In this document: positions 1-64,000 of the stretch, piece by piece | How positions within the stretch are numbered: position 1 is the first letter of the stretch | Layout: every line of letters starts with the position of its first letter | Source: Lactococcus protaetiae | Lineage (GTDB): Bacteria; Bacillota; Bacilli; Lactobacillales; Streptococcaceae | NCBI RefSeq assembly: GCF_006965445.1 | Contig: NZ_CP041356.1 | Coordinates: 1,302,001 to 1,366,000 of the forward strand | DNA: 64,000 nt | Direction of reading: 5' to 3' | The notes under the pieces: generated by a model | The model's database searches: none | Seen by the model: the letters and a program-made list of their open reading frames with translations, nothing else | What the model was told of the DNA's origin: nothing | Made by a program: the position numbers and the translations under genes

Positions 1-207
1 TTTTTCAAAGACAAGTCTAAAATGCCTAATCATCTTTCATCTAGGGAAGCAGGAGAAATCGCAAGAGAAGCAGGAGTTAAGCAACTGATTTTAACTCATT
101 TGCCGCAGTTTGGTGATCTGGATATCTTACTGACAGAAGCAAGAGAGGCAGCAGGAAATGTTGTCAGCACTGATTTGGCGGTACCGCATAAAAAATGGCA
201 GTTTTGA
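1..207 (+). CDS. MBL-fold metallo-hydrolase, C-terminal part only
   Basis: The reading frame is open from the first base, so only about the last 68 residues are visible. The stretch HLSSREAGEIAREAG followed by LILTHLPQFGD is typical of the C-terminus of YhfI or RNase Z-like metallo-beta-lactamase-fold hydrolases, where the late His of THL helps bind metal. The stop TGA overlaps the next start (TGATG at 205-209), which suggests translational coupling to the metallophosphoesterase. The specific substrate cannot be judged from this fragment. The gene carries CTGACAG near 130, one of the window-wide repeated words. Confidence 0.75.
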   Translation, partial: FFKDKSKMPNHLSSREAGEIAREAGVKQLILTHLPQFGDLDILLTEAREAAGNVVSTDLAVPHKKWQF

Positions 208-1133
208 TGAAGCATTTTAAAAAGCCAATCTTCATTATTATTTCTGTCATTATGCTGACAGCCCTTATCTTTGTTTCTATCAAAATCCGAAGCAATGTCA
301 TTGATTATAATCCTCCCAAAACTAAGACACAGATTGAACAATTAGTTAAGGCAAGTGCTGACAGTTCTAAAACACGCTTTGTCAGTGATGATAAGCATTA
401 TCAGCGAAATTTGTTTGTTTCTGACATTCATGGAAGATTAGCAGGTTTGAAAAAAACACTGACAGATATCCATTTTAGTAAAAATGACCGACTTTTTGTT
501 TTGGGGGACAGTATTGATCATGGGCGATTTGGTTTTGATGTTTTACTTTATTTGCTGAAAACTTTGCCAGCTGAGGGTTATCACGTGACAGTCATGATGG
601 GAAATCATGAGCAGATGTGGTTACAACTTGCTGATAGAGGTAAAACGGATGCGGAGCAACTTTCTGGTGCGATTGGTGCAGTTGATATTTATGAAGGAGC
701 TCCGCCTAATGGCTGGCAGTATTCACTTGAGAATTGGAGAAAGCTGTCAGTTACTGACAGACAATTTTTACTGACAGAAATGAAAAATAATTTTGGTCAG
801 CCCCAACAGTTGATCGAAAAAATCGGGAATCAATGGGTGGTATTATCACACAGTGCATTGATGAAGTTATCCTATAAAAAAGAGACAACATTTGATTTGT
901 TTTGGGAACATTTGCCTGGTGATTCTTTTGAACGACGAAATAGTGTTGCAAAAACAGTAGGTGTGTCAAATGCTGATGTTCAGGTGTTTATTGGGCATGT
1001 CAGCGGTAAGTTATTTGGCAAACATCCAAACTATATTTGTTTGGACGATACTATTGTCAACGGTACATTAAAGCAATTTGAAGCAGTTCCAGTCAAAATT
1101 TATTGTCTTGAACAACAGAAATTTTTAGAATAA
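207..1133 (+). CDS. membrane-anchored calcineurin-like metallophosphoesterase
   Basis: The protein has about 308 residues. Residues 5-27 form one N-terminal hydrophobic segment (IFIIISVIMLTALIFVSI), so the enzyme is probably anchored with its catalytic domain on one side of the membrane. The metallophosphoesterase signature is complete: SDIHGR, GDSIDHG, GNHEQM and a late GHVSG. This is the arrangement of PPP-type serine/threonine phosphatase or Ap4A-hydrolase-like enzymes. The substrate is not known. The start at 207 is preferred because it overlaps the upstream stop; an in-frame ATG at 195 would add four residues. The gene contains an unusual density of CTGWCAG words (near 254, 358, 459, 743, 752 and 770). 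tadA follows immediately. Confidence 0.8.
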   Translation: MKHFKKPIFIIISVIMLTALIFVSIKIRSNVIDYNPPKTKTQIEQLVKASADSSKTRFVSDDKHYQRNLFVSDIHGRLAGLKKTLTDIHFSKNDRLFVLGDSIDHGRFGFDVLLYLLKTLPAEGYHVTVMMGNHEQMWLQLADRGKTDAEQLSGAIGAVDIYEGAPPNGWQYSLENWRKLSVTDRQFLLTEMKNNFGQPQQLIEKIGNQWVVLSHSALMKLSYKKETTFDLFWEHLPGDSFERRNSVAKTVGVSNADVQVFIGHVSGKLFGKHPNYICLDDTIVNGTLKQFEAVPVKIYCLEQQKFLE

Positions 1134-1601
1134 ATGAACTTTACATTAGAACAAAAAGAATTTTTTATGAATGAAGCCTTGAAAGAGGCTCAGAAGGCTG
1201 CAGGGAATGAAGAAGTCCCCATAGGTAGTGTGATTGTTAAAGATGGTGAAATTATTGCTCGTGGTTTTAATCGTAGAGAACTAGATGGTAAAGCAACTCA
1301 TCATGCAGAAATCTGTGCGATTGAAGCAGCAAATCAAGTCGTAAATAATTGGCGACTATTGGATTGTGCACTTTTTGTCACGATTGAGCCTTGCGTGATG
1401 TGTGCGGGTGCAATTGGTTTGGCACGGATTCCACAAGTTTATTTTGGTGCGACTAATCCTAAGTTTGGTGGGACTGTGAGTCTTTATCAAATTTTAGAAG
1501 ATGAGCGATTAAACCATCGCGTTCAAGTTGAAGCAGGCATACTAAAGGAAGAATGTGCAGCAATCATGCAAAACTTTTTTAAGAATAGACGAAAAAAATA
1601 A
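1134..1601 (+). CDS. tadA: tRNA-specific adenosine deaminase TadA
   Basis: This 155-residue cytidine-deaminase-fold enzyme converts A34 to inosine in the anticodon of tRNA-Arg(ACG), an essential wobble modification. The zinc site is intact: HAE at residues 57-59 (zinc ligand and catalytic Glu) and PCVMC at 86-90. Length and the GNEEVPIGSVIVKDG opening match the family. The start codon directly abuts the stop of the metallophosphoesterase gene (TAA then ATG), so the two are probably cotranscribed. The small SRP RNA gene follows, an arrangement common in streptococci and lactococci. Confidence 0.95.
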   Translation: MNFTLEQKEFFMNEALKEAQKAAGNEEVPIGSVIVKDGEIIARGFNRRELDGKATHHAEICAIEAANQVVNNWRLLDCALFVTIEPCVMCAGAIGLARIPQVYFGATNPKFGGTVSLYQILEDERLNHRVQVEAGILKEECAAIMQNFFKNRRKK

Positions 1602-1614
1602 ATTATGATATAAT
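1586..1614 (+). promoter_or_regulatory. promoter of the SRP RNA gene
   Basis: TAGACG (1586-1591) and a perfect TATAAT (1609-1614) are separated by 17 bases. Transcription would begin about seven bases later, exactly where the SRP RNA stem starts. The promoter lies inside the last codons of tadA. Confidence 0.7.
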
Positions 1615-1620
1615 ATCCTT

Positions 1621-1697
1621 GGAGCAATAAGTTTCTTACGAAGCGTGTCAGGACCTGACGGTAGCAGCACTAAGTTTGGAGCTTATGTGCTCTTTTT
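1621..1697 (+). ncRNA. ffs: small bacterial signal recognition particle RNA
   Basis: The conserved SRP domain is visible as GUCAGGACC-UGAC-GGUAGCAGC at 1647-1668. It has the symmetric internal loop (ACC/GGU side) and the AGCAG strand that binds Ffh. The tetraloop is UGAC, which fits the URRC class instead of the more usual GGAA. The outer stem pairs GAGCAATAAG (1622-1631) with CTTATGTGCTC (1682-1692). A T-run follows directly, so the outer stem doubles as the terminator. Length of about 75 nt fits the short Firmicute form without an Alu domain. The RNA works with Ffh and FtsY in cotranslational membrane targeting. Confidence 0.85.
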
Positions 1698-1701
1698 TGT
1701 T

Positions 1702-1845
1702 TTATCGAAGTAAGTGCGTGCTATCTCCGCCCTTCGGGCTACGCGATAAACATTTGTCCATCTTCTCTAGTCGCTATCTTCGCTGCGCTAAGCAAACGGA
1801 CAAATGTTTTACGAAACTTCCACTGAATAAGTCTTGACTTCATTT
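1702..1845 (-). repeat. mosaic hairpin repeat, copy 1
   Basis: A member of the dispersed intergenic family (see findings), read here on the minus strand. It has the terminal sequence AAGTGCGTGCTATCTCC, a CCC-TTCG-GGG hairpin, a 12-bp inverted repeat AAACATTTGTCC/GGACAAATGTTT around an inner segment, and the opposite end ACTGAATAAGTCTTGACTTC. It begins just after the T-run of the SRP RNA. The rest of the gap up to 2070 is AT-rich with no gene that I can see. Confidence 0.75.
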
Positions 1846-2072
1846 CCTCATTTTTCATGAATGATTCATTATGATAATATTTACAAAAAGATGGGATTTT
1901 TTCTAGTGTCTAAATTCACTACGATTCATCACAGTCCACAATTTTATGGAGAAATTTTGGGGTTCCTTTGTTATATGTGAAATAAAAATATAGATAAAAT
2001 TCTGTATTTTTTATTTTGGGTTGCTTTAAAATGTTATTTTTTTTACGTTTTTAGAGATATTTAAGTTAACTA

Positions 2073-2101
2073 TTGACAATTTTTTTATTTAGGTTTATTA
2101 T
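2073..2101 (+). promoter_or_regulatory. promoter of the oligosaccharide ABC operon
   Basis: TTGACA (2073-2078) and TATTAT (2096-2101) with a 17-base spacer form a near-consensus sigma-A promoter. The palindrome AGTTAACT (2063-2070) lies immediately upstream. The predicted start site, near 2108, precedes the first permease start at 2148 by about 40 bases. Confidence 0.75.
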
Positions 2102-2117
2102 GGGTTTATCAAAAAGA

Positions 2118-2129
2118 TTTAACGTTAAA
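2118..2129 (+). promoter_or_regulatory. candidate operator for the LacI-family regulator
   Basis: A perfect 12-bp palindrome, TTTAACGTTAAA, sits just downstream of the predicted transcription start, with the central CG typical of LacI/GalR operators. The core TAACGTTA recurs at 8976-8983, at the end of the GH31 gene upstream of the lacI-like gene. That the regulator at 9539 binds here is inference. Confidence 0.5.
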
Positions 2130-2147
2130 CTTAAAGAAGGAAATTTT

Positions 2148-3092
2148 ATGGAACAAATGGCTCAAGGGCAAAGAATGGGGAAGAAAAAAGGAATATTGAG
2201 GGAAAAATTAAAGAATAATGCCTCACTCTATCTCCTGCTCGCTCCAGCAACGATTTTACTTATTATGTTTGCTTATATCCCAATGTACGGACTTCTGATG
2301 GCTTTCAAGAATTATTCGCCTGCTCTAGGAGTTTGGAGAAGTCCTTGGGTGGGATTGATGTGGTTTCAGCAATATTTTAGTTCTTACCAATTTTTGCCAA
2401 CCATATTTAATACACTAAAAATTGCGCTATACAGTATAGCAATTGGATTTACTTTCCCCATTATTTTAGCTTTGATTTGTAATCAAATTCGAGTTCAGGC
2501 TTTTAAAAAGTTCTTTCAAGTGACGACTTATTTGCCTCACTTTATCTCGACAATGGTAATGTGCGGAATGTTGCTTTTATTTCTTTCACCTTCCTCTGGT
2601 ATGATAGCAAATTTCTTACATTTATTTAACTTGAAAATGCCCGATATTGTAGGAAACCCAAATTCTTTCGCGAGTATGTACGTTTGGTCAGATGTTTGGC
2701 AGCATGTGGGTTGGAATTCAATTATTTATTTGGCAGCTCTATCTGCGATTGACCCTACTTATTATGAAGCGGCGACAATGGATGGGGCGACTCGCTTTCA
2801 ACAAATGATTAAGATTGATTTACCACTTTTAGTTCCAACGATGATGATTATGCTGATATTGACGGTGGGTCAACTTCTTAATATTGGTTTTGAAAAAGTG
2901 TTACTTTTACAGAATCCTTTGAACTTACCTGGAAGTGAAATCATTTCAACCTATGTTTATAAAGTGGGCTTGCAATCATTTCAATATTCATATTCGACGG
3001 CTATTAATTTATTTCAAACCGTCATCAATCTGGTAGTTCTTGTAACGGTTAATTTTATTTCTCGCCGTTTGACTAAAACAGGATTATTTTAG
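2148..3092 (+). CDS. carbohydrate ABC transporter permease, LplB-like
   Basis: The first membrane subunit of a type I sugar importer, about 314 residues with six predicted membrane segments (the first at LYLLLAPATILLIMF). The EAA loop that contacts the ATPase is present (YEAATMDGATRFQQM followed by LP). Sequence style matches LplB/YtcP-type permeases that import complex oligosaccharides. The start at 2148 is chosen because AAAGAAGGAAA lies eight bases before it; the longer frame from 2073 begins inside the promoter. It is followed after nine bases by the second permease. No ATPase gene is present locally, so a shared MsmK-type ATPase is probably supplied elsewhere. Confidence 0.85.
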   Translation: MEQMAQGQRMGKKKGILREKLKNNASLYLLLAPATILLIMFAYIPMYGLLMAFKNYSPALGVWRSPWVGLMWFQQYFSSYQFLPTIFNTLKIALYSIAIGFTFPIILALICNQIRVQAFKKFFQVTTYLPHFISTMVMCGMLLLFLSPSSGMIANFLHLFNLKMPDIVGNPNSFASMYVWSDVWQHVGWNSIIYLAALSAIDPTYYEAATMDGATRFQQMIKIDLPLLVPTMMIMLILTVGQLLNIGFEKVLLLQNPLNLPGSEIISTYVYKVGLQSFQYSYSTAINLFQTVINLVVLVTVNFISRRLTKTGLF

Positions 3093-3101
3093 GGGATAAA
3101 A

Positions 3102-4007
3102 ATGGCAAGCAAAATAAAAAAAGTAAAGAAACCGACAACTTTAAATGAAAAAATTTTTAATTTTGTCGTTTATGGTTTATCTGTTCTACTAATTTTGGTG
3201 ATTATTTATCCTTTGTGGTTTGTTATCATTGCCAGTTTTTCAAATCCGGCAGATGTGGCAAGTGGTGCGGTATGGTTTTGGCCCAAGTCGTGGAGTTTAA
3301 AAGGCTACCAAGTCTTGTTTCAACAACCCTTGCTTTGGCGCTCCTATTTTAATACGATATTCTATACCTTGGCGGGTACGGCTTTTGGTTTACTGGTCAA
3401 TATTCCAGTAGCTTATGCATTGACGCGAAAAGACCTGTTTGGAAGAAAATGGATTTCACTTCTTTATGTTATTCCAATGTTTGTAACAGGCGGTTTGATC
3501 CCGATTTATTTGGTGACTAAAAATTTTGGCCTGCTTAATACGATTTGGGTGATGATTATCCCATTTGCTGTATCTCCTTATAATATTATTGTGGCTAGAA
3601 CTTTCTTTCAGGAGTCTATTCCAGAGGGTTTATGGGAGGCAGCTCAAGTGGACGGTAGTGGAACTATTCGATATTTCTTTACGATTGTACTTCCTTTATC
3701 AAAAGCAATCTTAGCTGTTATAGGTTTATGGACAGCGGTAGGTATTTGGAATTCCTGGTTTAATGCTTTAATTTATTTGACTAATCCAAATTTGCAGCCC
3801 TTACAGCTTTTACTCAGACAGTTGTTGATTATGAATCAAACTTTACAGACACAAACCACAGGTGCTATGGCAAGTGAGTTGGCACAAACTTCTCAGATGA
3901 TGCAATATGCTTCTATTGTTATTTCCACATTACCTATTATGTTAGTCTATCCATTCTTACAGAAATATTTTAATCAAGGGGTGATGGTTGGGGCTATCAA
4001 AGAATGA
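3102..4007 (+). CDS. carbohydrate ABC transporter permease, LplC-like
   Basis: The second membrane subunit, 301 residues, with six hydrophobic segments and the EAA loop (LWEAAQVDGSGTIRYFF then LP). It belongs to the MalG-type partner family (YtcP/LplC) and should form a heterodimer with the preceding permease. The start is preceded by GGGGATAAAA. A small hairpin follows the stop, between this gene and the binding protein. Confidence 0.85.
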   Translation: MASKIKKVKKPTTLNEKIFNFVVYGLSVLLILVIIYPLWFVIIASFSNPADVASGAVWFWPKSWSLKGYQVLFQQPLLWRSYFNTIFYTLAGTAFGLLVNIPVAYALTRKDLFGRKWISLLYVIPMFVTGGLIPIYLVTKNFGLLNTIWVMIIPFAVSPYNIIVARTFFQESIPEGLWEAAQVDGSGTIRYFFTIVLPLSKAILAVIGLWTAVGIWNSWFNALIYLTNPNLQPLQLLLRQLLIMNQTLQTQTTGAMASELAQTSQMMQYASIVISTLPIMLVYPFLQKYFNQGVMVGAIKE

Positions 4008-4008
4008 G

Positions 4009-4031
4009 TTTCTATTACTCTGAAATAGAAA
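4009..4031 (+). promoter_or_regulatory. intercistronic hairpin before the binding-protein gene
   Basis: TTTCTATT (4009-4016) pairs perfectly with AATAGAAA (4024-4031) across a seven-base loop. There is no T-run, so it is not a good terminator. By analogy with other importers it may stabilise the downstream mRNA so that binding protein is made in excess over permeases; this is inference. Confidence 0.4.
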
Positions 4032-4075
4032 AGATTGGAATCAAAATTAAATTATAAATTTAGGAGAAATTTATC

Positions 4076-5629
4076 ATGAAAAATCGTAAGATTGCTATTG
4101 GGATTGGGACTGTTACAGTCCTTGCTGCTGTGACTCTACTCTCAGCTTGTGGAAGTGGTCAGGCAAAAAGTAATTCATCTAATACAACCAACAAGAATTT
4201 TACCGTGGCAACAGATCGGTGGGCAGATTGGGGAACAGATTTTGAAAAATTCCCTAATCAGCTTGCTAAAAAGGCAGGAATCAAGGTGAATTGGGATGTT
4301 TATGTGGATGCGAATTGGGCAGATAAAAAAGCAACTATCCTCTCAAGTGGAAATCTACCTGATGTTTTTATGGGAAGTAATACTTTTACTGACCAACAAA
4401 TTGCGCAAAATCAGAATGATTTTATTGATTTGAGCAAGTATATTAATGAAAAAGATATGCCAAATTTGATGAAAATGTTGAAGGATAATCCAGAGATGAA
4501 GGCAACAATCACAAGTCCTGATGGCAAGATTTACAGTCTTCCTAAGATTGCTCCAATGCGTCCAACAATTGCGAATCAGTTGTTTATCAATCAAAAGTGG
4601 TTGACTCAGCTTGGTTTGAAGATGCCAACAACTTATGACGAGTTTGTCAATGTGTTAGAGCAATTTAAGGAAAAAATTCCTGGAAGTATTCCTTATGCGA
4701 CAGGAAACTGGGATCCAGTATTTTCTTATATCTTACCTTTCAATAATCGTCTAGGTGCTGCGGGTACAAATGGGATGGAGCTTTATGATGGTAAAGTTGC
4801 TTGGGCTTACGATACAGAGGAATATAAAGCCGGAATTGAAGCCATGCATGAAGCTTATACCAAAGGATTGATTGACCCTGAAATGTTTACAGAAACAACA
4901 ACTCAGGCACAAAACAAAATGATGGCGACCACCGAAAAAGTGGGTGTAGCTGCAGGTTGGACAGCAGATGCAAATTTTGGTGCGAACGCTAAGGACTATG
5001 TTGCTTTGCCTGCACTCAAGGGACCTGACGGAAAACAATATGTGATGAGTGATCCAGATCATTTTAACCAAAGTCGTAATGAAGTATTGGTTACGACACA
5101 TGCTAAAAATGTTAAAGCCTTGATGAAATGGCTAGATAGTTTTTACACAGAAGATGCTTCAATCCAAAACTATTATGGTGAATTTGGAGTGGGTACAGAG
5201 AAAACAGCGGATGGATACACAGTATTAAAACCTACTGGCGAAAATTCAGCGGATACTCAAGCTTGGATTAACTCACTTCGTGACTTTGGACCAAAAGTTT
5301 GGTCAGAAGCGGACAACAGTAAAGTCACTTATCAAGATCAAAACAATGGAGATGCTTTAAAACTTAAAATGGATGCAACGTTGAAGCAATATGCATTACC
5401 TGCCTTTCCAAATGTCCAATACACAAGTAAAGAGTTGAATACTATTGCTCAGGTTTATCAACAGTTGAGTGCTTATGCGGCACAAATGCAGGCGCAATGG
5501 GTTACTAAAGGTGGTGTAGATAAAGATTGGTCAACTTATGAATCTAAACTGAAAGCGATGGGATTGGACAAGTTTATGAAAATCCAAAATGATGCTTACA
5601 AACGGTATGAAAAACAAGTTAATAAGTAG
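4076..5629 (+). CDS. oligosaccharide-binding lipoprotein of the ABC importer
   Basis: A 517-residue extracellular solute-binding protein. The signal peptide ends in the lipobox LLSAC with the lipidated Cys at residue 25, so it is membrane-anchored outside the cell. The long form (over 500 residues) and the adjacent LplB/LplC permeases place it with family 1 LipO-like proteins that bind complex oligosaccharides. The ribosome site TAGGAGAAA is strong. The ligand cannot be read from the sequence. The neighbouring GH31 enzyme suggests an alpha-linked glycan. The operon is followed by a repeat block and then a terminator at 6035. Confidence 0.85.
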   Translation: MKNRKIAIGIGTVTVLAAVTLLSACGSGQAKSNSSNTTNKNFTVATDRWADWGTDFEKFPNQLAKKAGIKVNWDVYVDANWADKKATILSSGNLPDVFMGSNTFTDQQIAQNQNDFIDLSKYINEKDMPNLMKMLKDNPEMKATITSPDGKIYSLPKIAPMRPTIANQLFINQKWLTQLGLKMPTTYDEFVNVLEQFKEKIPGSIPYATGNWDPVFSYILPFNNRLGAAGTNGMELYDGKVAWAYDTEEYKAGIEAMHEAYTKGLIDPEMFTETTTQAQNKMMATTEKVGVAAGWTADANFGANAKDYVALPALKGPDGKQYVMSDPDHFNQSRNEVLVTTHAKNVKALMKWLDSFYTEDASIQNYYGEFGVGTEKTADGYTVLKPTGENSADTQAWINSLRDFGPKVWSEADNSKVTYQDQNNGDALKLKMDATLKQYALPAFPNVQYTSKELNTIAQVYQQLSAYAAQMQAQWVTKGGVDKDWSTYESKLKAMGLDKFMKIQNDAYKRYEKQVNK

Positions 5630-5633
5630 TCGT

Positions 5634-6030
5634 GTTTAGAAACTCTGCTTTTTCGGCGAACTACGCTTTGGCGCTCGGCTTTTACGCCACTCCGCTTCGC
5701 TCCAACGTCCATTCGCTCTACCTCCGCTTTGCTACGTTGTCGATTTCACTATCTCCACAACCTCGTTGCTTCGCTGTCCGTTTGCTTAGCAAGCAAAGCT
5801 TGCAAGACGAAATGGTAAGAGCAAAAGGCAAAGCACCTAGTCGCAGTGGCAACCGACTAGATGAAACAACTAGCATATCCATAAGCGCTAAAGCGCAAAC
5901 GGCTATCCTATAAAGTCGGAAGTTTAAATCGCAAGCGACTGAAGTCACAAGGCGAAGTGGCGATTAAATGAACGCAAAGCTAGTTCGCTTTCAAAAGCAA
6001 AACGAGTTTCCAAACAACTTTAATGAGTTG
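5634..6030. repeat. mosaic hairpin repeat block, copy 2
   Basis: This block is built from the same small pieces as the other copies, such as TTGCTTCGCTGTCCGTTTGC, the hairpin GCAAGCAAAGCTTGC, AGCGCTAAAGCGC and CCTATAAAGTCGGAAGTT. The terminal modules seen in complete copies are missing. A 93-residue open frame at 5632-5913 lies entirely inside it and is not credible as a gene. Confidence 0.65.
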
Positions 6031-6034
6031 TATT

Positions 6035-6067
6035 GTCAGAGGTTTCCTCCTACCTCTGACTTTTCTT
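6035..6067 (+). terminator. Rho-independent terminator
   Basis: GTCAGAGG (6035-6042) pairs with CCTCTGAC (6053-6060) and is followed by TTTTCTT. It would end transcripts coming from the ABC operon or the repeat block before the DUF624 gene. Confidence 0.8.
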
Positions 6068-6084
6068 AGTGAGGGTGGGAGAAA

Positions 6085-6723
6085 ATGGGAAAATTACTCA
6101 ATGTTAGTAGTCCTGTAATGCGGGTGATGGCGCGTGTCACAGATCTTGTGATTTTGAATACGTTGTTTATTCTGACAGCTTTGCCGCTCATTACGATAGG
6201 TGCGAGTTTGTGTGCTTTGCAGACTAATTTGCAGAAAATCTTGAGGCATCGTGAATCAGGGTTGGTGCGCGACTATTTTCGGGTTTTTAAGCAGAATTTT
6301 AAACAGGCAACTTTACTTTGGATGGGAATTTTGTTGCTTGTATTTATTTTGTTTGCAGATTTTCGATTGATTAATCGTTTGCCGATTCCTGTTGAATTTT
6401 TGCTGGGAGTAGCTGCGGGGATTTTGGCTATTTTGTTAGCTGTGGTGGCTATTTATGGATTTGCTTATCTGGGACGGTATGAAAATTCAATGAAAATGAT
6501 GTTGCGAAACGTCATCGTTTTGAGTTTACAAAATTTATTTCAGACAATATTTTTATTGGTTTTTAATGGATTTGTGATTTATTTTACAATTTCTAGTCCA
6601 GAAGCACTTTTGACAATGATTTATGTGTTTACTTTTGGAGGCTTTGCAGTAGTAAATCTTGCTTCTGCAGTAATGATTAAGCAAGTTTTTGATAGAATAG
6701 AGAAAAATAAAAAAGCAGACTGA
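6085..6723 (+). CDS. DUF624 (YesL-like) membrane protein
   Basis: A 212-residue protein with about five hydrophobic segments and the characteristic start FxVSSPVMRVMARVTDLVILN, matching the DUF624/YesL family. Members are found almost only beside oligosaccharide ABC importers and glycosidases, as here, but their biochemical role is unknown. The ribosome site GAGGGTGGGAG lies just upstream. The stop overlaps a cluster of CTGACAG and CTGTCAG words (6719-6746), and the GH31 gene follows after 44 bases. Confidence 0.75.
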   Translation: MGKLLNVSSPVMRVMARVTDLVILNTLFILTALPLITIGASLCALQTNLQKILRHRESGLVRDYFRVFKQNFKQATLLWMGILLLVFILFADFRLINRLPIPVEFLLGVAAGILAILLAVVAIYGFAYLGRYENSMKMMLRNVIVLSLQNLFQTIFLLVFNGFVIYFTISSPEALLTMIYVFTFGGFAVVNLASAVMIKQVFDRIEKNKKAD

Positions 6724-6767
6724 CAGCTTTCTGTCAGTGCTGACAGTGAGAAATAAATGGTAAAAAA

Positions 6768-8978
6768 ATGAAGAATAATAAAATTATTTTTGAAAAGGCA
6801 CGATTTACTGTGCTGACGGAGCAATTGATTCGGATTGAATACAGTGAAACAGGTCAATTTGAAGAAGGTCAGACGCAGATTGTGCAAAATAGGGATTTTC
6901 CCGCTGTGGACTTTGATATGATTGAAAAGGAAAATTCGCTTGAGATTTTGACTTCCTCTGTGCATTTGTACTATACAGGTGGTGAATTTTCAAAATCAAA
7001 TCTCTTTGCGGATGTAAAATTTAATTTCTCGGTTTACTCTAACCGCTGGTATTTTGGCGAAGAGATTGAGGATAACTTGGGAGGAACAACGCGAACGCTT
7101 GATAAGGTTGATGGGTCATGCCGATTAGAAGATGGTATCATGTCAAAAAATGGATATGCGGTGCTGACAGATAGCAGTTTAGTACTGACAGAAAATGGGG
7201 ACATTGCAGGTCATTCTGTCAGTAGTGTTGATTTGTATTTGTTTGCTTACGGTCGTGATTATCGTAAGGCTTTGCGTGATTATTATCTATTGACAGGACC
7301 GACACCTGCTTTACCTCGTTTTGCGCTGGGAAATTGGTGGAGTCGCTATTATGAATATTCAGCAGGTTCATATTTGGCGTTAATGGATCGATTTACAGCT
7401 GAGAAAATTCCTTTGTCTGTTGCGGTGATTGACATGGATTGGCATCGAGTCAGTGACGTTCCAGCAAAATATGGTTCAAGTTGGACAGGCTATTCTTGGA
7501 ATAAGAAATTGTTTCCAGAGCCAGAAAAATTTTTGAATGCTTTGCATCAACGTGGTGTAAAAGTGACGCTAAATGATCATCCTGCTGATGGTATTCGAGC
7601 TTTTGAGGATATATATCCTGTGGTTGCTGAGCGGATGGATTTAGATAAAGGATTGGAAGAAGCAGCAAAGTTTGACTTTGATAATCCGGAGTTTCGCGCC
7701 ACTTATTTTGAGGATGTGCATGGACTTTTAGAGAAATATGGCACGGACTTTTGGTGGCTGGATTGGCAACAGGGCGCCATTTCTAGCTCTGGTGCAGATC
7801 CGCTTTGGCTCTTGAATCATTATCAATATGCAGATAGTTTGAAGAAATCGGGAAATGGAATGCTTTTGAGTCGTTATGCAGGTCCAGGCTCTCACCGTTA
7901 TCCAATTGGATTTTCAGGAGATACAGTTATTTCATGGGCGAGCTTAGATTTTCAACCTTATTTTACAAGTACGGCGACAAATATTGGCTATACTTGGTGG
8001 AGTCATGATATTGGCGGTCACATGCAAGGTTCAAAAGATGCTGAATTGACACTACGCTGGATTCAATATGGGGTGTTTTCTCCGATTAACCGTTTACATT
8101 CATCAAAATCAGAGTTTACGAGTAAGGAACCTTGGCATTTTGATGCGGTTGTTGCAGCATCAATGAAGAATTTTTTAAGGCTTCGTCATGAACTCATTCC
8201 GTATCTTTATACTGCAAATCTCAGGACAGCACAGGAAGGGCGGGCACTGATTGAGCCGCTTTATTATGAATATCCGCTTGATGATGCGGCTTATCGGCAT
8301 CCGAATCAGTATTTCTTTGGAGATCAGCTGATGGTTGCACCAATAACAAAGAAGATGAATATTGAGCTGCAAATGAGTGGAGTCGAAGTTTGGCTTCCTA
8401 AAGGAATTTGGTACGATTTTTTTACAGGTCAAAGATATGATGGAGATGTAGAGATAAAAGTATTCCGAGAAATCACTGAGATACCAGTATTTGCAAGGGC
8501 AGGTGCCATTATCCCTATGGATAAAAACCCTTTGAAGAATGAAGAAGTACCAAGTGAAATAGTTTGGAAAATCTTTCCAGGTGCTGATGGTCAGTATGTT
8601 TTGCTTGAAGATGGTCGAAAAACGACGGCTAGCATCACTGACGGGATTCTGTCAGTGCTGACAAGTTCTGATTTGCAAGATGATAGTTTGTCAGTCCGTA
8701 AACACTCGATTATTTATGGAGGACGTGAGGTTGCGACAAATCTGATGGGAGACTTTGAGTTGGATTTAAAAACTTTTAGTGCCGAATTTGACTGGGGCTT
8801 CAAGGAAAATTTATTTAGACGTTTGGATATTGCAGAAATTGATTATGTTGATAAGGACGAGATTTTTAATCGTTTGTCAGTACTGACAGAGTTTGATAAG
8901 CGAGTTGCTTTTATCAAAAGTTTAAAAAATGTTGATTTACAAGATAATTTATTTGAATTACTTTATAGTGGAAAATAA
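6768..8978 (+). CDS. family 31 glycoside hydrolase (alpha-glycosidase)
   Basis: A 736-residue retaining alpha-glycosidase. The GH31 core is clear: DMDWH near residue 225, the nucleophile region WWLDWQQG (Asp about 332), the acid/base region GFSGDT (Asp about 385) and SHDIGGH. An N-terminal beta-sandwich precedes the barrel, and C-terminal beta domains follow it. No signal peptide is visible, so it probably acts in the cytoplasm on sugars imported by the preceding ABC system. GH31 includes alpha-glucosidases, alpha-xylosidases, sulfoquinovosidases and alpha-N-acetylgalactosaminidases; I cannot assign the sugar. The gene contains several CTGWCAG words (7168, 7190, 7217, 8650, 8885). Confidence 0.85.
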   Translation: MKNNKIIFEKARFTVLTEQLIRIEYSETGQFEEGQTQIVQNRDFPAVDFDMIEKENSLEILTSSVHLYYTGGEFSKSNLFADVKFNFSVYSNRWYFGEEIEDNLGGTTRTLDKVDGSCRLEDGIMSKNGYAVLTDSSLVLTENGDIAGHSVSSVDLYLFAYGRDYRKALRDYYLLTGPTPALPRFALGNWWSRYYEYSAGSYLALMDRFTAEKIPLSVAVIDMDWHRVSDVPAKYGSSWTGYSWNKKLFPEPEKFLNALHQRGVKVTLNDHPADGIRAFEDIYPVVAERMDLDKGLEEAAKFDFDNPEFRATYFEDVHGLLEKYGTDFWWLDWQQGAISSSGADPLWLLNHYQYADSLKKSGNGMLLSRYAGPGSHRYPIGFSGDTVISWASLDFQPYFTSTATNIGYTWWSHDIGGHMQGSKDAELTLRWIQYGVFSPINRLHSSKSEFTSKEPWHFDAVVAASMKNFLRLRHELIPYLYTANLRTAQEGRALIEPLYYEYPLDDAAYRHPNQYFFGDQLMVAPITKKMNIELQMSGVEVWLPKGIWYDFFTGQRYDGDVEIKVFREITEIPVFARAGAIIPMDKNPLKNEEVPSEIVWKIFPGADGQYVLLEDGRKTTASITDGILSVLTSSDLQDDSLSVRKHSIIYGGREVATNLMGDFELDLKTFSAEFDWGFKENLFRRLDIAEIDYVDKDEIFNRLSVLTEFDKRVAFIKSLKNVDLQDNLFELLYSGK

Positions 8979-8982
8979 CGTT

Positions 8983-9012
8983 AAACCTCTGTATAATGAT
9001 ATGCAGAGGTTT
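8983..9012 (+). terminator. hairpin after the GH31 gene
   Basis: AAACCTCTG (8983-8991) pairs perfectly with CAGAGGTTT (9004-9012) five bases after the stop codon. The T-run is weak (TTTAATTT), so it may be a poor terminator or a 3' stabilising hairpin. Confidence 0.55.
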
Positions 9013-9019
9013 AATTTAG

Positions 9020-9470
9020 CTTCTAATACTGTTGCACACAAACTATCTCTTGCAAATAAGAAGAACATCGCTTTTTCAAATTGTCGCAAGGCACGTACTT
9101 CATGCGCCGTTCTGTGAAAGGTCTGCATTCATTTCACTCCGTTAGTGAAGCTTGCAACCGCTATCCATTCGTTCTATCTCCGCTTCGCTACACTGTCGAT
9201 TTCACTATCTCCGCAACTTCGTTGCTTCGCTGTCCGTTTGATTGCCATTTGTTAGTGCCTTACAGCCAATGGTCATGCGAAGCTAGCTGCTAAAGCTTGC
9301 ATCTTCGCTCCGCTCCGCTCCGCTATCCAGTCGTTCTAAGCCAGCAAAGCTGGCAAGACGAAATGGTAAGAGCAAAAGAAGGCACCTAGTCGTAGTGGCA
9401 AAGAAGTTCAAATCCCAATCCAGCAAAGCTGGTAAGATGAAATGGTAAGAGCAAAAGGTGGTACAGTTGT
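9020..9470. repeat. mosaic hairpin repeat block, copy 3
   Basis: It contains family pieces: GCGCCGTTCTGTGAAAGGTC, CTATCTCCGCAACTTCGTTG, CCAGCAAAGCTGG (twice, near 9341 and 9419), and GACGAAATGGTAAGAGCAAA (twice). The short tract CTCCGCTCCGCTCCGCT near 9308 is a small tandem repeat. The open frames here (9081-9293) are by-products of repeat sequence, not genes. Confidence 0.65.
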
Positions 9471-9538
9471 ATTTTATCTACTAAATCTGCTAGTAATGGA
9501 TTTGAAAGTGAAACAGCACAAATAGAAATAAGAAAATA

Positions 9539-10534
9539 ATGAAAAAAATCACACTTAAAGAAATTGCTGCGATGGCTGATGTATCCGTGATGACTGTTTC
9601 TAACGTCATTCGTGGCAAAAATGCTCGAGTATCACTAGAGACAAAAAATAAAATAGAGGCGTTAATCAAAGACTACCACTATGTTCCCAACCAAAATGCA
9701 TCAAACCTACGTTCAGGAAAGTCGAAATTAATTGGTGTTTTATTTTATAAAGCATCAGGTGAAACCGACTTTACAGATCCGTTCATTTCGTCAGTGCTGA
9801 CAGGAATCAAAAAAGTTGCAAATGAAAAAGGCTACTTTACGATGATTCATTCTGTCCATAATAAAAAGGGAATTGAAGATTTACAGCAAAATTGGGCCTT
9901 TGCGGGCTTTGTTGTGATTGGAGCCTCAAGTAAAGAATTTGTAAAAATTGACCGAGCTATCTCAACTCCGGTCAGCTACATTGATACTTATTGGCAAGAA
10001 AATCAAGTTTTAGAAGAGAAAGCACGAAACTTTATTGGTACAGATGAAGAAAAAATTTCGGAAACGGTTGCGAATTATTTGAATGCAATGGGTCATGAGC
10101 GTGTGCTTTTTTATAGCTTTGAGTTTGATGAAGCGGAGCCTGGCGTCATTGAGAAACGATATCATGCTTTTTTGAAATATTTTAAAGGAGAAATTACACT
10201 GCTCTCTACGCCAAATCCTAGCTATCAAGCGATTTTAGAAAGTGTTGCACCCTACCTCATGGAGCAGCCTTTTACGGCAATTTATGCAACAGCAGATATT
10301 TTGGCAGCAAATTTAAACCAGATTTTTAAAGATATTTCAATTATTGGTGTGGATAATGCTCAATTTGACCAATTTATCTCACCAAAATTGACTACGCTTG
10401 CAATTAATCAGATTGAAAAAGGCGAAATTTCGATGTTGAATTTGATTGCTTCTATTGAAAAAGGAAGTTCAGCTGACTTTTACTCAGACAGCAAGCTCAT
10501 TGAGCGTGATAGTGTGAGAAAACTTGAAAAATAA
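9539..10534 (+). CDS. LacI-family transcriptional regulator
   Basis: A 331-residue repressor. The N-terminal LacI helix-turn-helix is textbook (LKEIAAMADVSVMTVSNVIRG, residues 5-25), followed by the hinge YVPNQNASNLRSGKS and a periplasmic-binding-protein-like sugar-sensing domain. It follows the GH31/ABC genes and is their most likely regulator, with TTTAACGTTAAA at 2118 as a candidate operator. A repeat block separates it from the GH31 gene. I see no clear promoter of its own. The effector is unknown. Confidence 0.85.
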   Translation: MKKITLKEIAAMADVSVMTVSNVIRGKNARVSLETKNKIEALIKDYHYVPNQNASNLRSGKSKLIGVLFYKASGETDFTDPFISSVLTGIKKVANEKGYFTMIHSVHNKKGIEDLQQNWAFAGFVVIGASSKEFVKIDRAISTPVSYIDTYWQENQVLEEKARNFIGTDEEKISETVANYLNAMGHERVLFYSFEFDEAEPGVIEKRYHAFLKYFKGEITLLSTPNPSYQAILESVAPYLMEQPFTAIYATADILAANLNQIFKDISIIGVDNAQFDQFISPKLTTLAINQIEKGEISMLNLIASIEKGSSADFYSDSKLIERDSVRKLEK

Positions 10535-10568
10535 AATCCTATCAGGTCGCACCCTGGCAGGATTTTTG
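10532..10568 (+). terminator. Rho-independent terminator of the LacI-family gene
   Basis: AAAATCCT plus CAGG pairs with CCTGGCAGGATTTTT, separated by a short loop (TCGCA), with a two-base mismatch in the stem. It directly follows the stop codon. Confidence 0.85.
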
Positions 10569-10624
10569 TTTTGTTCATTTTTTATACTAGTTTATCTTTA
10601 ATTTTACGCAGTAGAATTATTAGA

Positions 10625-10910
10625 AGAACTGCAGATATATTGCCTTTTGCTCTTGCTGCTTTAGCGCCAATGGCTATCCTATAAAGTCGGAAGTTCAAAT
10701 CGCAATCCAGCAGAGCTGGCAAGGCGAAATGACAAGCGCAAGAATGGGGTTGCGTGAAAACGTAAAAGCCATAGGGTTGAAGTGATTACTTCATTGGTGG
10801 GGATTCTTTCTCCTCCACCAATGTTAGTAGAACGAAAGCAGAGCTTAGTGCTGCTTATCCCACCACCTTATAGAGGTGGGGGAATTAGCACGCACTTGCT
10901 AAGTTAAAAG
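10625..10910 (+). repeat. mosaic hairpin repeat, copy 4 (contains a short complete beta form)
   Basis: The segment 10780-10906 is the most compact complete copy. It runs: terminal palindrome GAAGTGATTACTTC, stem ATTGGTGGGG/CCTCCACCAAT, the linker TTAGTAGAACGAAAG, GCTTAGTGCTGCTTATCCC, hairpin CCACCT-TATAG-AGGTGG and the end AGCACGCACTTGCT. Degenerate family pieces precede it. It ends within a few bases of the thioesterase stop codon. Confidence 0.8.
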
Positions 10911-11324
10911 TTAAACAGTATTAGGCACGATTGCGTTGACCACAGTGACCTGAGCAATCAATTGCTCTTTTTCATCTGTCACTTTAATCTCCCAGACGTG
11001 AGTGTGTCGACCTTTTCTCAGAAGTTGTCCTTTTGCGATGACAAAACCTTGCGCTTTTTTAGGATGTAGGTGGTTAGCAGTGATGGTCTGCCCGACGGCA
11101 AATTCATGTGGTACAATCAGTTGATTGCTTGCCATTCCTGCCGAAATTTCGCAAAAAGCAAGCGTTGCACCGCCATTCAAAAAACCTTGGGGTTGAGCAT
11201 GAAAATCAGAAAGTATCATGCGACTGACAAAATATTTAGCACTTTTGTCAGTACTGATAGAGCTGTTTGTCTGGTCAGTAAATAGCTCAAAGTCACTGAT
11301 ATTCAGCTGTTCAATCATATTCAT
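10911..11324 (-). CDS. hotdog-fold acyl-CoA thioesterase, probably DHNA-CoA hydrolase (MenI-like)
   Basis: A 137-residue PaaI/ComA2-type hotdog thioesterase. The signature GFLNGGATLAFCEISAG holds the HxGG-like turn and catalytic acidic residue of the family. It lies at the end of the menaquinone cluster, so release of 1,4-dihydroxy-2-naphthoate from its CoA ester is the likely role, closing the gap between MenB and prenylation. The function is inferred from context, because this family also hydrolyses other aromatic acyl-CoAs. The start at 11324 has GAAAGGAA eight bases upstream on the minus strand. A repeat block separates it from menC. Confidence 0.7.
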   Translation of the reverse strand: MNMIEQLNISDFELFTDQTNSSISTDKSAKYFVSRMILSDFHAQPQGFLNGGATLAFCEISAGMASNQLIVPHEFAVGQTITANHLHPKKAQGFVIAKGQLLRKGRHTHVWEIKVTDEKEQLIAQVTVVNAIVPNTV

Positions 11325-11359
11325 AGGAAAAATTCCTTTCTCAAGATGTGAAATAATAT

Positions 11360-11906
11360 TGGAGGTTATGAGGCTTGAGGTGATTACTTCATGGTGGAGG
11401 ATTTTCCCTCACCAATGTTAGGGTACAACCTCTAGGTGCAACACAACTATCTTCGCTTTGCTACGCTGTCGATTTCACTAAGCCACTAAAGTGGCAAGTT
11501 CAAATCGCAATCGACCTGTACGCAGCTGAAGCTGCAATGGTCTGCTTAACAGATTACACCTCGGTTTCACTTCGTTATCCATTCGTTCTATCTGCTGTCC
11601 ACACCACGGGTATCCATGCTCACTACGGTGCTACGTGCTACGTGCTTCGCGCGCCGTTCTACGAACGGTCTCCGCAACTTCGTTGCTCCGCTGTCCATTT
11701 GATTGCCATTTGGCGTTGGCACTTTAGTGCCTTACAGCCAATGGTCATGCGAAGCTAGCTGCTAAAGTAGCAAGAGCAAAAGGCAAAGCACCGAGTCGCA
11801 ATGGTTCTCGCTAAGTGGCTAAAGTCACAAACCGCTAAGACCATAGGCAGTAGAGCGAATGGACAAGGGATTCCAAAGGAGGCGGAGATAGCAAGCGCTT
11901 GCCAAG
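11360..11906. repeat. mosaic hairpin repeat, copy 5 (expanded beta form)
   Basis: It starts with GAGGTGATTACTTC and the stem CATGGTGGAGG/CCTCACCAATG, then TTAGGGTACAACCTCTAGG. It continues with several inserted hairpins (CCACTAAAGTGG, GCAGCTGAAGCTGC, CCGTTC-TAC-GAACGG, GCTGCTAAAGTAGC) and ends with GAGATAGCAAGCGCTTGCC. The final AAGTTAA supplies the menC stop codon on the minus strand. At about 545 bp it is among the longest copies. Confidence 0.75.
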
Positions 11907-13031
11907 TTAAATTTTACGGATTTCTGGCACTCTGAACTCAGTTGTTCTTATTGTAGCACGTGAAAACGCATCTTCATTGACAGCAACTCCAATCCCTACA
12001 CCAGTTGGCACTAACATCCAGCCATTAGGAAAGGAGATTTCAGGGTTAATCAAATCCTCATCAAAATAATGCTGAGAATCAGAAAGGTCTCCAGCCATTA
12101 CATTTCCAGCTAAAGCGGCAAGTTGCACATGCAAAATTTTAGAAATTCCAGACTCCACCATGCTTCCTACCCAGAAACCAATCTTCCGGTGACGACAAAA
12201 ATCAATCGCTTTCATCGTCTGATAAAGCCCACCAAGACGACCAATTTTAATATTAAGCATAGTTTTTCCAGGTAATTTTGCAATTTCTGTCAGTTCTGAC
12301 AGCGTTTGGACAGATTCGTCAAAACAAAGCGGCGTTGCTAGTCGTGATGAAATTTCTGTCAGTTCTGACAGATGCATAATATCAAAAGCTTCCTCGATAC
12401 AAACCAGATTGAGTTGGTCAAATTTTTTAATTTCTGCCCAGTCATTAAGCGAAAAACTTCTGTTGGCATCCACTGCAAAGCGGATTTGAGGGAATTTCTC
12501 TACAAGTAACTTTGTCCGTTCAAATCCATCTTTAGGACTAATTTTTACCTTGATTCGACCAACTCCAGATTGTACAAGTTGGTCAGTTTCTTTGAAAAGT
12601 TGTTCAAGTGGCATATCACCTAGGACAGCACCACGAGGAATTTTTTCTTGTAATTTTTCCTGGAAAAGTCCAACGATTAAATTCTCATTTTTTTCTTTGA
12701 AATATAAATCTAAAAGTGCATTTTCAAGTCCAGCAATCGCCATAGGTGAAGCATTGTCAAAGCATTGATGAATATCAAATGGATGAGAAATGGAATGAGC
12801 CAAAAGCTTAGGGATATAATCTTTTTCTAATTTTTCCCAAGAAGCGTCAAAAGTTTCAGAGGTATAAAATGGCGTGGTAAATGAAACAACTTCTCCAAAC
12901 CCAGCCAAACCTATATCGTCTTCAACCTTTAAAATAATGGTGTCACGGTACTTAACCTCTCCCTTAGCTGTTTTAAAATTAAACTTCATTGGTAGTTGGA
13001 CATGAGAGAGTGTGATACGATTTATTTTCAT
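11907..13031 (-). CDS. menC: o-succinylbenzoate synthase MenC
   Basis: A 374-residue enolase-superfamily enzyme that dehydrates SHCHC to o-succinylbenzoate in menaquinone biosynthesis. Catalytic features are visible: KVKISP (the general-base Lys pair), VDANRSF (metal Asp), the Glu of CIEEAF, CFDES (metal ligand) and the second catalytic Lys in LNIKIGRLGG. The length fits the NSAR/OSBS subgroup of Firmicutes, some of which also racemise N-succinyl amino acids. It overlaps menE by four bases (ATGA), so the two are coupled. Its stop codon lies in the terminal bases of the adjoining repeat. Two CTGTCAG-TT-CTGACAG pairs fall in it (12292 and 12356). Confidence 0.92.
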   Translation of the reverse strand: MKINRITLSHVQLPMKFNFKTAKGEVKYRDTIILKVEDDIGLAGFGEVVSFTTPFYTSETFDASWEKLEKDYIPKLLAHSISHPFDIHQCFDNASPMAIAGLENALLDLYFKEKNENLIVGLFQEKLQEKIPRGAVLGDMPLEQLFKETDQLVQSGVGRIKVKISPKDGFERTKLLVEKFPQIRFAVDANRSFSLNDWAEIKKFDQLNLVCIEEAFDIMHLSELTEISSRLATPLCFDESVQTLSELTEIAKLPGKTMLNIKIGRLGGLYQTMKAIDFCRHRKIGFWVGSMVESGISKILHVQLAALAGNVMAGDLSDSQHYFDEDLINPEISFPNGWMLVPTGVGIGVAVNEDAFSRATIRTTEFRVPEIRKI

Positions 13032-14383
13032 ACTTTTAAATCTTTTCTTAATATTTTTCCAGAAGCATTCTTAGGTAAGCTATCCATAAAATGAATTTCA
13101 TGAGGAAGCTTATATTTTGCTAATTTATTTGCCATAAAATGAAGTAATTTCTCTTCAGAGGAGTCACCTACAACAAAAAGCACAGGGACTTGACCCCAAG
13201 TCGTATCAATTCTTGGTACTACTGCACATTCACGGATTTCTGGAAGAAGATAGACCAAATCTTCGATTTCTTTGGGATAAATATTTTCCCCACCAGAGAT
13301 GATGATATCTTTTCTCCGATTTAGCACATAGAGAAAACCATCAGTATCCAAATAACCAATATCGCCAGTATCAAAAGCCTCACCATAGGGAGCTTTACCT
13401 AGATAAGCCTTCATAAGCATAGGAGATTGTAGCCAAATTTCGCCTGCACCTGTCTTGTCTCGATGTCGGATTTCGATTTGAACATCAGGAAGGGATCGAC
13501 CAACAGATGATATTTTCTCAGGAAATTCTAAGATATTAAAGGTAACAGACTGTGAAAAACTCTCCGTCATCCCGTAAGTTTTATAGACAGGAAGTCCAAG
13601 TTTTTGACTTTTTGAAATCAAAGGTTGAGGAATAAACTCACCTCCCAGCAAAATCATCCGCAAATTGCCTTTAGACATTTTGTCTATCATCCGATTTAAC
13701 ATTGTAGGGACAAGTGACATCATATTAATCTTATGCTCATCAATAAGCTGTAAAATCTCATTTTCATCAAACTTAGATAAGATTGTGGTGGCAGTTCCAT
13801 TATAAAGCGAGCGCATGATGATTGAAAGTCCACTGACATGAAACATAGGTAGGACGACCAGCCAGTTATCTTTTTCTTGCAAACCTATGGTAAGCTGTGA
13901 AGCTTTGACATGACTGGAAATCATCCCCCAAGTAATTGGAACAGATTTGAATTTTCCAGTCGTTGCACTCGTGTTCATGATGACAGCAATTTTATCATCA
14001 GAAAAACTCTGTTCCAATTCGGCTTCTTTGGAAGGAGTATCTTTAATTTTTGAAAAATTGATACTTCCTGCAACTTTTCCCACTAAATCATCAGATGTAA
14101 AAACGCAATTTATCTCTAATTCATCGAGTTGTTCGCTCAACTCATGCTCTGTCAGATGAGTATTTAAAAGTAATATTTCCTTATTTAAACCTAGTAATGC
14201 AAAGAGGACAATCGCCATTTCTACTGAGTTCTCAGAAAGCAGAGCTACTCGAGATTCTAAGGCAACAATTTCTGAGAGATGTTCCGCCATTTGCTTTGTT
14301 TGATTGTAAATAGCTTTGAAAGTCAGTTCGTTCAAAAAAACTTGATTGGGCCGTTTCTCAGCTTGTTCTTTTAACCATTTCAT
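13028..14383 (-). CDS. menE: o-succinylbenzoate-CoA ligase MenE
   Basis: A 451-residue adenylate-forming enzyme (ANL superfamily) that activates o-succinylbenzoate to its CoA ester. Motifs in order: NTSATTGKFKSVPIT (phosphate loop), YKTYGMTES, DTGDIGYLDTDGFLYVLNRR and the C-terminal catalytic Lys region LPKNASGKILRKDL. The length fits the family. It lies between menB and menC and overlaps menC. A hairpin and a long inverted repeat lie just upstream of the start (14398-14484) and may control it. Confidence 0.93.
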   Translation of the reverse strand: MKWLKEQAEKRPNQVFLNELTFKAIYNQTKQMAEHLSEIVALESRVALLSENSVEMAIVLFALLGLNKEILLLNTHLTEHELSEQLDELEINCVFTSDDLVGKVAGSINFSKIKDTPSKEAELEQSFSDDKIAVIMNTSATTGKFKSVPITWGMISSHVKASQLTIGLQEKDNWLVVLPMFHVSGLSIIMRSLYNGTATTILSKFDENEILQLIDEHKINMMSLVPTMLNRMIDKMSKGNLRMILLGGEFIPQPLISKSQKLGLPVYKTYGMTESFSQSVTFNILEFPEKISSVGRSLPDVQIEIRHRDKTGAGEIWLQSPMLMKAYLGKAPYGEAFDTGDIGYLDTDGFLYVLNRRKDIIISGGENIYPKEIEDLVYLLPEIRECAVVPRIDTTWGQVPVLFVVGDSSEEKLLHFMANKLAKYKLPHEIHFMDSLPKNASGKILRKDLKV

Positions 14384-14397
14384 ATAAAAATTTTAAC

Positions 14398-14420
14398 AAA
14401 AAAGCGCAAAAAAAGCGCTG
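14398..14420 (-). terminator. hairpin with T-run upstream of menE
   Basis: On the minus strand AGCGC, a T-rich loop and GCGCT are followed by six Ts. It lies between menB and menE, so it could terminate or attenuate read-through from menB. The stem is only five base pairs. Confidence 0.5.
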
Positions 14421-14426
14421 AATTGA

Positions 14427-14484
14427 CACATCACTCTATCTAGTAAGGAAATTTCGCCTCTATTTGACAGAAGTGAGTGATGTG
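14427..14484 (-). promoter_or_regulatory. 10-bp inverted repeat in the menB-menE leader
   Basis: CACATCACTC (14427-14436) and GAGTGATGTG (14475-14484) are perfectly complementary across a 38-base loop. It lies just before the T-run hairpin, so an antiterminator/terminator arrangement or a regulator site is possible. The rest of the 210-base gap (14485-14593) shows no gene. Confidence 0.4.
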
Positions 14485-14593
14485 AATTTAGCTACTTTCT
14501 ACATTTTATAGTTGTCATGAACGACCTACACCAAGTAAACAGCAAAGCCGCAAGTCAGGTCACAAGTACAAAGCTTGCTTATGCATTTTTGTT

Positions 14594-15436
14594 TCATGGA
14601 AATTTAGGGAATTGGTCAAAATCAGGCTTACGTTTCTCTTTGAAGGCATCACGACCTTCTTTGGCTTCATCGGTGGTATAGAACATCAATGTTGCATCTC
14701 CTGCAAACTGTTGAAGACCAGCTAAACCATCAGTAGCAGCGTTCATTGAGCCTTTGAGCATTCGAAGTGCCATTGGTGAGAGTGCAAGCATTTCCTCAGC
14801 CCATTTGACCGTTTCTTCTTCAAGTTGGTCAAATGGCACGACAGTATTAACCATTCCCATATCCATTGCTTCTTGGGCTGTATATTGACGACAAAGGAAC
14901 CAGATTTCACGTGCTTTCTTTTGTCCCACCATGGCAGCGAGTAAACCTGCGCCATACCCAGCATCAAAGGAACCAACGCGAGGTCCAGTTTGCCCAAATT
15001 TTGCATTGCTTGATGCAATAGTGAGGTCACAAACAATGTGGAGAACGTGCCCACCGCCGATTGCAAAACCATTAACCATCGCAATAACAGGTTTGGGAGT
15101 GATACGGATTAAGTGTTGAAGGTCAAGTACGTTTAGGCGAGGAATTTGGTCTTCACCAACATATCCACCATTGCCACGCACTTTTTGGTCACCACCAGAG
15201 CAGAAAGCTTCTTTGTCTTCACCTTTTCCGTGATTTGCTCCAGTCAAGATAATGACACCGACATTTGTATCATCACGTGCCACACTAAAGGCATCAATCA
15301 TTTCAACCACCGTTTTTGGACGGAAAGCATTACGGACTTCTGGACGGTTAATCGTAATTTTTGCGATACCGTTGTATGTTTCATAGATAATATCTTCGTA
15401 GTTGCGATTAAGCGCAACCCAGTTAAATTTTGACAT
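14594..15436 (-). CDS. menB: 1,4-dihydroxy-2-naphthoyl-CoA synthase MenB
   Basis: A 280-residue crotonase-fold enzyme that closes the second ring of the naphthoquinone. Diagnostic segments: [10 protein letters not shown] (oxyanion hole and loop), AIGGGHVLH, and [15 protein letters not shown], the MenB-specific active-site stretch. The length and the C-terminal [13 protein letters not shown] match Firmicute MenB. It is on the minus strand, separated from menH by a repeat element and from menE by a hairpin-containing gap, so it may be its own unit. The ribosome site AAAAGGAAAAG is upstream. Confidence 0.95.
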
Positions 15437-15460
15437 AAACTTTTCCTTTTATTAGTATTT

Positions 15461-15755
15461 TTTTATCGAAGTAAGTGCGTGCTATCTCCGCCCTTTGGGC
15501 TACGCGATGAAGTCAAGACTTATTCAGTGGGAGTTTCGTAAAACATTTGTCCATTTTCTCTAGTCGCTATCTTCGCTGCGCTACGCTGTCCGTTTGCTTA
15601 GCTGCTAAAGCAGCAAGAGCAAAAGGCAATTCGACTGATAAAAGGGCAACTCACCACTGAATTTAGTCGGACGAAATTCAAAGATTACCATTCCGACTAG
15701 GTGCTTCAGCACCTTAGCGAGGATGGACAGTGTAGCGAAGTGGAGATGACAAAAA
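15461..15755. repeat. mosaic hairpin repeat, copy 6
   Basis: It begins TCGAAGTAAGTGCGTGCTAT, then CCCTTTGGG, then an internally reversed alpha end GAAGTCAAGACTTATTCAGT, the ACATTTGTCC piece also seen in copy 1, and GCTGCTAAAGCAGC. It ends with TTTAGTCGGACGAAATTC and GACTAGGTGCTTCAGCACC. Segment order differs from the standard copies, so this is a rearranged copy. It lies in the upstream region of menB. Confidence 0.7.
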
Positions 15756-15756
15756 A

Positions 15757-16586
15757 TCATTCCTTTTCATTATAACACAAATATTCTGTCAGTATTTTAT
15801 TGTAAATCTCAGGATTTTCCAGATGGATATTATGGCCAACATGCTCAATATTGACTGTTTTAACATGAAGATAGGGAGCAAAAATTTCTCTTGCAATCTG
15901 AGTATATTTGGTATCCAATGTTCCCGAAAGATAAAGGAGCTCTGTGTTTATTTTATCAATTTTATCAGAAACATCTTTAAGTTGACCTTGTCCAGTTGCA
16001 CGCAGTGTGTTAGCAAGTGCGTGAGGAGCATTTGCAGCGCGACGTTGCCAGATTTGCTGCTGTAAGCGCTCTGACAGCTTTTTTTGACTATCAAAAAGGG
16101 CTAAATTTCCCCAGAAATCAGCAAACCAATTTGAGCCATTTGTAAGAATCTTTTGAGCGAGCGCCTCATCAGAAATTCGCCGCTTTTCACGTTCAATATC
16201 TGATGCCAATCCACTTCCTGTTGATTCTAAAATTAAATGCTCGACAGGAGCTAATGGAAAAGCAAGACAATAGCGTAGCGCCATCCGCCTCCCATTGAAT
16301 AGCCAAGAAGACTAAAAGGTTTTCCGTCAGCATACTGACAGAAAAGTTGATGAAGGGCTGTCAGTATATTTTCGAGTCTATAAGGTAAAAGCGTGCGAGG
16401 TTTTGATGAACGTCCGTGTCCGATAAGGTCAATGGCAAAAATCTGATAGCCTGAAACATCAAGCAAATCCCACGTGCTAGAGTCCTCCGAGAAACCATGA
16501 AGTGCAAAAAGAGGTTTGCCGCTGCCATGAGTTTTTACCGCGTATTTTAAGCCGTTAATTTCAAAAATTTGTTCAGTAAAATTCAT
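15757..16586 (-). CDS. menH: SHCHC synthase MenH, frameshifted
   Basis: An alpha/beta-hydrolase that eliminates pyruvate from SEPHCHC. The N-terminal half (16251-16586) carries [14 protein letters not shown], the oxyanion region, and the nucleophile elbow GYSMGG. The C-terminal half (15757-16284) carries the Asp and His regions ([21 protein letters not shown]). The two halves are in different frames. Adding one C at about 16287 restores [17 protein letters not shown] and one continuous protein of 276 residues, the normal MenH length. It overlaps menD by four bases. I think this is a base-calling error; otherwise the gene is inactive. Confidence 0.85.
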
Positions 16587-18232
16587 TTTTCAGTGTATTT
16601 CTTATGAAGTGTAAGACTAAGGTCTTTATCCGTTTTAATTTCCAGCAAATGAATACCGCTGGTTGCGACAGAATTCTTGAAAATTTGGTCAAAATCGTCA
16701 TAACTATCAATCAAATGATAATCCAAACCTGTCAGTACTGACAAAGCTGAAAAATCTAGCCCATGAGGTGTGGAAAAAAGATAATCAAAATTCGGAACAC
16801 CTTTTTGCGCCAAATGATGAAAAATTCCACCACCATCATTGTTGAAAAGGACAATCGTTAGATTAAGTGCGTGAGTTTTACCAATGATTAGACCATTGAG
16901 GTCATGGAGCATTGATAAATCGCCAGTTAAAAGAATGGTAGGACGGCCAGTGGTTGACAAACCAAGTGCCGTTGACTCTGTACCGTCAATTCCATTTACG
17001 CCACGATTTCCAAAAAGGCGTGCTGTTGATTTTCTTTTTTTCCACCAATAATCAACATCACGGATTTCCATACTATTTGAGATCAGCATTTGTCCGTTTT
17101 CAGGGAAATTTTCCTGTATGTGATAGACATAGCGTCCCTCAAAAGCTTTTGGCTCACTTGTAACAGTATCTAATTTTTCTCTCATCTGTTGTTGTGATTC
17201 CTGCCATTTTTTCAAATAGGTTGGATCTCTGTTTATAAAATGAATGGATTCAGCAAAAGATTGAACATCACTTTGGACCATATATGTTGTCGTTTGTGAA
17301 GGATTACGATAAGAAAGTGAAGGGTCAACTTGAACAAATTCACTATCTGCATGAAGTTGGATAAATTGTTGAACGCGTTTGGAAACAGGAATTTGTCCAA
17401 AGAGTAAGATAACATCAGGTTTCAATGATATCTTTAGCTCAGTATCCGTCAAAAAAGCATCATAGCTATCAATGATATTAGGATGATTACTTTGACGCAG
17501 ATTTGATAAAGGGTCAGCTAAAATCGGTGCTTTAAGCCGCTCTGCCAATTTTAAAACGGCTGCATGATAGTCTGATAAAGTATCAGGTCCAGCTAAAATT
17601 AAAGTTTTCTTAGAAAAAATCGATTCATCAAATGTTGCAATGATTTTGGAAGATGCGACTCGGAAAGGATGGACAGAGCGTCCTTGCGCATAATATTTAG
17701 AATTTAGCTCAGGTACAAGTGGGTCACGCAAGGGAACATTAATCTGTACAGGTCCAGCAAGAGTATCTATCGCAGCCAAGAAGGCACGCTGTGCGACTTG
17801 CCTAGGATAAGTCCAAAAGTTTTTTTCCTGAGGAGCTTCAAGATTTTCATAGTGATTCACAAAATGACCAAAAAATCTTGTCTGATCAACTGTCTGAGGT
17901 GCGCCGACGAATTGTAACTCAGAGGGACGGTCAGCGGTTAGTACAATCAGTGGAATACGACTCGCTTTTGCCTCAGTGATTGCAGGGAAATGATGAGCGC
18001 CAGCAGAGCCAGAAGTACAAACAAGTACAACAGGACGATGCTTTGCCTTAGCAATACCCAGAGCAAAAAAAGCAGCAGAACGTTCATCAATATCAACATA
18101 AGTATCATATTGTTGATATTCTTCAAAAAGCATAGCGAGTGCTGTTGAGCGCGAACCAGGACTAAATACTGCCTCGCGTACTCCCAAATTAAATAGCTCA
18201 TCTACAAAAGGAGCCAAATATTCATTAGTCAT
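16583..18232 (-). CDS. menD: SEPHCHC synthase MenD
   Basis: A 549-residue thiamine-diphosphate enzyme that joins 2-oxoglutarate and isochorismate, the first committed step of menaquinone synthesis. The N-terminal domain has [25 protein letters not shown] and [14 protein letters not shown]. The C-terminal ThDP site has [24 protein letters not shown] and NNDGGGIFH. The length fits. It starts 13 bases after menF and overlaps menH, so menF-menD-menH form one minus-strand unit. One CTGTCAG-TA-CTGACAA pair lies at 16732. Confidence 0.95.
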
Positions 18233-18245
18233 TATTATCTTTCTC

Positions 18246-19372
18246 TCATAAAGCTTCTAAAATTGTTTTTAATTTTATTTTTGTTTCATTAAATTCATCA
18301 AGACAATCAGAACTTGGAACAATACCACAACCTGCATAAGCATGAAGTGTATTCCCCTCAATGAGTGCAGAACGAATTCCAACCACGATTGTCCCATTTC
18401 CTTTAGCATCAATAACACCAATAGGAGCTGCGTAAAGCCCACGTTCATAGGTTTCATAATTCCTGAGAAAATTTAGTGCCTCATCTTTAGGCTCTCCCCT
18501 AGTGCAGGAGTTGGATGGAGATGTTTGGCCCAGTCAATGAGTGAACCATCTTTGTTATCTGCAGTTAGCACTGTCTTGAGATGATAGACATTTTTTAATG
18601 TCATAATACTCGTCTGACCCACTGTCACACGTTCTGCACGTTCAAGAAGACTTTGACGAATTTTCTTGACTACAATATTATGTTCATGCAAATTTTTAGA
18701 ATCATGGAGAAGGGCTGTATCATTCAAAGGTAGCCTAGGCATTGTTCCTGCTAAAGCAAAACTTAGAATTTTTTCTTCCTGTTTTTTAACAAGAATTTCT
18801 GGGGAAGCACCAAGAAAGATTTTTTCTTCTTTTTGATAAGCGAAGATGAAACAACCAGGATTATTAGCGATTAATTTTTGCAAGATACTTTCAACATTAA
18901 AACCAGTACCAGAAGTAAACTCAAGTTCGCGTGAAGCAACAATTTTTTCACTACGATGCTGGGCAAAATTTTCTTGAATTTTGTTAAAAAGTATTTCCCA
19001 TGACTCAAAATCAGAAGATTTTTCGGTTACATGGTGTGTGATGAGCGGAAATTTTCCTTCTTTAATTTCAGGAGTCCCGTCGACTGAAAGCATATAGGAT
19101 TCATGATTATTTTTTACAAAATAATGTTTGAAAACTAAAGTTTCTCCACCAAAATCTTCCCAAAGTTTCCCTTTAACTTGATTAAAAAAACTCTGAGTGT
19201 AGAAAGCATAAGGATAGGAGGCATTAGGCGCTTCGATTGCTTCAAGACGTTCACAACCTATGATCAACTGATTTTGCGCACTGTCATACCAAAAGAAACG
19301 CTCTCCGCTCTCAAAATTGGCCCAAAAAGATAAGGGATGATTTAATATTAAATTTGTTTTTATATAGTTCAT
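18246..19372 (-). CDS. menF: isochorismate synthase MenF, frameshifted
   Basis: A chorismate-binding enzyme that makes isochorismate for MenD. The intact part has [39 protein letters not shown], and HNIVVKKI ending at HPTPALG. The frame is then lost at a GGGG run (18496-18499). Adding one G gives [31 protein letters not shown] and [19 protein letters not shown], the remainder of the active site, to a stop at 18246, for 375 residues in total. The conserved continuation shows that the break is recent or an error. A TATAAT lies on the minus strand at 19392-19397 upstream of the start. Confidence 0.85.
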
Positions 19373-19445
19373 TTTTTAAATACCAATATGAATTATAACA
19401 CAGGACATAGTAAAGGGGGAAACTTTGTAGCTTTAAAAAGTGTAT

Positions 19446-19550
19446 TTGTATAGACCAAAACTTTGTGATAAAATATTCTTAGGATGACAAAATTTCCAAG
19501 ATTTCAAATCCTGCTATTAAAATCCTCTGTTAATAAGCAGAGGATTTTAA
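19446..19550 (+). ncRNA. candidate small RNA with its own promoter and terminator
   Basis: TTGTAT (19446-19451) and TAAAAT (19469-19474) are 17 bases apart. About 45 bases downstream is a strong hairpin, TAAAATCCTCTG/CAGAGGATTTTA, followed by ATTTT. Both neighbouring genes (menF and rgg) are on the opposite strand, so the unit serves neither. It predicts a transcript of roughly 70 nt. A short frame begins inside it (ATGACAAAATTTCC) but runs through the terminator, so I do not call it a peptide gene. Confidence 0.4.
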
Positions 19551-19564
19551 TTTTATGTGAATCC

Positions 19565-19592
19565 AAAAAAAAGACCAGTGCGGTCTTTTTTT
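19565..19592 (-). terminator. Rho-independent terminator of the rgg gene
   Basis: On the minus strand AAAGACC, the loop GCACT and GGTCTTTTTTTT form a compact hairpin with a long T-run. The hairpin begins at the stop codon of the Rgg-family gene. Confidence 0.85.
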
Positions 19593-20472
19593 ATTCTTGA
19601 TTAAAATTCTCTGTATCAAACTCTGGAATTTGTTCCCTTAAACGAGAAGCAAAAGCTTCAGCACCAAGCACCTTAAACGCAGTTACAATCTCATGCATTT
19701 CTAATAGTGCTTCCTCCTTATCTTTCGTATAAAAATGAAAAAGCGCTAATTTAAATTGTAGGGTTCCTTTTTGGAAAATATAATGCTCTGGAAATGGATT
19801 GACACTCAGATACTTTTCTACTCTGTCTAAAAGGTCATATTCTTGTTTATAAAGTAACGTATCAGTAAGATTTACTAGAGCGATATAAGTATATAAACGG
19901 ATATTGAATGTCACAACTGAATAATTGAAAGGGTCTAATAAGCGCTGTAAAAATAATCGTAAATCTGCTGTATCAAAAAGATAAAAGGCTCTGCCACAAA
20001 GCTGGATTTCAAACTCTCCCCAAGTTTTTGTAGAAAGTAAGTATTGTTTAAGATTAAAAATTTCTCTCTCATCAATTTTATAATTGGAATCAATCTGATG
20101 AAGGAGTGCTTTAATACTTGTTATCTGCAGTTGGAGACTGCGAGAAATAGGAGAACTATGCCCTTGTCGCTCTAAATTTTTTAAAAATGTTTCAATTTCA
20201 AGATAATTTCTATTGTCAAGTGCAGTAATAATATTAAGCATTGAAATTGAATAAGAGGTTCCAGTCGTTTCCTCTAATCGAGTAAAGTATTCCTGAGGCG
20301 AGAGATTCATTTTTGAGAGAAGGTGAAAAAACTTGTCAATTGAGAGATTCACTTGTCCATTTTCAAATCTAGATAATGTAGATTGAGAAATATTACTATC
20401 GGTCAATTCCTTAATTGAGAATCCCTTTTGTAATCGGAGAATTTTAAAAACAGCACCATAATTTTTATCCAT
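19591..20472 (-). CDS. Rgg/GadR/MutR-family transcriptional regulator
   Basis: A 293-residue protein. The N-terminal XRE helix-turn-helix is FKILRLQKGFSIKELTDSNISQSTLSRFENGQ (residues 8-39, split here by description), followed by helical repeats typical of the Rgg peptide-binding domain. Rgg proteins are peptide-responsive regulators in streptococci and lactococci. It is divergent from the WxL cluster and separated by 240 bases, so it is a strong candidate for controlling that cluster. I found no convincing short hydrophobic peptide gene beside it, so the signal may come from elsewhere or it may be of the stand-alone type. Confidence 0.8.
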   Translation of the reverse strand: MDKNYGAVFKILRLQKGFSIKELTDSNISQSTLSRFENGQVNLSIDKFFHLLSKMNLSPQEYFTRLEETTGTSYSISMLNIITALDNRNYLEIETFLKNLERQGHSSPISRSLQLQITSIKALLHQIDSNYKIDEREIFNLKQYLLSTKTWGEFEIQLCGRAFYLFDTADLRLFLQRLLDPFNYSVVTFNIRLYTYIALVNLTDTLLYKQEYDLLDRVEKYLSVNPFPEHYIFQKGTLQFKLALFHFYTKDKEEALLEMHEIVTAFKVLGAEAFASRLREQIPEFDTENFNQE

Positions 20473-20555
20473 TGATTAATTTTAAAATTTTTTTAAGTAA
20501 TTAGTAAGCTATAAATTACAAAGTTAAATAACAAATTATGCATATATGCCGTACG

Positions 20556-20586
20556 TTTTCGATTTAAACCTTAATTAAGTCGAAAA
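20556..20586. promoter_or_regulatory. inverted repeat between rgg and the surface cluster, candidate Rgg operator
   Basis: TTTTCGATTTAA (20556-20567) and TTAAGTCGAAAA (20575-20586) match at 11 of 12 positions as inverted arms with a seven-base spacer. It lies between the divergent Rgg and DUF916 genes. Further downstream the words CATTGAT and ATTGAAAAAA repeat. Binding by Rgg is inference. Confidence 0.45.
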
Positions 20587-20712
20587 ATGAAAAAAATGTA
20601 AAATAATAATCCTACTTAACCATTGATTTAAGAAAAAAACATTGATATTATTGAAAAAACAAGTCATTTGAAATTGTTTTGAAATAATTAACATATGACG
20701 AAAGGACTAGAA

Positions 20713-21837
20713 ATGAACCAGAAGAACATCAAAAAAGTCTTAGTGGCAATCTTGCTTACACTAACATTATTTCTAGGAATTAAGATTACTTATGCGGCAA
20801 CTTCTGATTTCACCGTTAGTCCGTCCATTCCTCAAAATCAAGTTGAAGGAAATCATGGTTACTTTAATTTATTGATGAAGCCAGGAACAAGCCAAGAGAT
20901 ATCAATTAATTTAAGTAACACAACATCACATTCTATTACAGTTGAAATGTCATTTGCGCGTTCAACTACAAATGGAAATGGTTTGGCGATTTATGATACT
21001 ACAACGGCTAAAGCAGACGATTCATTAAAGTACAACATTGAAGATTACGTTAAACTTCCACAGAAAGAGATAACACTTGCTGCTCATTCTCAGACAGCAG
21101 TTGTCTCAAAAGTAACAATGCCAACTAGTGATTTTAATGGAGTTTTAGCAGGGGGATTTGCTTTTAAAGAAAAAAGCTCAGAATCATCGTCAAATCCTAA
21201 AAATGGGGTTTCAATTATTAACGAATATCGTTATGTTATCGCGCTTGTCATGCAGCAAAATACAAAAGCTGTTTCTCCCCAACTCCATCTCAACCAAGTT
21301 GAAGCTTCACAAATTAATTCAAGAAATATTATTTCTGCCAATCTTCAAAATTCTGCATCAACTTATCTTCAAGATATGAATGCGTCAGCTACGGTTAAAG
21401 GAGTCACACATCCAGAATTAAAATATAGCTTTGAAAATTCAGAGATGAAAATGGCTCCAAATTCCAATTTTGATTTAGCTATTCCAGTATCTATTCAAGG
21501 TAATATGGCTAATCAAACTTCTAAAGCACTGCAGCCTGGGAAGTATCATCTTTCTATGACAGTCTATGGTGTAAAAAGTGCAGAAGGGCGTTATCAAACA
21601 ACTGTCAATGGTCAAACTGTAAAGTACGAATATAAATGGAATTTTGAAAGAGACTTTGAGATTGCAGGAGCAAAAGCGAGTAAGCTCAATCGTAGTGACC
21701 CAACAGTACGCTATAAAGAACCAATGAATTGGTTAATGATTATTGGAATTGCACTCATTCTTATCGTGGTGCTGTTGATATTCCTAGTCTTTATCTCTAA
21801 ACGTAAAAAAGATAACCATATACAGAATGACGACTAG
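20713..21837 (+). CDS. DUF916/DUF3324 WxL-interacting cell-surface protein
   Basis: About 374 residues: a signal peptide (VLVAILLTLTLFLGIKITYA, residues 9-28), an N-terminal DUF916 domain (SPSIPQNQVEG, FNLLMKPGTSQEISINLSN), a second DUF3324 region ending near residue 320, and a C-terminal membrane anchor (IIGIALILIVVLLIFLVF) with a KRKK tail. The family (WxLIP) holds WxL proteins at the cell wall. The start at 20713 is chosen because AAAGGA lies six bases upstream; the ATG at 20695 has no such site. It is the first gene of the WxL/Csc-type cluster and is divergent from rgg. Confidence 0.85.
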   Translation: MNQKNIKKVLVAILLTLTLFLGIKITYAATSDFTVSPSIPQNQVEGNHGYFNLLMKPGTSQEISINLSNTTSHSITVEMSFARSTTNGNGLAIYDTTTAKADDSLKYNIEDYVKLPQKEITLAAHSQTAVVSKVTMPTSDFNGVLAGGFAFKEKSSESSSNPKNGVSIINEYRYVIALVMQQNTKAVSPQLHLNQVEASQINSRNIISANLQNSASTYLQDMNASATVKGVTHPELKYSFENSEMKMAPNSNFDLAIPVSIQGNMANQTSKALQPGKYHLSMTVYGVKSAEGRYQTTVNGQTVKYEYKWNFERDFEIAGAKASKLNRSDPTVRYKEPMNWLMIIGIALILIVVLLIFLVFISKRKKDNHIQNDD

Positions 21838-21871
21838 AAGCTAATGCTAACAAAGAAAGGAAGAGAAAACT

Positions 21872-22171
21872 TTGAATAAAAGAATGAAAAAATTTTTTAT
21901 CTCCATGGGGTTCTTAATAGTGATTGCTTATCCGCTCTCTATCTCCGCTCAAGAAGCAACCGTGCGTACGACTCAAGGAACAGTTGGTTTCACTGGTACC
22001 TTTCCTTCTAAGGAAAAACCAATATCCAGCTCATCTCAAAAGCCGATAGCGAGTTCTGGGAATAAAGAACTTCCTAAAACGGGAGAAAGCAATGCATCAT
22101 CTATGGAATGGATAGGGTTAGGATTACTTAACCTGACTGCTGGACTGGTCTATTTAAGAAGAAGTAGATAA
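21872..22171 (+). CDS. small LPXTG-anchored surface protein (CscD-like)
   Basis: A 99-residue protein with a signal peptide, a short linker rich in Ser and Lys, and a sortase signal LPKTGE followed by a hydrophobic stretch and RRSR tail. It has the layout of the small CscD-type partner of WxL clusters. The start is TTG at 21872, with AAAGGAAGAG upstream; an ATG four codons later is too far from that site. Sortase A encoded elsewhere would attach it to peptidoglycan. Confidence 0.75.
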   Translation: MNKRMKKFFISMGFLIVIAYPLSISAQEATVRTTQGTVGFTGTFPSKEKPISSSSQKPIASSGNKELPKTGESNASSMEWIGLGLLNLTAGLVYLRRSR

Positions 22172-22191
22172 GCCCAATATTACTTAACTTG

Positions 22192-22212
22192 ATAATTAAA
22201 AATTTTAATTAT
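22192..22212. promoter_or_regulatory. AT-rich palindrome before the WxL gene
   Basis: ATAATTAAAA and TTTTAATTAT flank a single A, forming a 21-base palindrome in the 69-base gap between the small LPXTG gene and the WxL gene. It could be an operator or a weak terminator; it lies 28 bases upstream of the next start codon. Confidence 0.35.
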
Positions 22213-22240
22213 ATATTTCACAAACGAAGGAGAAATTAAC

Positions 22241-22945
22241 ATGAAAAAAGCAATTACGCTTTCCGCATCAACTCTTGCTCTTCTTGTAGCAGGAGCAACA
22301 GGAGCTTCAGCAGTATCTGCAGCTTCAGTTACAGCTACTCAATGGAATTCAACTGGAACAGTTGCATTCACAGAAAATACGACAACACCGCCAGATGTTA
22401 CAAATCCAGAAGTTCCAGGAGAACCTGGCCCTGGAGGTACACCAGGTGCTTTGGCGATTGACTATGCTTCTGATCTTGATTTTGGTACACACGAAATCTC
22501 AGCTTCACAAGCGACTTACTATGCAAACCCAGATTCAACAGCATTTAGTACACCAGTTGCAGCATTTGTAGAAATGCATGACCTTCGCGGTTTAGGCACA
22601 GGAAATGATACACAATTGACAGTTACTCAGTTGGCACAGTTTACTAATGGTTCATCTAATTTAAATGGTGCAGCGTTGAGCTTCTCTGCAGGTACTGGTG
22701 TTAATGCTGGTGGTGGTTCTTATGTTCCAACAAGTGTTGCAGGTTTCACATTGACTCCAGGTAATGCTCAAAATGTAATGTCAACAGACGGTACGGTTGG
22801 ACAATACTTGACAAGTTATGGTCAAGCTTCAGATTATAAAGGAACTGAAGTTGGAGGGCCAATCTCTCTAAGCGTTCCTTCTGGTTCAGCTGTGGCAGGT
22901 AATTATACAGCAACTCTCCAATGGGATTTGACAACAGCGCCTTAA
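22241..22945 (+). CDS. WxL-domain cell-surface protein
   Basis: A 234-residue protein with a signal peptide (cleavage near AVSA-AS, residues 24-30), a Pro-rich linker (DVTNPEVPGEPGPGG) and a C-terminal WxL domain. The domain has the characteristic SLDFG-like DLDFGTHEIS segment and the distal motif LQWDLTTAP at the very end. WxL domains attach noncovalently to peptidoglycan, helped by DUF916 proteins such as the one encoded upstream. Ribosome site GAAGGAGAAA. A terminator follows at 22955. Confidence 0.85.
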   Translation: MKKAITLSASTLALLVAGATGASAVSAASVTATQWNSTGTVAFTENTTTPPDVTNPEVPGEPGPGGTPGALAIDYASDLDFGTHEISASQATYYANPDSTAFSTPVAAFVEMHDLRGLGTGNDTQLTVTQLAQFTNGSSNLNGAALSFSAGTGVNAGGGSYVPTSVAGFTLTPGNAQNVMSTDGTVGQYLTSYGQASDYKGTEVGGPISLSVPSGSAVAGNYTATLQWDLTTAP

Positions 22946-22954
22946 TTTAGGAAT

Positions 22955-22995
22955 AAAAAAGTTGTCTCTTCTTAATTGGAGAAACAACTTTTTTT
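22955..22995 (+). terminator. Rho-independent terminator after the WxL gene
   Basis: AAAAAAGTTGTCTCTTC pairs with GAGAAACAACTTTTTTT (one mismatch) and ends in seven Ts. Confidence 0.88.
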
Positions 22996-23034
22996 CTAAT
23001 TTATATGGTGTATGCAACGAAAGAGAAAACAACA

Positions 23035-25811
23035 ATGGGAAAAGTAAAAATCTTACTTAAAAAATCTACAAATATTGGCGCAAGTGCCTTGCTTTTGGTA
23101 AGTACCTTGTTGCCAACTCTAGCTCTCAAAGGACAATCGGTAGTATCAGCGGCAACTGCGACTACAAGTTTGACACCGAGCGGAACCGTTGATACAGGCA
23201 ATCATACATGGGGATTGAGTGATTTTCAGACGGCTAGTAATTACACTCCTGTGGGTAAAAATACGAGTGGTTCAGGATGGACGAGTTCTTCAACTTATAA
23301 TTTTGGAACTTACCAAGCCAATACAGGTTCGTGGCTACCTTTCAATGGTGCAGTTGATATGACTCATTCTATCACGATTAGTGGGGCTACTTTTGCTAAT
23401 GCTGGGGGAATTAATCCAGCCACACACTTGGGAGATGCCAATGGTATTTTACTCACGAATTTAGCTTCTTCACAACTTTCTGGAGGGGCAACGGGAGGAA
23501 ATCTTGGAGTAGGAAATCTCGGTTCGGGAACCTATTTCATTGGTAATAATTATTCTCATACCCCTTACTATACTCTTCTTGATCTAACTCAAGGTTATCA
23601 AACAGCTAGTGTTGTTGCGCAGGGAGATGGTTCAGGAGCAAAAATACTCAGTGCAAGCTCTGATTATACACCTAATAATAACTCAACCAATGCTTTTTCT
23701 ATGAGTTGGACTAATCCTGTTTTAAATTCAAATGGAACAGTTACAGGAACAATTAGTTATACTTCAAGAAATGCTGGTACTGATTATACTACCTCTACGT
23801 CAATTACTGTTCAGAAAAGTATGTCAATTGGGTTCATGGCTGCGACTGGAGGTAACTATGCTCAAATGTCTGTAACGGTTAGTGGAGTTACAGCAGGAAA
23901 AGGTGTACAACCAGTTAATGTTAATTATCTTAACACTGCAACGGGTAGTCAACTGACGCCAAAAGGAACGGCTTGGCAAAATTCAACAATTAGTGCAAAT
24001 GTAGGAGATAAAATTGGTGTCGTGGCTCCGAGCGGTTCAGGGAATGCTGCAGATAACTATGATTATTTTGCACCTATAGCACCTGCGGGATATAGTTTTA
24101 GTTCGGTTTCTCAACCAGTTACGGTTCAAAACTTTCCTAGTGGTACAACAAATCCTAACCAAATTAATGTTTCTTACACCCCACAGCCACAAACTGCAGG
24201 ATTTACTTATAGTTATGATCCTACTGCTCAACGAACCCCAACTACACCACCATTATTTTCAGCTTCAGGTGTTACAGATCAAACTTTAGTTGCTGCAGCT
24301 CCTAATTTACAGATGAATTTAGCAGGTCAAGTGCCAGCTGGATACTATATCTCTAAAATTACTTCGGCACTTGGGGAACAACAGTTGGAAGCACAACAGC
24401 AGGAACCTTATCTTCATTTTTTGCATTGAATCCGACTTTTGATGCAGTTGCTTCGAACAATCAGTATCAGATTACATTATCAGCGTTGAACCAAACGGGT
24501 ACAGTAAGTTTTGCTTATGATACAAATGTTCCAGCGGGGGCTCCGACATTGCCTGTTAGTCTGGCGTTATCAGGCTTAACTGGTTCAGACTTAAACTTTG
24601 TTATGCCGAATCTTCCAGCTGGTTATGCTGTTTCTAATGTTTTAGCTCCAAATAATGTAAATTATTCTTCTGTTGCAGCGGCTTTGGCAGCAAACAATTA
24701 TTTCATTGCTGGTATAAATAATTTTAAAGTGACTATCTCTGCTATGGCACAGAGTGGGACAGTGAGTTATAGTTGGGCTTCGGATGTTCCTGGACAAAAT
24801 GGAGTGGCTGGTGAACTTCAAGCAACCCTACCAAGTACAACTTCCTTAGCGGGTGTCACAGGTGGTGCAATTAGTTTTACTCCAACGATTCCGACAGGGT
24901 ATGGTATTGATACAGTAACCGCTCCTGATGGAAAGACTTATACAGATACTACTACACCAGGGATGACAGCTTTGCAAGCAGCACAAGCGGCAAATCCAAC
25001 TTTTGTTAATGGAGCGAATAATTTTACAATCAGTCTGAAGGCACTTATGCAAAAGGTAGAACTAAATGTCGTGCCGGATCAAGCTTCTGGGCCTAATCCA
25101 CCCACTAATCCTGATTCTCAAACGATTACAACGGCTTTGACGGGTGCTCCAGTAAACATGACAGATATTGCATCAGCACAAAACTGGTTGAATAATTGGA
25201 TGACCAACAATGCGACAGGTTGGGCAATTAAAGATTATGTAGACCCTGATGGTCAAAGCTATACTGATTCGATGAAGTCTTTAGCTGAGGCTGTCTCAGG
25301 TGCTGGAGGTGTTGTACTTGCTGGTGATAACACCTATACAGTAAATCTTACCTATAACGGAAGTATTAGTTTTGTTTCTGTACCATCAACAATTGATTTT
25401 GGCAGTCATTCTATTGTTTCTAGTGAGGAAGATTATACGGGAGCGCTTGACCAATCTGTGGTTGTATCTGATACGAGAGCGACAAGTTTATTAACACCTT
25501 GGACGGTTTCTGTCGCCCAAACTTCACCGATTCAGGAAGTAACACAAAATGGAACAGATGGTTCAGGAGATCCGATTTATGTTCCAGTGACGGATGGTAT
25601 TTCTTTCATGAACTATCTCTCATATGATGGAACGGTGTTGACAGACAATCCAGAGACGATTTATTCTACAACAACGGCTGCGACTGGTACAACGACAGTG
25701 ATTGATGCAGGGACATCAAGCTTGTTTAAATTGTCAGTTCCAGTAGACTTCCAAAAGTCTAATACTAATTTTGAAGGAAGCTTGACTTGGACGTTAACTA
25801 GCGCTCCATAG
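23035..25811 (+). CDS. large lectin-like WxL surface protein, frameshifted
   Basis: The merged protein has 925 residues. After a signal peptide (IGASALLLVSTLLPTLAL...VSA) comes a region resembling an L-type lectin beta-sandwich (GDANGILLTN, GTYFIGNNYSHTPYYTLLD). At least three related segments follow, each with a GYxIxxVxxPxG-like core and a Phe-Asn-rich end (NNFKVTISAM, NNFTISLKAL). A WxL domain ends the protein in SLTWTLTSAP. The frame is broken at a GGGG run (24373-24376); one added G gives TVGSTTAGTLSSFFALNPTF, which matches the sister segments. The start at 23035 has AAAGAG nine bases upstream. It is probably a ligand-binding adhesin of the cluster. Confidence 0.8.
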
Positions 25812-25828
25812 GAGGCTATTAAATAAAG

Positions 25829-26254
25829 ATGACGCTTAATACAAAAACCATAAAGAAAAGACTTATTCAACAAAAAATGGGAATTATTCCCTTTGCTCAA
25901 GCAATAGGAGTGCTTCCTATTAACCTTTCGGACTATCTGTTTAGAGGAAAACCGATGACAGATTTGGAGATGAATAAGTTAGTCAATTATTTTGAGAAAG
26001 AGGAAAGTGCAACGATGTTGCCGAAAATTTCTGGTAATGCTGATACACTTTCTCTGTCTCTAGGTGAAAAAATCAAGATGATTAGGGAAAAGCGACGTCT
26101 TTTACCCTCTGATTTTGTGGTTTTATTATCTCCGGAAATTCCTGAAAGTTTATTTTTAAAATGGGAAGAAAATAGAGAGATTCCAGTAGTTTCCTATTGT
26201 GTTCAAATTGCAGACTTAGGAGGAGTAAGTCTAGATTGGTTGTTGAGAAATTAA
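25829..26254 (+). CDS. small helix-turn-helix-like protein of unknown function
   Basis: 141 residues, not recognised as a named family. It has two helical halves that both resemble XRE-type folds: residues 7-50 (IKKRLIQQKMGIIPFAQAIG) and residues 73-140 (SLSLGEKIKMIREKRRLLPSD, ending GVSLDWLLRN, a typical XRE C-terminal phrase). There is no signal peptide or membrane segment. It follows the large WxL gene by 17 bases with AGGAGG upstream, so it may be cotranscribed and regulate the surface cluster. A terminator follows at 26277. Confidence 0.6.
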   Translation: MTLNTKTIKKRLIQQKMGIIPFAQAIGVLPINLSDYLFRGKPMTDLEMNKLVNYFEKEESATMLPKISGNADTLSLSLGEKIKMIREKRRLLPSDFVVLLSPEIPESLFLKWEENREIPVVSYCVQIADLGGVSLDWLLRN

Positions 26255-26276
26255 GGTCAAATAATTAGTAGGTACT

Positions 26277-26306
26277 AAAAAAGAATTCTTTAAGGGTTCT
26301 TTTTTA
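26277..26306 (+). terminator. Rho-independent terminator ending the surface cluster
   Basis: AAAAAAGAA pairs with TTCTTTTTT around a short loop, 22 bases after the stop of the small HTH-like gene. Confidence 0.75.
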
Positions 26307-26432
26307 TTTGCTCGTTAGGATACTCAAGACTTTGGCCGTGAAAAGGGGAGAAAGTTGACTTAGTACTGGTGATGAGTTTTTTAAGATGATATAATGAGGG
26401 GGATAAATCTTTAGGGAGAATGAGGAGTTTGA

Positions 26433-26999
26433 ATGAATATCTATAGGCAGCTTGCTGAATTTACTGTTATTGAAACATCTCGTTTGTTATTGAGACCTCA
26501 TCAATTTACAGATGTTTGCGATATGTTTGAGTATTCGGGAAATCCGCAGAATTTGAAATATATTTTTTTAGCCCATTTGTCCTTAGAAGAAACAGAATTT
26601 TCAATTGCTAATAATTTTATGCGAAGTCCTTTGGGAAAATGGGCGATTGAATTAAAAAGTGAAGAGAAGATGATTGGAACCATTCACTTTATAAAGATTT
26701 CGGAAAAAACGGCTTCTGCTGAGATTGGTTATGTGCTTAATAAATCCTATTGGAAGATGGGGTTAATGACAGAAGCATTGTCAGTACTGACAGAGTTTGC
26801 TTTTGAGCAATTTGGTCTCAAAAAGTTGGAGCTTATGATTGACAAAGAAAATATTGCTTCTCAAAAACTTGCTTTGCGTGTTGGTTATCAAGAGGTTAGA
26901 AGTTTTAAAGCTGCTAATCAATATACGGGTATTATCAGAAATTTTAAAAAATATGAGTTGAATAAAAGTGAGTTTTATAGACAATTGACCAACTTATAA
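26433..26999 (+). CDS. GNAT-family N-acetyltransferase (RimJ/RimL-like)
   Basis: A 188-residue protein with the acetyltransferase layout: ETSRLLLRPHQFTD at the N-terminus, EIGYVLNKSYWKMGLMTEAL carrying the acetyl-CoA pyrophosphate loop, and IASQKLALRVGYQE near the C-terminus. The RimJ/RimL subgroup acetylates protein N-termini or small molecules; the substrate is unknown. It encloses TGTCAGTACTGACAG at 26775-26789. A TATAAT (26390-26395) lies upstream without a clear -35. The CBS-HotDog gene begins 22 bases after the stop. Confidence 0.8.
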   Translation: MNIYRQLAEFTVIETSRLLLRPHQFTDVCDMFEYSGNPQNLKYIFLAHLSLEETEFSIANNFMRSPLGKWAIELKSEEKMIGTIHFIKISEKTASAEIGYVLNKSYWKMGLMTEALSVLTEFAFEQFGLKKLELMIDKENIASQKLALRVGYQEVRSFKAANQYTGIIRNFKKYELNKSEFYRQLTNL

Positions 27000-27021
27000 G
27001 TGAAGAAAAAGTGAGAGTTTT

Positions 27022-28302
27022 ATGTCAAAACATGAGGAAATTCTAAGTTATATTGAAGGATTAGAAATTGGTCGGCAAGTAAGTGTTCGAGGAATTGCCA
27101 ATCGAATGAAAGTCGCTGACGGTACGGCTTATCGGGCAATCAAAGAGGCAGAAAATCAAGGCTTGGTCGCAGTAAATGACCGTTCGGGTACTGTACGAGT
27201 AGCGGCTAAAGGGCAAAAAGTAGCCAATCGATTGACTTTTGGGAAATTGGCTGAAATTGCGAATGCAGATGTATTGGGTGGTCTTGCGGGACTTGAGGTT
27301 GAGTTCAATAAGTTTGTGATTAGTGCAATGGAGCGCGAGTCGTTCAAAAAATATTTGTCACAAAATGGATTAGTCATTGTTGGAGACCGTAAGGATATTC
27401 AAAATTTGTCGCTACGTGAGCACAATGCTGTGCTTGTGACGGGTGGATTTGATGTAGATCAAGATGTTATTGATGATGCAAATCGACTTGGAATTCCGCT
27501 TTTGCGTACGAGCTATGATACCTTTACAGTAGCGAATCGGATTAGTCATGCGCTATCAAATGAATTGATAAAAAAAGACATTATCACAGTTGGTGATGTT
27601 TTTCATCAAAAAAGAGCGACTTTACGTGAAGAAAATACAGTAAAGGATTTCTTAGATCTTGTGAAAAAAACAAATTATAGTCGCTTTGCTGTCCTCAATC
27701 GTTATAATGTTGTGGTCGGTGTGATTGCGATGCGAGATGTTAATCATAAGGGAAATGACACGCCGCTTAATAAATTAATGACAAGGGCAAATGTAGCCAA
27801 AGCTGGAATGACTGTTGCTAGTGTCTCTCAAAAAATGATATATGAAGGCTACGATATGATGCCAGTAGTGTATGATAATCATACCTATGCTGGAATTATC
27901 ACGAAGTCTGATTTGCTTCAAAGTTTACAAAAAGCCCAAGAAGAAAGTCAGGTGGCACACACTTTCAGTGAGGATGTGTCTGATCGATTGAAAGAAAAAG
28001 GCTCGGCCTATACCATTGTTGTTGAGCCATTCATGATTAATAGTGTTGGAAGTATGGCGCAGGGAGTATTTACAGAAATGATTAGCCATGTTGTCAGACG
28101 AGTTTTAGCAAAAAAGCGTAAGCGAAATATTATCATAGAGTCTTTGAATATGCACTTGATGGGCGCTGTTGCAATTGATAATGTTTTGGAAATTTATCCC
28201 AAAGTTATTAGTGAAACACGGATAGGAGCAATGATTGATTGTGAAGTTTATCATGTCAATAATATCGTTGCCAAAGTTTTAGTCAATGTGCAATTGACAT
28301 AA
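27022..28302 (+). CDS. DRTGG/CBS/HotDog regulator (SpxR/YtoI-like)
   Basis: 426 residues in four parts: an N-terminal winged helix-turn-helix (about 1-60, VRGIANRMKVADGTAYRAIKE), a DRTGG domain (about 75-185), paired CBS domains (about 190-310, DFLDLVKKTNYSRFAVLNRYN) and a C-terminal HotDog domain. This layout is that of the pneumococcal regulator SpxR and Bacillus YtoI. CBS pairs usually sense adenosine nucleotides. The DHH phosphoesterase gene follows after a repeat. DNA binding is likely; targets here are unknown. Confidence 0.8.
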   Translation: MSKHEEILSYIEGLEIGRQVSVRGIANRMKVADGTAYRAIKEAENQGLVAVNDRSGTVRVAAKGQKVANRLTFGKLAEIANADVLGGLAGLEVEFNKFVISAMERESFKKYLSQNGLVIVGDRKDIQNLSLREHNAVLVTGGFDVDQDVIDDANRLGIPLLRTSYDTFTVANRISHALSNELIKKDIITVGDVFHQKRATLREENTVKDFLDLVKKTNYSRFAVLNRYNVVVGVIAMRDVNHKGNDTPLNKLMTRANVAKAGMTVASVSQKMIYEGYDMMPVVYDNHTYAGIITKSDLLQSLQKAQEESQVAHTFSEDVSDRLKEKGSAYTIVVEPFMINSVGSMAQGVFTEMISHVVRRVLAKKRKRNIIIESLNMHLMGAVAIDNVLEIYPKVISETRIGAMIDCEVYHVNNIVAKVLVNVQLT

Positions 28303-28321
28303 TTTGTTATACTAATAGAGT

Positions 28322-28446
28322 CCAAATGAAGTCAAGACTAAATTCAAAGTTAATGCTGTTTCATCTCCTACCTAAGATAGGATAGCCGTTGCTACTTTAG
28401 TAGCTAAGCAAACGGACAGCGTAAAGATAGCACGCATTTACTTTGA
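28322..28446 (+). repeat. mosaic hairpin repeat, copy 7 (degenerate alpha form)
   Basis: It opens with GAAGTCAAGACTAAATTCAA, contains CCTACCTAAGATAGG and the hairpin TTGCTACTTTAGTAGC, and ends AAGATAGCACGCATTTACTTT. Arms are decayed compared with the complete copies. It lies between the CBS regulator and nrnA-like genes. Confidence 0.65.
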
Positions 28447-28479
28447 TGAAATTTGTAAGCTGTAAGTAGAATGACGGAC

Positions 28480-28530
28480 TTCTGTCAGCATACTTTTTAC
28501 TGACAAAACTTCTGTCAGTAACTTACAGAA
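28480..28530. repeat. cluster of CTGWCAG words upstream of the nrnA-like gene
   Basis: Within 50 bases there are CTGTCAG (28484 and 28510) and CTGACAA, with a further TTACAG, arranged as opposing copies. They lie directly before the ribosome site (AAAGAGAAA) of the downstream gene and can form alternative hairpins. Confidence 0.6.
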
Positions 28531-28545
28531 ATTGAAAGAGAAAAA

Positions 28546-29472
28546 ATGAAAGAAATTTTAGATAAAATTAAAGAATATAATACAATTCTTATTCATAGAC
28601 ATAAAAATCCAGATCCAGATGCGATTGGTTCTCAAGCTGGACTTCGCGCTATTTTAAGGGAAAACTTTCCAGAGAAAAAGATTTACGCAGTGGGTTATGA
28701 TGAACCAACATTGACTTATTTAGCGGAAATGGATACAGTAACTTTAGAGGAAAATGAAAAATATCTAAGCATTGTTTGTGATACAGCAAATACGCCAAGA
28801 ATTGATGATGACCGCTGGAAAACGGCTGATTTTGTGATTAAAATTGACCACCATCCAAATGATGATGCTTATGGTAATTTATTATTGGTTGAGCCAGAAC
28901 GTAGCTCTGCTTCAGAAATTATTGCTAATCTTGCTTTTGAAAATAATCTGCGTATGAACGCGGAAGCAGCACGTTTGCTTTATGGAGGAATTGTTGGCGA
29001 TACGGGTCGTTTTCTGTATCCTGCGACCTCTCCTAATACCTTGAGGGTGGCGTCAAGGCTGGCTGAGTATGATTTTGACCGTGCAGCTTTGGGAAGAGAA
29101 ATGTCATCGTTTGACATGAAGGTGGCGCGTTTACAAGGTTTCGTTTATGAAAATATGGAACTTTCAGAAAATGGTGCTGCGCGCGTGCTTTTGACACAGG
29201 AGCTTTTGAAAAAATTTGCACTTCGAGATGCTGAAACTTCAAGTATTGTTAGTGTGCCAGGAAATATCCGTGGCATTGAATCTTGGGCGATTTTTGTAGA
29301 GCAAGCAGATGGACATTTCCGAGTTCGGATGCGCTCAAAAGTTGTTCCAATCAATGAAATTGCAAAGGCGCATGATGGAGGTGGGCATCCTCTTGCCTCA
29401 GGAGCAAATTCATATTCGCTGGAGGAAAATGAAAAGATTTGGCAAGAATTGCAAGATAATTTGAAAAAATGA
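28546..29472 (+). CDS. nrnA: DHH/DHHA1 phosphoesterase, NrnA/Pde2-like
   Basis: A 308-residue cytoplasmic enzyme. Motifs: HKNPDPDAIGSQAGL (motif I), VCDTAN (II), IDHHPNDD (the DHH motif), and the C-terminal DHHA1 substrate loop GGGHPLASGA. Family members hydrolyse nanoRNA, pApA and pAp. In streptococci the homologue Pde2 degrades the pApA made from cyclic di-AMP by GdpP, and a gdpP gene is present at 35595. The exact substrate preference is inferred. A CTGACAG/CTGTCAG pair follows the stop codon. Confidence 0.85.
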   Translation: MKEILDKIKEYNTILIHRHKNPDPDAIGSQAGLRAILRENFPEKKIYAVGYDEPTLTYLAEMDTVTLEENEKYLSIVCDTANTPRIDDDRWKTADFVIKIDHHPNDDAYGNLLLVEPERSSASEIIANLAFENNLRMNAEAARLLYGGIVGDTGRFLYPATSPNTLRVASRLAEYDFDRAALGREMSSFDMKVARLQGFVYENMELSENGAARVLLTQELLKKFALRDAETSSIVSVPGNIRGIESWAIFVEQADGHFRVRMRSKVVPINEIAKAHDGGGHPLASGANSYSLEENEKIWQELQDNLKK

Positions 29473-29518
29473 TACTGACAGAGTTCTGTCAGTAAATGAG
29501 GCACGCTCTTGTTTTGAT

Positions 29519-29552
29519 AAAAATCACTGACAGAAATTTTGTCAGTGATTTT
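29519..29552. terminator. bidirectional terminator made from CTGACAG/TGTCAG arms
   Basis: AAAATCACTGACA pairs with TTGTCAGTGATTTT around a short loop, between two convergent genes (nrnA-like and asparaginase). The stem contains the repeated word on each arm, the arrangement in which uptake sequences form terminators in Neisseria and Haemophilus. Confidence 0.85.
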
Positions 29553-29556
29553 CTAA

Positions 29557-30522
29557 TTAATTTTCCATAAAATCGCGAAGTTGTTCAAGTGTCAAGCCAG
29601 CATTTAAAGCAATAATTAATTTGATTCGCGCTTTTTGTGAATTTACTTCATCAGCGAACATCACGCCAGCATCATGAAGCTGCGAACCGCCACCCTCATA
29701 AGAATACACAGGTTCAGCAATTCCATTGAAACAACGTGAAACAAGAACGACGGGAATATTATTTTTTAACAAGCGTTGTAAGGACTGACTTGCGATAGGT
29801 GGTAAATTTCCAGCGCCGAGTGCCTCAATGACAATCCCGTCTAGTTTTTCCAAATCAAGTAAATCTAAAATTTGTCCAGTCATTCCCGCAAACGCTTTGA
29901 CAATAGGAACATTTCCGTGGACAGTGTGGCTTTCCAGATGTTGGTTTTCACTATCTTTGTGAAAATAAATAATTTTGTTTTTTGTCAGTAAACCAAGTGG
30001 ACCGTGAGTCGGCGTTTGAAAAGTTGAAACATTGGTTGTGTGAGTTTTTGTGACATAACGTGCAGAGTGGATTTCGTCATTCATCACCACAAGCACACCA
30101 CGGTCATAGGAATTCTTGTCAGCAGCAACACGAATGGCTGTCAGTAAGTTATAAATTCCATCAGTACCCAATTCATTGCTTGAGCGCATTGCACCTGTCA
30201 AAACAATAGGTTTGCCTCGAGAAAGCGTCGTATCAAGAAAGAAGGCTGTTTCTTCAAGCGTATCAGTGCCATGAGTGATGACGGCGCCATCAAAAGCTTC
30301 AGCAATAAAAGCAGTTTTGATACGATTTTTAAGAACTAACATATCTGTCAGTGTGATATGAGGACTCGGTAAATTAAAGATATCCTCTGTGACTAACTCA
30401 ACTTCTCCTAACTGCAAATTTACAGCATTCATGGGATTAATGTTGTTTGGAGAAACGTGCCCATTTTCATCTTCAGCCATTGAGATTGTTCCACCAGTGT
30501 GTAGTACTAATATTTTTTTCAT
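29557..30522 (-). CDS. ansA: type I L-asparaginase
   Basis: A 321-residue cytoplasmic amidohydrolase converting asparagine to aspartate and ammonia. Both catalytic signatures are present: VLHTGGTISM with the nucleophile Thr near the N-terminus, and ITHGTDTLEETAFFLD with the Thr-Asp pair. The start at 30522 (MKKILVLHTGG) is chosen because GAGGA lies upstream; the open frame extends 53 codons further, but that extension has no family resemblance. It is convergent with the nrnA-like gene. Confidence 0.9.
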   Translation of the reverse strand: MKKILVLHTGGTISMAEDENGHVSPNNINPMNAVNLQLGEVELVTEDIFNLPSPHITLTDMLVLKNRIKTAFIAEAFDGAVITHGTDTLEETAFFLDTTLSRGKPIVLTGAMRSSNELGTDGIYNLLTAIRVAADKNSYDRGVLVVMNDEIHSARYVTKTHTTNVSTFQTPTHGPLGLLTKNKIIYFHKDSENQHLESHTVHGNVPIVKAFAGMTGQILDLLDLEKLDGIVIEALGAGNLPPIASQSLQRLLKNNIPVVLVSRCFNGIAEPVYSYEGGGSQLHDAGVMFADEVNSQKARIKLIIALNAGLTLEQLRDFMEN

Positions 30523-31060
30523 AAAATCCTCAGTATATTTAATATAAAATGATGTCAAGAGACAAACACGATTAGAGTAATAAATAGCCCAAAATACAAG
30601 TTGTTCTTTGTATTCGAGTATATAAGTTTCACCTTGATTCTTCATAGAAAAATTATGAGATGACGCAGTATTTTTTATCATTTCTAATCGTATGGATTCA
30701 ATTATGTCGGAACAAAATTGTTTGCCACAAAAAATTATATCAAAAATTATTCCATAATAGATATGTGCTCTTTTAAATTTAGAAAAAAATTTAAAAAGAA
30801 CTACTATTAAAGATTAAGTTTTCCTAAAAAAAGGGAAATAAGCAAATTTTTTGGTGATGAAGAAATAATTTTTAAAATACAACGGTAATATCACTCATGA
30901 TTGATGAAATCCATCTAAAATTACTGTATAATTTAACTTGAAACTGATTTTTTTCTGACAGATTTGTTTAAAAATAGTAACCAGTTGTTCTTGTAAGAGT
31001 TACACGCTAATTATGTGCCGTGGAGGTTGCTGTAAAGCGGAGTTGGTAGAGTTTCTAATA
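30523..31060. other. long AT-rich intergenic stretch without a recognisable gene
   Basis: No open frame here looks coding. A TG-extended -10 (TGTATAAT, 30925-30932) lies in it with TTGATG at 30901, but the 20-base spacing is long. Some family-like pieces begin near 31010 (GTGGAGGTTGCTG). An unannotated RNA starting near 30940 cannot be excluded. Confidence 0.5.
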
Positions 31061-31350
31061 GTGTTTAAAAGTTACTTCGCTGCGCTACGTTGTTGATGCT
31101 TGATACAGTGCTACGTGCTTCGCACGGGTCTATGCCGCTATCCGTTTGCCTAGTAAAGCAGTAAGAGCAAAAGGCAAAGCACCTAGCCGGAATGGCAATC
31201 CTTGAATTTCGTCCGACTGCCATAGGAACTAAGTGCTTTGCGACTCGACTTGTGGCTTTAGCCACTTAGCGAGAGTGGACAGCGTAGCGCAGCGAAGATA
31301 GCGACTAGAGAAAATGGACAAATCCCACTGAATAGGTCTTGACTTCATTA
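31060..31350 (-). repeat. mosaic hairpin repeat, copy 8
   Basis: It includes TTCGCTGCGCTACGTTG, AAAGGCAAAGCACCTAGCCG, a GTGGCTTTAGCCAC hairpin, CGTCCGACTGCC, and the alpha end CCACTGAATAGGTCTTGACT at 31324-31349. The order is partly scrambled relative to complete copies. Confidence 0.65.
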
Positions 31351-31407
31351 GTGATGACTGTAATTAGTGTGTCATGGCGCTAGAGTGAAGCAACGTCAAT
31401 CCGTTGG

Positions 31408-31436
31408 CAATTTTTACAACGGATTAACTATAAGAT
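31408..31436 (+). other. hairpin upstream of the HAD-MazG gene
   Basis: AATCCGTTG pairs with CAACGGATT around a ten-base loop. A second small hairpin, ATAAGA/TCTTAT, follows. A related phrase (AACGTCAATCTGTTG) occurs in the repeat block near 41493, so this is probably another module of the dispersed repeats. Confidence 0.5.
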
Positions 31437-31472
31437 TGAGTCTTATAAATTAAGCTAGAAAAGATAAATATA

Positions 31473-32859
31473 ATGGATATTAGAGCAGTATTTTTTGATT
31501 TAGATGGAACACTTTTTACATCTACGCGAGGTGTTGCAACAAGTACTAGAAAAGCAATTAAAGAATTACGTCAAAAAGGTATTTTTGTCGGGATAGCGAC
31601 AGGACGAGGACCAGCGTTTGCTATGCCATTGCTAGAAGACTTGGACATGGATTTTGCTGTCACTTACAACGGTCAGTACATTTTTACACCGAAAGAAATT
31701 ATTTATGATAATCCTTTAGACAAAAAAACATTAAAAAAATTAATGAATTATGCCACACAGAACCACTCAGATATTTCACTTGGTACAGCACATGGTGTTA
31801 ATGGCTCTGGGTTATTAAAGTTCGGAGAAACACGTCTCGCAGGTTTTTTGTCTGGACTTTTGCCTAATGGTACATCAGGTGTTGCAAGAAATGGTTTTAA
31901 ACACGTTGTACGCCGCATTCTTCCTCAAAATTCTCAATTGGCTGACGAAGATGAAGCGATTTATCAGGCAATGATGGTTGCGACACATGATGAAACGGAT
32001 AAACTTCAAGCAGAGTTTCCTGAACTTCTCGTGACGAGAAGTAATCCCTATTCTGTGGATTTGATTCCGGTAGGAGTAGGAAAATTGCAAGGCATTGAAC
32101 GTCTTGGCGAACGTTTTGGTTTCGAGTTAAATCAAGTGATGTGCTTTGGTGACTCAGAAAATGATATTACAATGCTCGCAGGGAGCGGATATGGCATTGC
32201 AATGGGAAATGCACTCCCTGAGGTTAAAAAAATTGCAACTTATATTACAGATACCAATAATCAAGACGGTATTGCAAAGTCGCTTGCTTACTATGGCTTA
32301 ATCCGCTTTTCTGTTGAAAAAGATTTTATCTCAAAAGACGAAAATTTTAATAAAGTTAAAGAATTTCACAAAGTTATGGATGGAAAAACTCAAGAAGTAC
32401 CGCGTGCTTTTCCCCTATGGAAGCAGGATTTCGAGCAGGCTTCAAGATAGAAGAAATCGTTGAATTTCTCCATGCAGCGACAAATAGTGACGATGAAAAA
32501 TTTGAAGGTCTGGTGCAACAATTGCATCAAGATGTAGATAAGGCTGCTGCAAAGGTACGTTCCAAAGCTCATGAAGAAGATGCTCTTACAGGTCAAGTCG
32601 ATGCAATGATTGACTTACTTTATTTCACCTATGGTTCACTAGTGCTAGCGGGCGTAGATCCTTATGAAATTTTTAATGCAGTACATGCGGCAAATATGGG
32701 TAAAATATTCCCTGACGGAAGACCCCATTTTGACCCTGTGACACATAAAGTATTAAAACCACAAGATTGGGAAGAAAAATTCGCCCCGAAAACAAAATAA
32801 AAAAAGAACTAGATCGACAAAAGCGAGTTGCGGCAAAGAAAACTAGAAATAATTCATAA
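31473..32859 (+). CDS. HAD-IIB (Cof-type) phosphatase fused to a MazG-like domain, frameshifted
   Basis: The first 310 residues are a Cof-type HAD hydrolase: FFDLDGTLF (nucleophile Asp), GIATGRGPAFA, and CFGDSENDITML. The C-terminal part (from MEAGFRAGFKIEEIVEFLHAA to DAMIDLLYFTYGS) is a MazG-like all-alpha NTP-pyrophosphatase fold with acidic metal ligands. The two are in different frames; one added C at the CCCC run 32412-32415 joins them. A second CCCC run (32784-32787) with one added C extends the end to 32859 through IKKELDRQKRVAAKK. The fully repaired protein has 462 residues. Similar fusions are known in streptococci; a nucleotide house-cleaning role is inferred. Confidence 0.75.
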
Positions 32860-32864
32860 AAAAA

Positions 32865-32904
32865 ATAAAATCCCTTGAAAAACGATTTTTTCAAGGGATT
32901 TTAT
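32865..32904 (+). terminator. Rho-independent terminator after the HAD-MazG gene
   Basis: AAAATCCCTTGAAAAA pairs with TTTTTTCAAGGGATTTT, a long stem with a T-rich end. Confidence 0.88.
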
Positions 32905-32918
32905 GCTAAGTAATGAAT

Positions 32919-33117
32919 TTTATCAAAGCAAGTGTGTGCTATCTCCGCCCTTTCGGGCTCCGCTGTCGATGCTCGCTACGGTGCTAAAGCACCTAGTCGC
33001 AATCGCAATACTCCGACCTCTTAGGCCGGAGATAAAGCAACACTAAGCCTTGAATTTCGTCCGACTAAATTCAGTGGCGAGCTGAAACTCCCACTGAATA
33101 AGTCTTGACTTCATTCA
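32919..33117 (-). repeat. mosaic hairpin repeat, copy 9 (complete alpha form)
   Basis: A complete 199-bp copy. Read on the minus strand it runs: GAAGTCAAGACTT, stem ATTCAGTGGGAG with CTCGCCACTGAAT, TTTAGTCGGACGAAATTC, GCTTAGTGTTGC, hairpin CTCCGGCCT-AAG-AGGTCGGAG, GGTGCTTTAGCACC, GCCC-GAAA-GGGC, and AGCACACACTTGCT. Its first bases supply the TGA stop codon of the aspartate kinase gene. This copy and copies 10, 11 and 14 define the family best. Confidence 0.85.
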
Positions 33118-34463
33118 AAAAAGGCAGAATAAATAGCTCGCAAAGCTTCCTTTTCATCTTTTTCTTTGACCATAAACATGACCGAAACCTCGCTTGAACC
33201 TTGTGAGAGCATACTAATGCTAATTCCTTTTTCAGAGAGTGCAGCTGTTGCTCTAGCTGTAACCCCCACGTGTTCTTTCATATCTTCGCCGACAAGCATG
33301 ATAATCGAAAAATCACGTTCGATGTTAACCTCATCAGGGTGTAGGCTTTCTATCAAGTTAGCAATGAGGTTCTTGGAAACAGGTTGTGTCAGGTAATGGC
33401 TACGGATAACCACAGATAAATCATCAATTCCAGTCGGCATATGTTCAAAACGAATACCAAGATTTTCTAAGGCTGATAAGACTTTACGACCAAACCCTAC
33501 TTCGCGGTTCATCAAATATTTGCTAACATATAATGTTGAAAAATTACTAGACGAGGCAATACCTACGACGGGTGCACCTTTTGTTTCCCGTTGCACAACA
33601 ATCTTTGTGCCAGGATGTTCAGGATTATTAGTATTTTTAATCACTAGTGGAACATGAGCACGATAGGCTGGAACAAGAGCTTCATCATGTAAAACGGAGA
33701 AACCAGAGTAAGCAAGCTCACGCATTTCTCGATATGTAAGCTCGGCAATCGGTACAGGATTTTTGACAATGCCAGGATGGGCAGCAAAGATTCCATTGAC
33801 ATCGGTAAAATTTTCGTAAAGTTCAGCTTTAACTCCTGCAGCAATGATAGAACCAGTGATATCAGAACCACCACGAGAAAAAGTACAGACTTCTCCTTTT
33901 GCAGTAACACCAAAGAAACCAGGAATAATCAGCGTTTCTTCTAAGTCATTGAGATATTTGATACGTTCGTAAGAACTTTGAATGAGTCGTGCATTTCCAG
34001 GGTCAGAAGAAACTAAGATACCTGCATCTGCTGGATGAACATAACGGCTTTTAAGACCGGCAGAAGAGAAATAATCAGCAATCAATTTTGCATTGTTATT
34101 TTCACCAGCGGCTAAAAAAGTATCATAGGTATAAGGATTATCAATTGGTAAAGAGGCGAGTTGTTGGATGTTTTCTTTAATGTCCTCGATAATATGACTA
34201 TCCATGTTGAGTTCGTTATAAATTTCTAGATAGCGAGCGACAATCCAGTCTTGGTAAACTTTAATTCCTCGTTCGTCTTGCGCTTTGCAAGCTTTATGAT
34301 AAGCAATGAGTGCATCAGTAACTTTCGTATCAGCACCAGAACGTTTTCCAGGCGCAGAAACAACGATAAATTTTCGTTTATTATCACTATTGACAATATC
34401 AAAGACTCTTTTAATCTGGGCAGCAGAGGCGAGTGAAGAACCTCCAAACTTTGCAACTTTCAT
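33111..34463 (-). CDS. aspartate kinase with C-terminal ACT domains
   Basis: A 450-residue enzyme that phosphorylates aspartate, the first step to lysine, threonine and methionine. It starts with KFGGSSLA (nucleotide site), has SAPGKR, GRGGSD-type FSRGGSDITGS near residue 200, and two C-terminal ACT domains (DLSVVIRS and IMLVGEDM onward) for feedback control. The length resembles the YclM/ThrD type rather than LysC alpha/beta isoforms, so I give no symbol. The promoter lies at 34516-34544 on the minus strand, with GAGGGA before the ATG. The stop TGA is the first TGA of the adjoining repeat element. Confidence 0.88.
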   Translation of the reverse strand: MKVAKFGGSSLASAAQIKRVFDIVNSDNKRKFIVVSAPGKRSGADTKVTDALIAYHKACKAQDERGIKVYQDWIVARYLEIYNELNMDSHIIEDIKENIQQLASLPIDNPYTYDTFLAAGENNNAKLIADYFSSAGLKSRYVHPADAGILVSSDPGNARLIQSSYERIKYLNDLEETLIIPGFFGVTAKGEVCTFSRGGSDITGSIIAAGVKAELYENFTDVNGIFAAHPGIVKNPVPIAELTYREMRELAYSGFSVLHDEALVPAYRAHVPLVIKNTNNPEHPGTKIVVQRETKGAPVVGIASSSNFSTLYVSKYLMNREVGFGRKVLSALENLGIRFEHMPTGIDDLSVVIRSHYLTQPVSKNLIANLIESLHPDEVNIERDFSIIMLVGEDMKEHVGVTARATAALSEKGISISMLSQGSSEVSVMFMVKEKDEKEALRAIYSAFFE

Positions 34464-34515
34464 TTATATATTCCCTCAATCTTAACCATTTTTGTATAAA
34501 TTTACAATTTGACTT

Positions 34516-34544
34516 ATTATAACCAATTTTCAGATAATTTTCAA
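34516..34544 (-). promoter_or_regulatory. promoter of the aspartate kinase gene
   Basis: On the minus strand TTGAAA and TATAAT are separated by 17 bases. The 5' leader would be about 45 bases, too short for a lysine riboswitch. Confidence 0.75.
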
Positions 34545-34671
34545 CGCTCAAATGACAAGGAGATAGGTGGTTTTTTGAAGAATATAATAAGCTTGTGAGA
34601 CCAGCAGGTAGAGTTTTTTCCTTGGATTTTTATTTTACCTTCAATCTTGATTTCCTATTTTTCAATAGTTC

Positions 34672-34701
34672 TTGCAAATCGTATTCATATCTTGGTATAA
34701 T
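34672..34701 (+). promoter_or_regulatory. promoter of the HAD phosphatase gene, apparently leaderless
   Basis: TTGCAA (34672-34677) and TATAAT (34696-34701) with an 18-base spacer. The ATG at 34708 is at the expected transcription start, and there is no ribosome site, so the mRNA is probably leaderless. Confidence 0.65.
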
Positions 34702-34707
34702 TAACGT

Positions 34708-35355
34708 ATGAAATTTAAAGCAGTTATTTTTGATATGGATGGTGTTTTGGTTGATACTGAACGCTATTATTTGCAACGTCGCGCGGATTTTTTTGGAAGT
34801 CATCATATTTCAATTGACCATTTGACACCTAGTGATTTTATTGGTGGAAATATGAAAGACATTTGGCCACGGATTTTGAGAGATTCTTATAATGAAAATG
34901 AGGCGAAACAGCTTCAAGTTGAATATGACCTGTATAAAAAGAATACGCCCATGCCTTATAAAGAACTTCTTTTTCCAGATGTTACGCGAATTCTGAGTTA
35001 TCTACAAGCTCAACAGGTTAAGATAGCTTTAGCATCAAGCTCTACAATGTTAGATATTGATTTAGCGTTGGATACACATCATTTGCGACCTTATTTTGAT
35101 GTCATATTGTCAGGAAATGATTTTAAAGAATCTAAACCGAACCCAGAAATTTATCTGTCAGCAATGACAAAGCTGGAGGTAAATGCTGACGAGAGTTTAA
35201 TTATAGAGGATTCAGAAAAAGGCATTCAAGCAGGAAAAGCAGCAGGAGCAACAGTTTGGGCGGTTAAAGATTATCGTTTTGGAATGAACCAAGCACGTGC
35301 TGACCGATTTGTTGATACACTGACAGAAGCTCAAAAATTACTGACAAGTCTGTAA
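34708..35355 (+). CDS. HAD-family phosphatase, beta-phosphoglucomutase-like
   Basis: A 215-residue HAD subfamily IA hydrolase with FDMDGVLVDTE (nucleophile and acid Asp), a helical cap, ALASSST (motif II), the Lys of KPNPEIY and IIEDSEKGIQAGKAAGA (motif IV). This form is common among sugar-phosphate phosphatases and beta-phosphoglucomutases; the substrate is not predictable. No ribosome site precedes the ATG and the -10 box ends only six bases upstream. Confidence 0.8.
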   Translation: MKFKAVIFDMDGVLVDTERYYLQRRADFFGSHHISIDHLTPSDFIGGNMKDIWPRILRDSYNENEAKQLQVEYDLYKKNTPMPYKELLFPDVTRILSYLQAQQVKIALASSSTMLDIDLALDTHHLRPYFDVILSGNDFKESKPNPEIYLSAMTKLEVNADESLIIEDSEKGIQAGKAAGATVWAVKDYRFGMNQARADRFVDTLTEAQKLLTSL

Positions 35356-35419
35356 AAAAGAGTGGAGGACGTAGACATATAGCTACTAGCTTATAGATTT
35401 GTGGGATAATGTGTGAGGG

Positions 35420-35510
35420 CTTTGTCAGTAGGCTGACAGAAATCTCATCTATTGATTTCAAGGCTGATTTTGCTTGAGGCGAAACTATCAGTGTACTGAC
35501 AGGCTTCAAT
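35420..35510. repeat. CTGWCAG words in the gap before gdpP
   Basis: TTGTCAGTAGGCTGACAG (35426-35443) is an inverted pair, and a further CTGACAG lies at 35499. They are located between the HAD phosphatase stop and the gdpP promoter, in sequence with no other feature. Confidence 0.55.
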
Positions 35511-35543
35511 CGTTAAAAAATTCCTTTAAAAGCCCGCGAATCC

Positions 35544-35576
35544 TTTAAGTTTTCCCCATCCTATGTTAAAATAGGA
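35544..35576 (+). promoter_or_regulatory. candidate gdpP promoter with overlapping inverted repeat
   Basis: TAAAAT (35567-35572) serves as -10, with a weak TTTAAG 17 bases upstream. TCCTAT and ATAGGA (35559-35564 and 35571-35576) flank the -10 as an inverted repeat, so a repressor could block it. Confidence 0.4.
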
Positions 35577-35594
35577 AACTATAGGAGTGATACT

Positions 35595-37559
35595 ATGAAT
35601 TTTGTCCGTCGATTCTCGCCACTAACCATTGTTATCATCATGATTCTTGTTCAGGTCATTGAATCACTCGTCCTGATTTTTTCTGATACTCGTCGTTCGG
35701 GATTGATTTATTTACTTATTTTGAATGTTGTGATTACTTTGATACTATTATCGCAAACGAGAAATTATCAATTGCGACGTCAGGATTTTATTAGAAAAAT
35801 TAATGACGAAGCTGAGAATTCTCTCAATGCAACATTGGATAATATGCCGATTGGGGTGATTCGATTTAATAATCAAAGTCTAGAACCTGAGTGGTTCAAT
35901 CCTTTTGTAGATATGGTTTTCAAGGGTAATGACAAGATTATCAATCGTGATGACATTAAACTTATTTTAAAAAATGTAAATGATGACCAATACATTAATA
36001 TTGGTAGCCAAAAATATGTGGCCGAATTAGACTCAGAAAAAAGTTTGATTTATCTTATTGATGCAACGAAAGAAGTAGCTTTCAAGTCTGAATTTAATGA
36101 CAGTAGAGCAGTCATCGGATCAATTTCTGTAGATAATTATGATGATGCTACGGATTTGATTACAGACAGTGAGCGTACAGCAATTAATAGCTTTATTTCT
36201 ACTTTTCTGGAAGAATTTGCTGATAAGTATGGCATATATCTTCGAAGGATTAACAGCAGTCGGCATTATTTTTTCTGCGATTATCGTATTTTAGAAAAAA
36301 TTATTAATGACAAATTTTCAGTACTCAATGATTTTAGAAAATCATCAGCAGAAAAAAATATCCCATTGACACTTTCAATCGGTGTCTCTTACGGTTGGAA
36401 CGATTTCCCAGCGATTGGTAAAGTAGCGATGAATAACCTCGAACTTGCCCAAGTACGTGGAGGAGACCAAGTTGTACTCCGAGAGAATACAGAGCAAGCT
36501 AGACCCGTTTATTTCGGTGGAAATTCTGAAAGTAGAACACAAAAAAGCAGAACTCGTGCGCGTGCAATTTCAACAGCTTTGCGTACAATTATTGCGGAAT
36601 CAGATGATGTATTCATTGTTGGACATAAGTACACAGATATGGATGCACTTGGTGCGGGAGTTGCAATGAATGCTTTCGCCAATATGTGTGGAAAAGAAGC
36701 TTTTGTTGTTTACGACCCAGAGCAGTTATTGCCTGATGTTGGGCGTGCGATTGATAAGATGAATGAATCTTCGGATGGCTTTACTCATATTATTCGTTTA
36801 GAAACGGCAAAAAATCTGAAAAAAGCTAACTCTTTGCTTATTATGGTCGATCATTCAAAGACAGGGCAGACTTTAAACTTTGATTTCTACAATTCTTTTG
36901 AAAAAGTAGTGGTCATTGACCATCACAGGCGTGACGATGATTTTCCAGAACAGGCTTTGCTTTCATATATTGAATCATCGGCAAGTTCAGCGAGTGAGTT
37001 GACCGTTGAAATTTTACAATTTCACGATAATAATCGCAGGAAAATGTCCACGATTGAGGCCAGTATCGTCCTTGCTGGAATTGAGATGGATACTAAAAAC
37101 TTTACGAAAGCAACAACAGAACGTACCTTTGAGGCTGCTGCCTATCTTCGTTCACGCGGAGCAGATAATGATTTGATTAAGATGATTATGGCAACAGACT
37201 TTGAGAAATATAAAAAAGTAAATGAAATTGTCCTTAATTCAAAAGTTATCTTACCCCATATTGCTCTTGGTTTAGGGATTGAGCATCAGAAATACGATAA
37301 TATTACGACAGCAAAAGCAGCAGACACCATGTTGGAAATGGCAGGTATAACGGCATCTTTTGCTGTTACACAGCATATTAATGGTTTTATTTCAATTTCA
37401 GCACGCTCGCGCAATGGCTTCAACGTGCAAACACTCATGGAAAAAATGGGCGGCGGCGGTCATTTCAACAATGCGGCAACTCAGATTTATGAAAAAAATA
37501 TAGAAGAAGTAAAAAAAGATTTGATTGAATTGTTAAAAGAAAGAGAGAATGAAAAATGA
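35595..37559 (+). CDS. gdpP: cyclic di-AMP phosphodiesterase GdpP
   Basis: A 654-residue membrane enzyme that hydrolyses cyclic di-AMP to pApA. Order: two N-terminal membrane segments (residues 10-56), a PAS-like domain (about 75-165), a degenerate GGDEF domain (about 175-300, with RGGDQ in place of GGDEF) and a DHH/DHHA1 module with [29 protein letters not shown] and [10 protein letters not shown]. The RBS is TAGGAG. The stop overlaps the rplI start (ATGA), the usual gdpP-rplI-dnaC arrangement. Together with the NrnA-like protein at 28546 it could complete c-di-AMP breakdown to AMP. Confidence 0.93.
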
Positions 37560-38008
37560 AGGTAGTATTTTTAGCAGATGTCAAAGGTCAAGGGAAAAAA
37601 GGTGAAGTTAAAGAAGTACCGACAGGTTATGCTCAAAATTTCCTAATTAAAAAGAACCTCGCTAAACCAGCGACTGCAGCTGCTCTTTCAGAAGTTAAAG
37701 GTCAAGCTAAAGCAAAAGAAAAAGAGGAAGCCCAACTTCTAGCTGAAGCAAAAGCGCTTAAAACAATTCTTGAAAAAGAAGATACAATCGTTGAAATTGG
37801 GATGAAAGTTGGTCAAACTGGCCACACTTTTGGTGCAGTTGACAAATCAGATATTGCCAAAGCATTGAATATCCAGTATCAAGTTAAACTTGATAAACGT
37901 AAAATTCAACTTGAAAATAAAATTCAAGCTTTAGGTACAAAAGATATACCTATCAAGCTTCATCGTGATGTGACTGCGATAGTTAAAGTCCGAGTGAGTG
38001 AGGCCTAA
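37556..38008 (+). CDS. rplI: 50S ribosomal protein L9
   Basis: A 150-residue protein with the L9 signature at the N-terminus ([21 protein letters not shown], here residues 13-33 in part) and a typical long helix joining the two RNA-binding domains. It overlaps gdpP by four bases and is followed by the helicase gene after one base. Confidence 0.96.
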
Positions 38009-38009
38009 A

Positions 38010-39377
38010 ATGCCTGAAATTGGTCTCATAAAGGCTCCTCCTCAAGATTTAGCGGCTGAACAGGCCGTTCTTGGGGCTGTTTTTTTGGATAGTGATAGAC
38101 TAGTTGAAATTAAAGAGTTTTTAACCGCAGATGATTTTTATAAAACTGCTCATAAAGTTATTTTTAGAGCAATGGAAAAATTATCAGATGGCAGAGAAGC
38201 GATTGATGTTTTGACGATTCGATCTCAACTTGAAAATCAGGGAGAGCTTGAAAGTATTGGGGGAATTGCTTACATTGCTGAGCTTGCAACAGCGACTCCA
38301 ACAGCAGCTAATGCAACATATTATGCAAAAATTGTTGCAGAAAAATCTTTGCTTCGTAAGCTTATTAATAAGTTAACAGAGTCTGTAGAAAAAGCTTATG
38401 AGCAAGAATTACCTGCGGATGATGTTTTGGCACAGGCAGAGAAAAGTTTAATTGATGTCCAACAAGGTAGAAATACCAATGGATTTAAAAAGATATCAGA
38501 TGTGCTTTCTATCCATATGGACGACCTTGAGCAGCGGGCGCAACAAAAATCAAATATTACGGGGATTGCTACGGGCTATCCTGCTTTAGATAATATGACG
38601 ACAGGACTGCACGAAGAAGAACTGATTATTCTTGCTGCCAGACCTGCGGTTGGGAAAACTGCGTTTGCACTTAATATTGCACAAAATATTGGAACAAAAC
38701 AGGATAAGACCGTTGCCATTTTCTCATTGGAAATGGGGGCTGAAAGTTTGGTCAGTCGGATGATTGCTGCAGAGGGTTCTATTGATTCTCATAGCTTGAG
38801 AACTGGTCAGCTCAATGATCAAGAGTGGAATGATTACTTTATGGCAACAGGGACATTGTCACGTGCGAGTATCTATATTGATGACACGCCAGGGATTAAA
38901 ATTTCTGAAATCCGTGCTAGGTCGCGCAAATTAGCTCAAGAAACGCAAAATCTTGGTTTAATTGTGATTGACTATTTACAGTTAATCTCAGGAACTGGTC
39001 GTGAAAATCGTCAACAAGAAGTTTCGGAAATTTCTCGTCAACTGAAGATTTTAGCAAAAGAGCTAAAAGTTCCTGTTATTGCCCTATCGCAGCTTTCTCG
39101 TGGAGTTGAGCAACGTCAGGATAAAAGGCCTGTCTTATCAGATATTCGTGAATCAGGTTCAATTGAGCAGGATGCGGATATTGTTGCTTTCTTATATCGT
39201 GATGATTATTATGATAGAGGAACTGATGAAGATGATGACGGAGAGGAATTACCTCAAGATAATAAAGTTGAGGTGATTATTGAGAAAAACCGCTCAGGAA
39301 GTCGGGGAACAGTCGAGCTTTTGTTTATCAAAGAGCATAATAAATTTGCCAGTATTGATAGCCGATATAGTGACTAG
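38010..39377 (+). CDS. dnaC: replicative DNA helicase (DnaB family, dnaC in Bacillus nomenclature)
   Basis: A 455-residue hexameric helicase. The N-terminal domain begins PPQDLAAEQAVLGAVFLDSD; the RecA-like domain has ARPAVGKTAFAL (Walker A), FSLEMGAESLVSRMI, VIDYLQLISG (Walker B) and RESGSIEQDADIVAFLYRDDYY. It is loaded by DnaI (encoded at 44513) with DnaB (43338). The start at 38010 is preferred, one base after the rplI stop, since the frame extension to 37998 lies inside rplI. Confidence 0.95.
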   Translation: MPEIGLIKAPPQDLAAEQAVLGAVFLDSDRLVEIKEFLTADDFYKTAHKVIFRAMEKLSDGREAIDVLTIRSQLENQGELESIGGIAYIAELATATPTAANATYYAKIVAEKSLLRKLINKLTESVEKAYEQELPADDVLAQAEKSLIDVQQGRNTNGFKKISDVLSIHMDDLEQRAQQKSNITGIATGYPALDNMTTGLHEEELIILAARPAVGKTAFALNIAQNIGTKQDKTVAIFSLEMGAESLVSRMIAAEGSIDSHSLRTGQLNDQEWNDYFMATGTLSRASIYIDDTPGIKISEIRARSRKLAQETQNLGLIVIDYLQLISGTGRENRQQEVSEISRQLKILAKELKVPVIALSQLSRGVEQRQDKRPVLSDIRESGSIEQDADIVAFLYRDDYYDRGTDEDDDGEELPQDNKVEVIIEKNRSGSRGTVELLFIKEHNKFASIDSRYSD

Positions 39378-39398
39378 ATTTTTAGGGCTATTTCATGT

Positions 39399-39551
39399 TA
39401 TAATACTAGTAATTGTCTAAATTTGTCTTAGCATGAAATGTAAAATCAAGGGGGTAGAAGAATCGGAGAAATCCGACTTTTACGTCTTATTTGGAGAAAC
39501 TTGTAGTCAAAAGAAACAGGTTGTATCTCTCTAAGCTTTGTATTACAAAGC
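39399..39551 (+). promoter_or_regulatory. promoter and structured leader of veg
   Basis: TATAAT is at 39399-39404. The leader of about 160 bases holds CGGA-GAAA-TCCG (near 39464-39475) and a hairpin AGCTTTG/CAAAGCT (39533-39551) just before the ribosome site AAAGGAAATG. A long structured leader before a short gene suggests post-transcriptional control. Confidence 0.5.
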
Positions 39552-39567
39552 TACGAAAGGAAATGAA

Positions 39568-39825
39568 ATGGATAATCAAAATCAAGAAGTTGGAAAAATC
39601 GTTGATATTCGCAATAATGTGAAAGCCCATCTTGGACAAACGATTGAAATCACTTCACAATTTGGTCGTAAGCGTGAAAATCGTCATAAAGTCAATCTTA
39701 TTGAAGCCTATGCTACTCACTTTGTGATTGAAAATATTCCAGCACGTGGACCTAAAACAACAGAATCATACCAATATGCTGATATTTTGACACAAACTAT
39801 CTTGATTCACTATCCAAACGCTTAA
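39568..39825 (+). CDS. veg: Veg family protein
   Basis: An 85-residue protein with the family core VGKIVDIRNNVKAHLGQTIEITSQFGRKR, described here as residues 8-36. It is a small beta-barrel protein; in Bacillus Veg stimulates biofilm matrix genes and is very highly expressed. The start at 39568 has GAAAGGAAATG upstream; the longer frame from 39538 starts within the leader hairpin. Downstream lies a complete copy of the mosaic repeat. Confidence 0.9.
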   Translation: MDNQNQEVGKIVDIRNNVKAHLGQTIEITSQFGRKRENRHKVNLIEAYATHFVIENIPARGPKTTESYQYADILTQTILIHYPNA

Positions 39826-39852
39826 TTTGGAGATTAATAAGAGTTTTTTGGT

Positions 39853-40142
39853 ATTTATCAAAGCAAGTGCGTGCTATCTCCGCCCTTTGGGCTCCGCTGT
39901 CGATGCTCGCTACGGTGCTACGTGCTTCGCACGCCGTTCTACGAACGGTCTACGCAACTTCGTTGCTCCATTGTCCGTTTGCTTGGCTGCTAAAGCAGCA
40001 AGAGCAAACGGCAAAGCACCTAGTCGCAATCGCAATTCCCCACCTCTTAGGTAGGGGATAAAGCAGCACTAAGCTTCGAATTTCGTCCGACTAAATTCAG
40101 TGGCGAGTTTAAACTCCCACTGAATAAGTCTTGACTTCATTT
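39853..40142 (-). repeat. mosaic hairpin repeat, copy 10 (complete alpha form with inserted hairpins)
   Basis: It has the same ends as copy 9 (AAGTGCGTGCTATCTCC at the left, ACTGAATAAGTCTTGACTTC at the right). Between GCTACGTGCTTCGC and the CACCTAGTCGC linker it carries about 90 extra bases: CCGTTC-TAC-GAACGG and GCTGC-TAAA-GCAGC hairpins. Comparing it with copy 9 shows the nested growth directly. Two overlapping frames inside (39827-40061) are not genes. Confidence 0.85.
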
Positions 40143-40237
40143 GATTTGAACTCTCTTGTTTTAGAATGCTGATGAAATCAAATAGCTCTATATTATTAGA
40201 TATATCGTGGTACTGTTTTGTACTACAACATTGTGGA

Positions 40238-40269
40238 GCCTGAGTTGCTATGATGTAAAATTAACTCAG
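40238..40269 (+). promoter_or_regulatory. inverted repeat upstream of ccrZ
   Basis: CCTGAGTT and AACTCAGG are perfect arms around a 16-base core that contains a TATGAT -10-like box. It could be a regulator-controlled promoter. The -35 is not clear. Confidence 0.35.
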
Positions 40270-40307
40270 GATTTACAAAAGATTTAAGTTGGAAGGAGGA
40301 GATAACG

Positions 40308-41081
40308 GTGATGACTGCAAATTGGGATATGACACCAGTCAAAGGTGGTTCTGGGAATGCATTTTCTGGTAAAATTGATAAAGAGCGCATTTTTATTAAA
40401 AAAAATGGCAGTCCTTTTTTACCAAGCATTTATCTTGAAGGAATCACGCCTAAGGTCTTATGGACGAAACGTACGGCCGAGGGAGATACGTTATCTGCTC
40501 AACCCTGGATTGATGGACATACTTTAAGTCCAGAAGATATGAGTGACCGCCAGATTAATCATATTTTGGCACATTTGCATGATTCTAAAAAGCTTGTGGA
40601 ATCATATAAAAAGCTGGGAAGTCAAGTTATTCCACCGAAACAATTGTTGGAAAATTGTGTAAAACAAACTAAGGCTTTGCAGACAAACCGCTTTTTATCA
40701 AGTATTATTGAGGAAATGTATCAGGAAATTCCAGAGCTTCAAAATGATGAGGTTGTTGTGGTTCATGGTGATGTAAATCATAAAAACTGGCTTGTTGATG
40801 ATGCTTCTGGAAAGATATACCTTGTGGATTGGGACACCGTTTTTCTGTCTGATTCGATGGTGGATATGGCGCATGTATTGTCGCATTATATTCAGCACGA
40901 AGACTGGAGTTTATGGTTGATGAGCTCAGGTGTTAGACCACGGGCAGACTTGATGGATAAGGTCGCTTGGTATGGAAAATTATCCTTTCTTCGTCAAATT
41001 TCTGAATATCTCGTTAGAGGAAAAATGAAAGAAGTAAACCAAGAAATTTTAGGTCTTCGAAATTTTTGTGAATTATTTTAG
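40308..41081 (+). CDS. ccrZ: cell-cycle regulator CcrZ (phosphotransferase family)
   Basis: 257 residues with an aminoglycoside-phosphotransferase/choline-kinase fold: VVHGDVNHKNWL (catalytic Brenner-type loop) and LVDWDTV (metal-binding DxD equivalent). The position immediately upstream of trmB is that of ccrZ in streptococci. There the protein coordinates DnaA-driven replication initiation with septum formation and has in vitro kinase activity on ribose-type sugars. The ribosome site GGAAGGAGGAG supports GTG at 40308 or ATG at 40311. A large repeat block lies between it and trmB. Confidence 0.85.
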   Translation: MMTANWDMTPVKGGSGNAFSGKIDKERIFIKKNGSPFLPSIYLEGITPKVLWTKRTAEGDTLSAQPWIDGHTLSPEDMSDRQINHILAHLHDSKKLVESYKKLGSQVIPPKQLLENCVKQTKALQTNRFLSSIIEEMYQEIPELQNDEVVVVHGDVNHKNWLVDDASGKIYLVDWDTVFLSDSMVDMAHVLSHYIQHEDWSLWLMSSGVRPRADLMDKVAWYGKLSFLRQISEYLVRGKMKEVNQEILGLRNFCELF

Positions 41082-41164
41082 TAAAAATAGGCTAGGGTCT
41101 CCTTCCTATTTTTTGGCTTATGGCAATTGATTTGAGGTATACTGTAGATTGTCAGCTTTGATGA

Positions 41165-41706
41165 ATGGCTATTCCGACTTGGTAATTCAGTGCTATAGCC
41201 ACTTCGCATTGTTGCTTTGTCTTTTGTTCTTGAGTGGGACAACAAGGTTGCGTAGACCGTTCGTAGAACGGTGTGCAAAGCACATGAACTTGCCACTTTA
41301 TAGGATAGTCGTTTGTGTTAAAGCAGCAATGGATATGTTAGTTGTTTCATCTATTAGTAGCTTAGTGAAGTTGATGGTGGAGCAAAGCGGAGATAGAGCC
41401 TGTGGCGTGAAACGAACATAGACCGTTCAGAGAAATGGTGTAGAAAGTGCATGTCATGGCGATTTTTTCACTATGAAGTTAGTCAGTAACGTCAATCTGT
41501 TGTTAGTTTTTAACCAAGCAAGTGTTTGCTATCTTCGCCCTTTGGGCTACGCTGTCCATCCTCGCTATGGTGCTAAAGCACCTAGTCGGATTGGCAACTC
41601 TCCCACCTCTTTTAGGTGGAGGGATAGGCAACACTAAGCTTTGTTTTCGTTCTACTAACATCAGTGGGAGAGAAAGAATCTCCCACTGATGAAGTAATCA
41701 CTTCAA
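41165..41706 (-). repeat. mosaic hairpin repeat, copy 11 (complete beta form plus flanking debris)
   Basis: The segment 41508-41706 is a complete beta copy on the minus strand. Read from its right end it has GAAGTGATTACTTC (as AAGTAATCACTTC here), stem ATCAGTGGGAGA/TCTCCCACTGAT, TTAGTAGAACGAAA, CTCCACCT-AAAAG-AGGTGGGAG, GGTGCTAAAGCACC, CCCAAAGGG and AGCAAACACTTGCT. The 41165-41507 part contains older pieces, including GACCGTTCGTAGAACGG. Confidence 0.8.
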
Positions 41707-41780
41707 AACAGATTAGCTTTAGAAATGAATTTCAACGCCAAGAGTAAGTATAAGAGTATTAGAAGTAAAATGAGGTAGCA

Positions 41781-42431
41781 ATGCGCGTAAGAAATCGTAA
41801 AGGGGCAACAGAGATGCTTGCCGAAAACGCACATATTGTGGTCGAAAATCCAGCAGAATTTAAGGGACGCTGGGCAAAACGTTTTGGAAACAATCATCCT
41901 ATTCATATTGAAGTAGGTTGTGGCAAAGGGGCATTTGCAACGGGAATGGCAGCACTCCATCCAGAAATTAATTATATTGCAATTGATATGCAGTTGTCCG
42001 TTTTGTCTTATGCTTTGGACAAAGCACTCGAAGCGGGCTTGCCAAATGTGCAAATGATGTTAGTTGATGGTGCCGCTTTGACTGAATATTTTGAAGAGGG
42101 TGAGATTGACCAGGTCTATTTGAATTTCTCTGATCCTTGGCCCAAAACTCGTCATGAAAAACGTCGCTTGACTTATAAGGCATTTTTGGCTACTTATGAG
42201 CAGATTTTAAGGTCAGAAGGTGAAATTCATTTTAAGACTGATAACCGTGGTTTGTTTGAGTATTCGCTAGTTTCATTGACTAATTATGGAATGGAGCTAA
42301 AAAAAGTTTGGCTTGATTTGCATAAGGATGAGGAATTTGCTCCGCTTAACGTAATGACAGAATATGAAGAGAAATTTTCAAATAAGGGTCAAGTGATTTA
42401 TCGATTGGAAGCAAAATTTAAGAAGCGTTAA
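41781..42431 (+). CDS. trmB: tRNA (guanine-N7-)-methyltransferase TrmB
   Basis: A 216-residue SAM-dependent enzyme that methylates G46 of tRNA. The SAM site is [12 protein letters not shown], followed by YIAIDMQ, and the diagnostic loop [16 protein letters not shown] is intact. Ribosome site GAGGTAG upstream. A run of CTGWCAG words follows the stop. Confidence 0.96.
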
Positions 42432-42545
42432 TGACTGTAGAGTTTGTCAGCATACTGACAGAAGCAAAAAACTGTCAGTAGTTCGTTGTAAGTTTTAAAG
42501 TGATTACTTCAATTTCTGTCGGATTTAATCTACTGACAACAACAA
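42432..42545. repeat. CTGWCAG cluster between trmB and nrdR with a partial beta end
   Basis: TTGTCAGCATACTGACAG (42443-42460) and CTGTCAG at 42467 are followed by AAAGTGATTACTTCAATTTC, which matches the beta end of the mosaic repeat, and then by CTGACAA. The two repeat types are side by side here. Confidence 0.6.
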
Positions 42546-42588
42546 TCAGAAATTGTTTGAAGTGAAATAAGAAAAGGAAGGTGATAAG

Positions 42589-43038
42589 ATGAGATGTCCT
42601 AAATGCTCTTCTGATGAATCAAAAGTTGTAGATTCAAGACAAGCTGAAGATGCTATTCGCCGTCGTCGAGTTTGTGAAAATTGTGGTTTTCGTTTTACGA
42701 CATTTGAACGTATTGAAGAAATGCCTCTTTTGGTGATTAAAAAAGATGATAAGCGCGAACCATTCAATCGTGAAAAGATTGTTCGTGGTTTGGTACGGTC
42801 GGCTTACAAACGTCCTGTTTCAAGTGAAGATATTGAAAGCATCGTGGCAAATGTTGAACGTAAGATTCGACAGCTTGATCGTAATGAAGTGAAATCTGAT
42901 ACAATTGGAGAATTTGTAATGGAAGAACTCTCAAAACTGGATGATATTACTTATATTCGTTTTGCCAGTGTTTACCGTTCTTTCAAGGATGTGAGCGAAC
43001 TTGAGGCACTTTTGCAAAACATTACGAAGAAAAATTGA
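42589..43038 (+). CDS. nrdR: transcriptional repressor NrdR
   Basis: A 149-residue regulator of ribonucleotide reductase genes. An N-terminal zinc ribbon ([17 protein letters not shown] and CENCGFRF) is followed by an ATP-cone ([20 protein letters not shown]). Full length, ribosome site AAGGAAGGTG. The adjacent dnaB and dnaI are its usual partners in this lineage. Confidence 0.95.
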
Positions 43039-43040
43039 GT

Positions 43041-43083
43041 CTGTCAGTGTGCTGACAAGCATTGTCAGTTGTCAGTAAAACCA
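43041..43083. repeat. four CTGWCAG-type words after nrdR
   Basis: CTGTCAGTGTGCTGACAA is followed by TTGTCAG and TTGTCAGT within 43 bases, in both orientations. It can form a weak hairpin behind nrdR and has no T-run. Confidence 0.55.
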
Positions 43084-43084
43084 A

Positions 43085-43290
43085 ACTTGTTCGTCAGCTC
43101 TTTTGAGCGAGTTAACTCGTTCACTTTCAATTTTACGCAGTGCGATTACGACTAGCACATCCTGCCTGCATAGCGAATGCAAAGAGCGGAGACCGTTCGG
43201 AGAATTGCGTGCCTTTTGCTCTGACTTAGAACGAATGGACAGCGGAGCAACGAAGTTTCGGAGATAGCGCAGATTTGACTTTCAAGCAGT
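43085..43290. repeat. mosaic hairpin repeat block, copy 12 (degenerate)
   Basis: It has GAGTTAACTCGTTCACTTTC, TTTTACGCAGTGCGATTACG, GACCGTTCGGAGAATTGCGT, TGGACAGCGGAGCAACGAAG and GGAGATAGCGC. No terminal module is intact. The region otherwise fills the nrdR-dnaB gap. Confidence 0.6.
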
Positions 43291-43337
43291 GTTAAAGCAA
43301 AAGAAGCTATAAACAATAATCACGAAAAGAGGAAAAT

Positions 43338-44513
43338 ATGAGAGCAGGAGATTCGTTTACCATTGTGAATCGCGGAAAAATCAGCTTCGATGCCGAGACT
43401 TTTACGCTACTCTATTTACCGATTGTTGGTTCTAATGCTTTTGCTTTGTATCAACTGCTGACGACTTTTTCAACAGGGCGTATTTCTCATTTTTTGGAAT
43501 ATCTGAACATTGGATTAAATCCATTTTTGGAGAGTTTGGACAAGCTTTCTGGGCTTGGCTTAGTCAAAGTTTTTGATGACCACACGATGCTTTATTTTGA
43601 TGTAAAGAGTCCATTGACTTACGATGAATTTTTATCTGATGATTTTTACAAGCAACTTTTGATTTCACGGATTGGTGAAAATAGAGTGACCGGTCTTTCA
43701 AAAAAAATCGAAGTCAAAGGTCAAAATATTTCCAAAAAATTTCATGAAGTTTATAAAGTTGATTTTGACAATGAACCAAAAGCAGCTGTCAGCACTGACA
43801 GCTTTGATATGGGTGCTTTTAAGAGTTTGATGGATCGTCAAGGATTGACATTCTCAAATGAAAACTTAGAGCGTCTGAGCCTTTATTCTCTCGCCGAAAA
43901 ATTTGACCTCAACTGGTACGAACTCTTTAAAAAAGCTGAGAGTACGGCTAATGCAGACAAGACTTTGAACCTGTCAGCACTGACAAGAAGTCTGTCAGCA
44001 AGTTCTGAGCCACAAGTGGCATTATCAAGTTTTCCCAAAGCGTTTGCTGATCTTATCGTGAGTAGTAAATCACACGAGCCAGTCGAATTTATTCAGCAGA
44101 TTAAGAGTCAAGCTGGCGGTTTTGTAAGTGGGGATGAGCGGAAGATTTTAAATAATCTCACTAAACAAAATCTGCCATCGGAAGTCCAAAATGTACTCAT
44201 TCATTATATTTTAGTTCAACAAAAAAATGCATCTCTGTCTTCAAATTTTGTGAATACATTGGCAAATGATTGGATGAGAAATAAAGTATTCACCGCAGAA
44301 ATGGCAGTAAAGCGTATCTTAGAACGTAGTGAATCAGCTCAAATAAAAGCACAAGAGAAACAAAACTTTACAAAAAAACAAACAAAAATTGTGAAAGAAG
44401 CACCAAAGTGGTCAAATCCAAGCTACGAAAATAAGACAAGTGAAGAGGAACTTGCAAGGCTTGAGAAAATTCGGCTTGCCTCACTCCAAAAACTGAAAGG
44501 AGAGCAGCAATAA
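43338..44513 (+). CDS. dnaB: replication initiation and membrane attachment protein DnaB
   Basis: A 391-residue primosome protein of Firmicutes. Winged-helix DnaB/DnaD-type N-terminal domain (FALYQLLTTFSTGRISHFLEY), a central helical region and a C-terminal DnaD-like domain with basic, Gln-rich tail. It acts with DnaD and DnaI to load the replicative helicase. It ends by overlapping the dnaI start. The words CTGTCAGCACTGACAG (43787) and two more (43971, 44000) lie in the reading frame and encode Ser/Thr/Leu stretches. Confidence 0.9.
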   Translation: MRAGDSFTIVNRGKISFDAETFTLLYLPIVGSNAFALYQLLTTFSTGRISHFLEYLNIGLNPFLESLDKLSGLGLVKVFDDHTMLYFDVKSPLTYDEFLSDDFYKQLLISRIGENRVTGLSKKIEVKGQNISKKFHEVYKVDFDNEPKAAVSTDSFDMGAFKSLMDRQGLTFSNENLERLSLYSLAEKFDLNWYELFKKAESTANADKTLNLSALTRSLSASSEPQVALSSFPKAFADLIVSSKSHEPVEFIQQIKSQAGGFVSGDERKILNNLTKQNLPSEVQNVLIHYILVQQKNASLSSNFVNTLANDWMRNKVFTAEMAVKRILERSESAQIKAQEKQNFTKKQTKIVKEAPKWSNPSYENKTSEEELARLEKIRLASLQKLKGEQQ

Positions 44514-45394
44514 TGGAATCTATTGGTGAAATTTTAAATAAACGCAAAGATTTACGCGGAAATTTTGAAAAACTTGTGGCTGAAGTCATGAAAAATAAAG
44601 ATGTTCAGTCTTTTATTGCTACCCATCAAATGACGTCAGATGAGATTCAGCGTTCCTATTCAAAATTTTATGAATTTGTGCGTGAGCGTGAAAAATTTGA
44701 AAAAGGTGAGAAGCGGGCGGCAGATGGTTATGAACCAGTCTTGATTATGAATCATGGCTATGCTGATGTATCTTATCAAACTACATCAGAACTTGCTGCA
44801 CAACAAGCTGCGCAAACATTGCTTCGACGAGTGAAAATGATAGGTTTACCAAAAGATTTAAAGCAGGTTACTTTAGAAGATATTGCGCTTGATGATGTAG
44901 GGCGGATTGAACCCTATCAAGCTTTGGTGGATTTTATTGCGAATTTTCCTGAGCAAAAAGGACTCTATCTCTATGGAGATTTTGGAGTGGGAAAATCTTT
45001 CATGATGGCAGCAATGGCAAATGAATTGGCAAAAAAAGGAATTTCGACTACTCTGCTCCATTACCCAACATTTATATCAGATTTAGACTTTGATACGGCT
45101 AAGGTTTGGGTGAATGAAATCAAACAAAGTCAAGTATTGGTCCTTGATGATATTGGAGCGGAACAAAACAATGCTTGGGTACGTGATAGCATCTTGCAGG
45201 TGATTTTACAGCATCGGATGCAAGAAGATTTACCTACATTTTTCACCTCTAACTTAAAAATGGACGAACTGGAGCAACATCTGGCAGAAACAAAAAGAGC
45301 AGATGAGATTTGGCCAGCAAAACGCGTGATGGAGCGTGTGAAATATCTGTCGCGTGAACTTCGACTGGAAGGAATAAACAGACGACATGACTGA
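44513..45394 (+). CDS. dnaI: primosomal protein DnaI (helicase loader)
   Basis: A 293-residue AAA+ ATPase. The N-terminal zinc-binding-type helicase-interaction domain is followed by GDFGVGKSFMMAAMANELA (Walker A, about residue 157) and VLVLDDIGAEQNN (Walker B), then TSNLKMDEL. It loads the DnaC helicase encoded at 38010. The stop is overlapped by the nitroreductase start. Confidence 0.95.
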   Translation: MESIGEILNKRKDLRGNFEKLVAEVMKNKDVQSFIATHQMTSDEIQRSYSKFYEFVREREKFEKGEKRAADGYEPVLIMNHGYADVSYQTTSELAAQQAAQTLLRRVKMIGLPKDLKQVTLEDIALDDVGRIEPYQALVDFIANFPEQKGLYLYGDFGVGKSFMMAAMANELAKKGISTTLLHYPTFISDLDFDTAKVWVNEIKQSQVLVLDDIGAEQNNAWVRDSILQVILQHRMQEDLPTFFTSNLKMDELEQHLAETKRADEIWPAKRVMERVKYLSRELRLEGINRRHD

Positions 45395-46109
45395 TATAAA
45401 TGAAACCATTGATTTGATGATGAAACATACCTCAGTACGTAATTTTACTGAAGAAAAAATAGAAGATGAAGATTTAGAAGCTATTTTGAAAGCAGGACAG
45501 GCGGCGTCAACTTGGAAAAATTTTCAGTCTTACTCAATAATTATTGTAAAATCGCAAGAGCAAAAAGATGCAATTTATCAATATCAGCCACAAAAATCCA
45601 TTAAGAATGCTGCAGTTTATCTCGTATTTGTCGGAGATTTGAACCGTGCCGAAAAGGCGGTGAAAATGCATGAAGGAGACTTCCAGCCCAAAGGGATAGA
45701 GTCTTTACTGATTACAGCGACAGATGCTGCTGTTGCTGGACAAAATGTTCTTTTAGCCGCTGAATCTTTAGGTTATGGTGGAGTGATGGTGGGACTGATT
45801 CGTGACCAGTCTGCTGAAATATCAAAAGTATTAGATTTGCCTGATTACACTTATCCGCTGTTTGGCATTGCTCTTGGCAGACCAGCGCGTATCAACAAAG
45901 TAAAGCCACGCTTGCCTTTAGAGGCTATTGCTTTTAAAGAAAAATATATTGAGCAAACCGAGCAAGTCATTTCAGATTTTGATGAAGTTCAAGATGAATT
46001 TGCAGGAAGTCGCAGGTTGAATAAGTGGTCGGAGCGGATTGTTGAACAATGGGGTGTTCCAGAAATTACATCATCAACAGAAAATCTAAAAGATAAGAAA
46101 TTATTATGA
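45387..46109 (+). CDS. NADPH-dependent flavin oxidoreductase/nitroreductase (NfrA-like)
   Basis: 240 residues of the nitroreductase fold: HTSVRNFTEEKIEDEDLEAILKAG, split by motif, ASTWKNFQSYS (FMN contact), GYGGVMVGLIRD and GIALGRPA. This fits the NfrA/Frp subgroup that reduces free flavins and nitro compounds. It overlaps dnaI by eight bases and the pentapeptide gene by four, so all are in one unit. Confidence 0.85.
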   Translation: MTDINETIDLMMKHTSVRNFTEEKIEDEDLEAILKAGQAASTWKNFQSYSIIIVKSQEQKDAIYQYQPQKSIKNAAVYLVFVGDLNRAEKAVKMHEGDFQPKGIESLLITATDAAVAGQNVLLAAESLGYGGVMVGLIRDQSAEISKVLDLPDYTYPLFGIALGRPARINKVKPRLPLEAIAFKEKYIEQTEQVISDFDEVQDEFAGSRRLNKWSERIVEQWGVPEITSSTENLKDKKLL

Positions 46110-46732
46110 AGACAAAAAAGATACTGGAACCAAAGTTACCTACGGTATATAGAACGGTCACCAGTGAAGATTGGGAGTATGGAGAGCTTTATCAAGCAAA
46201 ATTTACTGATGAAAAACTGGAAATTGAATATCCATTGCGTTTTTCAAGCTGTCAGTTAACGAATGTTACATTTTTACTGACAGAAAGTTCTGTCAGTGAA
46301 TTTACAGACTGTATTTTTGAAAAATGTGATTTGTCAAATCTAAATTTATCTGGTATAGGTTTCTACCGTTGCCGATTTATAAATTGTAAACTATTAGGTG
46401 TTGATTTTACAAATTGTCATTTACAAGATGTCCAGTTTGAACAAACTCTGCTTAATTATGCCAATTTCTCGGCAAGTACCTTAAAGTCTGTTCGCTTTTT
46501 TGAAAATGATTGTACAGAGAGCCTTTTTACAGCCTGTAAATTTTCAAATGTCCATTTTTTGTCTAATCAGCTGGAAGGAACCAATTTCTGGGAAACTTCG
46601 CTTGCAGGTTTAGATTTTTCTACGAATAAGTTTGAACACTTAGAAATTACACCACAACTTGCTAAAAACATAAAAATAAATCTCAGTCAAGCCCCATTTT
46701 TTGCAAGTTTATTTGGTATTGATATTGTTTAG
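46106..46732 (+). CDS. pentapeptide-repeat protein
   Basis: 208 residues with repeated A/C(D/N)LXX-type pentapeptides: DCIFEKCDLSNLNLSG, CRFINCKLLGVDFTNCHLQDVQF, given in parts, NYANFSAS, and NVHFLSNQLEGTNF. It should form a right-handed beta-helix. Some relatives mimic DNA and inhibit gyrase (Qnr, MfpA), but I see no specific evidence for that here. It contains CTGTCAG, CTGACAG and CTGTCAG words (46250-46298). Confidence 0.8.
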   Translation: MKTKKILEPKLPTVYRTVTSEDWEYGELYQAKFTDEKLEIEYPLRFSSCQLTNVTFLLTESSVSEFTDCIFEKCDLSNLNLSGIGFYRCRFINCKLLGVDFTNCHLQDVQFEQTLLNYANFSASTLKSVRFFENDCTESLFTACKFSNVHFLSNQLEGTNFWETSLAGLDFSTNKFEHLEITPQLAKNIKINLSQAPFFASLFGIDIV

Positions 46733-46749
46733 TTGCTGATGATAGAAGC

Positions 46750-46768
46750 TGTCAGTATGCTGACAGAA
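46750..46768. repeat. CTGTCAG/CTGACAG inverted pair after the pentapeptide gene
   Basis: CTGTCAGTATGCTGACAG is a near-perfect inverted pair with no T-run. It is another of the repeated words in an intergenic setting. Confidence 0.6.
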
Positions 46769-46780
46769 AACAAAATATAA

Positions 46781-46842
46781 GGTGACCTCTAAAAGCTCAG
46801 AATTTTCAGCTTAGACTGAATTCCGAATTTTTAGAGGTCACC
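46781..46842. repeat. 62-bp hairpin element with 14-bp perfect terminal inverted repeats
   Basis: GGTGACCTCTAAAA (46781-46794) and TTTTAGAGGTCACC (46829-46842) are perfect inverted repeats. Inside, TCAGAATT and AATTCCGA extend the stem imperfectly. It resembles a tiny MITE or attenuator. I see no clear target-site duplication. The phrase CCTCTAAATC recurs just downstream at 46855. Confidence 0.6.
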
Positions 46843-46859
46843 CTATGCTAATTTACCTC

Positions 46860-47160
46860 TAAATCTTTATTAGCAGATTTAGTCGTTGAACCGCAACTAT
46901 ACTGCCTTTTGTTGCGGCTAGCTACGTATGACCCTAGGACATTTGTCCGTTTGCTTAGCTGCTAAATCAGCAAGAGCAAAAAGCATTGGCTGTAATGCAC
47001 TAGGTGAAACAACTAGCATATCCGTAAGCGTTGAAGCACAAACGGCTATCCTATAAAGTGCCGATGAACATTTGTCCTCTATCTCTAGGTCACTAAAGTG
47101 ACAAGAATAAAGGCAACACCAAATGGCAATCAAAAGGATACCTGCGGTGTATCGACAACG
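46860..47160. repeat. mosaic hairpin repeat block, copy 13
   Basis: Degenerate pieces: GGACATTTGTCC (a perfect 12-bp palindrome near 46938), GCTGCTAAATCAGC, AACAACTAGCATATCCGTAA, CCTATAAAGTGCCG, and GTCACTAAAGTGAC near 47090. Several appear in copies 2 and 6 with different stem sequences. Confidence 0.65.
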
Positions 47161-47183
47161 TAGCGGAGTAACTTCTAATACTG

Positions 47184-47311
47184 TTTAATTTCTAAATGTT
47201 CCATTTAGAAATTAAAGTTTGCGTTCCACGCAAACCACTTCTTGCGCAGGCGCAAGGCAGTATCTTTGCAGTTCAACTACTAAATCTGCAAAGCAGATTT
47301 AGAGGTGAACT
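47184..47311. repeat. run of four consecutive perfect or near-perfect hairpins before der
   Basis: TTTAATTTCTAAATG with CATTTAGAAATTAAA (15-bp arms, 47184-47216); GTTTGCGT with ACGCAAAC (47217-47235); CTTGCGC with GCGCAAG (47241-47256); and AGTTCAACTACTAAATCTGC with GCAGATTTAGAGGTGAACT (47270-47311). They are packed end to end with 2-3-base loops on a 128-base stretch. Confidence 0.75.
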
Positions 47312-47374
47312 AGTATAAAAGGAACTTTTAGAAGTTAAATAGTATTAAAACTTTGATATGAAAGTGAGAAAATA

Positions 47375-48685
47375 ATGAGCCTACCTACAGTAGCTATCGT
47401 TGGCCGTCCGAATGTCGGTAAGTCAACAATTTTTAATCGTATTGCGGGAGAGCGTATTTCGATTGTTGAAGACATCCCAGGAGTGACACGTGACCGTATT
47501 TATGCCACAGGAGAATGGTTGACGCGTAAATTTAATATCATTGATACAGGTGGTATAGAACTCTCAGATGAACCTTTTATGACCGAAATTCGCGCCCAAG
47601 CTGAAATTGCCATGACAGAAGCAGATGTTATTATTGCCGTTGTGGACGGAGAAACAGGAATTACAGATGCAGATGAAGCCGTAGCTAATATTCTTTATCG
47701 TACAGATAAACCCATCATTTTAGTGGTCAATAAAGTGGATAATCCAGAACGAAGAATGGAAATTTTTGATTTCTATTCACTTGGTTTAGGTGACCCCTAT
47801 CCTGTTTCGGCTGTGCATGGGATTGGTACAGGGGACGTTCTTGATGCGATTGTGCAAAATCTTCCAAACGAAATCGAAGAAGAAAATGAAAATGTTATTA
47901 AATTTAGCTTGATTGGTCGTCCAAATGTCGGTAAATCATCATTGATCAATGCAATTCTTGGAGAAGACCGGGTGATTGCAAGCCCAATAGCGGGAACGAC
48001 ACGTGATGCCATTGATACTCATTTTACAGACGAAGACGGTCAAGAATTTGTAATGATTGATACAGCAGGAATGCGTAAATCAGGAAAAATTTATGAGAAT
48101 ACAGAGAAATATTCTGTCATGCGTGCCATGCGTGCGATTGACCGTAGTGATATTGTACTCATGGTGATTAATGCAGAAGAAGGTATTCGTGAGTACGATA
48201 TGCGTATCGCAGGTTTTGCACACGAAGCAGGAAAAGGTATTTTGATTGTCGTTAACAAGTGGGATACATTGGACAAAGATAACAGTACAATGAAAAATTT
48301 CGAGCAAGAAATTCGTATCAAATTCAAATTCCTTGATTATGCTCCAATCGTCTATGTATCAGCAAAAACAGGACAACGCCTCAACAAATTACCAGAAGCA
48401 ATCAAAGAAATTCATCATGCACAAAATCTACGTATTTCAAGTTCTGTCTTAAATGATGTGATTATGGATGCCGTCGCAATCAATCCCACACCGACAGACA
48501 AAGGAAAACGCCTTAAAATATTCTATGCGACACAGGTTGCGGTTAAGCCACCGACATTTGTAGTTTTTGTCAATGAAGAAGAACTAATGCACTTCTCATA
48601 TCTTCGTTTTTTAGAAAATCAGATTCGTAAAGCGTTTGTCTTTGAAGGAACTCCTATTCACTTAATTGCTCGTAAGAGAAAATAA
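47375..48685 (+). CDS. der: ribosome-associated GTPase Der (EngA)
   Basis: A 436-residue protein with two tandem GTPase domains, each with GRPNVGKS (residues 9-16 and near 183-190), DTGGIE / DTAGMR and NKVD / NKWD motifs, then a C-terminal KH-like domain ending in LIARKRK. It is essential for 50S subunit assembly. It follows a 640-base gap of repeats. A terminator follows the stop. Confidence 0.97.
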
Positions 48686-48691
48686 ATTTAA

Positions 48692-48727
48692 AAAAGAGCC
48701 ATGACCAAGATAAGGTTGTGGCTTTTT
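48692..48727 (+). terminator. Rho-independent terminator of der
   Basis: AAAAAGAGCCATGACC pairs with GGTTGTGGCTTTTT (with G-U pairs) just after the stop. Confidence 0.85.
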
Positions 48728-48755
48728 AGATTAAAATATAAAAAAATTACAAAAT

Positions 48756-48785
48756 AAAACACCAAATCATATGATTTGGTGTTTT
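48756..48785. terminator. 30-bp perfect palindrome, likely second terminator
   Basis: AAAACACCAAATCAT and ATGATTTGGTGTTTT are perfect arms with no loop base, followed by TTATTTTT. It lies between der and the pilus locus and may insulate them. Confidence 0.75.
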
Positions 48786-48849
48786 TTATTTTTATATTTA
48801 TAAAAATAGATTAAAAACTACAAACTTAGTGTTTTAAAGTATTGTAAAC

Positions 48850-48902
48850 GGCAACAAAATAAATTTTGTTGTAAAAAAAGAACAAAAATAGAAATTTGTT
48901 CG
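48850..48902. other. two hairpins upstream of the pilus promoter
   Basis: CAACAAAAT/ATTTTGTTG and GAACAAA/TTTGTTC lie side by side, about 10-60 bases upstream of the -35 box of the pilus promoter. They could be regulator sites or relics of small elements. Confidence 0.4.
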
Positions 48903-48911
48903 TTAATGCTA

Positions 48912-48940
48912 TTGCAATATAACAATACATAAGTTATAAT
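48912..48940 (+). promoter_or_regulatory. promoter of the pilus operon
   Basis: TTGCAA (48912-48917), 17-base spacer, TATAAT (48935-48940). The predicted 5' leader is about 95 bases. Confidence 0.8.
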
Positions 48941-49039
48941 AATAAATCAAATGGACGTATTATTTAAAATACATTCATCTAAAGTAGTGTTTGTGTCTAG
49001 AAATAGTCATAAATGCCTTATAAAAAAGGAGAAACCGCA

Positions 49040-50638
49040 ATGATGAAATTTTCATCTTTCAAATCAATTAACCGTAAAGTATCAATGGCAACTGTTGCCT
49101 TGATGACAATCGTAAGTTTAGGCAGTGCAGCTACAGCATTTGCTGATACTAACGTACCAGACAGCTCAACAGCCCGTGAAATTACGATTCATGCCCTTCA
49201 AGGAACACCAACAGCAAACAAACCTGGCTTTGTTAATGATGGTACTGAACAAAATGTAACAGGTACTCCGTTGCAACATGTGACATTTACTGCAACACTT
49301 GTGACACCCACAGGTTCAGCTGCTGACATGAAAGTTGGAGATGCATCAACTTATACAACTACAAGTACAGTAGTATCAGGAGAAACAGACGCTAATGGCA
49401 CAGTAAGTTTAAATATTACAGAAGATGGATACTACTTACTTCATCAAGTCACTACAGTTGGTGGAGTCGCTTCTATGCAAGATTCAATCGTTCAAGTACC
49501 CTTGAATTCATCCTCTTCACAAGCTGTAAATGGTTGGTTGTATGATATCAACGTTTATCCTAAAACAGACCTTTCACAAGATAATGCTGTAAATAAAACA
49601 GTAGAAATTGGTGATAATGTGCTTGATGACAACACAGGAACAAATAAACAAGCTACTGTTTTTGCGGGACAAGATATCACGTGGAACTTAGCATCAGCCT
49701 TTTCAGATTCTATGGTAACTGATGATGGTAAAGTAGGGTCATTTGAATTAACTGATGCTTTAAATTCAAATTTAACTTTTAAAGCTATTAATTTTGTTGT
49801 AGGGTCAAAAGAAATTTCGCTTGATTCAACAACAGACTATACATTGACAACAACAGATGGAAATATTGATTTGAAATTGACTGAAACAGGAATCAAAGCA
49901 ATCAAAGCGGCTAAAGTGTCATCATCTGATCAATTCATTGTCAATCTTACTACAACGGTTTCTAATACTTATAAATATGGACAAATTGGTAACTATTTCA
50001 CGACGAGTGTGAAAAATGCTTATGGTGTAGACCTTAGTAACACAACGGGTTCAGGTAACACAAATTTGCATATTAACCTTCTTGGTTCTTCAGATTCAAC
50101 AACAGATGTTCCTGAAGTCTATCTAGGAGCGCTTAGAATTCAAAAGATTGATTCTGTTTCAAAAACTCCACTTTCAGGTGCAACATTTAAACTGATTAAA
50201 GCATCTTCCAAAGATGAAGCACAAGCTCTTGTTGATGGAAAAACTTCAAGTGCAACTTATGTCAAAAATCCATCTCAAACAGATCAAGATTATAGCTTGA
50301 CAACAGGAACAGATGGAATGATTGAATTTGATGGCTTAGAGCTGACGGATACCGCTGAACAAACAGGTGACACATCAACAGCAAATACTCACTATTACGT
50401 AATTGAAACAGCAGCACCAACAGGATACGATCTTCCAACAAGCGTTGTAGAAGTAGTGGCTTCTATTGACCCTACTACGACTCAAGTTGGCGTATCAAAT
50501 AATTTGGATGGTGGAAATATTAAACTTCCATTTACAGGTGGACAAGGTATGATTGGCATTATTGTGATTGCTGGAGTTGCTACAACAGCATCAATCGTTA
50601 TCCGTCGCCGTAAAACAACAACTGATAAATCAAAATAA
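49040..50638 (+). CDS. SpaA-type major pilin, LPXTG-anchored
   Basis: A 532-residue pilus backbone protein. The signal peptide ends near TAFA-DT; a pilin motif WLYDINVYPK (Lys for sortase polymerisation) is near residue 165; the E-box YYVIETAAPTGYDLP precedes the C-terminus; and the sortase signal LPFTGG is followed by a membrane anchor and RRRK tail. Two Ig-like isopeptide-forming domains are likely. The start at 49040 is supported by AAAAAAGGAG eight bases upstream. First gene of the pilus operon. Confidence 0.92.
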   Translation: MMKFSSFKSINRKVSMATVALMTIVSLGSAATAFADTNVPDSSTAREITIHALQGTPTANKPGFVNDGTEQNVTGTPLQHVTFTATLVTPTGSAADMKVGDASTYTTTSTVVSGETDANGTVSLNITEDGYYLLHQVTTVGGVASMQDSIVQVPLNSSSSQAVNGWLYDINVYPKTDLSQDNAVNKTVEIGDNVLDDNTGTNKQATVFAGQDITWNLASAFSDSMVTDDGKVGSFELTDALNSNLTFKAINFVVGSKEISLDSTTDYTLTTTDGNIDLKLTETGIKAIKAAKVSSSDQFIVNLTTTVSNTYKYGQIGNYFTTSVKNAYGVDLSNTTGSGNTNLHINLLGSSDSTTDVPEVYLGALRIQKIDSVSKTPLSGATFKLIKASSKDEAQALVDGKTSSATYVKNPSQTDQDYSLTTGTDGMIEFDGLELTDTAEQTGDTSTANTHYYVIETAAPTGYDLPTSVVEVVASIDPTTTQVGVSNNLDGGNIKLPFTGGQGMIGIIVIAGVATTASIVIRRRKTTTDKSK

Positions 50639-50675
50639 ATTAATAAGTGAAATCGGAAAGGAATAAGGATTGATT

Positions 50676-51554
50676 GTGAGGGCTAAAAAAAAGCTGACTG
50701 TAAAAAAGAAAAACCGTTCCTTTCGTGATATTTTGAGTGTTATTTTTGCTTTGGTTGCGATTTGTGCGCTTTTTTATCCGATTGTAGCTAATACTCTTGT
50801 TTCGAATAAAACAGCGGATATTGTTACTAAATTCAATGAAAAAACCTCCACACTTGATAAAAATGAGATTAATCATTTACTTACAAGCGCCAAAGAATAT
50901 AACACTTATATTTACGATATGAGTCAGCATATTCCTTACACAAAGTCCAAACCAAACTATAATCAAATGTTAAACATTGATAATAGTGGCATGATGGGAA
51001 ATGTTTCAATACCACAAATCAAAGTGGAGAATGTCCCTGTTTATCATGGAGATTCAGAGGAAACTTTAGCAGTAGGAATTGGTCATATTCCTCAGACGAG
51101 TTTGCCAATTGGTGGAAATAATACTCACACAGTGCTTTCAGCTCATTCAGGACGTGTCAACAATACTCTGTTTACTAATTTGGATAAACTCAAAATTGGT
51201 GATGTGTTCTATGTGGATACGTTAAATCTTAAGATGAAATACAAAATTAATAAGATTAAGGTTGTAGATCCTGAAGATGTTTCGACTTTGGGAATCCAAA
51301 AAGGAAAAGATATTGCAACGCTTGTGACTTGCTATCCAACAGGAGTAAATAGTCAACGCCTTCTTGTGACGGGAGAACGTGTTCCATATACCTCAAAAAC
51401 AGCACAAGAAGAAATACAACGTGATAAGTATGGTTATGATTTTTGGGTTTTGCTAGGCTCACTTATTTTAGCAATTCTCGCTGTTTTGTATCTGATTTAT
51501 AAGTATTATGAAAAAAGAAAAAATAGAAGTAAGAACACGGAGGAAACAAGATAG
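50676..51554 (+). CDS. class C (pilin-polymerising) sortase
   Basis: About 292 residues. One N-terminal and one C-terminal membrane segment (LLGSLILAILAVLYLIYKYY), the latter characteristic of class C. The catalytic triad is visible: His in VLSAHSGR, Cys in TLVTCYPTG, Arg in SQRLLVTGER. A lid motif upstream of the core (DPYT-like, here near MLNIDNSGMMG) is not clear. GTG at 50676 with AAGGA six bases upstream is the preferred start; TTG at 50670 is possible. It joins the pilins of this locus. Confidence 0.9.
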   Translation: MRAKKKLTVKKKNRSFRDILSVIFALVAICALFYPIVANTLVSNKTADIVTKFNEKTSTLDKNEINHLLTSAKEYNTYIYDMSQHIPYTKSKPNYNQMLNIDNSGMMGNVSIPQIKVENVPVYHGDSEETLAVGIGHIPQTSLPIGGNNTHTVLSAHSGRVNNTLFTNLDKLKIGDVFYVDTLNLKMKYKINKIKVVDPEDVSTLGIQKGKDIATLVTCYPTGVNSQRLLVTGERVPYTSKTAQEEIQRDKYGYDFWVLLGSLILAILAVLYLIYKYYEKRKNRSKNTEETR

Positions 51555-51555
51555 A

Positions 51556-52272
51556 ATGATGAAAACAACAATTGGAAAAGTTTTATTTGTTTTCTTTATC
51601 TTAGGTATGACTGGCTTGACGCTTCAAGTTAGTGCACAAGGGCAACTTGGTTCAACACATACTCAAGACTTATTCATCGTAAAATATGGTCTTCCCTCTG
51701 GAAGAAATCAATTTTCGCAAAGACAAACAACTAATACAGGCGAAAAAATTAATAATATTCCCGTAGATAACCACGATTCAGAGCTCGCTCCGATAGCTGG
51801 AATTCACTATGTGATTCAAAAAATTATACCTACCAGAGATGGAGATAAAATCAAACTCAGTGATAAAAACTCATACTCTGTTAGTGGCAAAACACTAGAA
51901 CTTGTAACAAATTCTGCTGGAATTGTATCTGTAAATCTTAATGATGGATTTTATATTGTTAGTGAACAAGCAAATGCTCAAGCTCACCTATCAACGCCAG
52001 CGCACCCTATACTGATTCGACTTCCTGTAGAAAATACTGCTAAAAATGGTTATCTGAATGAGATCTATATCTATCCAAAATCAAACATTGACCCATTAGA
52101 GAATACACATAAGCCCAAAGGAACATCTAAAATTCCTAAAGGAAATTTGCCTAAAACAGGAGATGGTTCAAAGCTGAGTATCTCTGCTTTGGGAGTAGGG
52201 ATTATTGGTATCACGTTTATGCTAATGATGGGAAAAATAAGTAAAGAGAGGGGAGTTAGAAGTGAATACTAG
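51556..52272 (+). CDS. minor pilin subunit, LPXTG-anchored
   Basis: 238 residues from the chosen start: signal peptide (VLFVFFILGMTGLTLQVSA), one SpaA-like domain, a second pilin-like motif YLNEIYIYPKS and the sorting signal LPKTGD with anchor and KERG tail. It is shorter than the backbone, as for a basal or minor pilin. The ATG at 51556 is preceded by GGAGGAAAC; the longer frame from 51508 lies inside the sortase gene. Confidence 0.85.
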   Translation: MMKTTIGKVLFVFFILGMTGLTLQVSAQGQLGSTHTQDLFIVKYGLPSGRNQFSQRQTTNTGEKINNIPVDNHDSELAPIAGIHYVIQKIIPTRDGDKIKLSDKNSYSVSGKTLELVTNSAGIVSVNLNDGFYIVSEQANAQAHLSTPAHPILIRLPVENTAKNGYLNEIYIYPKSNIDPLENTHKPKGTSKIPKGNLPKTGDGSKLSISALGVGIIGITFMLMMGKISKERGVRSEY

Positions 52273-54819
52273 ACAGGGTAATAAAAAAGAAAAAAGAATA
52301 GTAACAAAAGTGTTGACATTTTTATCAGCAGTAACATTACTTTCTACTCCTCTATTCAGTACAATATCAGGTGTCCAAAATATCTTTGGATTGATAGATG
52401 CCAAAGCAGCAGTCATTGGTCCGACCGTGACAGTTCAACCCAAAGATTTTGAAAATTATTTTACGCAGACAGGAAGTGCAACTTATAGTTACACTACTGG
52501 AGCTAACTATGGTACTTTGACATTAACACCTAACTCCACTAACCAAGTAGGGATGGCAGCAATGAATGTCAAATTCGATATGTCGCAAGACTGGAAAATT
52601 ACTGGTAATCTCAATATAGGAAACAAAGGTGGAGCAGATGGTGTCAGTTTCGGATGGTATCCAGGAGATACAGGTGTTGTTGGGATTAAAGGAGCGGACT
52701 TAGGAATAGGAGGATTGCGTGGTGCCTTTGGCTGGACAGCAGACACTTATAAGAATTCCTATACGATACCAACCATACTTCCGAGCACTGCGACTGGTGC
52801 AGACCCTGTCTATACTCTAACCAATAATGGTATCGTGGCGGAGACCCTTCTAGTACAAATTCTACTTGGGCGGTAGGAGGATGGTCTTACGCTAATCCTA
52901 ATCCAATGTATGATGTGAAAAATTCATACCCTTCTGGAGGTGGAGCACCTGCGATTGCACCAAAGACAGCTTATAATAAATCTGACAATCCTCAAAAGGA
53001 TATTGCTAGCCTGGCAGATGGTAAATTCCATGCATATTCTCTAACTTATACAGCTTCTACAGGAGCTATTACAGTTGTGTTTGGAAGTTTAACATGGCAA
53101 ATGCCGATTTCTTCTTTGAAGAGCTTAGCTGGTGATGAGTCTTCTAGTGCACTATCGTTTTTCATTTCTGGTAGTACAGGTGGCGTGACAAATCTTCAAC
53201 AGTTTCAATTTACATCAGCTACATTTACGGAAGCGTTAGGCACCGTAACTGCTAATTATGTAGATACTTCTGGAAATACATTAGCATCAAGTGTTTCAAC
53301 GCAAGGGATAGTCGGTAAAGATGGTTATACTACAAGCCCCAAGAGTATTCCAGGTTATAGCTTAAAAAATGTAGACGTATCAGATTCTACGGCGACAAAT
53401 TCTGAGAATACAATTACGGGACTTTATACTGCAAATGATATTACAGTTAATTATGTCTATGCTCCAAATCCAGAAACGGCTACGATTACATACATAGATA
53501 CGGATACTAATCAACGGGTTGGAGCTATAGATACAACAACAGGAGTGTTTAATGGAATCTCTGGCTATACTGTAAAAATTCCAAGTGGTTACATACTTTC
53601 ACCACATCAAAACCCTAATGATGAGTTTACTCCTGCAAATGCAAGTAAAAAAGTATTCAATCAAGATGGTGTTACGCAAAATTTTAATGTATATTTAATC
53701 AAACAGCATAGTATTGTCACGGATAATTTTTTTGAATCAGATGCAACGATACACTATGTAGATATGACTAAAAATCCTTTGCCTTGGGTGTCTTCTACGC
53801 CATATTCTAGTCAATCTAATCCGACAGGAAATCCAACACAAAGTAATGGAACACTTGTTGGCGCTGGAAATGATTATATTTATCGCGTATGGATGGTTGG
53901 TGTAACTACTTATCAGCCGGGGGATGCTACCCCAAATGTTATATGGTATTCTTCAACCAGCTTTGTACCAACTTTGGATGCCAATGGTAATCCAAAAACA
54001 CCAGACGTTTCTGATGTATTAGACTCGAATGGCAATCCCATCAATGGTTGGACTCAACAAAGTTCATATAATCCAGGATTAGTGTATTATCCTACAGTAC
54101 CAGGCTATACATGGCAAAAGGCGACACAGCTTATCAATGGAAGTGAAGTAGCAGCGGGGGATAATGAGTTTAACGGTGGTATTAATGGCACAATCAATAT
54201 TACTGCGCCTCAACAAAATGGAGCACCTGATCCTCAGCATTCTGTTTATTATGTTTACTATAATTCAAACTATAGTTTTTCAAATCGTACAACAAAAGAA
54301 GTTAATGAAACAATAAATTACCTTGATGTCAATAGCAGGATGCCGATTGTCACAAAATATACAACGAGTCAAAGTATTACTGTTGAAACGGTGACGGATT
54401 CTTCTGGGAAACAAACGGTTTATTATTATAGAGGAAATGGAACACCTGAGTCAGATAATCATCCGTTTGCTAAGGATGGTACTGCCAATCCAGATTGGGC
54501 AGATATAACATCATTTAATTCGTCTTTCGGAGGACAAGTTAACCCAGAAATCACAAATTATACAGTAGTGGGGGCTGATGGAAATCTAGCAGCGAGTTCA
54601 TCTTATTTATCAAATGATAAAACTCAAGTGACTTCTCAAGCAATAAATGATAAGTTTGATGATATTGTAGTTAATGTTTATTACGCTTACGATGGTCAAG
54701 ATATTCATTTACCATTCACAGGGGGAATTGGATGGAGCCAGATTCTTGTGATTGCGTTATTTAGTGCGATTGCCGCATATTTGATTCAATGGGGAAAACG
54801 AATAAAAAATAAAAAATAA
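52262..54819 (+). CDS. lectin-domain pilus-tip adhesin with MucBP-like repeats, frameshifted
   Basis: The merged protein has 852 residues. After a signal-type segment comes an L-type lectin-like beta-sandwich (GGADGVSFGWYPGDTG, LGIGGLRGAFGWTADTYKNSY), then repeats of the MucBP style (ANYVDTSGNTLASSV, YTTSPKSIPGY, ITYIDTDTNQRV), and the sorting signal LPFTGG with a membrane anchor. GTG at 52262 overlaps the minor pilin. The frame breaks near 52835; one added G gives NNGIGGGDPSSTNSTWAVGG and continues the lectin domain, so I interpret this as one gene. The likely role is host- or plant-glycan binding at the pilus tip. Confidence 0.8.
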
Positions 54820-54827
54820 AAACATCG

Positions 54828-54858
54828 AAAGTTCAAAAGAGCTTTCAATGTTTTTTTA
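54828..54858. terminator. bidirectional terminator between the pilus locus and lrgB
   Basis: AAAAACATCGAAAGTTC and GAGCTTTCAATGTTTTTTT are arms of a long stem (two mismatches) with T-runs in both directions, between convergent genes. Confidence 0.85.
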
Positions 54859-55556
54859 TTAGTAACCAAGAATAATATGAGCGACAAGCGGAGCAAAAAT
54901 AACGTACATGATACCAGTTACACCAATACTTAAAGCGGCCATTGCCCCTTGAGTTTTTCCGAGTTCGATAGCTGTTCCTGTTCCTACGGCGTGTCCTGTT
55001 CCGCCTAGTGCGACCCCTTGAGCGACAGGATCTTTAATCTTGAAGAGTTTCAATAATGGTGCAGCTAGAACGCTAGTGAGAATTCCAGTTGCTACAACGA
55101 CAACAACAGTAATTTGCTCAACACCGTGCATTTTATCAGAAATTCCCATCGCCATTGCCGTAGTGACAGATTTTGGGAAAATGGATAGACTTGCAAGTTT
55201 GGTAAGACCGAAGAACTTAGCGCAGAGAGCAGTAAACACTGTATTAATAAGTGCGGCTATTGCGATTGAAAGCCCGATAGAACGTGCATGATGCTTCATT
55301 AAATGAAATGTTTTGTAGAGTGGGATTCCGAGTGCGACAGTGCTAGGGCAATGAGGTCATTGATGATGGAACCTCCAACATAATAATTTTTGTAAGGAAT
55401 ATGTGCAAGTCCTAAAATAAGAATAATGACAACTGTAGCAAAAAGAAGTGGATTGGTCCAAGGTTTACGGAAATTTTCATTGATACGCACACCAATCATA
55501 AAAACGAGGATAGTAAGGACAAGGCCAAAAAGTGGGTCGGCAGTGAGTTGATTCAT
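54859..55556 (-). CDS. lrgB: LrgB membrane protein, frameshifted
   Basis: A CidB/LrgB-family membrane protein with about eight hydrophobic segments. The N-terminal part (55299-55556) ends IINDLIALAL; the C-terminal part (54859-55299) begins MKHHARSIG and ends GVTGIMYVIFAPL. One added C near 55342 gives IALATVALGIPLYKTFHLMKHH, the conserved joint, for 232 residues in total, the standard length. It starts on the stop of lrgA (TAATG). LrgAB influences murein hydrolase activity and, in some species, pyruvate transport. Confidence 0.85.
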
Positions 55557-55999
55557 TAGACACCTTCACTTTCTGTGGTTTTATTTTTGGAATGTTGATT
55601 GATAACATCAAGTGCGATTTGTTGAGAACTGAGCTCTGGGATAACATAATCTCCCTCGAATTTAATTTTAATCCATTCTACTAATTTTCCCAATACAAAA
55701 ACATTAATAATAAGAGCTCCAAGGATAATAATAAGAATCTGAACCCAAAAATGACTAATCAAATTCCATTTTGCCATGATTCCAACTCCGGCTGGTAGAA
55801 AGAGAATCGTCATGTTATTAATGAGAAAGCTTCCTGCTTCATCAACGTGTTTAAATTCGAGGATTTTAAACTGGAGGGCAAGAAAAAGAAGAACCATGCC
55901 TAAAATTGAACCAGGAATGGGGAGATGAAGCCCATTTGAGATGATATTTCCGATAAAACTAAAACCGAAAATAATGAGTAGTTGTAGATATATTTTCAT
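55556..55999 (-). CDS. lrgA: LrgA/CidA holin-like membrane protein
   Basis: 147 residues with four hydrophobic segments and the family start GFSFIGNIISNGLHLPIPGSILGMVLLF. It forms an operon with lrgB. The ribosome site TTAGGGAG precedes the start on the minus strand. No regulatory two-component genes (lytST) lie in the window. Confidence 0.88.
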   Translation of the reverse strand: MKIYLQLLIIFGFSFIGNIISNGLHLPIPGSILGMVLLFLALQFKILEFKHVDEAGSFLINNMTILFLPAGVGIMAKWNLISHFWVQILIIILGALIINVFVLGKLVEWIKIKFEGDYVIPELSSQQIALDVINQHSKNKTTESEGV

Positions 56000-56143
56000 A
56001 ATTACTAACTCCCTAAGTTATCTTGATTTCTTTTCACAATAATTTAATTGTACTCTTTGAATGCTGGTTTTTCAAGGATTGGTGTGGGTGGATTTGTGAA
56101 AGTTGCTGGAAAAAGATAAGGTGAATTTTGTTGAAAACTTTTC

Positions 56144-56171
56144 TTGACATTTTATCAAAAAGTGTTATAAT
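56144..56171 (+). promoter_or_regulatory. promoter of the rimP-nusA-infB operon
   Basis: TTGACA (56144-56149) and TATAAT (56166-56171) are separated by 16 bases. The first gene, rimP, starts about 740 bases downstream, so the leader is unusually long. Confidence 0.75.
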
Positions 56172-56192
56172 CAATTTAAATAAACTATTAGA

Positions 56193-56218
56193 AAGGAGCG
56201 TTCGTGAGGACGCTCCTT
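56193..56218 (+). promoter_or_regulatory. leader hairpin of the rimP operon, possible attenuator
   Basis: AAGGAGCGT and ACGCTCCTT form a nine-bp stem around eight bases, 20 bases after the predicted start site. A real T-run is absent. The stem hides an AAGGAG sequence that would otherwise resemble a ribosome site. Confidence 0.45.
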
Positions 56219-56318
56219 CTCTTGTGTGGATTTTCTGACGATAGACAGTCAGGTTAAATATAAGGTGGGAGTGCCCCAAAAGTCAGCTCATCTTAATGTT
56301 GTTCTGGGCGTTTGAAGT

Positions 56319-56469
56319 GAGCGCCCCTCGCATCTTGTAACTGAGTTCGGTGCGCTTGAAATTAGCGAAAATAGATAATTTCCAGAGCCGTGCTTCCGCA
56401 CGAACCTGTAATTTCCTAATTTTCATAATTTCAGGGCGAGCGCCCCTCGTATCTTGTAACTGAGTTCGG
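56319..56469 (+). repeat. 32-bp direct repeat in the rimP leader
   Basis: The phrase beginning GAGCGCCCCTCG and ending AACTGAGTTCGG occurs at 56319-56350 and 56438-56469 with one difference (CATC versus TATC). Each copy is preceded by a complementary GGGCG, making a GGGCG/CGCCC hairpin. CTCACATCTTAAAG just before rimP and infB resembles the same phrase, so they may be decayed copies. Confidence 0.6.
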
Positions 56470-56493
56470 AAGGCTAGAAACTTGTGAAAAAAG

Positions 56494-56818
56494 ATGAAGT
56501 CAAGACTTATTCAGTTGGAGTTTCAACTCCCAACTGAATTTAGGGTACAACCTCTAGGTGTAACAACTAAGCGACCTGTACGCAGCTAAAGCTGCAACAG
56601 TCTGCTTAACATCTTCGATATGAGGTCAACCCTGTCCCAGAAGCCTAAGTGCTAAAGCACTAACGCCCTAGGGCAGTCGGACGAAATTCAAGGCTTAGTG
56701 CTGCTTTATCCCCTGCAAGGGGTGGGGGTGTTGCGATTGTGACTAGGTGCTTCAGCACCGTAGCGAGCATCGACAGCGGAGCCCAAAGGGCGGAGATAGC
56801 ATGCACTTGCTTTGATGA
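56494..56818 (+). repeat. mosaic hairpin repeat, copy 14 (complete alpha form, expanded)
   Basis: GAAGTCAAGACTTATTCAGT with stem ATTCAGTTGGAGTT/AACTCCCAACTGAAT, then inserts (GCAGC-TAAA-GCTGC, AGTGC-TAAA-GCACT, CCCTAGGGC), then AGTCGGACGAAATTCAAGG, GCTTAGTGCTGC, CCCC-TGCAA-GGGG, GGTGCTTCAGCACC, CCCAAAGGG and AGCATGCACTTGCT. It lies in the leader of the rimP operon in the direction of transcription. Confidence 0.85.
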
Positions 56819-56917
56819 AATTTTGAACCTGCGCTAAGTGCAGAACTTAAAAATTTCCTTATTTTTCACAGTTTCTGAACGAACCTTCCTCACATCTTAA
56901 AGAAAAGGAGATAAAGT

Positions 56918-57391
56918 ATGGAAGAAATCGTAGAAGTTGTTGAAAATTTCATCACACCTCTTATTCCTAAACCGTTTAAACTTTTTGCAGTTGAGTGGAG
57001 GAAACTTGGTGGTGATATGGTTTTAAGTATTTTGGTGGATAAAGAAGGTGGTATCGAGATTGATGAAACGGCTGAGTTGAGTGAGTTGATTTCCCCTTTG
57101 TTAGACCAAATCAAGCCAGACCCTTTTCCAAAAGAAGGTTATATGCTTGAAGTTGCTAGTCCAGGAGCTGAACGTCCTTTAAGAAAAGCCGAGCACTTCA
57201 AAGGAGCGATTGGTGAGTATATTTTTGTCAAACTCTATCAAAAATTTGATGGAGAAAAGGAATTTGCAGGAGATTTAACGAGTTTTGATGGGGAAAATCT
57301 AGTGCTTGATGTACTTGATAAGACGCGTCATAAATCTGTTGAAATTCCGCTGTCCAGTGTAGCTAAAGCGCAGACGATGGTTAAATTTTGA
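56918..57391 (+). CDS. rimP: ribosome maturation factor RimP
   Basis: A 157-residue 30S assembly factor: N-terminal domain with [20 protein letters not shown] and [23 protein letters not shown] as family signature, then an SH3-like C-terminal domain. Ribosome site AAAAGGAGATAAAG. First gene of the translation operon; nusA follows after 52 bases. Confidence 0.95.
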
Positions 57392-57443
57392 TTGAGCTTA
57401 AAAAAGTAATCGTTTTTAGATTTTAAGAAAGAGAGAAATATAA

Positions 57444-58592
57444 ATGAGCAAAGAAATGCTGAACGCCTTTGCAATGTTGGAAGAACAAAAAGGAATTAAA
57501 CCGGAGATTGTTATTGAAGCAATTGAGCAAGCTATCACGGCTGCTTACAAGCGACAATACGGTCAAGCTCAGAATGTGAAAGTTATTTTCGATGAGAAAA
57601 AAGGGAATTTTAATGTTTACTCTACGCGTGAGGTTGTGGATGAAGTGTTTGATAGCCGTCTTGAGATTTCGCTTGAAGATGCCCTTGAATTAAATCCTCA
57701 TTATGAGATTGGCGATAAAATCATGTTTGAAGAAAAGCCTAAAGATTTTGCAAGAACTGCTGCTGGAGCTGCCAAACAAGTGATTATGCAAAAAATGCGT
57801 GAAGAAGAGCGTACAATCATTTACAATGAGTACAGTCGTTATAAGGATGAAATCATTCAAGGGACGGTTGAGAAAGTTGATGCGCGTGCGGTTTATATTA
57901 ACCTTGGTCGTGTTGATGCCTTGCTTACGAAGAAAGACCAAATTCCTCAAGAAAACTATCATGTGGGCGACCGTGTGAAAGTTTATGTGACTGATGTTGT
58001 TTTGACACCAAAGGGAACACGTGTTTTCATCTCTCGCACAGCGCCAGATATGCTTAAACGGATGTTTGAAAAAGAAATTCCTGAAGTATTTGATGGAACT
58101 GTAGAAATTAAATCAATTGCTCGTGATGCAGGCGACCGTGCAAAAGTTATTGTTGAAAGCCACGATGAAAATGTTGATGCTATCGGTACAATGGTTGGAG
58201 CAAAAGGTTCTCGTATTCAAGGAATTATTCGTGAGCTTGCGGGTGAAAAGATGGATATCATTGAGTACTCTGCTGACAAGGCGACTTTGATTGCTAACGC
58301 TTTGAAACCTGCACGTATTGAGCAAGTTTTGATTACAGCGGATGGTTCATCACTTGCTGTTGTTGCTCGTGACCAGCTTTCATTAGCCATTGGGAAACGT
58401 GGGCAAAATGTCCGCCTTGCAGCCCATGTTACAAACAGTAAAATCGATATTAAAGCGGCAGATGAGTTTAATATTGATGATTATGAGTTTATTGGTGAAG
58501 AGGATGAAGCTGTGGAAGCTTCAGAAATCGAGGAAACTGTTGTTTTGGATGAAGTTGTAGAGATTCCTGAAACTGAGGAAAATGAAGGATAA
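57444..58592 (+). CDS. nusA: transcription termination/antitermination factor NusA
   Basis: 382 residues: N-terminal RNA polymerase-binding domain, an S1 domain (IIQGTVEKVDARAVYINLG, about 133-200) and two KH domains (GAKGSRIQGIIREL; SLAIGKRGQNVRLAA). The acidic tail EEDEAVEASEIEE replaces the longer C-terminal repeats of proteobacteria. Length fits Firmicute NusA. Confidence 0.96.
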   Translation: MSKEMLNAFAMLEEQKGIKPEIVIEAIEQAITAAYKRQYGQAQNVKVIFDEKKGNFNVYSTREVVDEVFDSRLEISLEDALELNPHYEIGDKIMFEEKPKDFARTAAGAAKQVIMQKMREEERTIIYNEYSRYKDEIIQGTVEKVDARAVYINLGRVDALLTKKDQIPQENYHVGDRVKVYVTDVVLTPKGTRVFISRTAPDMLKRMFEKEIPEVFDGTVEIKSIARDAGDRAKVIVESHDENVDAIGTMVGAKGSRIQGIIRELAGEKMDIIEYSADKATLIANALKPARIEQVLITADGSSLAVVARDQLSLAIGKRGQNVRLAAHVTNSKIDIKAADEFNIDDYEFIGEEDEAVEASEIEETVVLDEVVEIPETEENEG

Positions 58593-58611
58593 ATTTTTTA
58601 AGAAAATGTTT

Positions 58612-58645
58612 GCTGACAGAATCTTGTCAGTACTGACAGAACTTA
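58612..58645 (+). repeat. CTGWCAG triple between nusA and ylxR
   Basis: CTGACAG (58612) is followed by TTGTCAGTACTGACAG (58627-58641), a perfect palindromic pair. It sits in the 80-base nusA-ylxR gap. Confidence 0.65.
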
Positions 58646-58671
58646 TATTTTCTTGAGAAATGAGGTTTTCT

Positions 58672-58998
58672 ATGAAACAGAAAAAAATTCCTATGAGAAA
58701 GTCTTTAGTTTCAAATGAGCAGTTTCCAAAGCGTGATTTACTTCGCATTGCATTTAATAAAGAGGGGGAGATTTCGATTGACCCAACTGGTAAAGCGCAT
58801 GGACGAGGAGCTTATATCGCGCTTCTTAATGAAGAAGCGACGCTTGCTAAAAAGAAACGAGTATTTGATCGAGCTTTTCAAACCAAAGTTGATGATGAAT
58901 TCTATGATGAATTAATCACCTATGTTGAACATCAGGTGGCACGTCGTGAACTTCAAAAGACGACTTATTCTGCAGATGAACTTCCAGACTATGACTAA
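58672..58998 (+). CDS. rnpM: YlxR/RnpM family RNA-binding protein
   Basis: 108 residues with the family core MRKSLVSNEQFPKRDLLRI, TGKAHGRGAYI. RnpM/YlxR binds and inhibits RNase P in Bacillus. The preferred start is 58672, with GAGG six bases before it; the ATG at 58660 lacks a ribosome site. Standard position between nusA and infB. Confidence 0.88.
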   Translation: MKQKKIPMRKSLVSNEQFPKRDLLRIAFNKEGEISIDPTGKAHGRGAYIALLNEEATLAKKKRVFDRAFQTKVDDEFYDELITYVEHQVARRELQKTTYSADELPDYD

Positions 58999-59003
58999 AA
59001 GAC

Positions 59004-59309
59004 ATGGATAAAAAACAACAAATTTCAAATTTGATTGGGCTTGCTAAACGCGCAGGGAAAATGATTACAGGAGAAGAACTGGTCGTCAAAGCCATCCAAA
59101 ATGGCAAGGCGAAATTGATTATTCTTGCGTCAGATAGTGCATCAAATTTGGATAAGAAAATTACTGATAAATCAAAATATTATGAGATTCCCATCTCACA
59201 AATCTTTACAGAAATAGAACTATCGCAAGCCATTGGACAAAACCGCAAGGTTATTGCGATTGCTGATGACGGATTTGCAAAGAAAATGGAGAGCCTCATG
59301 AAAGAATAG
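59004..59309 (+). CDS. rplGA: L7Ae-family ribosomal protein YlxQ
   Basis: A 101-residue RNA-binding protein: QISNLIGLAKRAGKMITGEELV at the start and kink-turn-binding core LIILASDSASNLDKKI. The nusA-ylxR-ylxQ-infB position confirms it. It begins five bases after rnpM. Confidence 0.9.
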   Translation: MDKKQQISNLIGLAKRAGKMITGEELVVKAIQNGKAKLIILASDSASNLDKKITDKSKYYEIPISQIFTEIELSQAIGQNRKVIAIADDGFAKKMESLMKE

Positions 59310-59379
59310 AATAAATAACTGGGTTCGCTTCTCTTTTTGAGAAAGTTTGATTTGGAAGTGAGTAAAAAGGGTAAATTTT

Positions 59380-59835
59380 TTGAAGTGATTACTTCATCAG
59401 TAGGGGAGAAAGAATCCTCTACTGATGTTAGGGTACAACCTCACATCAAAGATATGAGGTCACCCTGTCCCTGAAGTCTATCTCGCTTTGCTCCGCTGTC
59501 GATTTCGCTAAGTTGCTAAAGCAACAAGCTCAAATCGCAATCGCTAAAGCGCTAAGACCCTAGGGCAGTAGAACGAAAGCAAAGCTTGCCATTTCGCCTT
59601 ATCGCTTTTAGCGAGTTGCGACTTCGACTAGGCACGTCCGTGCCATAGCGAGAATCGACAGCGCAGTGAAACGGAGATAGAGCGAATGGACAGCGTAGCG
59701 AAGCGAAGATAGTGCTGCTTATTCCTCCACCTAAGAGGTGGGGAAGTTGCCACTCCGACTAGGTGCTTTACCATCGTAGCGAGAATCGACAGCGTAGCTC
59801 AAAGGGCGAAGATAGCATGCACTTGCTTGGTTAAA
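59380..59835 (+). repeat. mosaic hairpin repeat, copy 15 (longest complete beta form)
   Basis: GAAGTGATTACTTC, stem ATCAGTAGGGGA/TCCTCTACTGAT, TTAGGGTACAACCTCACATC, GTTGC-TAAA-GCAAC, CGC-TAAA-GCG, CCCTAGGGC, AGTAGAACGAAAGC, an inserted block with GACTTCGACTAGGCACG, CCACCT-AAG-AGGTGG, TGCGAGAATCGACAGC, and AGCATGCACTTGCT. At 456 bp it is the longest complete copy. It is in the direction of infB transcription. Confidence 0.85.
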
Positions 59836-59899
59836 AATCATTATTTATCATTTTTACTATTTCCAAACAGGCGGGCTCACATCTTAAAGGAGGACTAAA

Positions 59900-62743
59900 T
59901 TGTCTGATAAGAAACGTATTAACCAAATTGCAAAAGAAACAGGACTGACAAATGCTGAACTTGTAAATGCTGCAAAGCATTTGGGCTTTGATGTTAAATC
60001 ACATTCAAGTTCAGTCACAGAAGACCAAGCAGCTAAAATCATTGAAAGCGTAAAAACAGGCGTGAAACCAGCTGCAAAATCTACTGACAAACCTGTCAGC
60101 ACGCCTAAAAAAGCTGTCAGTACTGACAAAAAGAAAACTGATGGTCCACGTACATTTGCTGGTAAGACTATCGTTGAAGACCCTGCAATCTTGGCACGAA
60201 TTAAAGCAAAAGAAGAAGCAGAAAAAGCAGCTAAATCTGTAGAACATAAAACTGTTGACACCGTCGTAGCTGCTGAAAATGGAAAATCTACTGACAAAAT
60301 TTCATCAGAGAAGCAATCTACTGACAAAAAACTGTCAGTAAAACCAGAAGTGAAAACTGAGCCTAAAGTGGCGGAAAAACCAGAAATAAAATCTGAAACA
60401 GTGACACCTAAAAAAGAAACAAAAGTGGACAAAGGAGTTGCTGACAAAAAGGAGCCTGTCATTACTGACGAAAAGAAAAAACCATTGAATCACAAACCAA
60501 GAATTCAAATCAAAGTTGTAAAACGTGCAGAAGATATCAAAAAAGAGCAAGCTGCTGCCCGTCCTGAAAAGAAACATTCTGACAAAAAACCATTTGATAA
60601 AAAACGTGGCAATGACAGAAATAATCGTACTGACAATCGTCATTCAGGACAAGCTAATCAAGGCGGAAATCGTTTTGACAAGAATCGTCCAGCTACTCAA
60701 GGACAAAATCGTGATAAAGCCTCTTCAACGACTTCAACAGCAGAGGTTTTTGCACCAGCAGCAGGTGGTAAAAACAATCGTCGCTCTCGTGAACGTGATA
60801 AATCTAAGAATTCACACGATAACACACAAGATGGTAATCGTAAAGGTGGACCACTTCGCGTTAATGATAATCGTAATCAAGTGCGTAATGCGCGTAATTC
60901 TAACTGGAATGCAGGTAAGAATAAACGTGGCGGACGTAATCAACAATCCATGCCAACAAGTCAACGTAAATTCCATGAATTGCCAGAATCAGTGGAATAC
61001 GAAATTGGTATGAATGTTCAAGACCTTGCAAAATTGCTTAAACGTGAGTCAGCAGAAATCATTAAAAAATTGTTCATGATGGGTACGATGGTTAATCAAA
61101 ACCAAAGTCTTGACCAAGAAACAATTGAATTAATTTTGATGGATTATGGTGTTGAAGCTGTCCAAAAAGTAGAAGAAGATAAATCAGATATCGAGCGTCT
61201 GTTTGTTGAAGAGGGTTATCTTGACGAAGATAAAATGGTTGAACGTCCAGCAGTTGTCACAATTATGGGTCACGTTGACCACGGTAAGACAACATTGCTC
61301 GACCGTTTCCGCGAATCTCGTGTCACTGAAGGCGAAGCAGGTGGTATCACACAGCACATCGGAGCTTATCAAATTACAACAAATGGCAAGAAAATCACAT
61401 TCCTTGATACACCAGGGCATGAGGCTTTCACAAGTATGCGTGCGCGTGGTGCCTCTGTTACTGATATCACAATCCTTGTCGTAGCAGCCGACGACGGTGT
61501 TATGCCTCAAACCATTGAAGCAATTAATCACTCAAAAGCTGCTGGAGTACCAATTATTGTTGCAATCAACAAAATTGATAAACCAGGGGCAAACCCACAA
61601 CGTGTGATTCAAGAACTTTCAGAACACGGTGTTATGCCTCAATCATGGGGTGGAGAATCTGAATTTGTCGAAATTTCAGCCAAATTCAACCAAAACCTTG
61701 ATGAATTGCTTGATACAGTGCTTCTTGTTGCCGAAATGCAAGAACTCAAAGCAGATCCAACGGTTCGTGCCATTGGTACAGTGGTTGAAGCTAGACTTGA
61801 CCAAGGTAAAGGAGCAATCGCTACACTCTTGGTTCAACAAGGAACGCTTCATATTCAAGACCCTATTGTTGTCGGAAATACCTATGGACGCGTACGTACA
61901 ATGACTAATGACCTAGGTCGTCGTATTAAAGAAGCTGGTCCATCAACTCCGATAGAGTTAACAGGGCTTTCCGATGTGCCACAAGCTGGTGACCATTTTG
62001 CGGTCTTTGAAGACGAAAAATCAGCACGTAATGCTGGGGAAGAACGTGCAAAACGCGCCCAACTGATCAAACGTCAAAGTACACGCCGTGTTAATCTTGA
62101 TAATCTCTTTGATACACTCAAAGAGGGTCAAACAAAATCAGTTAATATTATTATCAAAGCCGATGTGCAAGGTTCTGCTGAAGCACTTGCTGCTTCACTT
62201 CAAAAAATTGAAGTTGAAGGGGTGAAAGTAGACATCGTTCACTCTGCTGTTGGTGCAATTAGCGAATCTGATATTTCACTTGCTGCGGCATCAAACGCGA
62301 TTATTATTGGTTTCAATGTGCGCCCAACAGGTCTTGCGCGTGAACAAGCGGCTCATGAAGAAGTAGATATTCGTTTGCATAGTATCATCTATAAAGTCAT
62401 TGAAGAAGTTGAAACTGCCATGCGTGGTATGCTTGATCCAGAGTTCAAAGAAGAAATCATTGGTGAAGCAATTGTTCGTGAAACATTCAACGTTTCTAAA
62501 GTTGGCACGATTGCCGGATTTATGGTTATCCGCGGTAAAGTAGCACGTGATGCCTCTGTTCGCGTGATTCGTGATGGAGTTGTCATTCATGATGGTGCCA
62601 TTGCTAGCTTGAAGCATTTTAAAGATGACGTCAAAGAAGTCGGAAATGCACAAGAAGGTGGTTTGATGGTCGAAAACTTCAACGACATTGCTATTGATGA
62701 CACATTTGAAGTCTACAAAATGGTAGAAATTGAACGTAAATAA
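59900..62743 (+). CDS. infB: translation initiation factor IF-2
   Basis: A 947-residue protein with a long Lys/Asp/Thr-rich N-terminal extension (about 1-350), then the GTPase domain GHVDHGKT (about 457-464), [12 protein letters not shown] and the C-terminal fMet-tRNA domain. The N-terminal extension contains many STDK/DK units encoded by CTGACAAA. The start is TTG at 59900, with AAAGGAGGAC upstream. IF-2 is essential. The region is intact. Confidence 0.96.
60085..60345 (+). repeat. CTGACAA/CTGTCAG-rich part of the infB N-terminal coding region
   Basis: CTGACAA and CTGTCAG words recur (60085, 60094, 60116, near 60291, 60313, 60330) and encode the repeating STDK-like peptide. The repeated DNA word seems to have shaped a disordered protein region. 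Confidence 0.6.
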
Positions 62744-62866
62744 TAAGATGTGAATCCGACTACTCTGAAAGGTTGAAAGATGGGAAAATATGGAATTGAG
62801 CAAAACTCATTGGAACATTTTATCTTTTTTCACACTTTTCAAGGAGCAAGAAACTCAATTAAGTAA

Positions 62867-63130
62867 GTTGAAGTTATTACTTCATTGGTGGGGATTCTTT
62901 TTCCCCACCAATGTTAGGGCCCAACCTCACATCAAAGATATGAGGTCACCCTGTCCCTGAAGTCTGAGCGCTAAAGCGCTAAGACCCTAGGGCAGTAGAA
63001 CGAAAGCGGAGCTTAGTGCTGCTATCCCGTCACCTTATAGAGGTGGGGGAATTGCGACTAGCCACTAAAGTGGCTAGTCGCAATCGATAGCGTAGCCCAA
63101 AGGTCGGAGATAGCACGCACTTGCTAAGTT
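62867..63130 (+). repeat. mosaic hairpin repeat, copy 16 (complete beta form)
   Basis: GAAGTTATTACTTC, ATTGGTGGGG/CCCCACCAAT, TTAGGGCCCAACCTCACATC, GCGC-TAAA-GCGC, CCCTAGGGC, AGTAGAACGAAAGC, CACCT-TATAG-AGGTG, an inserted GCCAC-TAAA-GTGGC hairpin, CCCAAAGGT and AGCACGCACTTGCT. Comparison with copy 4 shows two clean insertions. Confidence 0.85.
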
Positions 63131-63465
63131 AAAAAGTTCTGTCAATTTTGACAGAACTTATACTAGTTCATCTTTAATTTTTCCTAGAAAAGTTATTAGA
63201 TGGCTACGCTGTCCATTGGCTGTAAGCTGCTAAATCCGCAATGCCAAGTGGCAATTTCAGATATATTGCCTTGCGACAAATGGGAAAAACAGCGCTTTTC
63301 TCATCCACAACCTTCCACTTTATAGGATAGCTGTTTGCGCTAAATCCGCAACGGATTTGTTAGTTATTTCCTTAGTGGGCTCAGTGAAGTCGACGGCGTA
63401 GCGGAGTAATTTTCAAGTGTTGCGCTTGAAAGCTAAACAGGGTTAAATTTCAAATGAAAGGAAAA
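63131..63465 (+). repeat. further repeat debris and hairpin before rbfA
   Basis: A hairpin AGTTCTGTCAA/TTGACAGAACT (63134-63158), then the phrase TACTAGTTCATCTTTAATTT shared with the region near 10590, and pieces such as CCTTCCACTTTATAGGATAG and CAAGTGTTGCGCTTG. No gene is visible in this 335-base stretch. Confidence 0.6.
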
Positions 63466-63468
63466 AAT

Positions 63469-63827
63469 ATGGGAAATTCATTTCGTAGTGACCGTGTTGC
63501 TGTAGAAATTCAACGCGAAATTAATGATATTTTGCGCAATAAAGTGCGTGATCCCGAGTGCAAGACGTAAACATTACAGATGTTCAAGTCACAGGGGATT
63601 TGAGTCAAGCTACGGTTTATTATAGTTTGTTGTCAAATCTTGCTTCCGATAATGAGAAAGCAGCGACAGCTTTGAAAAAAGCAACAGGTCTATTCAAAAG
63701 TGAACTCGCTAAACGTATGACAATTTTTAAAATTCCAGATTTAACTTTTGCTAAAGATGAATCTGTGGAATATGGCTCAAAAATTGATGAACTCTTGCGC
63801 GGTTTGAATAACAAATCAGAATATTGA
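63469..63827 (+). CDS. rbfA: ribosome-binding factor RbfA, frameshifted
   Basis: A KH-fold 30S maturation factor. The first 28 residues ([21 protein letters not shown], in part) and the rest ([20 protein letters not shown]) are in different frames. One added C in the CCC run at 63553-63555 gives [15 protein letters not shown], the conserved RbfA phrase, and a 119-residue protein. Ribosome site AAAGGAAAAAAT. Because rbfA is needed for normal growth, a base-calling error is likely. The stop TGA lies in the first bases of the next repeat. Confidence 0.85.
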
Positions 63828-64000
63828 AGTGACTACTTCATTGCTGGGAGATTCTTTCCCCTTGTCAATGTAAGGGCGCAATCTCTAGGTGTAACAACTA
63901 AGCGACCTGTACGCAGCTAAAGCTGCAACTTAACATCAAAGATATGGACTATACCTCCGGTTTGATACCACAGGTATCAAAGTTCGCCACGGTGCTACGT
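63825..64000 (+). repeat. mosaic hairpin repeat, copy 17 (cut by the window edge)
   Basis: It starts TGAAGTGACTACTTC at the rbfA stop codon, followed by a decayed stem, GTAAGGGCGCAATCTCTAGG, GCAGC-TAAA-GCTGC, and TTGATACCACAGGTATCAAA. The window ends inside the copy. Confidence 0.75.

Follow-up and report, generated by a model that had tools for sequence, protein, structure and literature searches.

Word pairs at gene ends in the window

The window analysed here is a stretch of 64,000 nucleotides (G000:C1:1302001-1366000) from a Lactococcus genome that consists of a single contig, a 2.70-Mb chromosome of 2,696,018 bases. By its nusA, this genome is closest to other Lactococcus. Two convergent genes, nrnA (DHH/DHHA1), whose stop codon ends at 29472, and ansA (asparaginase), which ends at 29557, enclose a gap in which an earlier note on this DNA had seen hairpin-forming copies of a short word with the core CTGACAG. 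Direct reading confirms this observation: the gap holds two word hairpins, at 29474-29493 and at 29520-29552. The first of them (ACTGACAGAGTTCTGTCAGT, -12.7 kcal/mol) is located directly 3' of the nrnA stop codon and is accompanied by a T-run on the minus strand only, toward the transcript coming from the ansA side. The second (AAAATCACTGACAGAAATTTTGTCAGTGATTTT) folds at about -17.6 kcal/mol, has 16-nt arms that are 94% complementary as well as short T-tracts on both strands, and is predicted to be, probably, a bidirectional terminator between nrnA and ansA.

Word groups had also been claimed behind five other genes, and all of them are found at these places: a triplet of words where the DUF624 gene ends (6720-6745), a triplet 3' of the trmB-type methyltransferase gene (42445-42478), four words 3' of nrdR (43042-43075), a tail-to-tail pair 3' of the pentapeptide gene (46750-46765) and a triplet in the nusA/ylxR gap (58613-58638). 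None of the five has a T-run on the gene strand, which leaves one of the six cited gene-end sites (29520-29552) with such a run after the hairpin. The nusA pair lies 21 nt 3' of nusA and 22 nt 5' of ylxR. The genes nusA, ylxR and infB form one operon, which a strong terminator at this pair would cut.

Palindromes of the same kind are present in the coding DNA of the window: the tail-to-tail palindrome TGTCAGTACTGACA occupies 8875-8888, and similar ones start at 8650, 12288, 12357, 16730, 26779, 43787, 43972 and 60115. The 5' part of infB (60084-60635), which encodes a variable N-terminal linker, is dense in words of the form CTGACAAA. About 30 bp with words are additionally present here, in frame, in the relative G016, and word arrays may therefore also expand via short duplication. 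The Rfam search of the window returned the small SRP RNA only (1616-1701, RF00169, 43.9 bits).

The density of the word within 60 nt of stop codons, a statistic suggested by the earlier note, was calculated on an 864-kb sample that is composed of the window and 40 evenly spaced 20-kb pieces (41 pieces in all), with 820 genes from our own greedy ORF calls of at least 80 aa. The enrichment proved to be strong: CTGACAG reaches 3.71/kb within 60 nt after the stop, compared with 1.48/kb within 60 nt before the start, 0.94/kb in other intergenic DNA and 0.56/kb in ORFs. The 60 nt after stops contain 116 of the 269 non-coding copies (0.43 vs 0.18 expected, p=1.4e-22), and none of eight control 7-mers was enriched after stops in the same sample. 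A simple scan of this sample predicted 181 terminators behind 552 gene ends; 47 of these hold the word, 14 of them as a word-word hairpin, while the control word is held by 0 of 181.

Our data thus agree with the claim that the pairs serve as terminators only in part: the word is indeed found in about a quarter of the predicted terminators, but five of the six sites cited for it lack the T-run on the gene strand. That termination is the main role of the word was rejected on account of these five sites and of the many coding pairs, since ORFs of the 864-kb sample contain 37 of its 76 hairpin-type pairs and 90 of the 169 that are tail-to-tail. Termination is a side-use of a larger word system: the word is found across the genome, coding DNA included, and the hairpins at gene ends seem to be a by-product of this.

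Copy number, arrangement and spread of the word

The word TACTGACAG occurs 994 times in the genome of the window (G000), with 518 and 476 copies on the two strands, compared with 12 (6 and 6) for the reversed control. The 864-kb sample contains 286 copies against 5.8 expected, and for the shorter CTGACA the window has 101 copies where 30.1 would be expected, a count that none of 100 shuffles reached. The extended consensus in G000 is TACTGACAGAA. We regard it as practically certain that the genome carries a dispersed word with dialects.

The copies are arranged in a characteristic manner. CTGACAG is present 656 times in the 864-kb sample, 387 times inside ORFs and 269 times in non-coding DNA, and a neighbouring copy lies within 80 bp in 239 of the 387 coding cases (62%) and in 220 of the 269 non-coding cases (82%), where random placement gives 9% and 21%. 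Several pair geometries are preferred in G000: tail-to-tail pairs stand at 9 bp (TTCTGTCAGTACTGACAGAA; 91 pairs, 60 of them coding) or at 11 bp (42 pairs), 53 pairs are head-to-head at 11-12 bp, and 22 are direct with a spacing of 21 bp; genome-wide, the head-to-head form CTGACAGA-N(0-8)-TCTGTCAG is found in 66 places vs 0. Words in ORFs take both orientations and several frames (215 on the same strand vs 168 on the opposite one). Of the 820 ORFs, 113 contain ACTGACAG, at positions distributed over the length of the gene, and the encoded peptides are, for example, VLTE, LSVL and SVST; the ComEA linker of G000 has serine-rich stretches of such a word-encoded type. One-mismatch neighbours of ACTGACAGA are frequent when the mismatch is at the ends (ACTGACAAA 124, GCTGACAGA 109) and near background within the TGAC core; the core looks strictly read and the word ends loosely. 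A 30-nt flank identical in at least 24 of 30 positions to that of another site was seen at only 16 of 285 sites. Since the flanks are hardly common between sites, the word is not a copied element.

The comparison of G000 with G016 (94.2% identity over 198 kb) places 96 of 100 G000 words in ungapped alignment. Within the core CTGACAG 20 of 672 positions differ (3.0%), in the flanks 160 of 2286 (7.0%) and in the outer TA 35 of 192 (18%): the core changes 2.3 times less than the flanks. This conservation is, if anything, underrated, because words picked in G000 bias the comparison toward loss in G016. Among distant species, some coding words stand in ungapped codon alignment with wordless orthologues (e.g. 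L045 8194-9148), and other words lie in gap-rich linkers. The nusA-ylxR gap of taiwanensis and of cremoris has words arranged in their own ways, and hircilactis and dk101 have words inside the 3' end of nusA.

Along the chromosome the word is spread evenly, with 5-12 copies per 10 kb in 37 of the 41 pieces, and it is nearly absent from the remaining four (0-2 per 10 kb), which include acquired-looking islands and, among their genes, unknown ones of surface type. These are L065 (0 per 10 kb; sortase, glycosyltransferase, polysaccharide export), L063 (0.5; AAA_10 ATPase and surface proteins, ICE-like by our reading), L050 (1.5; LXG) and L049 (2.0; a protein of 1651 aa that belongs to no Pfam family). 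Depletion of DNA uptake sequences (DUS) in the ICEs of Neisseriaceae was used to find such ICEs (PMC7371117), and the word-poor piece L063 is the parallel here. Seven stretches of about 20 kb around the prophage terminases of five relatives contain 19 words vs about 64 expected. This expectation is arithmetic on background densities, of which the one for cremoris comes from a single locus, and host DNA may be part of the stretches; the prophage stretches are word-depleted, not empty. No strand bias was found in either GC-skew half, or replichore (82/74 and 64/66), and this absence rules out replication and repair signals that need such a bias (Chi, KOPS).

Spellings across Lactococcus

The genome-wide counts of TACTGACAG divide the genus: hundreds of copies are present in 7 of 18 genomes (184 to 994), the signal is weak in two (55 and 74), and nine are near background, as are 100 genomes from other genera. 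K-mer scans of the relatives, followed by genome-wide counts vs control, revealed other spellings of the word. G000 and G016 have TACTGACAGAA, G001 and cremoris TTACTGACAGA, taiwanensis TTACTGACAG followed by C or A, hircilactis and sp. dk101 CAGTACTGACA, G006 TGCTGACGAA and nasutitermitis TTTTGACAGA. The spelling of hircilactis is found 994 times in its own genome (500 + 494, vs control 1), 42 times in fujiensis (vs control 1) and 0-2 times in five garvieae-group genomes; for fujiensis, no clear word had emerged from the k-mer scan. RCTGACGAA has 586 copies in G006 vs 82 for its control, and its counts are elevated (154-213) in several of the relatives that carry the main word, TTTTGACAGAAC has 304 copies in nasutitermitis vs control 1 and 0-10 in the other 17 genomes of the genus, and TTCTGACSA has 437 copies in L. 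insecticola (L014 / G120) vs control 34 and 34-79 in nine others. The unit is asymmetric in G001, because this genome has 17 copies of CAGTACTGACA vs 963 of TACTGACAG.

The spellings have the TGAC core in common and are arranged by clade. In a nusA tree of 22 taxa all ten species of the lactis clade carry a word with this core (fujiensis weakly), and sister species mostly have the same spelling. None of the words tested was found in the garvieae clade and in G012, a small-genome Lactococcus (1.7 Mb) with com genes. L. insecticola is placed apart, in the other clade, where its sampled relatives are wordless, and its word reflects either an independent origin or repeated loss. The geometry of the pairs also depends on the species: it is tail-to-tail in G000, G016, hircilactis and dk101 and head-to-head in nasutitermitis and taiwanensis, while G001 showed no preferred pair geometry. 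Whole palindromes dominate in hircilactis, and a palindromic arrangement of the word is dominant only in some Lactococcus species.

Possible function, known systems and other repeats

Uptake words and, in a looser sense, HIP1 are the known causes of a word with hundreds of copies on both strands that sister species spell in related ways. We favour DNA uptake, because the word resembles the DUS of Neisseria and the uptake signal sequence (USS) of Haemophilus in copy number, strand symmetry, dialects, depletion in islands and re-use in terminators, and because the genus has competence genes. We consider it about an even chance that the word functions in DNA uptake. With the scales equally level, Lactococcus (L. 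cremoris included) may have an uptake-sequence system of its own, which would be the first of any Gram-positive, with one spelling for each species group and an uptake biased toward kin. The cited pairs are best explained as local copies of one recognition word, consensus TACTGACAGAA, which is found genome-wide on both strands alike and is kept at about 1,000 copies. A DNA-binding component of the natural-transformation machinery would prefer word-bearing DNA, by which kin DNA would enter cells more often; repeated uptake and recombination would raise the word where harm is small, as in gaps, at gene ends and in stretches that encode linkers, and inverted pairs after stop codons would have been co-opted as terminators. 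Such a receptor of the competence machinery would read clustered TGAC-core words, and it is expected to be cooperative or oligomeric because the words cluster within about 80 bp.

The comEC gene is present in 17 and comGA in all 18 genomes of the genus, and both are intact in G000 and in most of the genus; L. lactis strains with complete com genes do transform (PMC11244767). However, comEC and comGA occur in the wordless garvieae group too, so a lineage-specific receptor would be needed. Against uptake stands the description of ComEA, the Gram-positive DNA receptor, as non-specific in a review (PMC12236230), as do the prophage stretches that are depleted but not empty. A comparison of ComEA and the comG operon proteins by eye gave no receptor candidate, and ComEA was rejected as the receptor by presence, as its layout is the same in word-bearing and wordless species (nasutitermitis left out). 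The region of G001 and cremoris that matches a published L. lactis rpsL donor has words upstream of rpsL and just behind fusA and none within rpsL-rpsG-fusA, and because of this lack the donor is unable to separate the hypotheses. A plasmid search found nothing.

The likeness to inverted DUS pairs of Neisseria, drawn in the earlier note, is apt, and 14 of the 181 predicted terminators are word-word hairpins. The word is also short, has many copies on both strands and forms clade dialects on a core, TGAC here and the conserved CTG in the DUS of Neisseriaceae (PMC3630211), inverted copies of which occur in Neisseria terminators (PMC1852404). It differs from DUS in its Gram-positive genus, its unrelated letters, its strong clustering and its fixed tail-to-tail palindromes; moreover, there are about 1,000 copies here vs thousands. 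Clustering within 80 bp, which is far beyond chance and is not described for DUS in the portions of the literature considered here, argues against a plain DUS. This main departure from the textbook case points to a protein that binds cooperatively, or to one of an altogether different kind. The one-mismatch neighbours within the TGAC core argue somewhat in the same direction, because they are at background and a simple mutation-drive balance predicts their excess.

TransTermHP and TerminatorNet reported uptake words in the terminators of Neisseriaceae and Pasteurellaceae, and the relevant parts of these papers name no Gram-positive case (PMC1852404, PMC13020248). The USS of Pasteurellaceae is likewise a dispersed word that is re-used in terminators, up to 22% in some USS species, compared with 47 of 181 predicted here (PMC1852404, PMC13020248, PMC2346458). 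As far as these sources describe it, USS favours one orientation in reading frames, and the word here likewise has 215 copies on the same strand and 168 on the opposite one; the bias toward termini within genes that is reported for USS is not evident here. The Gram-positive genus, the unrelated letters, the clustering with tail-to-tail palindromes and the number of about 1,000 copies separate the word from USS as well. In the open-licence literature, judged mostly from titles and the openings of abstracts, no uptake sequence was found for Lactococcus or other Gram-positive bacteria, which leaves its absence unproven.

A rival reading is that the word is bound by a cytoplasmic protein which oligomerises on DNA (a nucleoid organiser, or a factor for segregation or repair) and requires sites by the hundreds, in clusters and often inverted, with the terminators as a by-product. 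Clustering beyond chance at 80 bp, the fixed geometries (tail-to-tail 9 + 11 bp, head-to-head 11-12 bp, and direct 21 bp, which is about two helical turns), the dominance of whole palindromes in hircilactis and the failure of com genes to divide word-bearing from wordless species would all fit. Yet the pair geometry varies by species with none preferred in G001, the spread is even without an ori-ter or strand pattern, and a fast change of spelling would be unusual for such a protein; we hold this explanation to be possible and rather doubtful. A HIP1-like word, recognised by a methyltransferase and multiplied through a mismatch-repair bias, is improbable. HIP1 of cyanobacteria is indeed very frequent, occurs in coding as well as non-coding DNA and gives way to other words in certain species (PMC4390886), but HIP words are palindromes linked to a methyltransferase, whereas the unit here is asymmetric in part of the clade (G001), and neither gene-end enrichment nor clustering is expected of them.

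The same holds to a still greater degree for a dispersed mobile palindromic repeat (REP- or MITE-like) spread by copying, which we consider very improbable: pairs, clusters and some words in alignment gaps vs distant species would suit it, but the flanks differ between sites, the words are nearly all ungapped vs G016, several coding words are ungapped vs wordless orthologues, and none of the required empty sites with clean insertion borders was seen. Quite as little probability is assigned to regulator binding sites, as which similar motifs were read in a milk study of L. lactis MG1363, where TGTCAGT repeats, TCAGTWWACTG and CTGACAGWTCTRTCA were reported as putative regulatory motifs upstream of some operons (PMC3547956). 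The motifs llmg_m002 and llmg_m043 and the TGTCAGT repeats have the same letters as the word, in fragments; they were interpreted as regulator sites of a few operons, and genome-wide spread and dialects go unmentioned in the part of that study concerned with them (PMC3547956). A regulator is hard to reconcile with about 1,000 copies, 387 of 656 in ORFs, and with a density that is higher after stops than before starts. Terminators and gene-end hairpins alone are hardly credible: they would explain the gene-end enrichment and the word-bearing predicted terminators, but not the copies in ORFs on both strands and in several frames, nor the five cited sites that are not terminator-shaped.

Uptake or not, about 1,000 conserved copies with a species-specific spelling in a well-studied genus need a cause, and the word recasts the MG1363 motifs that were reported as regulatory sites. 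If uptake is the cause, kin-biased uptake arose here independently of the Neisseria and Haemophilus systems, L. cremoris, a model in dairy genetics, would be covered by it, and there would be a receptor to seek and a practical route to better transformation of dairy strains. Gram-positive uptake is held to be sequence-blind, and a review describes ComEA as non-specific (PMC12236230).

Two other kinds of repeats were noticed. In 121 kb of L. hircilactis (L108-L112 and L005), k-mers such as CCTATCAGTA and ACTCTCAACA recur about 48 times, probably as a CRISPR-type array. Another family of dispersed repeats, with a length of some 100 bp or more and with the pieces GCGGAGATAG, CGACTAG, CCCTAGGG and CAAAGGGCGGAGATAG, is present in the window on the plus strand near 11881, 41386 and 56789, with an inverted repeat at 63051-63084, and also in L035 and L074. 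Its piece GCGGAGATAG has 88 copies in the 864-kb sample, and its flanks, unlike those of the word, are common between copies.

Follow-up and report, generated by a model that had tools for sequence, protein, structure and literature searches.

Two copies of an intergenic repeat in the window (the whole 64,000-nucleotide stretch analysed here, positions 1302001-1366000 of a 2.70-Mb genome assembled as a single contig) share both ends and differ in length, 199 bp at 32919 and 290 bp at 39853, which raises the question of how such a family comes to grow. The initial annotation had proposed that small hairpin units insert into an older element, so that the family assembles stepwise. The comparisons presented here make it fairly probable that this is a two-tier mobile repeat system, consisting of a base element and of hairpin units that nest.

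The 290-bp copy and its relatives in the window

Aligned with MAFFT, the copies at 32919 and 39853 are separated by one large gap of 93 nt (39920-40012), lying between GGTGCT and AAAGCACC, and outside it by few mismatches and 1-nt indels, in agreement with the annotated excess of about 90 bases at one point. The insert contains CGTGC-TTC-GCACG, CCGTTC-TAC-GAACGG, a GCAA-CTTC-GTTGC hairpin and a GCTGC-TAAA-GCAGC hairpin. The hairpins are as first described, but they are read as one composite block and not as two separate hairpin insertions; a near-identical 93-nt block occupies the same point in at least 12 other copies. The base element itself, about 125 bp when bare, is non-coding, and the copies read lie between genes. 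The two copies comprise the following features:

39859-40138, plus strand: the reported copy, a base element (subtype A1) with nested units, between the AT dinucleotides 39857-39858 and 40139-40140
39876-40033, plus strand: hairpin unit with leader ATCTCCGC... and end ATCGC, inserted at base-element site 1 (GTGCT^AAT) and in turn interrupted
39920-40012, plus strand: composite unit of 93 nt, nested within the 39876-40033 unit at its tip loop (GGTGCT^AAAGCACC)
39972-40013, plus strand: core bulged hairpin TGTCCGTTTGCTTGG-CTGCTAAAGCAG-CAAGAGCAAACGGCA, matching the unit covariance model with 50.6 bits (E 1.8e-9)
32924-33112, plus strand: shorter A1 copy with one unit (32941-33006) and AT duplications at 32922-32923 and 33113-33114

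The unit at 32941-33006 is the uninterrupted, 66-nt form of the one at 39876-40033, and the whole 290 nt of the longer copy folds with a z of -8.9. A search of the genome with the 290-bp sequence gives 87 matches, the best at E 1.4e-149, and the A1 terminus has at least 189 genome-wide matches with 1 mismatch allowed, versus 0 for a reversed-pattern control; together with the lack of any match to the unit covariance model in 23 genomes from other families of the order, these counts argue that the family is not a product of chance.

The reported copy lies between veg and a kinase-like gene, the latter 90% identical to its counterpart in Lactococcus taiwanensis and 87% identical to that in L. 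cremoris, which marks the genome as a Lactococcus; the same intergenic region is element-free in both of these species. The copy is missing from the sister genome G016 as well (306 nt here versus 1 nt in the orthologous intergenic region), where the empty site is imperfect, with about 25 flanking bases differing too. For the shorter copy at 32924-33112, the sister shows a clean empty site, AATTTTATTCAAAA.

A second pair, annotated as copies of 127 bp at 10780 and 264 bp at 62867 that differ by two clean insertions, proved to be just that: relative to the copy at 10776, the one at 62867 has 78 additional nt (about 62916-62993) where GATGTT meets AGTAGAACG and another 58 nt (63053-63110) where GGAAT meets TAGCACGC. 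These and further nested copies in the window are:

10779-10903, minus strand: bare A2 element flanked by TT dinucleotides, lying within a second repeat family (about 10582-10920)
62870-63128, minus strand: A2 base element in which 78 nt are nested at 62916-62993 and 58 nt at 63053-63110
59382-59830, minus strand: A2 composite of some 450 bp with heavy nesting, missing from the sister at a TT site
41512-41699, plus strand: A2 element whose site 1 holds one unit, not in the sister (193 nt extra)
56503-56820, minus strand: A1 composite with at least 3 nested units, part of a 404-nt block missing from the sister
15460-15760, plus strand: rearranged A1 composite holding a unit with the AACATTTGTCC leader (TCTAGTCGCT^), which is interrupted by another unit

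The tract at about 10582-10920 is missing from the sister as a single block of 339 nt. The second repeat family, ATACTGTTTAACTTCTAAAA...GTTAACTAGTAT, also hosts units (in the window at 10582-10920, 47170-47320 and 63158-63440; in the sister at 377735); one sister copy is flanked by a 3-bp TCA repeat, and the 10582 copy contains a whole base element. A third family, ending in CTCACATCTT, is found at 56240-56500 and 59860-59895 of the window and at 460730 in the sister, and one of its sister copies has a unit-like hairpin that is missing in this genome. Palindromes of the TGTCAGTACTGACA type, which look terminator- or operator-like, are also present, one 16-mer reaching 35 counts on both strands of a 464-kb sample of this genome (G000).

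The hairpin units, their targets and their fold

The units are about 50-95 nt long and differ in sequence. Self-comparison of 464 kb yielded 1454 copy pairs with one clean gap and 729 filled/empty junction clusters; at the 244 junctions that were refined, every main unit type recurs with exact ends, and about 20 distinct unit/host/site types were read. Units share one bulged fold and are found cleanly inserted not only in the base element but also in one another and in at least one unrelated repeat. They sit in the tip loop of another unit (GGTGCT^AAAGCACC, GTCGCT^AAAGCGAC, CCACT^AAAGTGG), in the arm of another unit (CGCTCT^AA) and in the centre of a base-element hairpin (GTTTC^AACTC).

The initial annotation had called for a search for preferred integration sites and for duplications. 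A preferred target, CT^AA, was found for one large class of units. The class-A leader (ATCTYCGC-like) is preceded by CT in 139 of 200 occurrences (background 5.7%), and the 8-mers found upstream are of 39 kinds; in the sister, CT precedes it in 10 of 24. Targets of another leader type (AACATTTGTCC) end in C. The units of the CT^AA class end in GGC or CGC and have one orientation relative to the target strand wherever they were read. The base element turned out to have a duplication of 2 bp and the units no clear one; many unit boundaries can be placed only to within 0-2 nt, so some unit types may make a duplication of 1-2 nt. Most units contain about two CTAA/CTRA sites, in the tip loop and in the arm, so that each insertion would bring new landing sites and nesting could repeat, feeding itself.

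The common fold was examined with 18 aligned unit cores. In the RNAalifold structure 97% of cells are paired, compared with 74% in shuffled and 20-41% in slid controls, and covariation is 0.655 versus 0.208 (shuffled) and at most 0.13 (slid), the slid control somewhat favouring a structure that was derived from that same alignment; 9 of the 11 pairs have double changes. Single-strand DNA folds agree among most of the sequence-unrelated units, and two of ten fold weakly, no better than their shuffles. The fold could be under selection as DNA or as RNA.

Matches to the unit covariance model occur in 16 of the 18 genomes of the genus (this one included) and in several genomes of a second genus, with weak matches in two others. 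G000, G007, G013, G016 and G034 count as unit-rich, G002 and G003 as unit-free. Density differs about tenfold between collinear regions, 98 units in 284 kb here versus 9 in 280 kb of the sister. Some other genomes have the hairpin without the base element. In G034, which belongs to the other genus, the veg orthologue is followed directly, on its downstream side, by related units (L074, about 577-634), again without a base element; veg is the gene that adjoins the reported element too. In G010 (L058, 587-960) a unit lies inside a 166-bp stretch that is repeated three times in tandem.

Comparison with the sister genome and the direction of change

The sister is collinear with this genome and 93.9% identical over 151 kb. 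Many elements are missing from it as blocks. Among them are loaded copies of up to 626 bp as well as bare ones of about 125 bp, which shows that the base element is mobile in both states. It inserts at AT (A1) or TT (A2) with a 2-bp duplication in either state, as several sites that are cleanly empty in the sister show (AT, for example, for the elements at 1334923, 1380407, 1406025 and 1433690; TT for those at 1445292 and 1393725). In being short, non-coding, present in many copies and flanked by a target-site duplication it matches a MITE; its ends show only a weak inverted match by eye, GAAGTCAAG versus CAAAGCAAG. Relative to the leading strand, base elements in a 664-kb sample of G000 favour one orientation by 67:29, for which insertion bias or selection may be responsible. 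A search of 664 kb for an autonomous relative met, between distant end pairs, with ordinary genes and with ORFs lacking a Pfam match, and the 0.4-4 kb gaps inspected as possible autonomous units resembled chance pairings of adjacent elements. Plasmids and phages have no match to the element, and viral contigs have no exact match to one unit pattern.

At one locus (1432078 in G000, 419984 in G016) the same element occupies the same place, bare in the sister and with two nested inserts in G000, at the very two points named in the initial annotation. All 10 copies sampled in G007 are exact short forms; their loci were chosen by matches to the uninterrupted part, which biases the sample towards short forms for sites 2 and 3, though not for site 1. 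In G000, two diverged subfamilies have sites 1-3 filled in some copies and empty in others, in various combinations; of 54 copies, 31 have an insert length of exactly 0 nt at site 2, and the others mostly have +61, +122-124 or +154.

The opposite course would be decay of one long ancestral element by precise loss of hairpin segments, as by replication slippage across stem-loops, which are prone to deletion. Real losses are seen: G000 lacks, at 1330339, a 43-nt hairpin retained in the sister, and there are remnants of 46 and 79 bp. Even so, decay from one long ancestor is highly improbable, since the same base would have to be hit every time, the bare sister orthologue points the opposite way and the sampled G007 copies are all short. 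Alternative units at one point argue against it as well (AGCACT^AAGC in the base element holds mostly a GGTGC unit in A1 and an ATCGC unit in A2), as does the finding of one unit type in hosts that are unrelated, among them a different repeat in G013. A phylogeny of copies showing such deletion had been named in advance as the evidence that would count against stepwise growth. The copy tree, rooted on G007, needs 19, 19 and 15 changes for sites 1-3, respectively; it is poorly resolved, with 4 of 64 branches starred and too few columns, and was set aside as formal proof of direction.

Another possibility is that composites formed once and then spread whole or by gene conversion, with few independent nestings. 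Loaded composites have moved whole since the split from the sister, and one unit in one site recurs often, as with a 54-nt unit in CCTC^ACATC that has more than 12 copies; many such filled copies could be one event spread by copying or gene conversion, which also counts against frequent nesting. The roughly 20 host/unit/site types speak against so few nestings, as do the mixed assortment of sites 1-3 in both subfamilies and the number of changes on the tree. Rather unlikely as the full account, whole-composite spread is true in part, and it complements nesting and does not replace it.

Nesting is supported by the bare and loaded orthologues, the swapped units, the G007 short forms together with the genomes that have hairpins but no base element, and the mixed sites, and the proposal of stepwise assembly is largely right; it has to be amended in that composites also move whole, that deletions occur and that a clear duplication, of 2 bp, accompanies the base element and not the small units. 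Many nests are inherited and not rebuilt, since whole composites are mobile as units.

Possible means of movement and relation to known repeats

In a two-tier system, hairpin units would nest at the second tier and whole composites would then be copied at the first, giving the growth that the initial annotation saw. Less certainly, a trans-acting enzyme would recognise the folded single strand and insert it where other hairpins expose their loops; such a single-strand step would be in keeping with the fold, the strictness of the end sequences, the loop targets and the lack of a clear duplication. Three observations weigh against this explanation. Some unit folds are weak, as noted above. The strands of the units divide 172:159 with respect to replication, without bias, where a lagging-strand mechanism might predict one. 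No known enzyme supports the step, given that Y1, TnpB and RVT_1 were not found here and that IS110, considered as the mover, does not track the units. The mover enzyme may be lost or lie outside the families tested.

Movement of REP-like units by a Y1 (RAYT) transposase of the IS200/IS605 type would fit the imperfect bulged hairpins, the lack of clear target duplication, the strict target 5' of the insertion and the insertion on the same strand as the target. Y1_Tnp (PF01797), however, has 0 matches in G000, against 5 positives among 14 control genomes, and none in G007, G011, G013 or G016; TnpB was found in one of nine genomes searched (G016) and not in this one; and the GTAG/GTGG foot is not evident in the units, whose aligned hairpins (aligned cores only) start TGTCC, TGTCG, TGACC or TATCC. 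We regard it as unlikely. Spread through RNA, by retro-insertion of small structured RNAs, has reportedly been suggested for the cyanobacterial SDRs, and would suit the RNA-like conserved structure, the strand-specific insertion and the absence of clear duplication; with no RVT_1 reverse transcriptase found in G000, G007, G013 or G016, it is very unlikely here.

The SDRs of Nostoc and relatives, reportedly described by Elhai et al. in 2008 (Genome Res 18:1484), are said to be cyanobacterial repeats of 21-27 nt that share a fold despite different sequence and nest in themselves. The likeness to the present units lies in very small hairpin repeats, one fold across sequences, exact insertion into repeats and nesting; the units here, compared by description only, differ in being about 50-95 nt long, in occurring in Lactococcus, in the CT^AA target and in riding on a mobile base element. 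Integron attC sites are recombined by IntI as a folded strand at GTT, whereas the unit targets here, the only feature compared, are CT^AA or end in C. Among the SDRs, SDR5 inserts exactly between bases 3 and 4 of HIP1 (PMC4390886), and the SDRs of Nostoc and relatives are also cited (PMC3116915).

BOX, RUP and SPRITE of Streptococcus pneumoniae and S. suis are small intergenic repeats of 67-637 bp, some variable in length, with target duplications for BOX and RUP and with elements inserted into one another (PMC3049150), in all of which they resemble this family. By description, BOX varies in length through gain and loss of boxB modules, whereas here diverse hairpins enter exact points. REP/REPIN sequences with their RAYTs (PMC3116915, PMC2817692, PMC6006769) are likewise bulged palindromes with many intergenic copies, and IS insertion into REP sequences is known (PMC1525189), but this genome has no Y1 transposase and its units no evident foot. 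In yeast mitochondria, as far as the consulted part of the source goes, GC42 is a 42-nt mobile palindrome, and GC clusters are merged, shuffled and proliferate fast between sister species by a transposition mechanism that is unresolved (PMC4478555). The mobile palindromes, merged units and rapid proliferation are shared; the clusters differ in their AG or ACT flanking duplications, in their organelle setting and in that no separate base element is reported in that part. None of the papers listed by searches of open-access literature, in which most subscription papers are not included, describes this repeat family in Lactococcus.

How very small bacterial repeats move, and by which enzymes, is mostly unknown. 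With empty sites in the sister, a tenfold difference in density and junctions exact to the base, the question can be put to the test in Lactococcus, whose genetics are established, and target sites supplied by the units themselves provide a concrete rule by which composite repeats may grow. It is a tentative, rather doubtful further step to see in these hairpins of about 50-95 nt a class of mobile DNA defined by structure, with varied sequences but one fold, moved as a single strand by an unrecognised enzyme that targets hairpin loops, and growing recursively; if this were true, such elements would bring their own landing sites with them and grow by inserting into themselves again and again.
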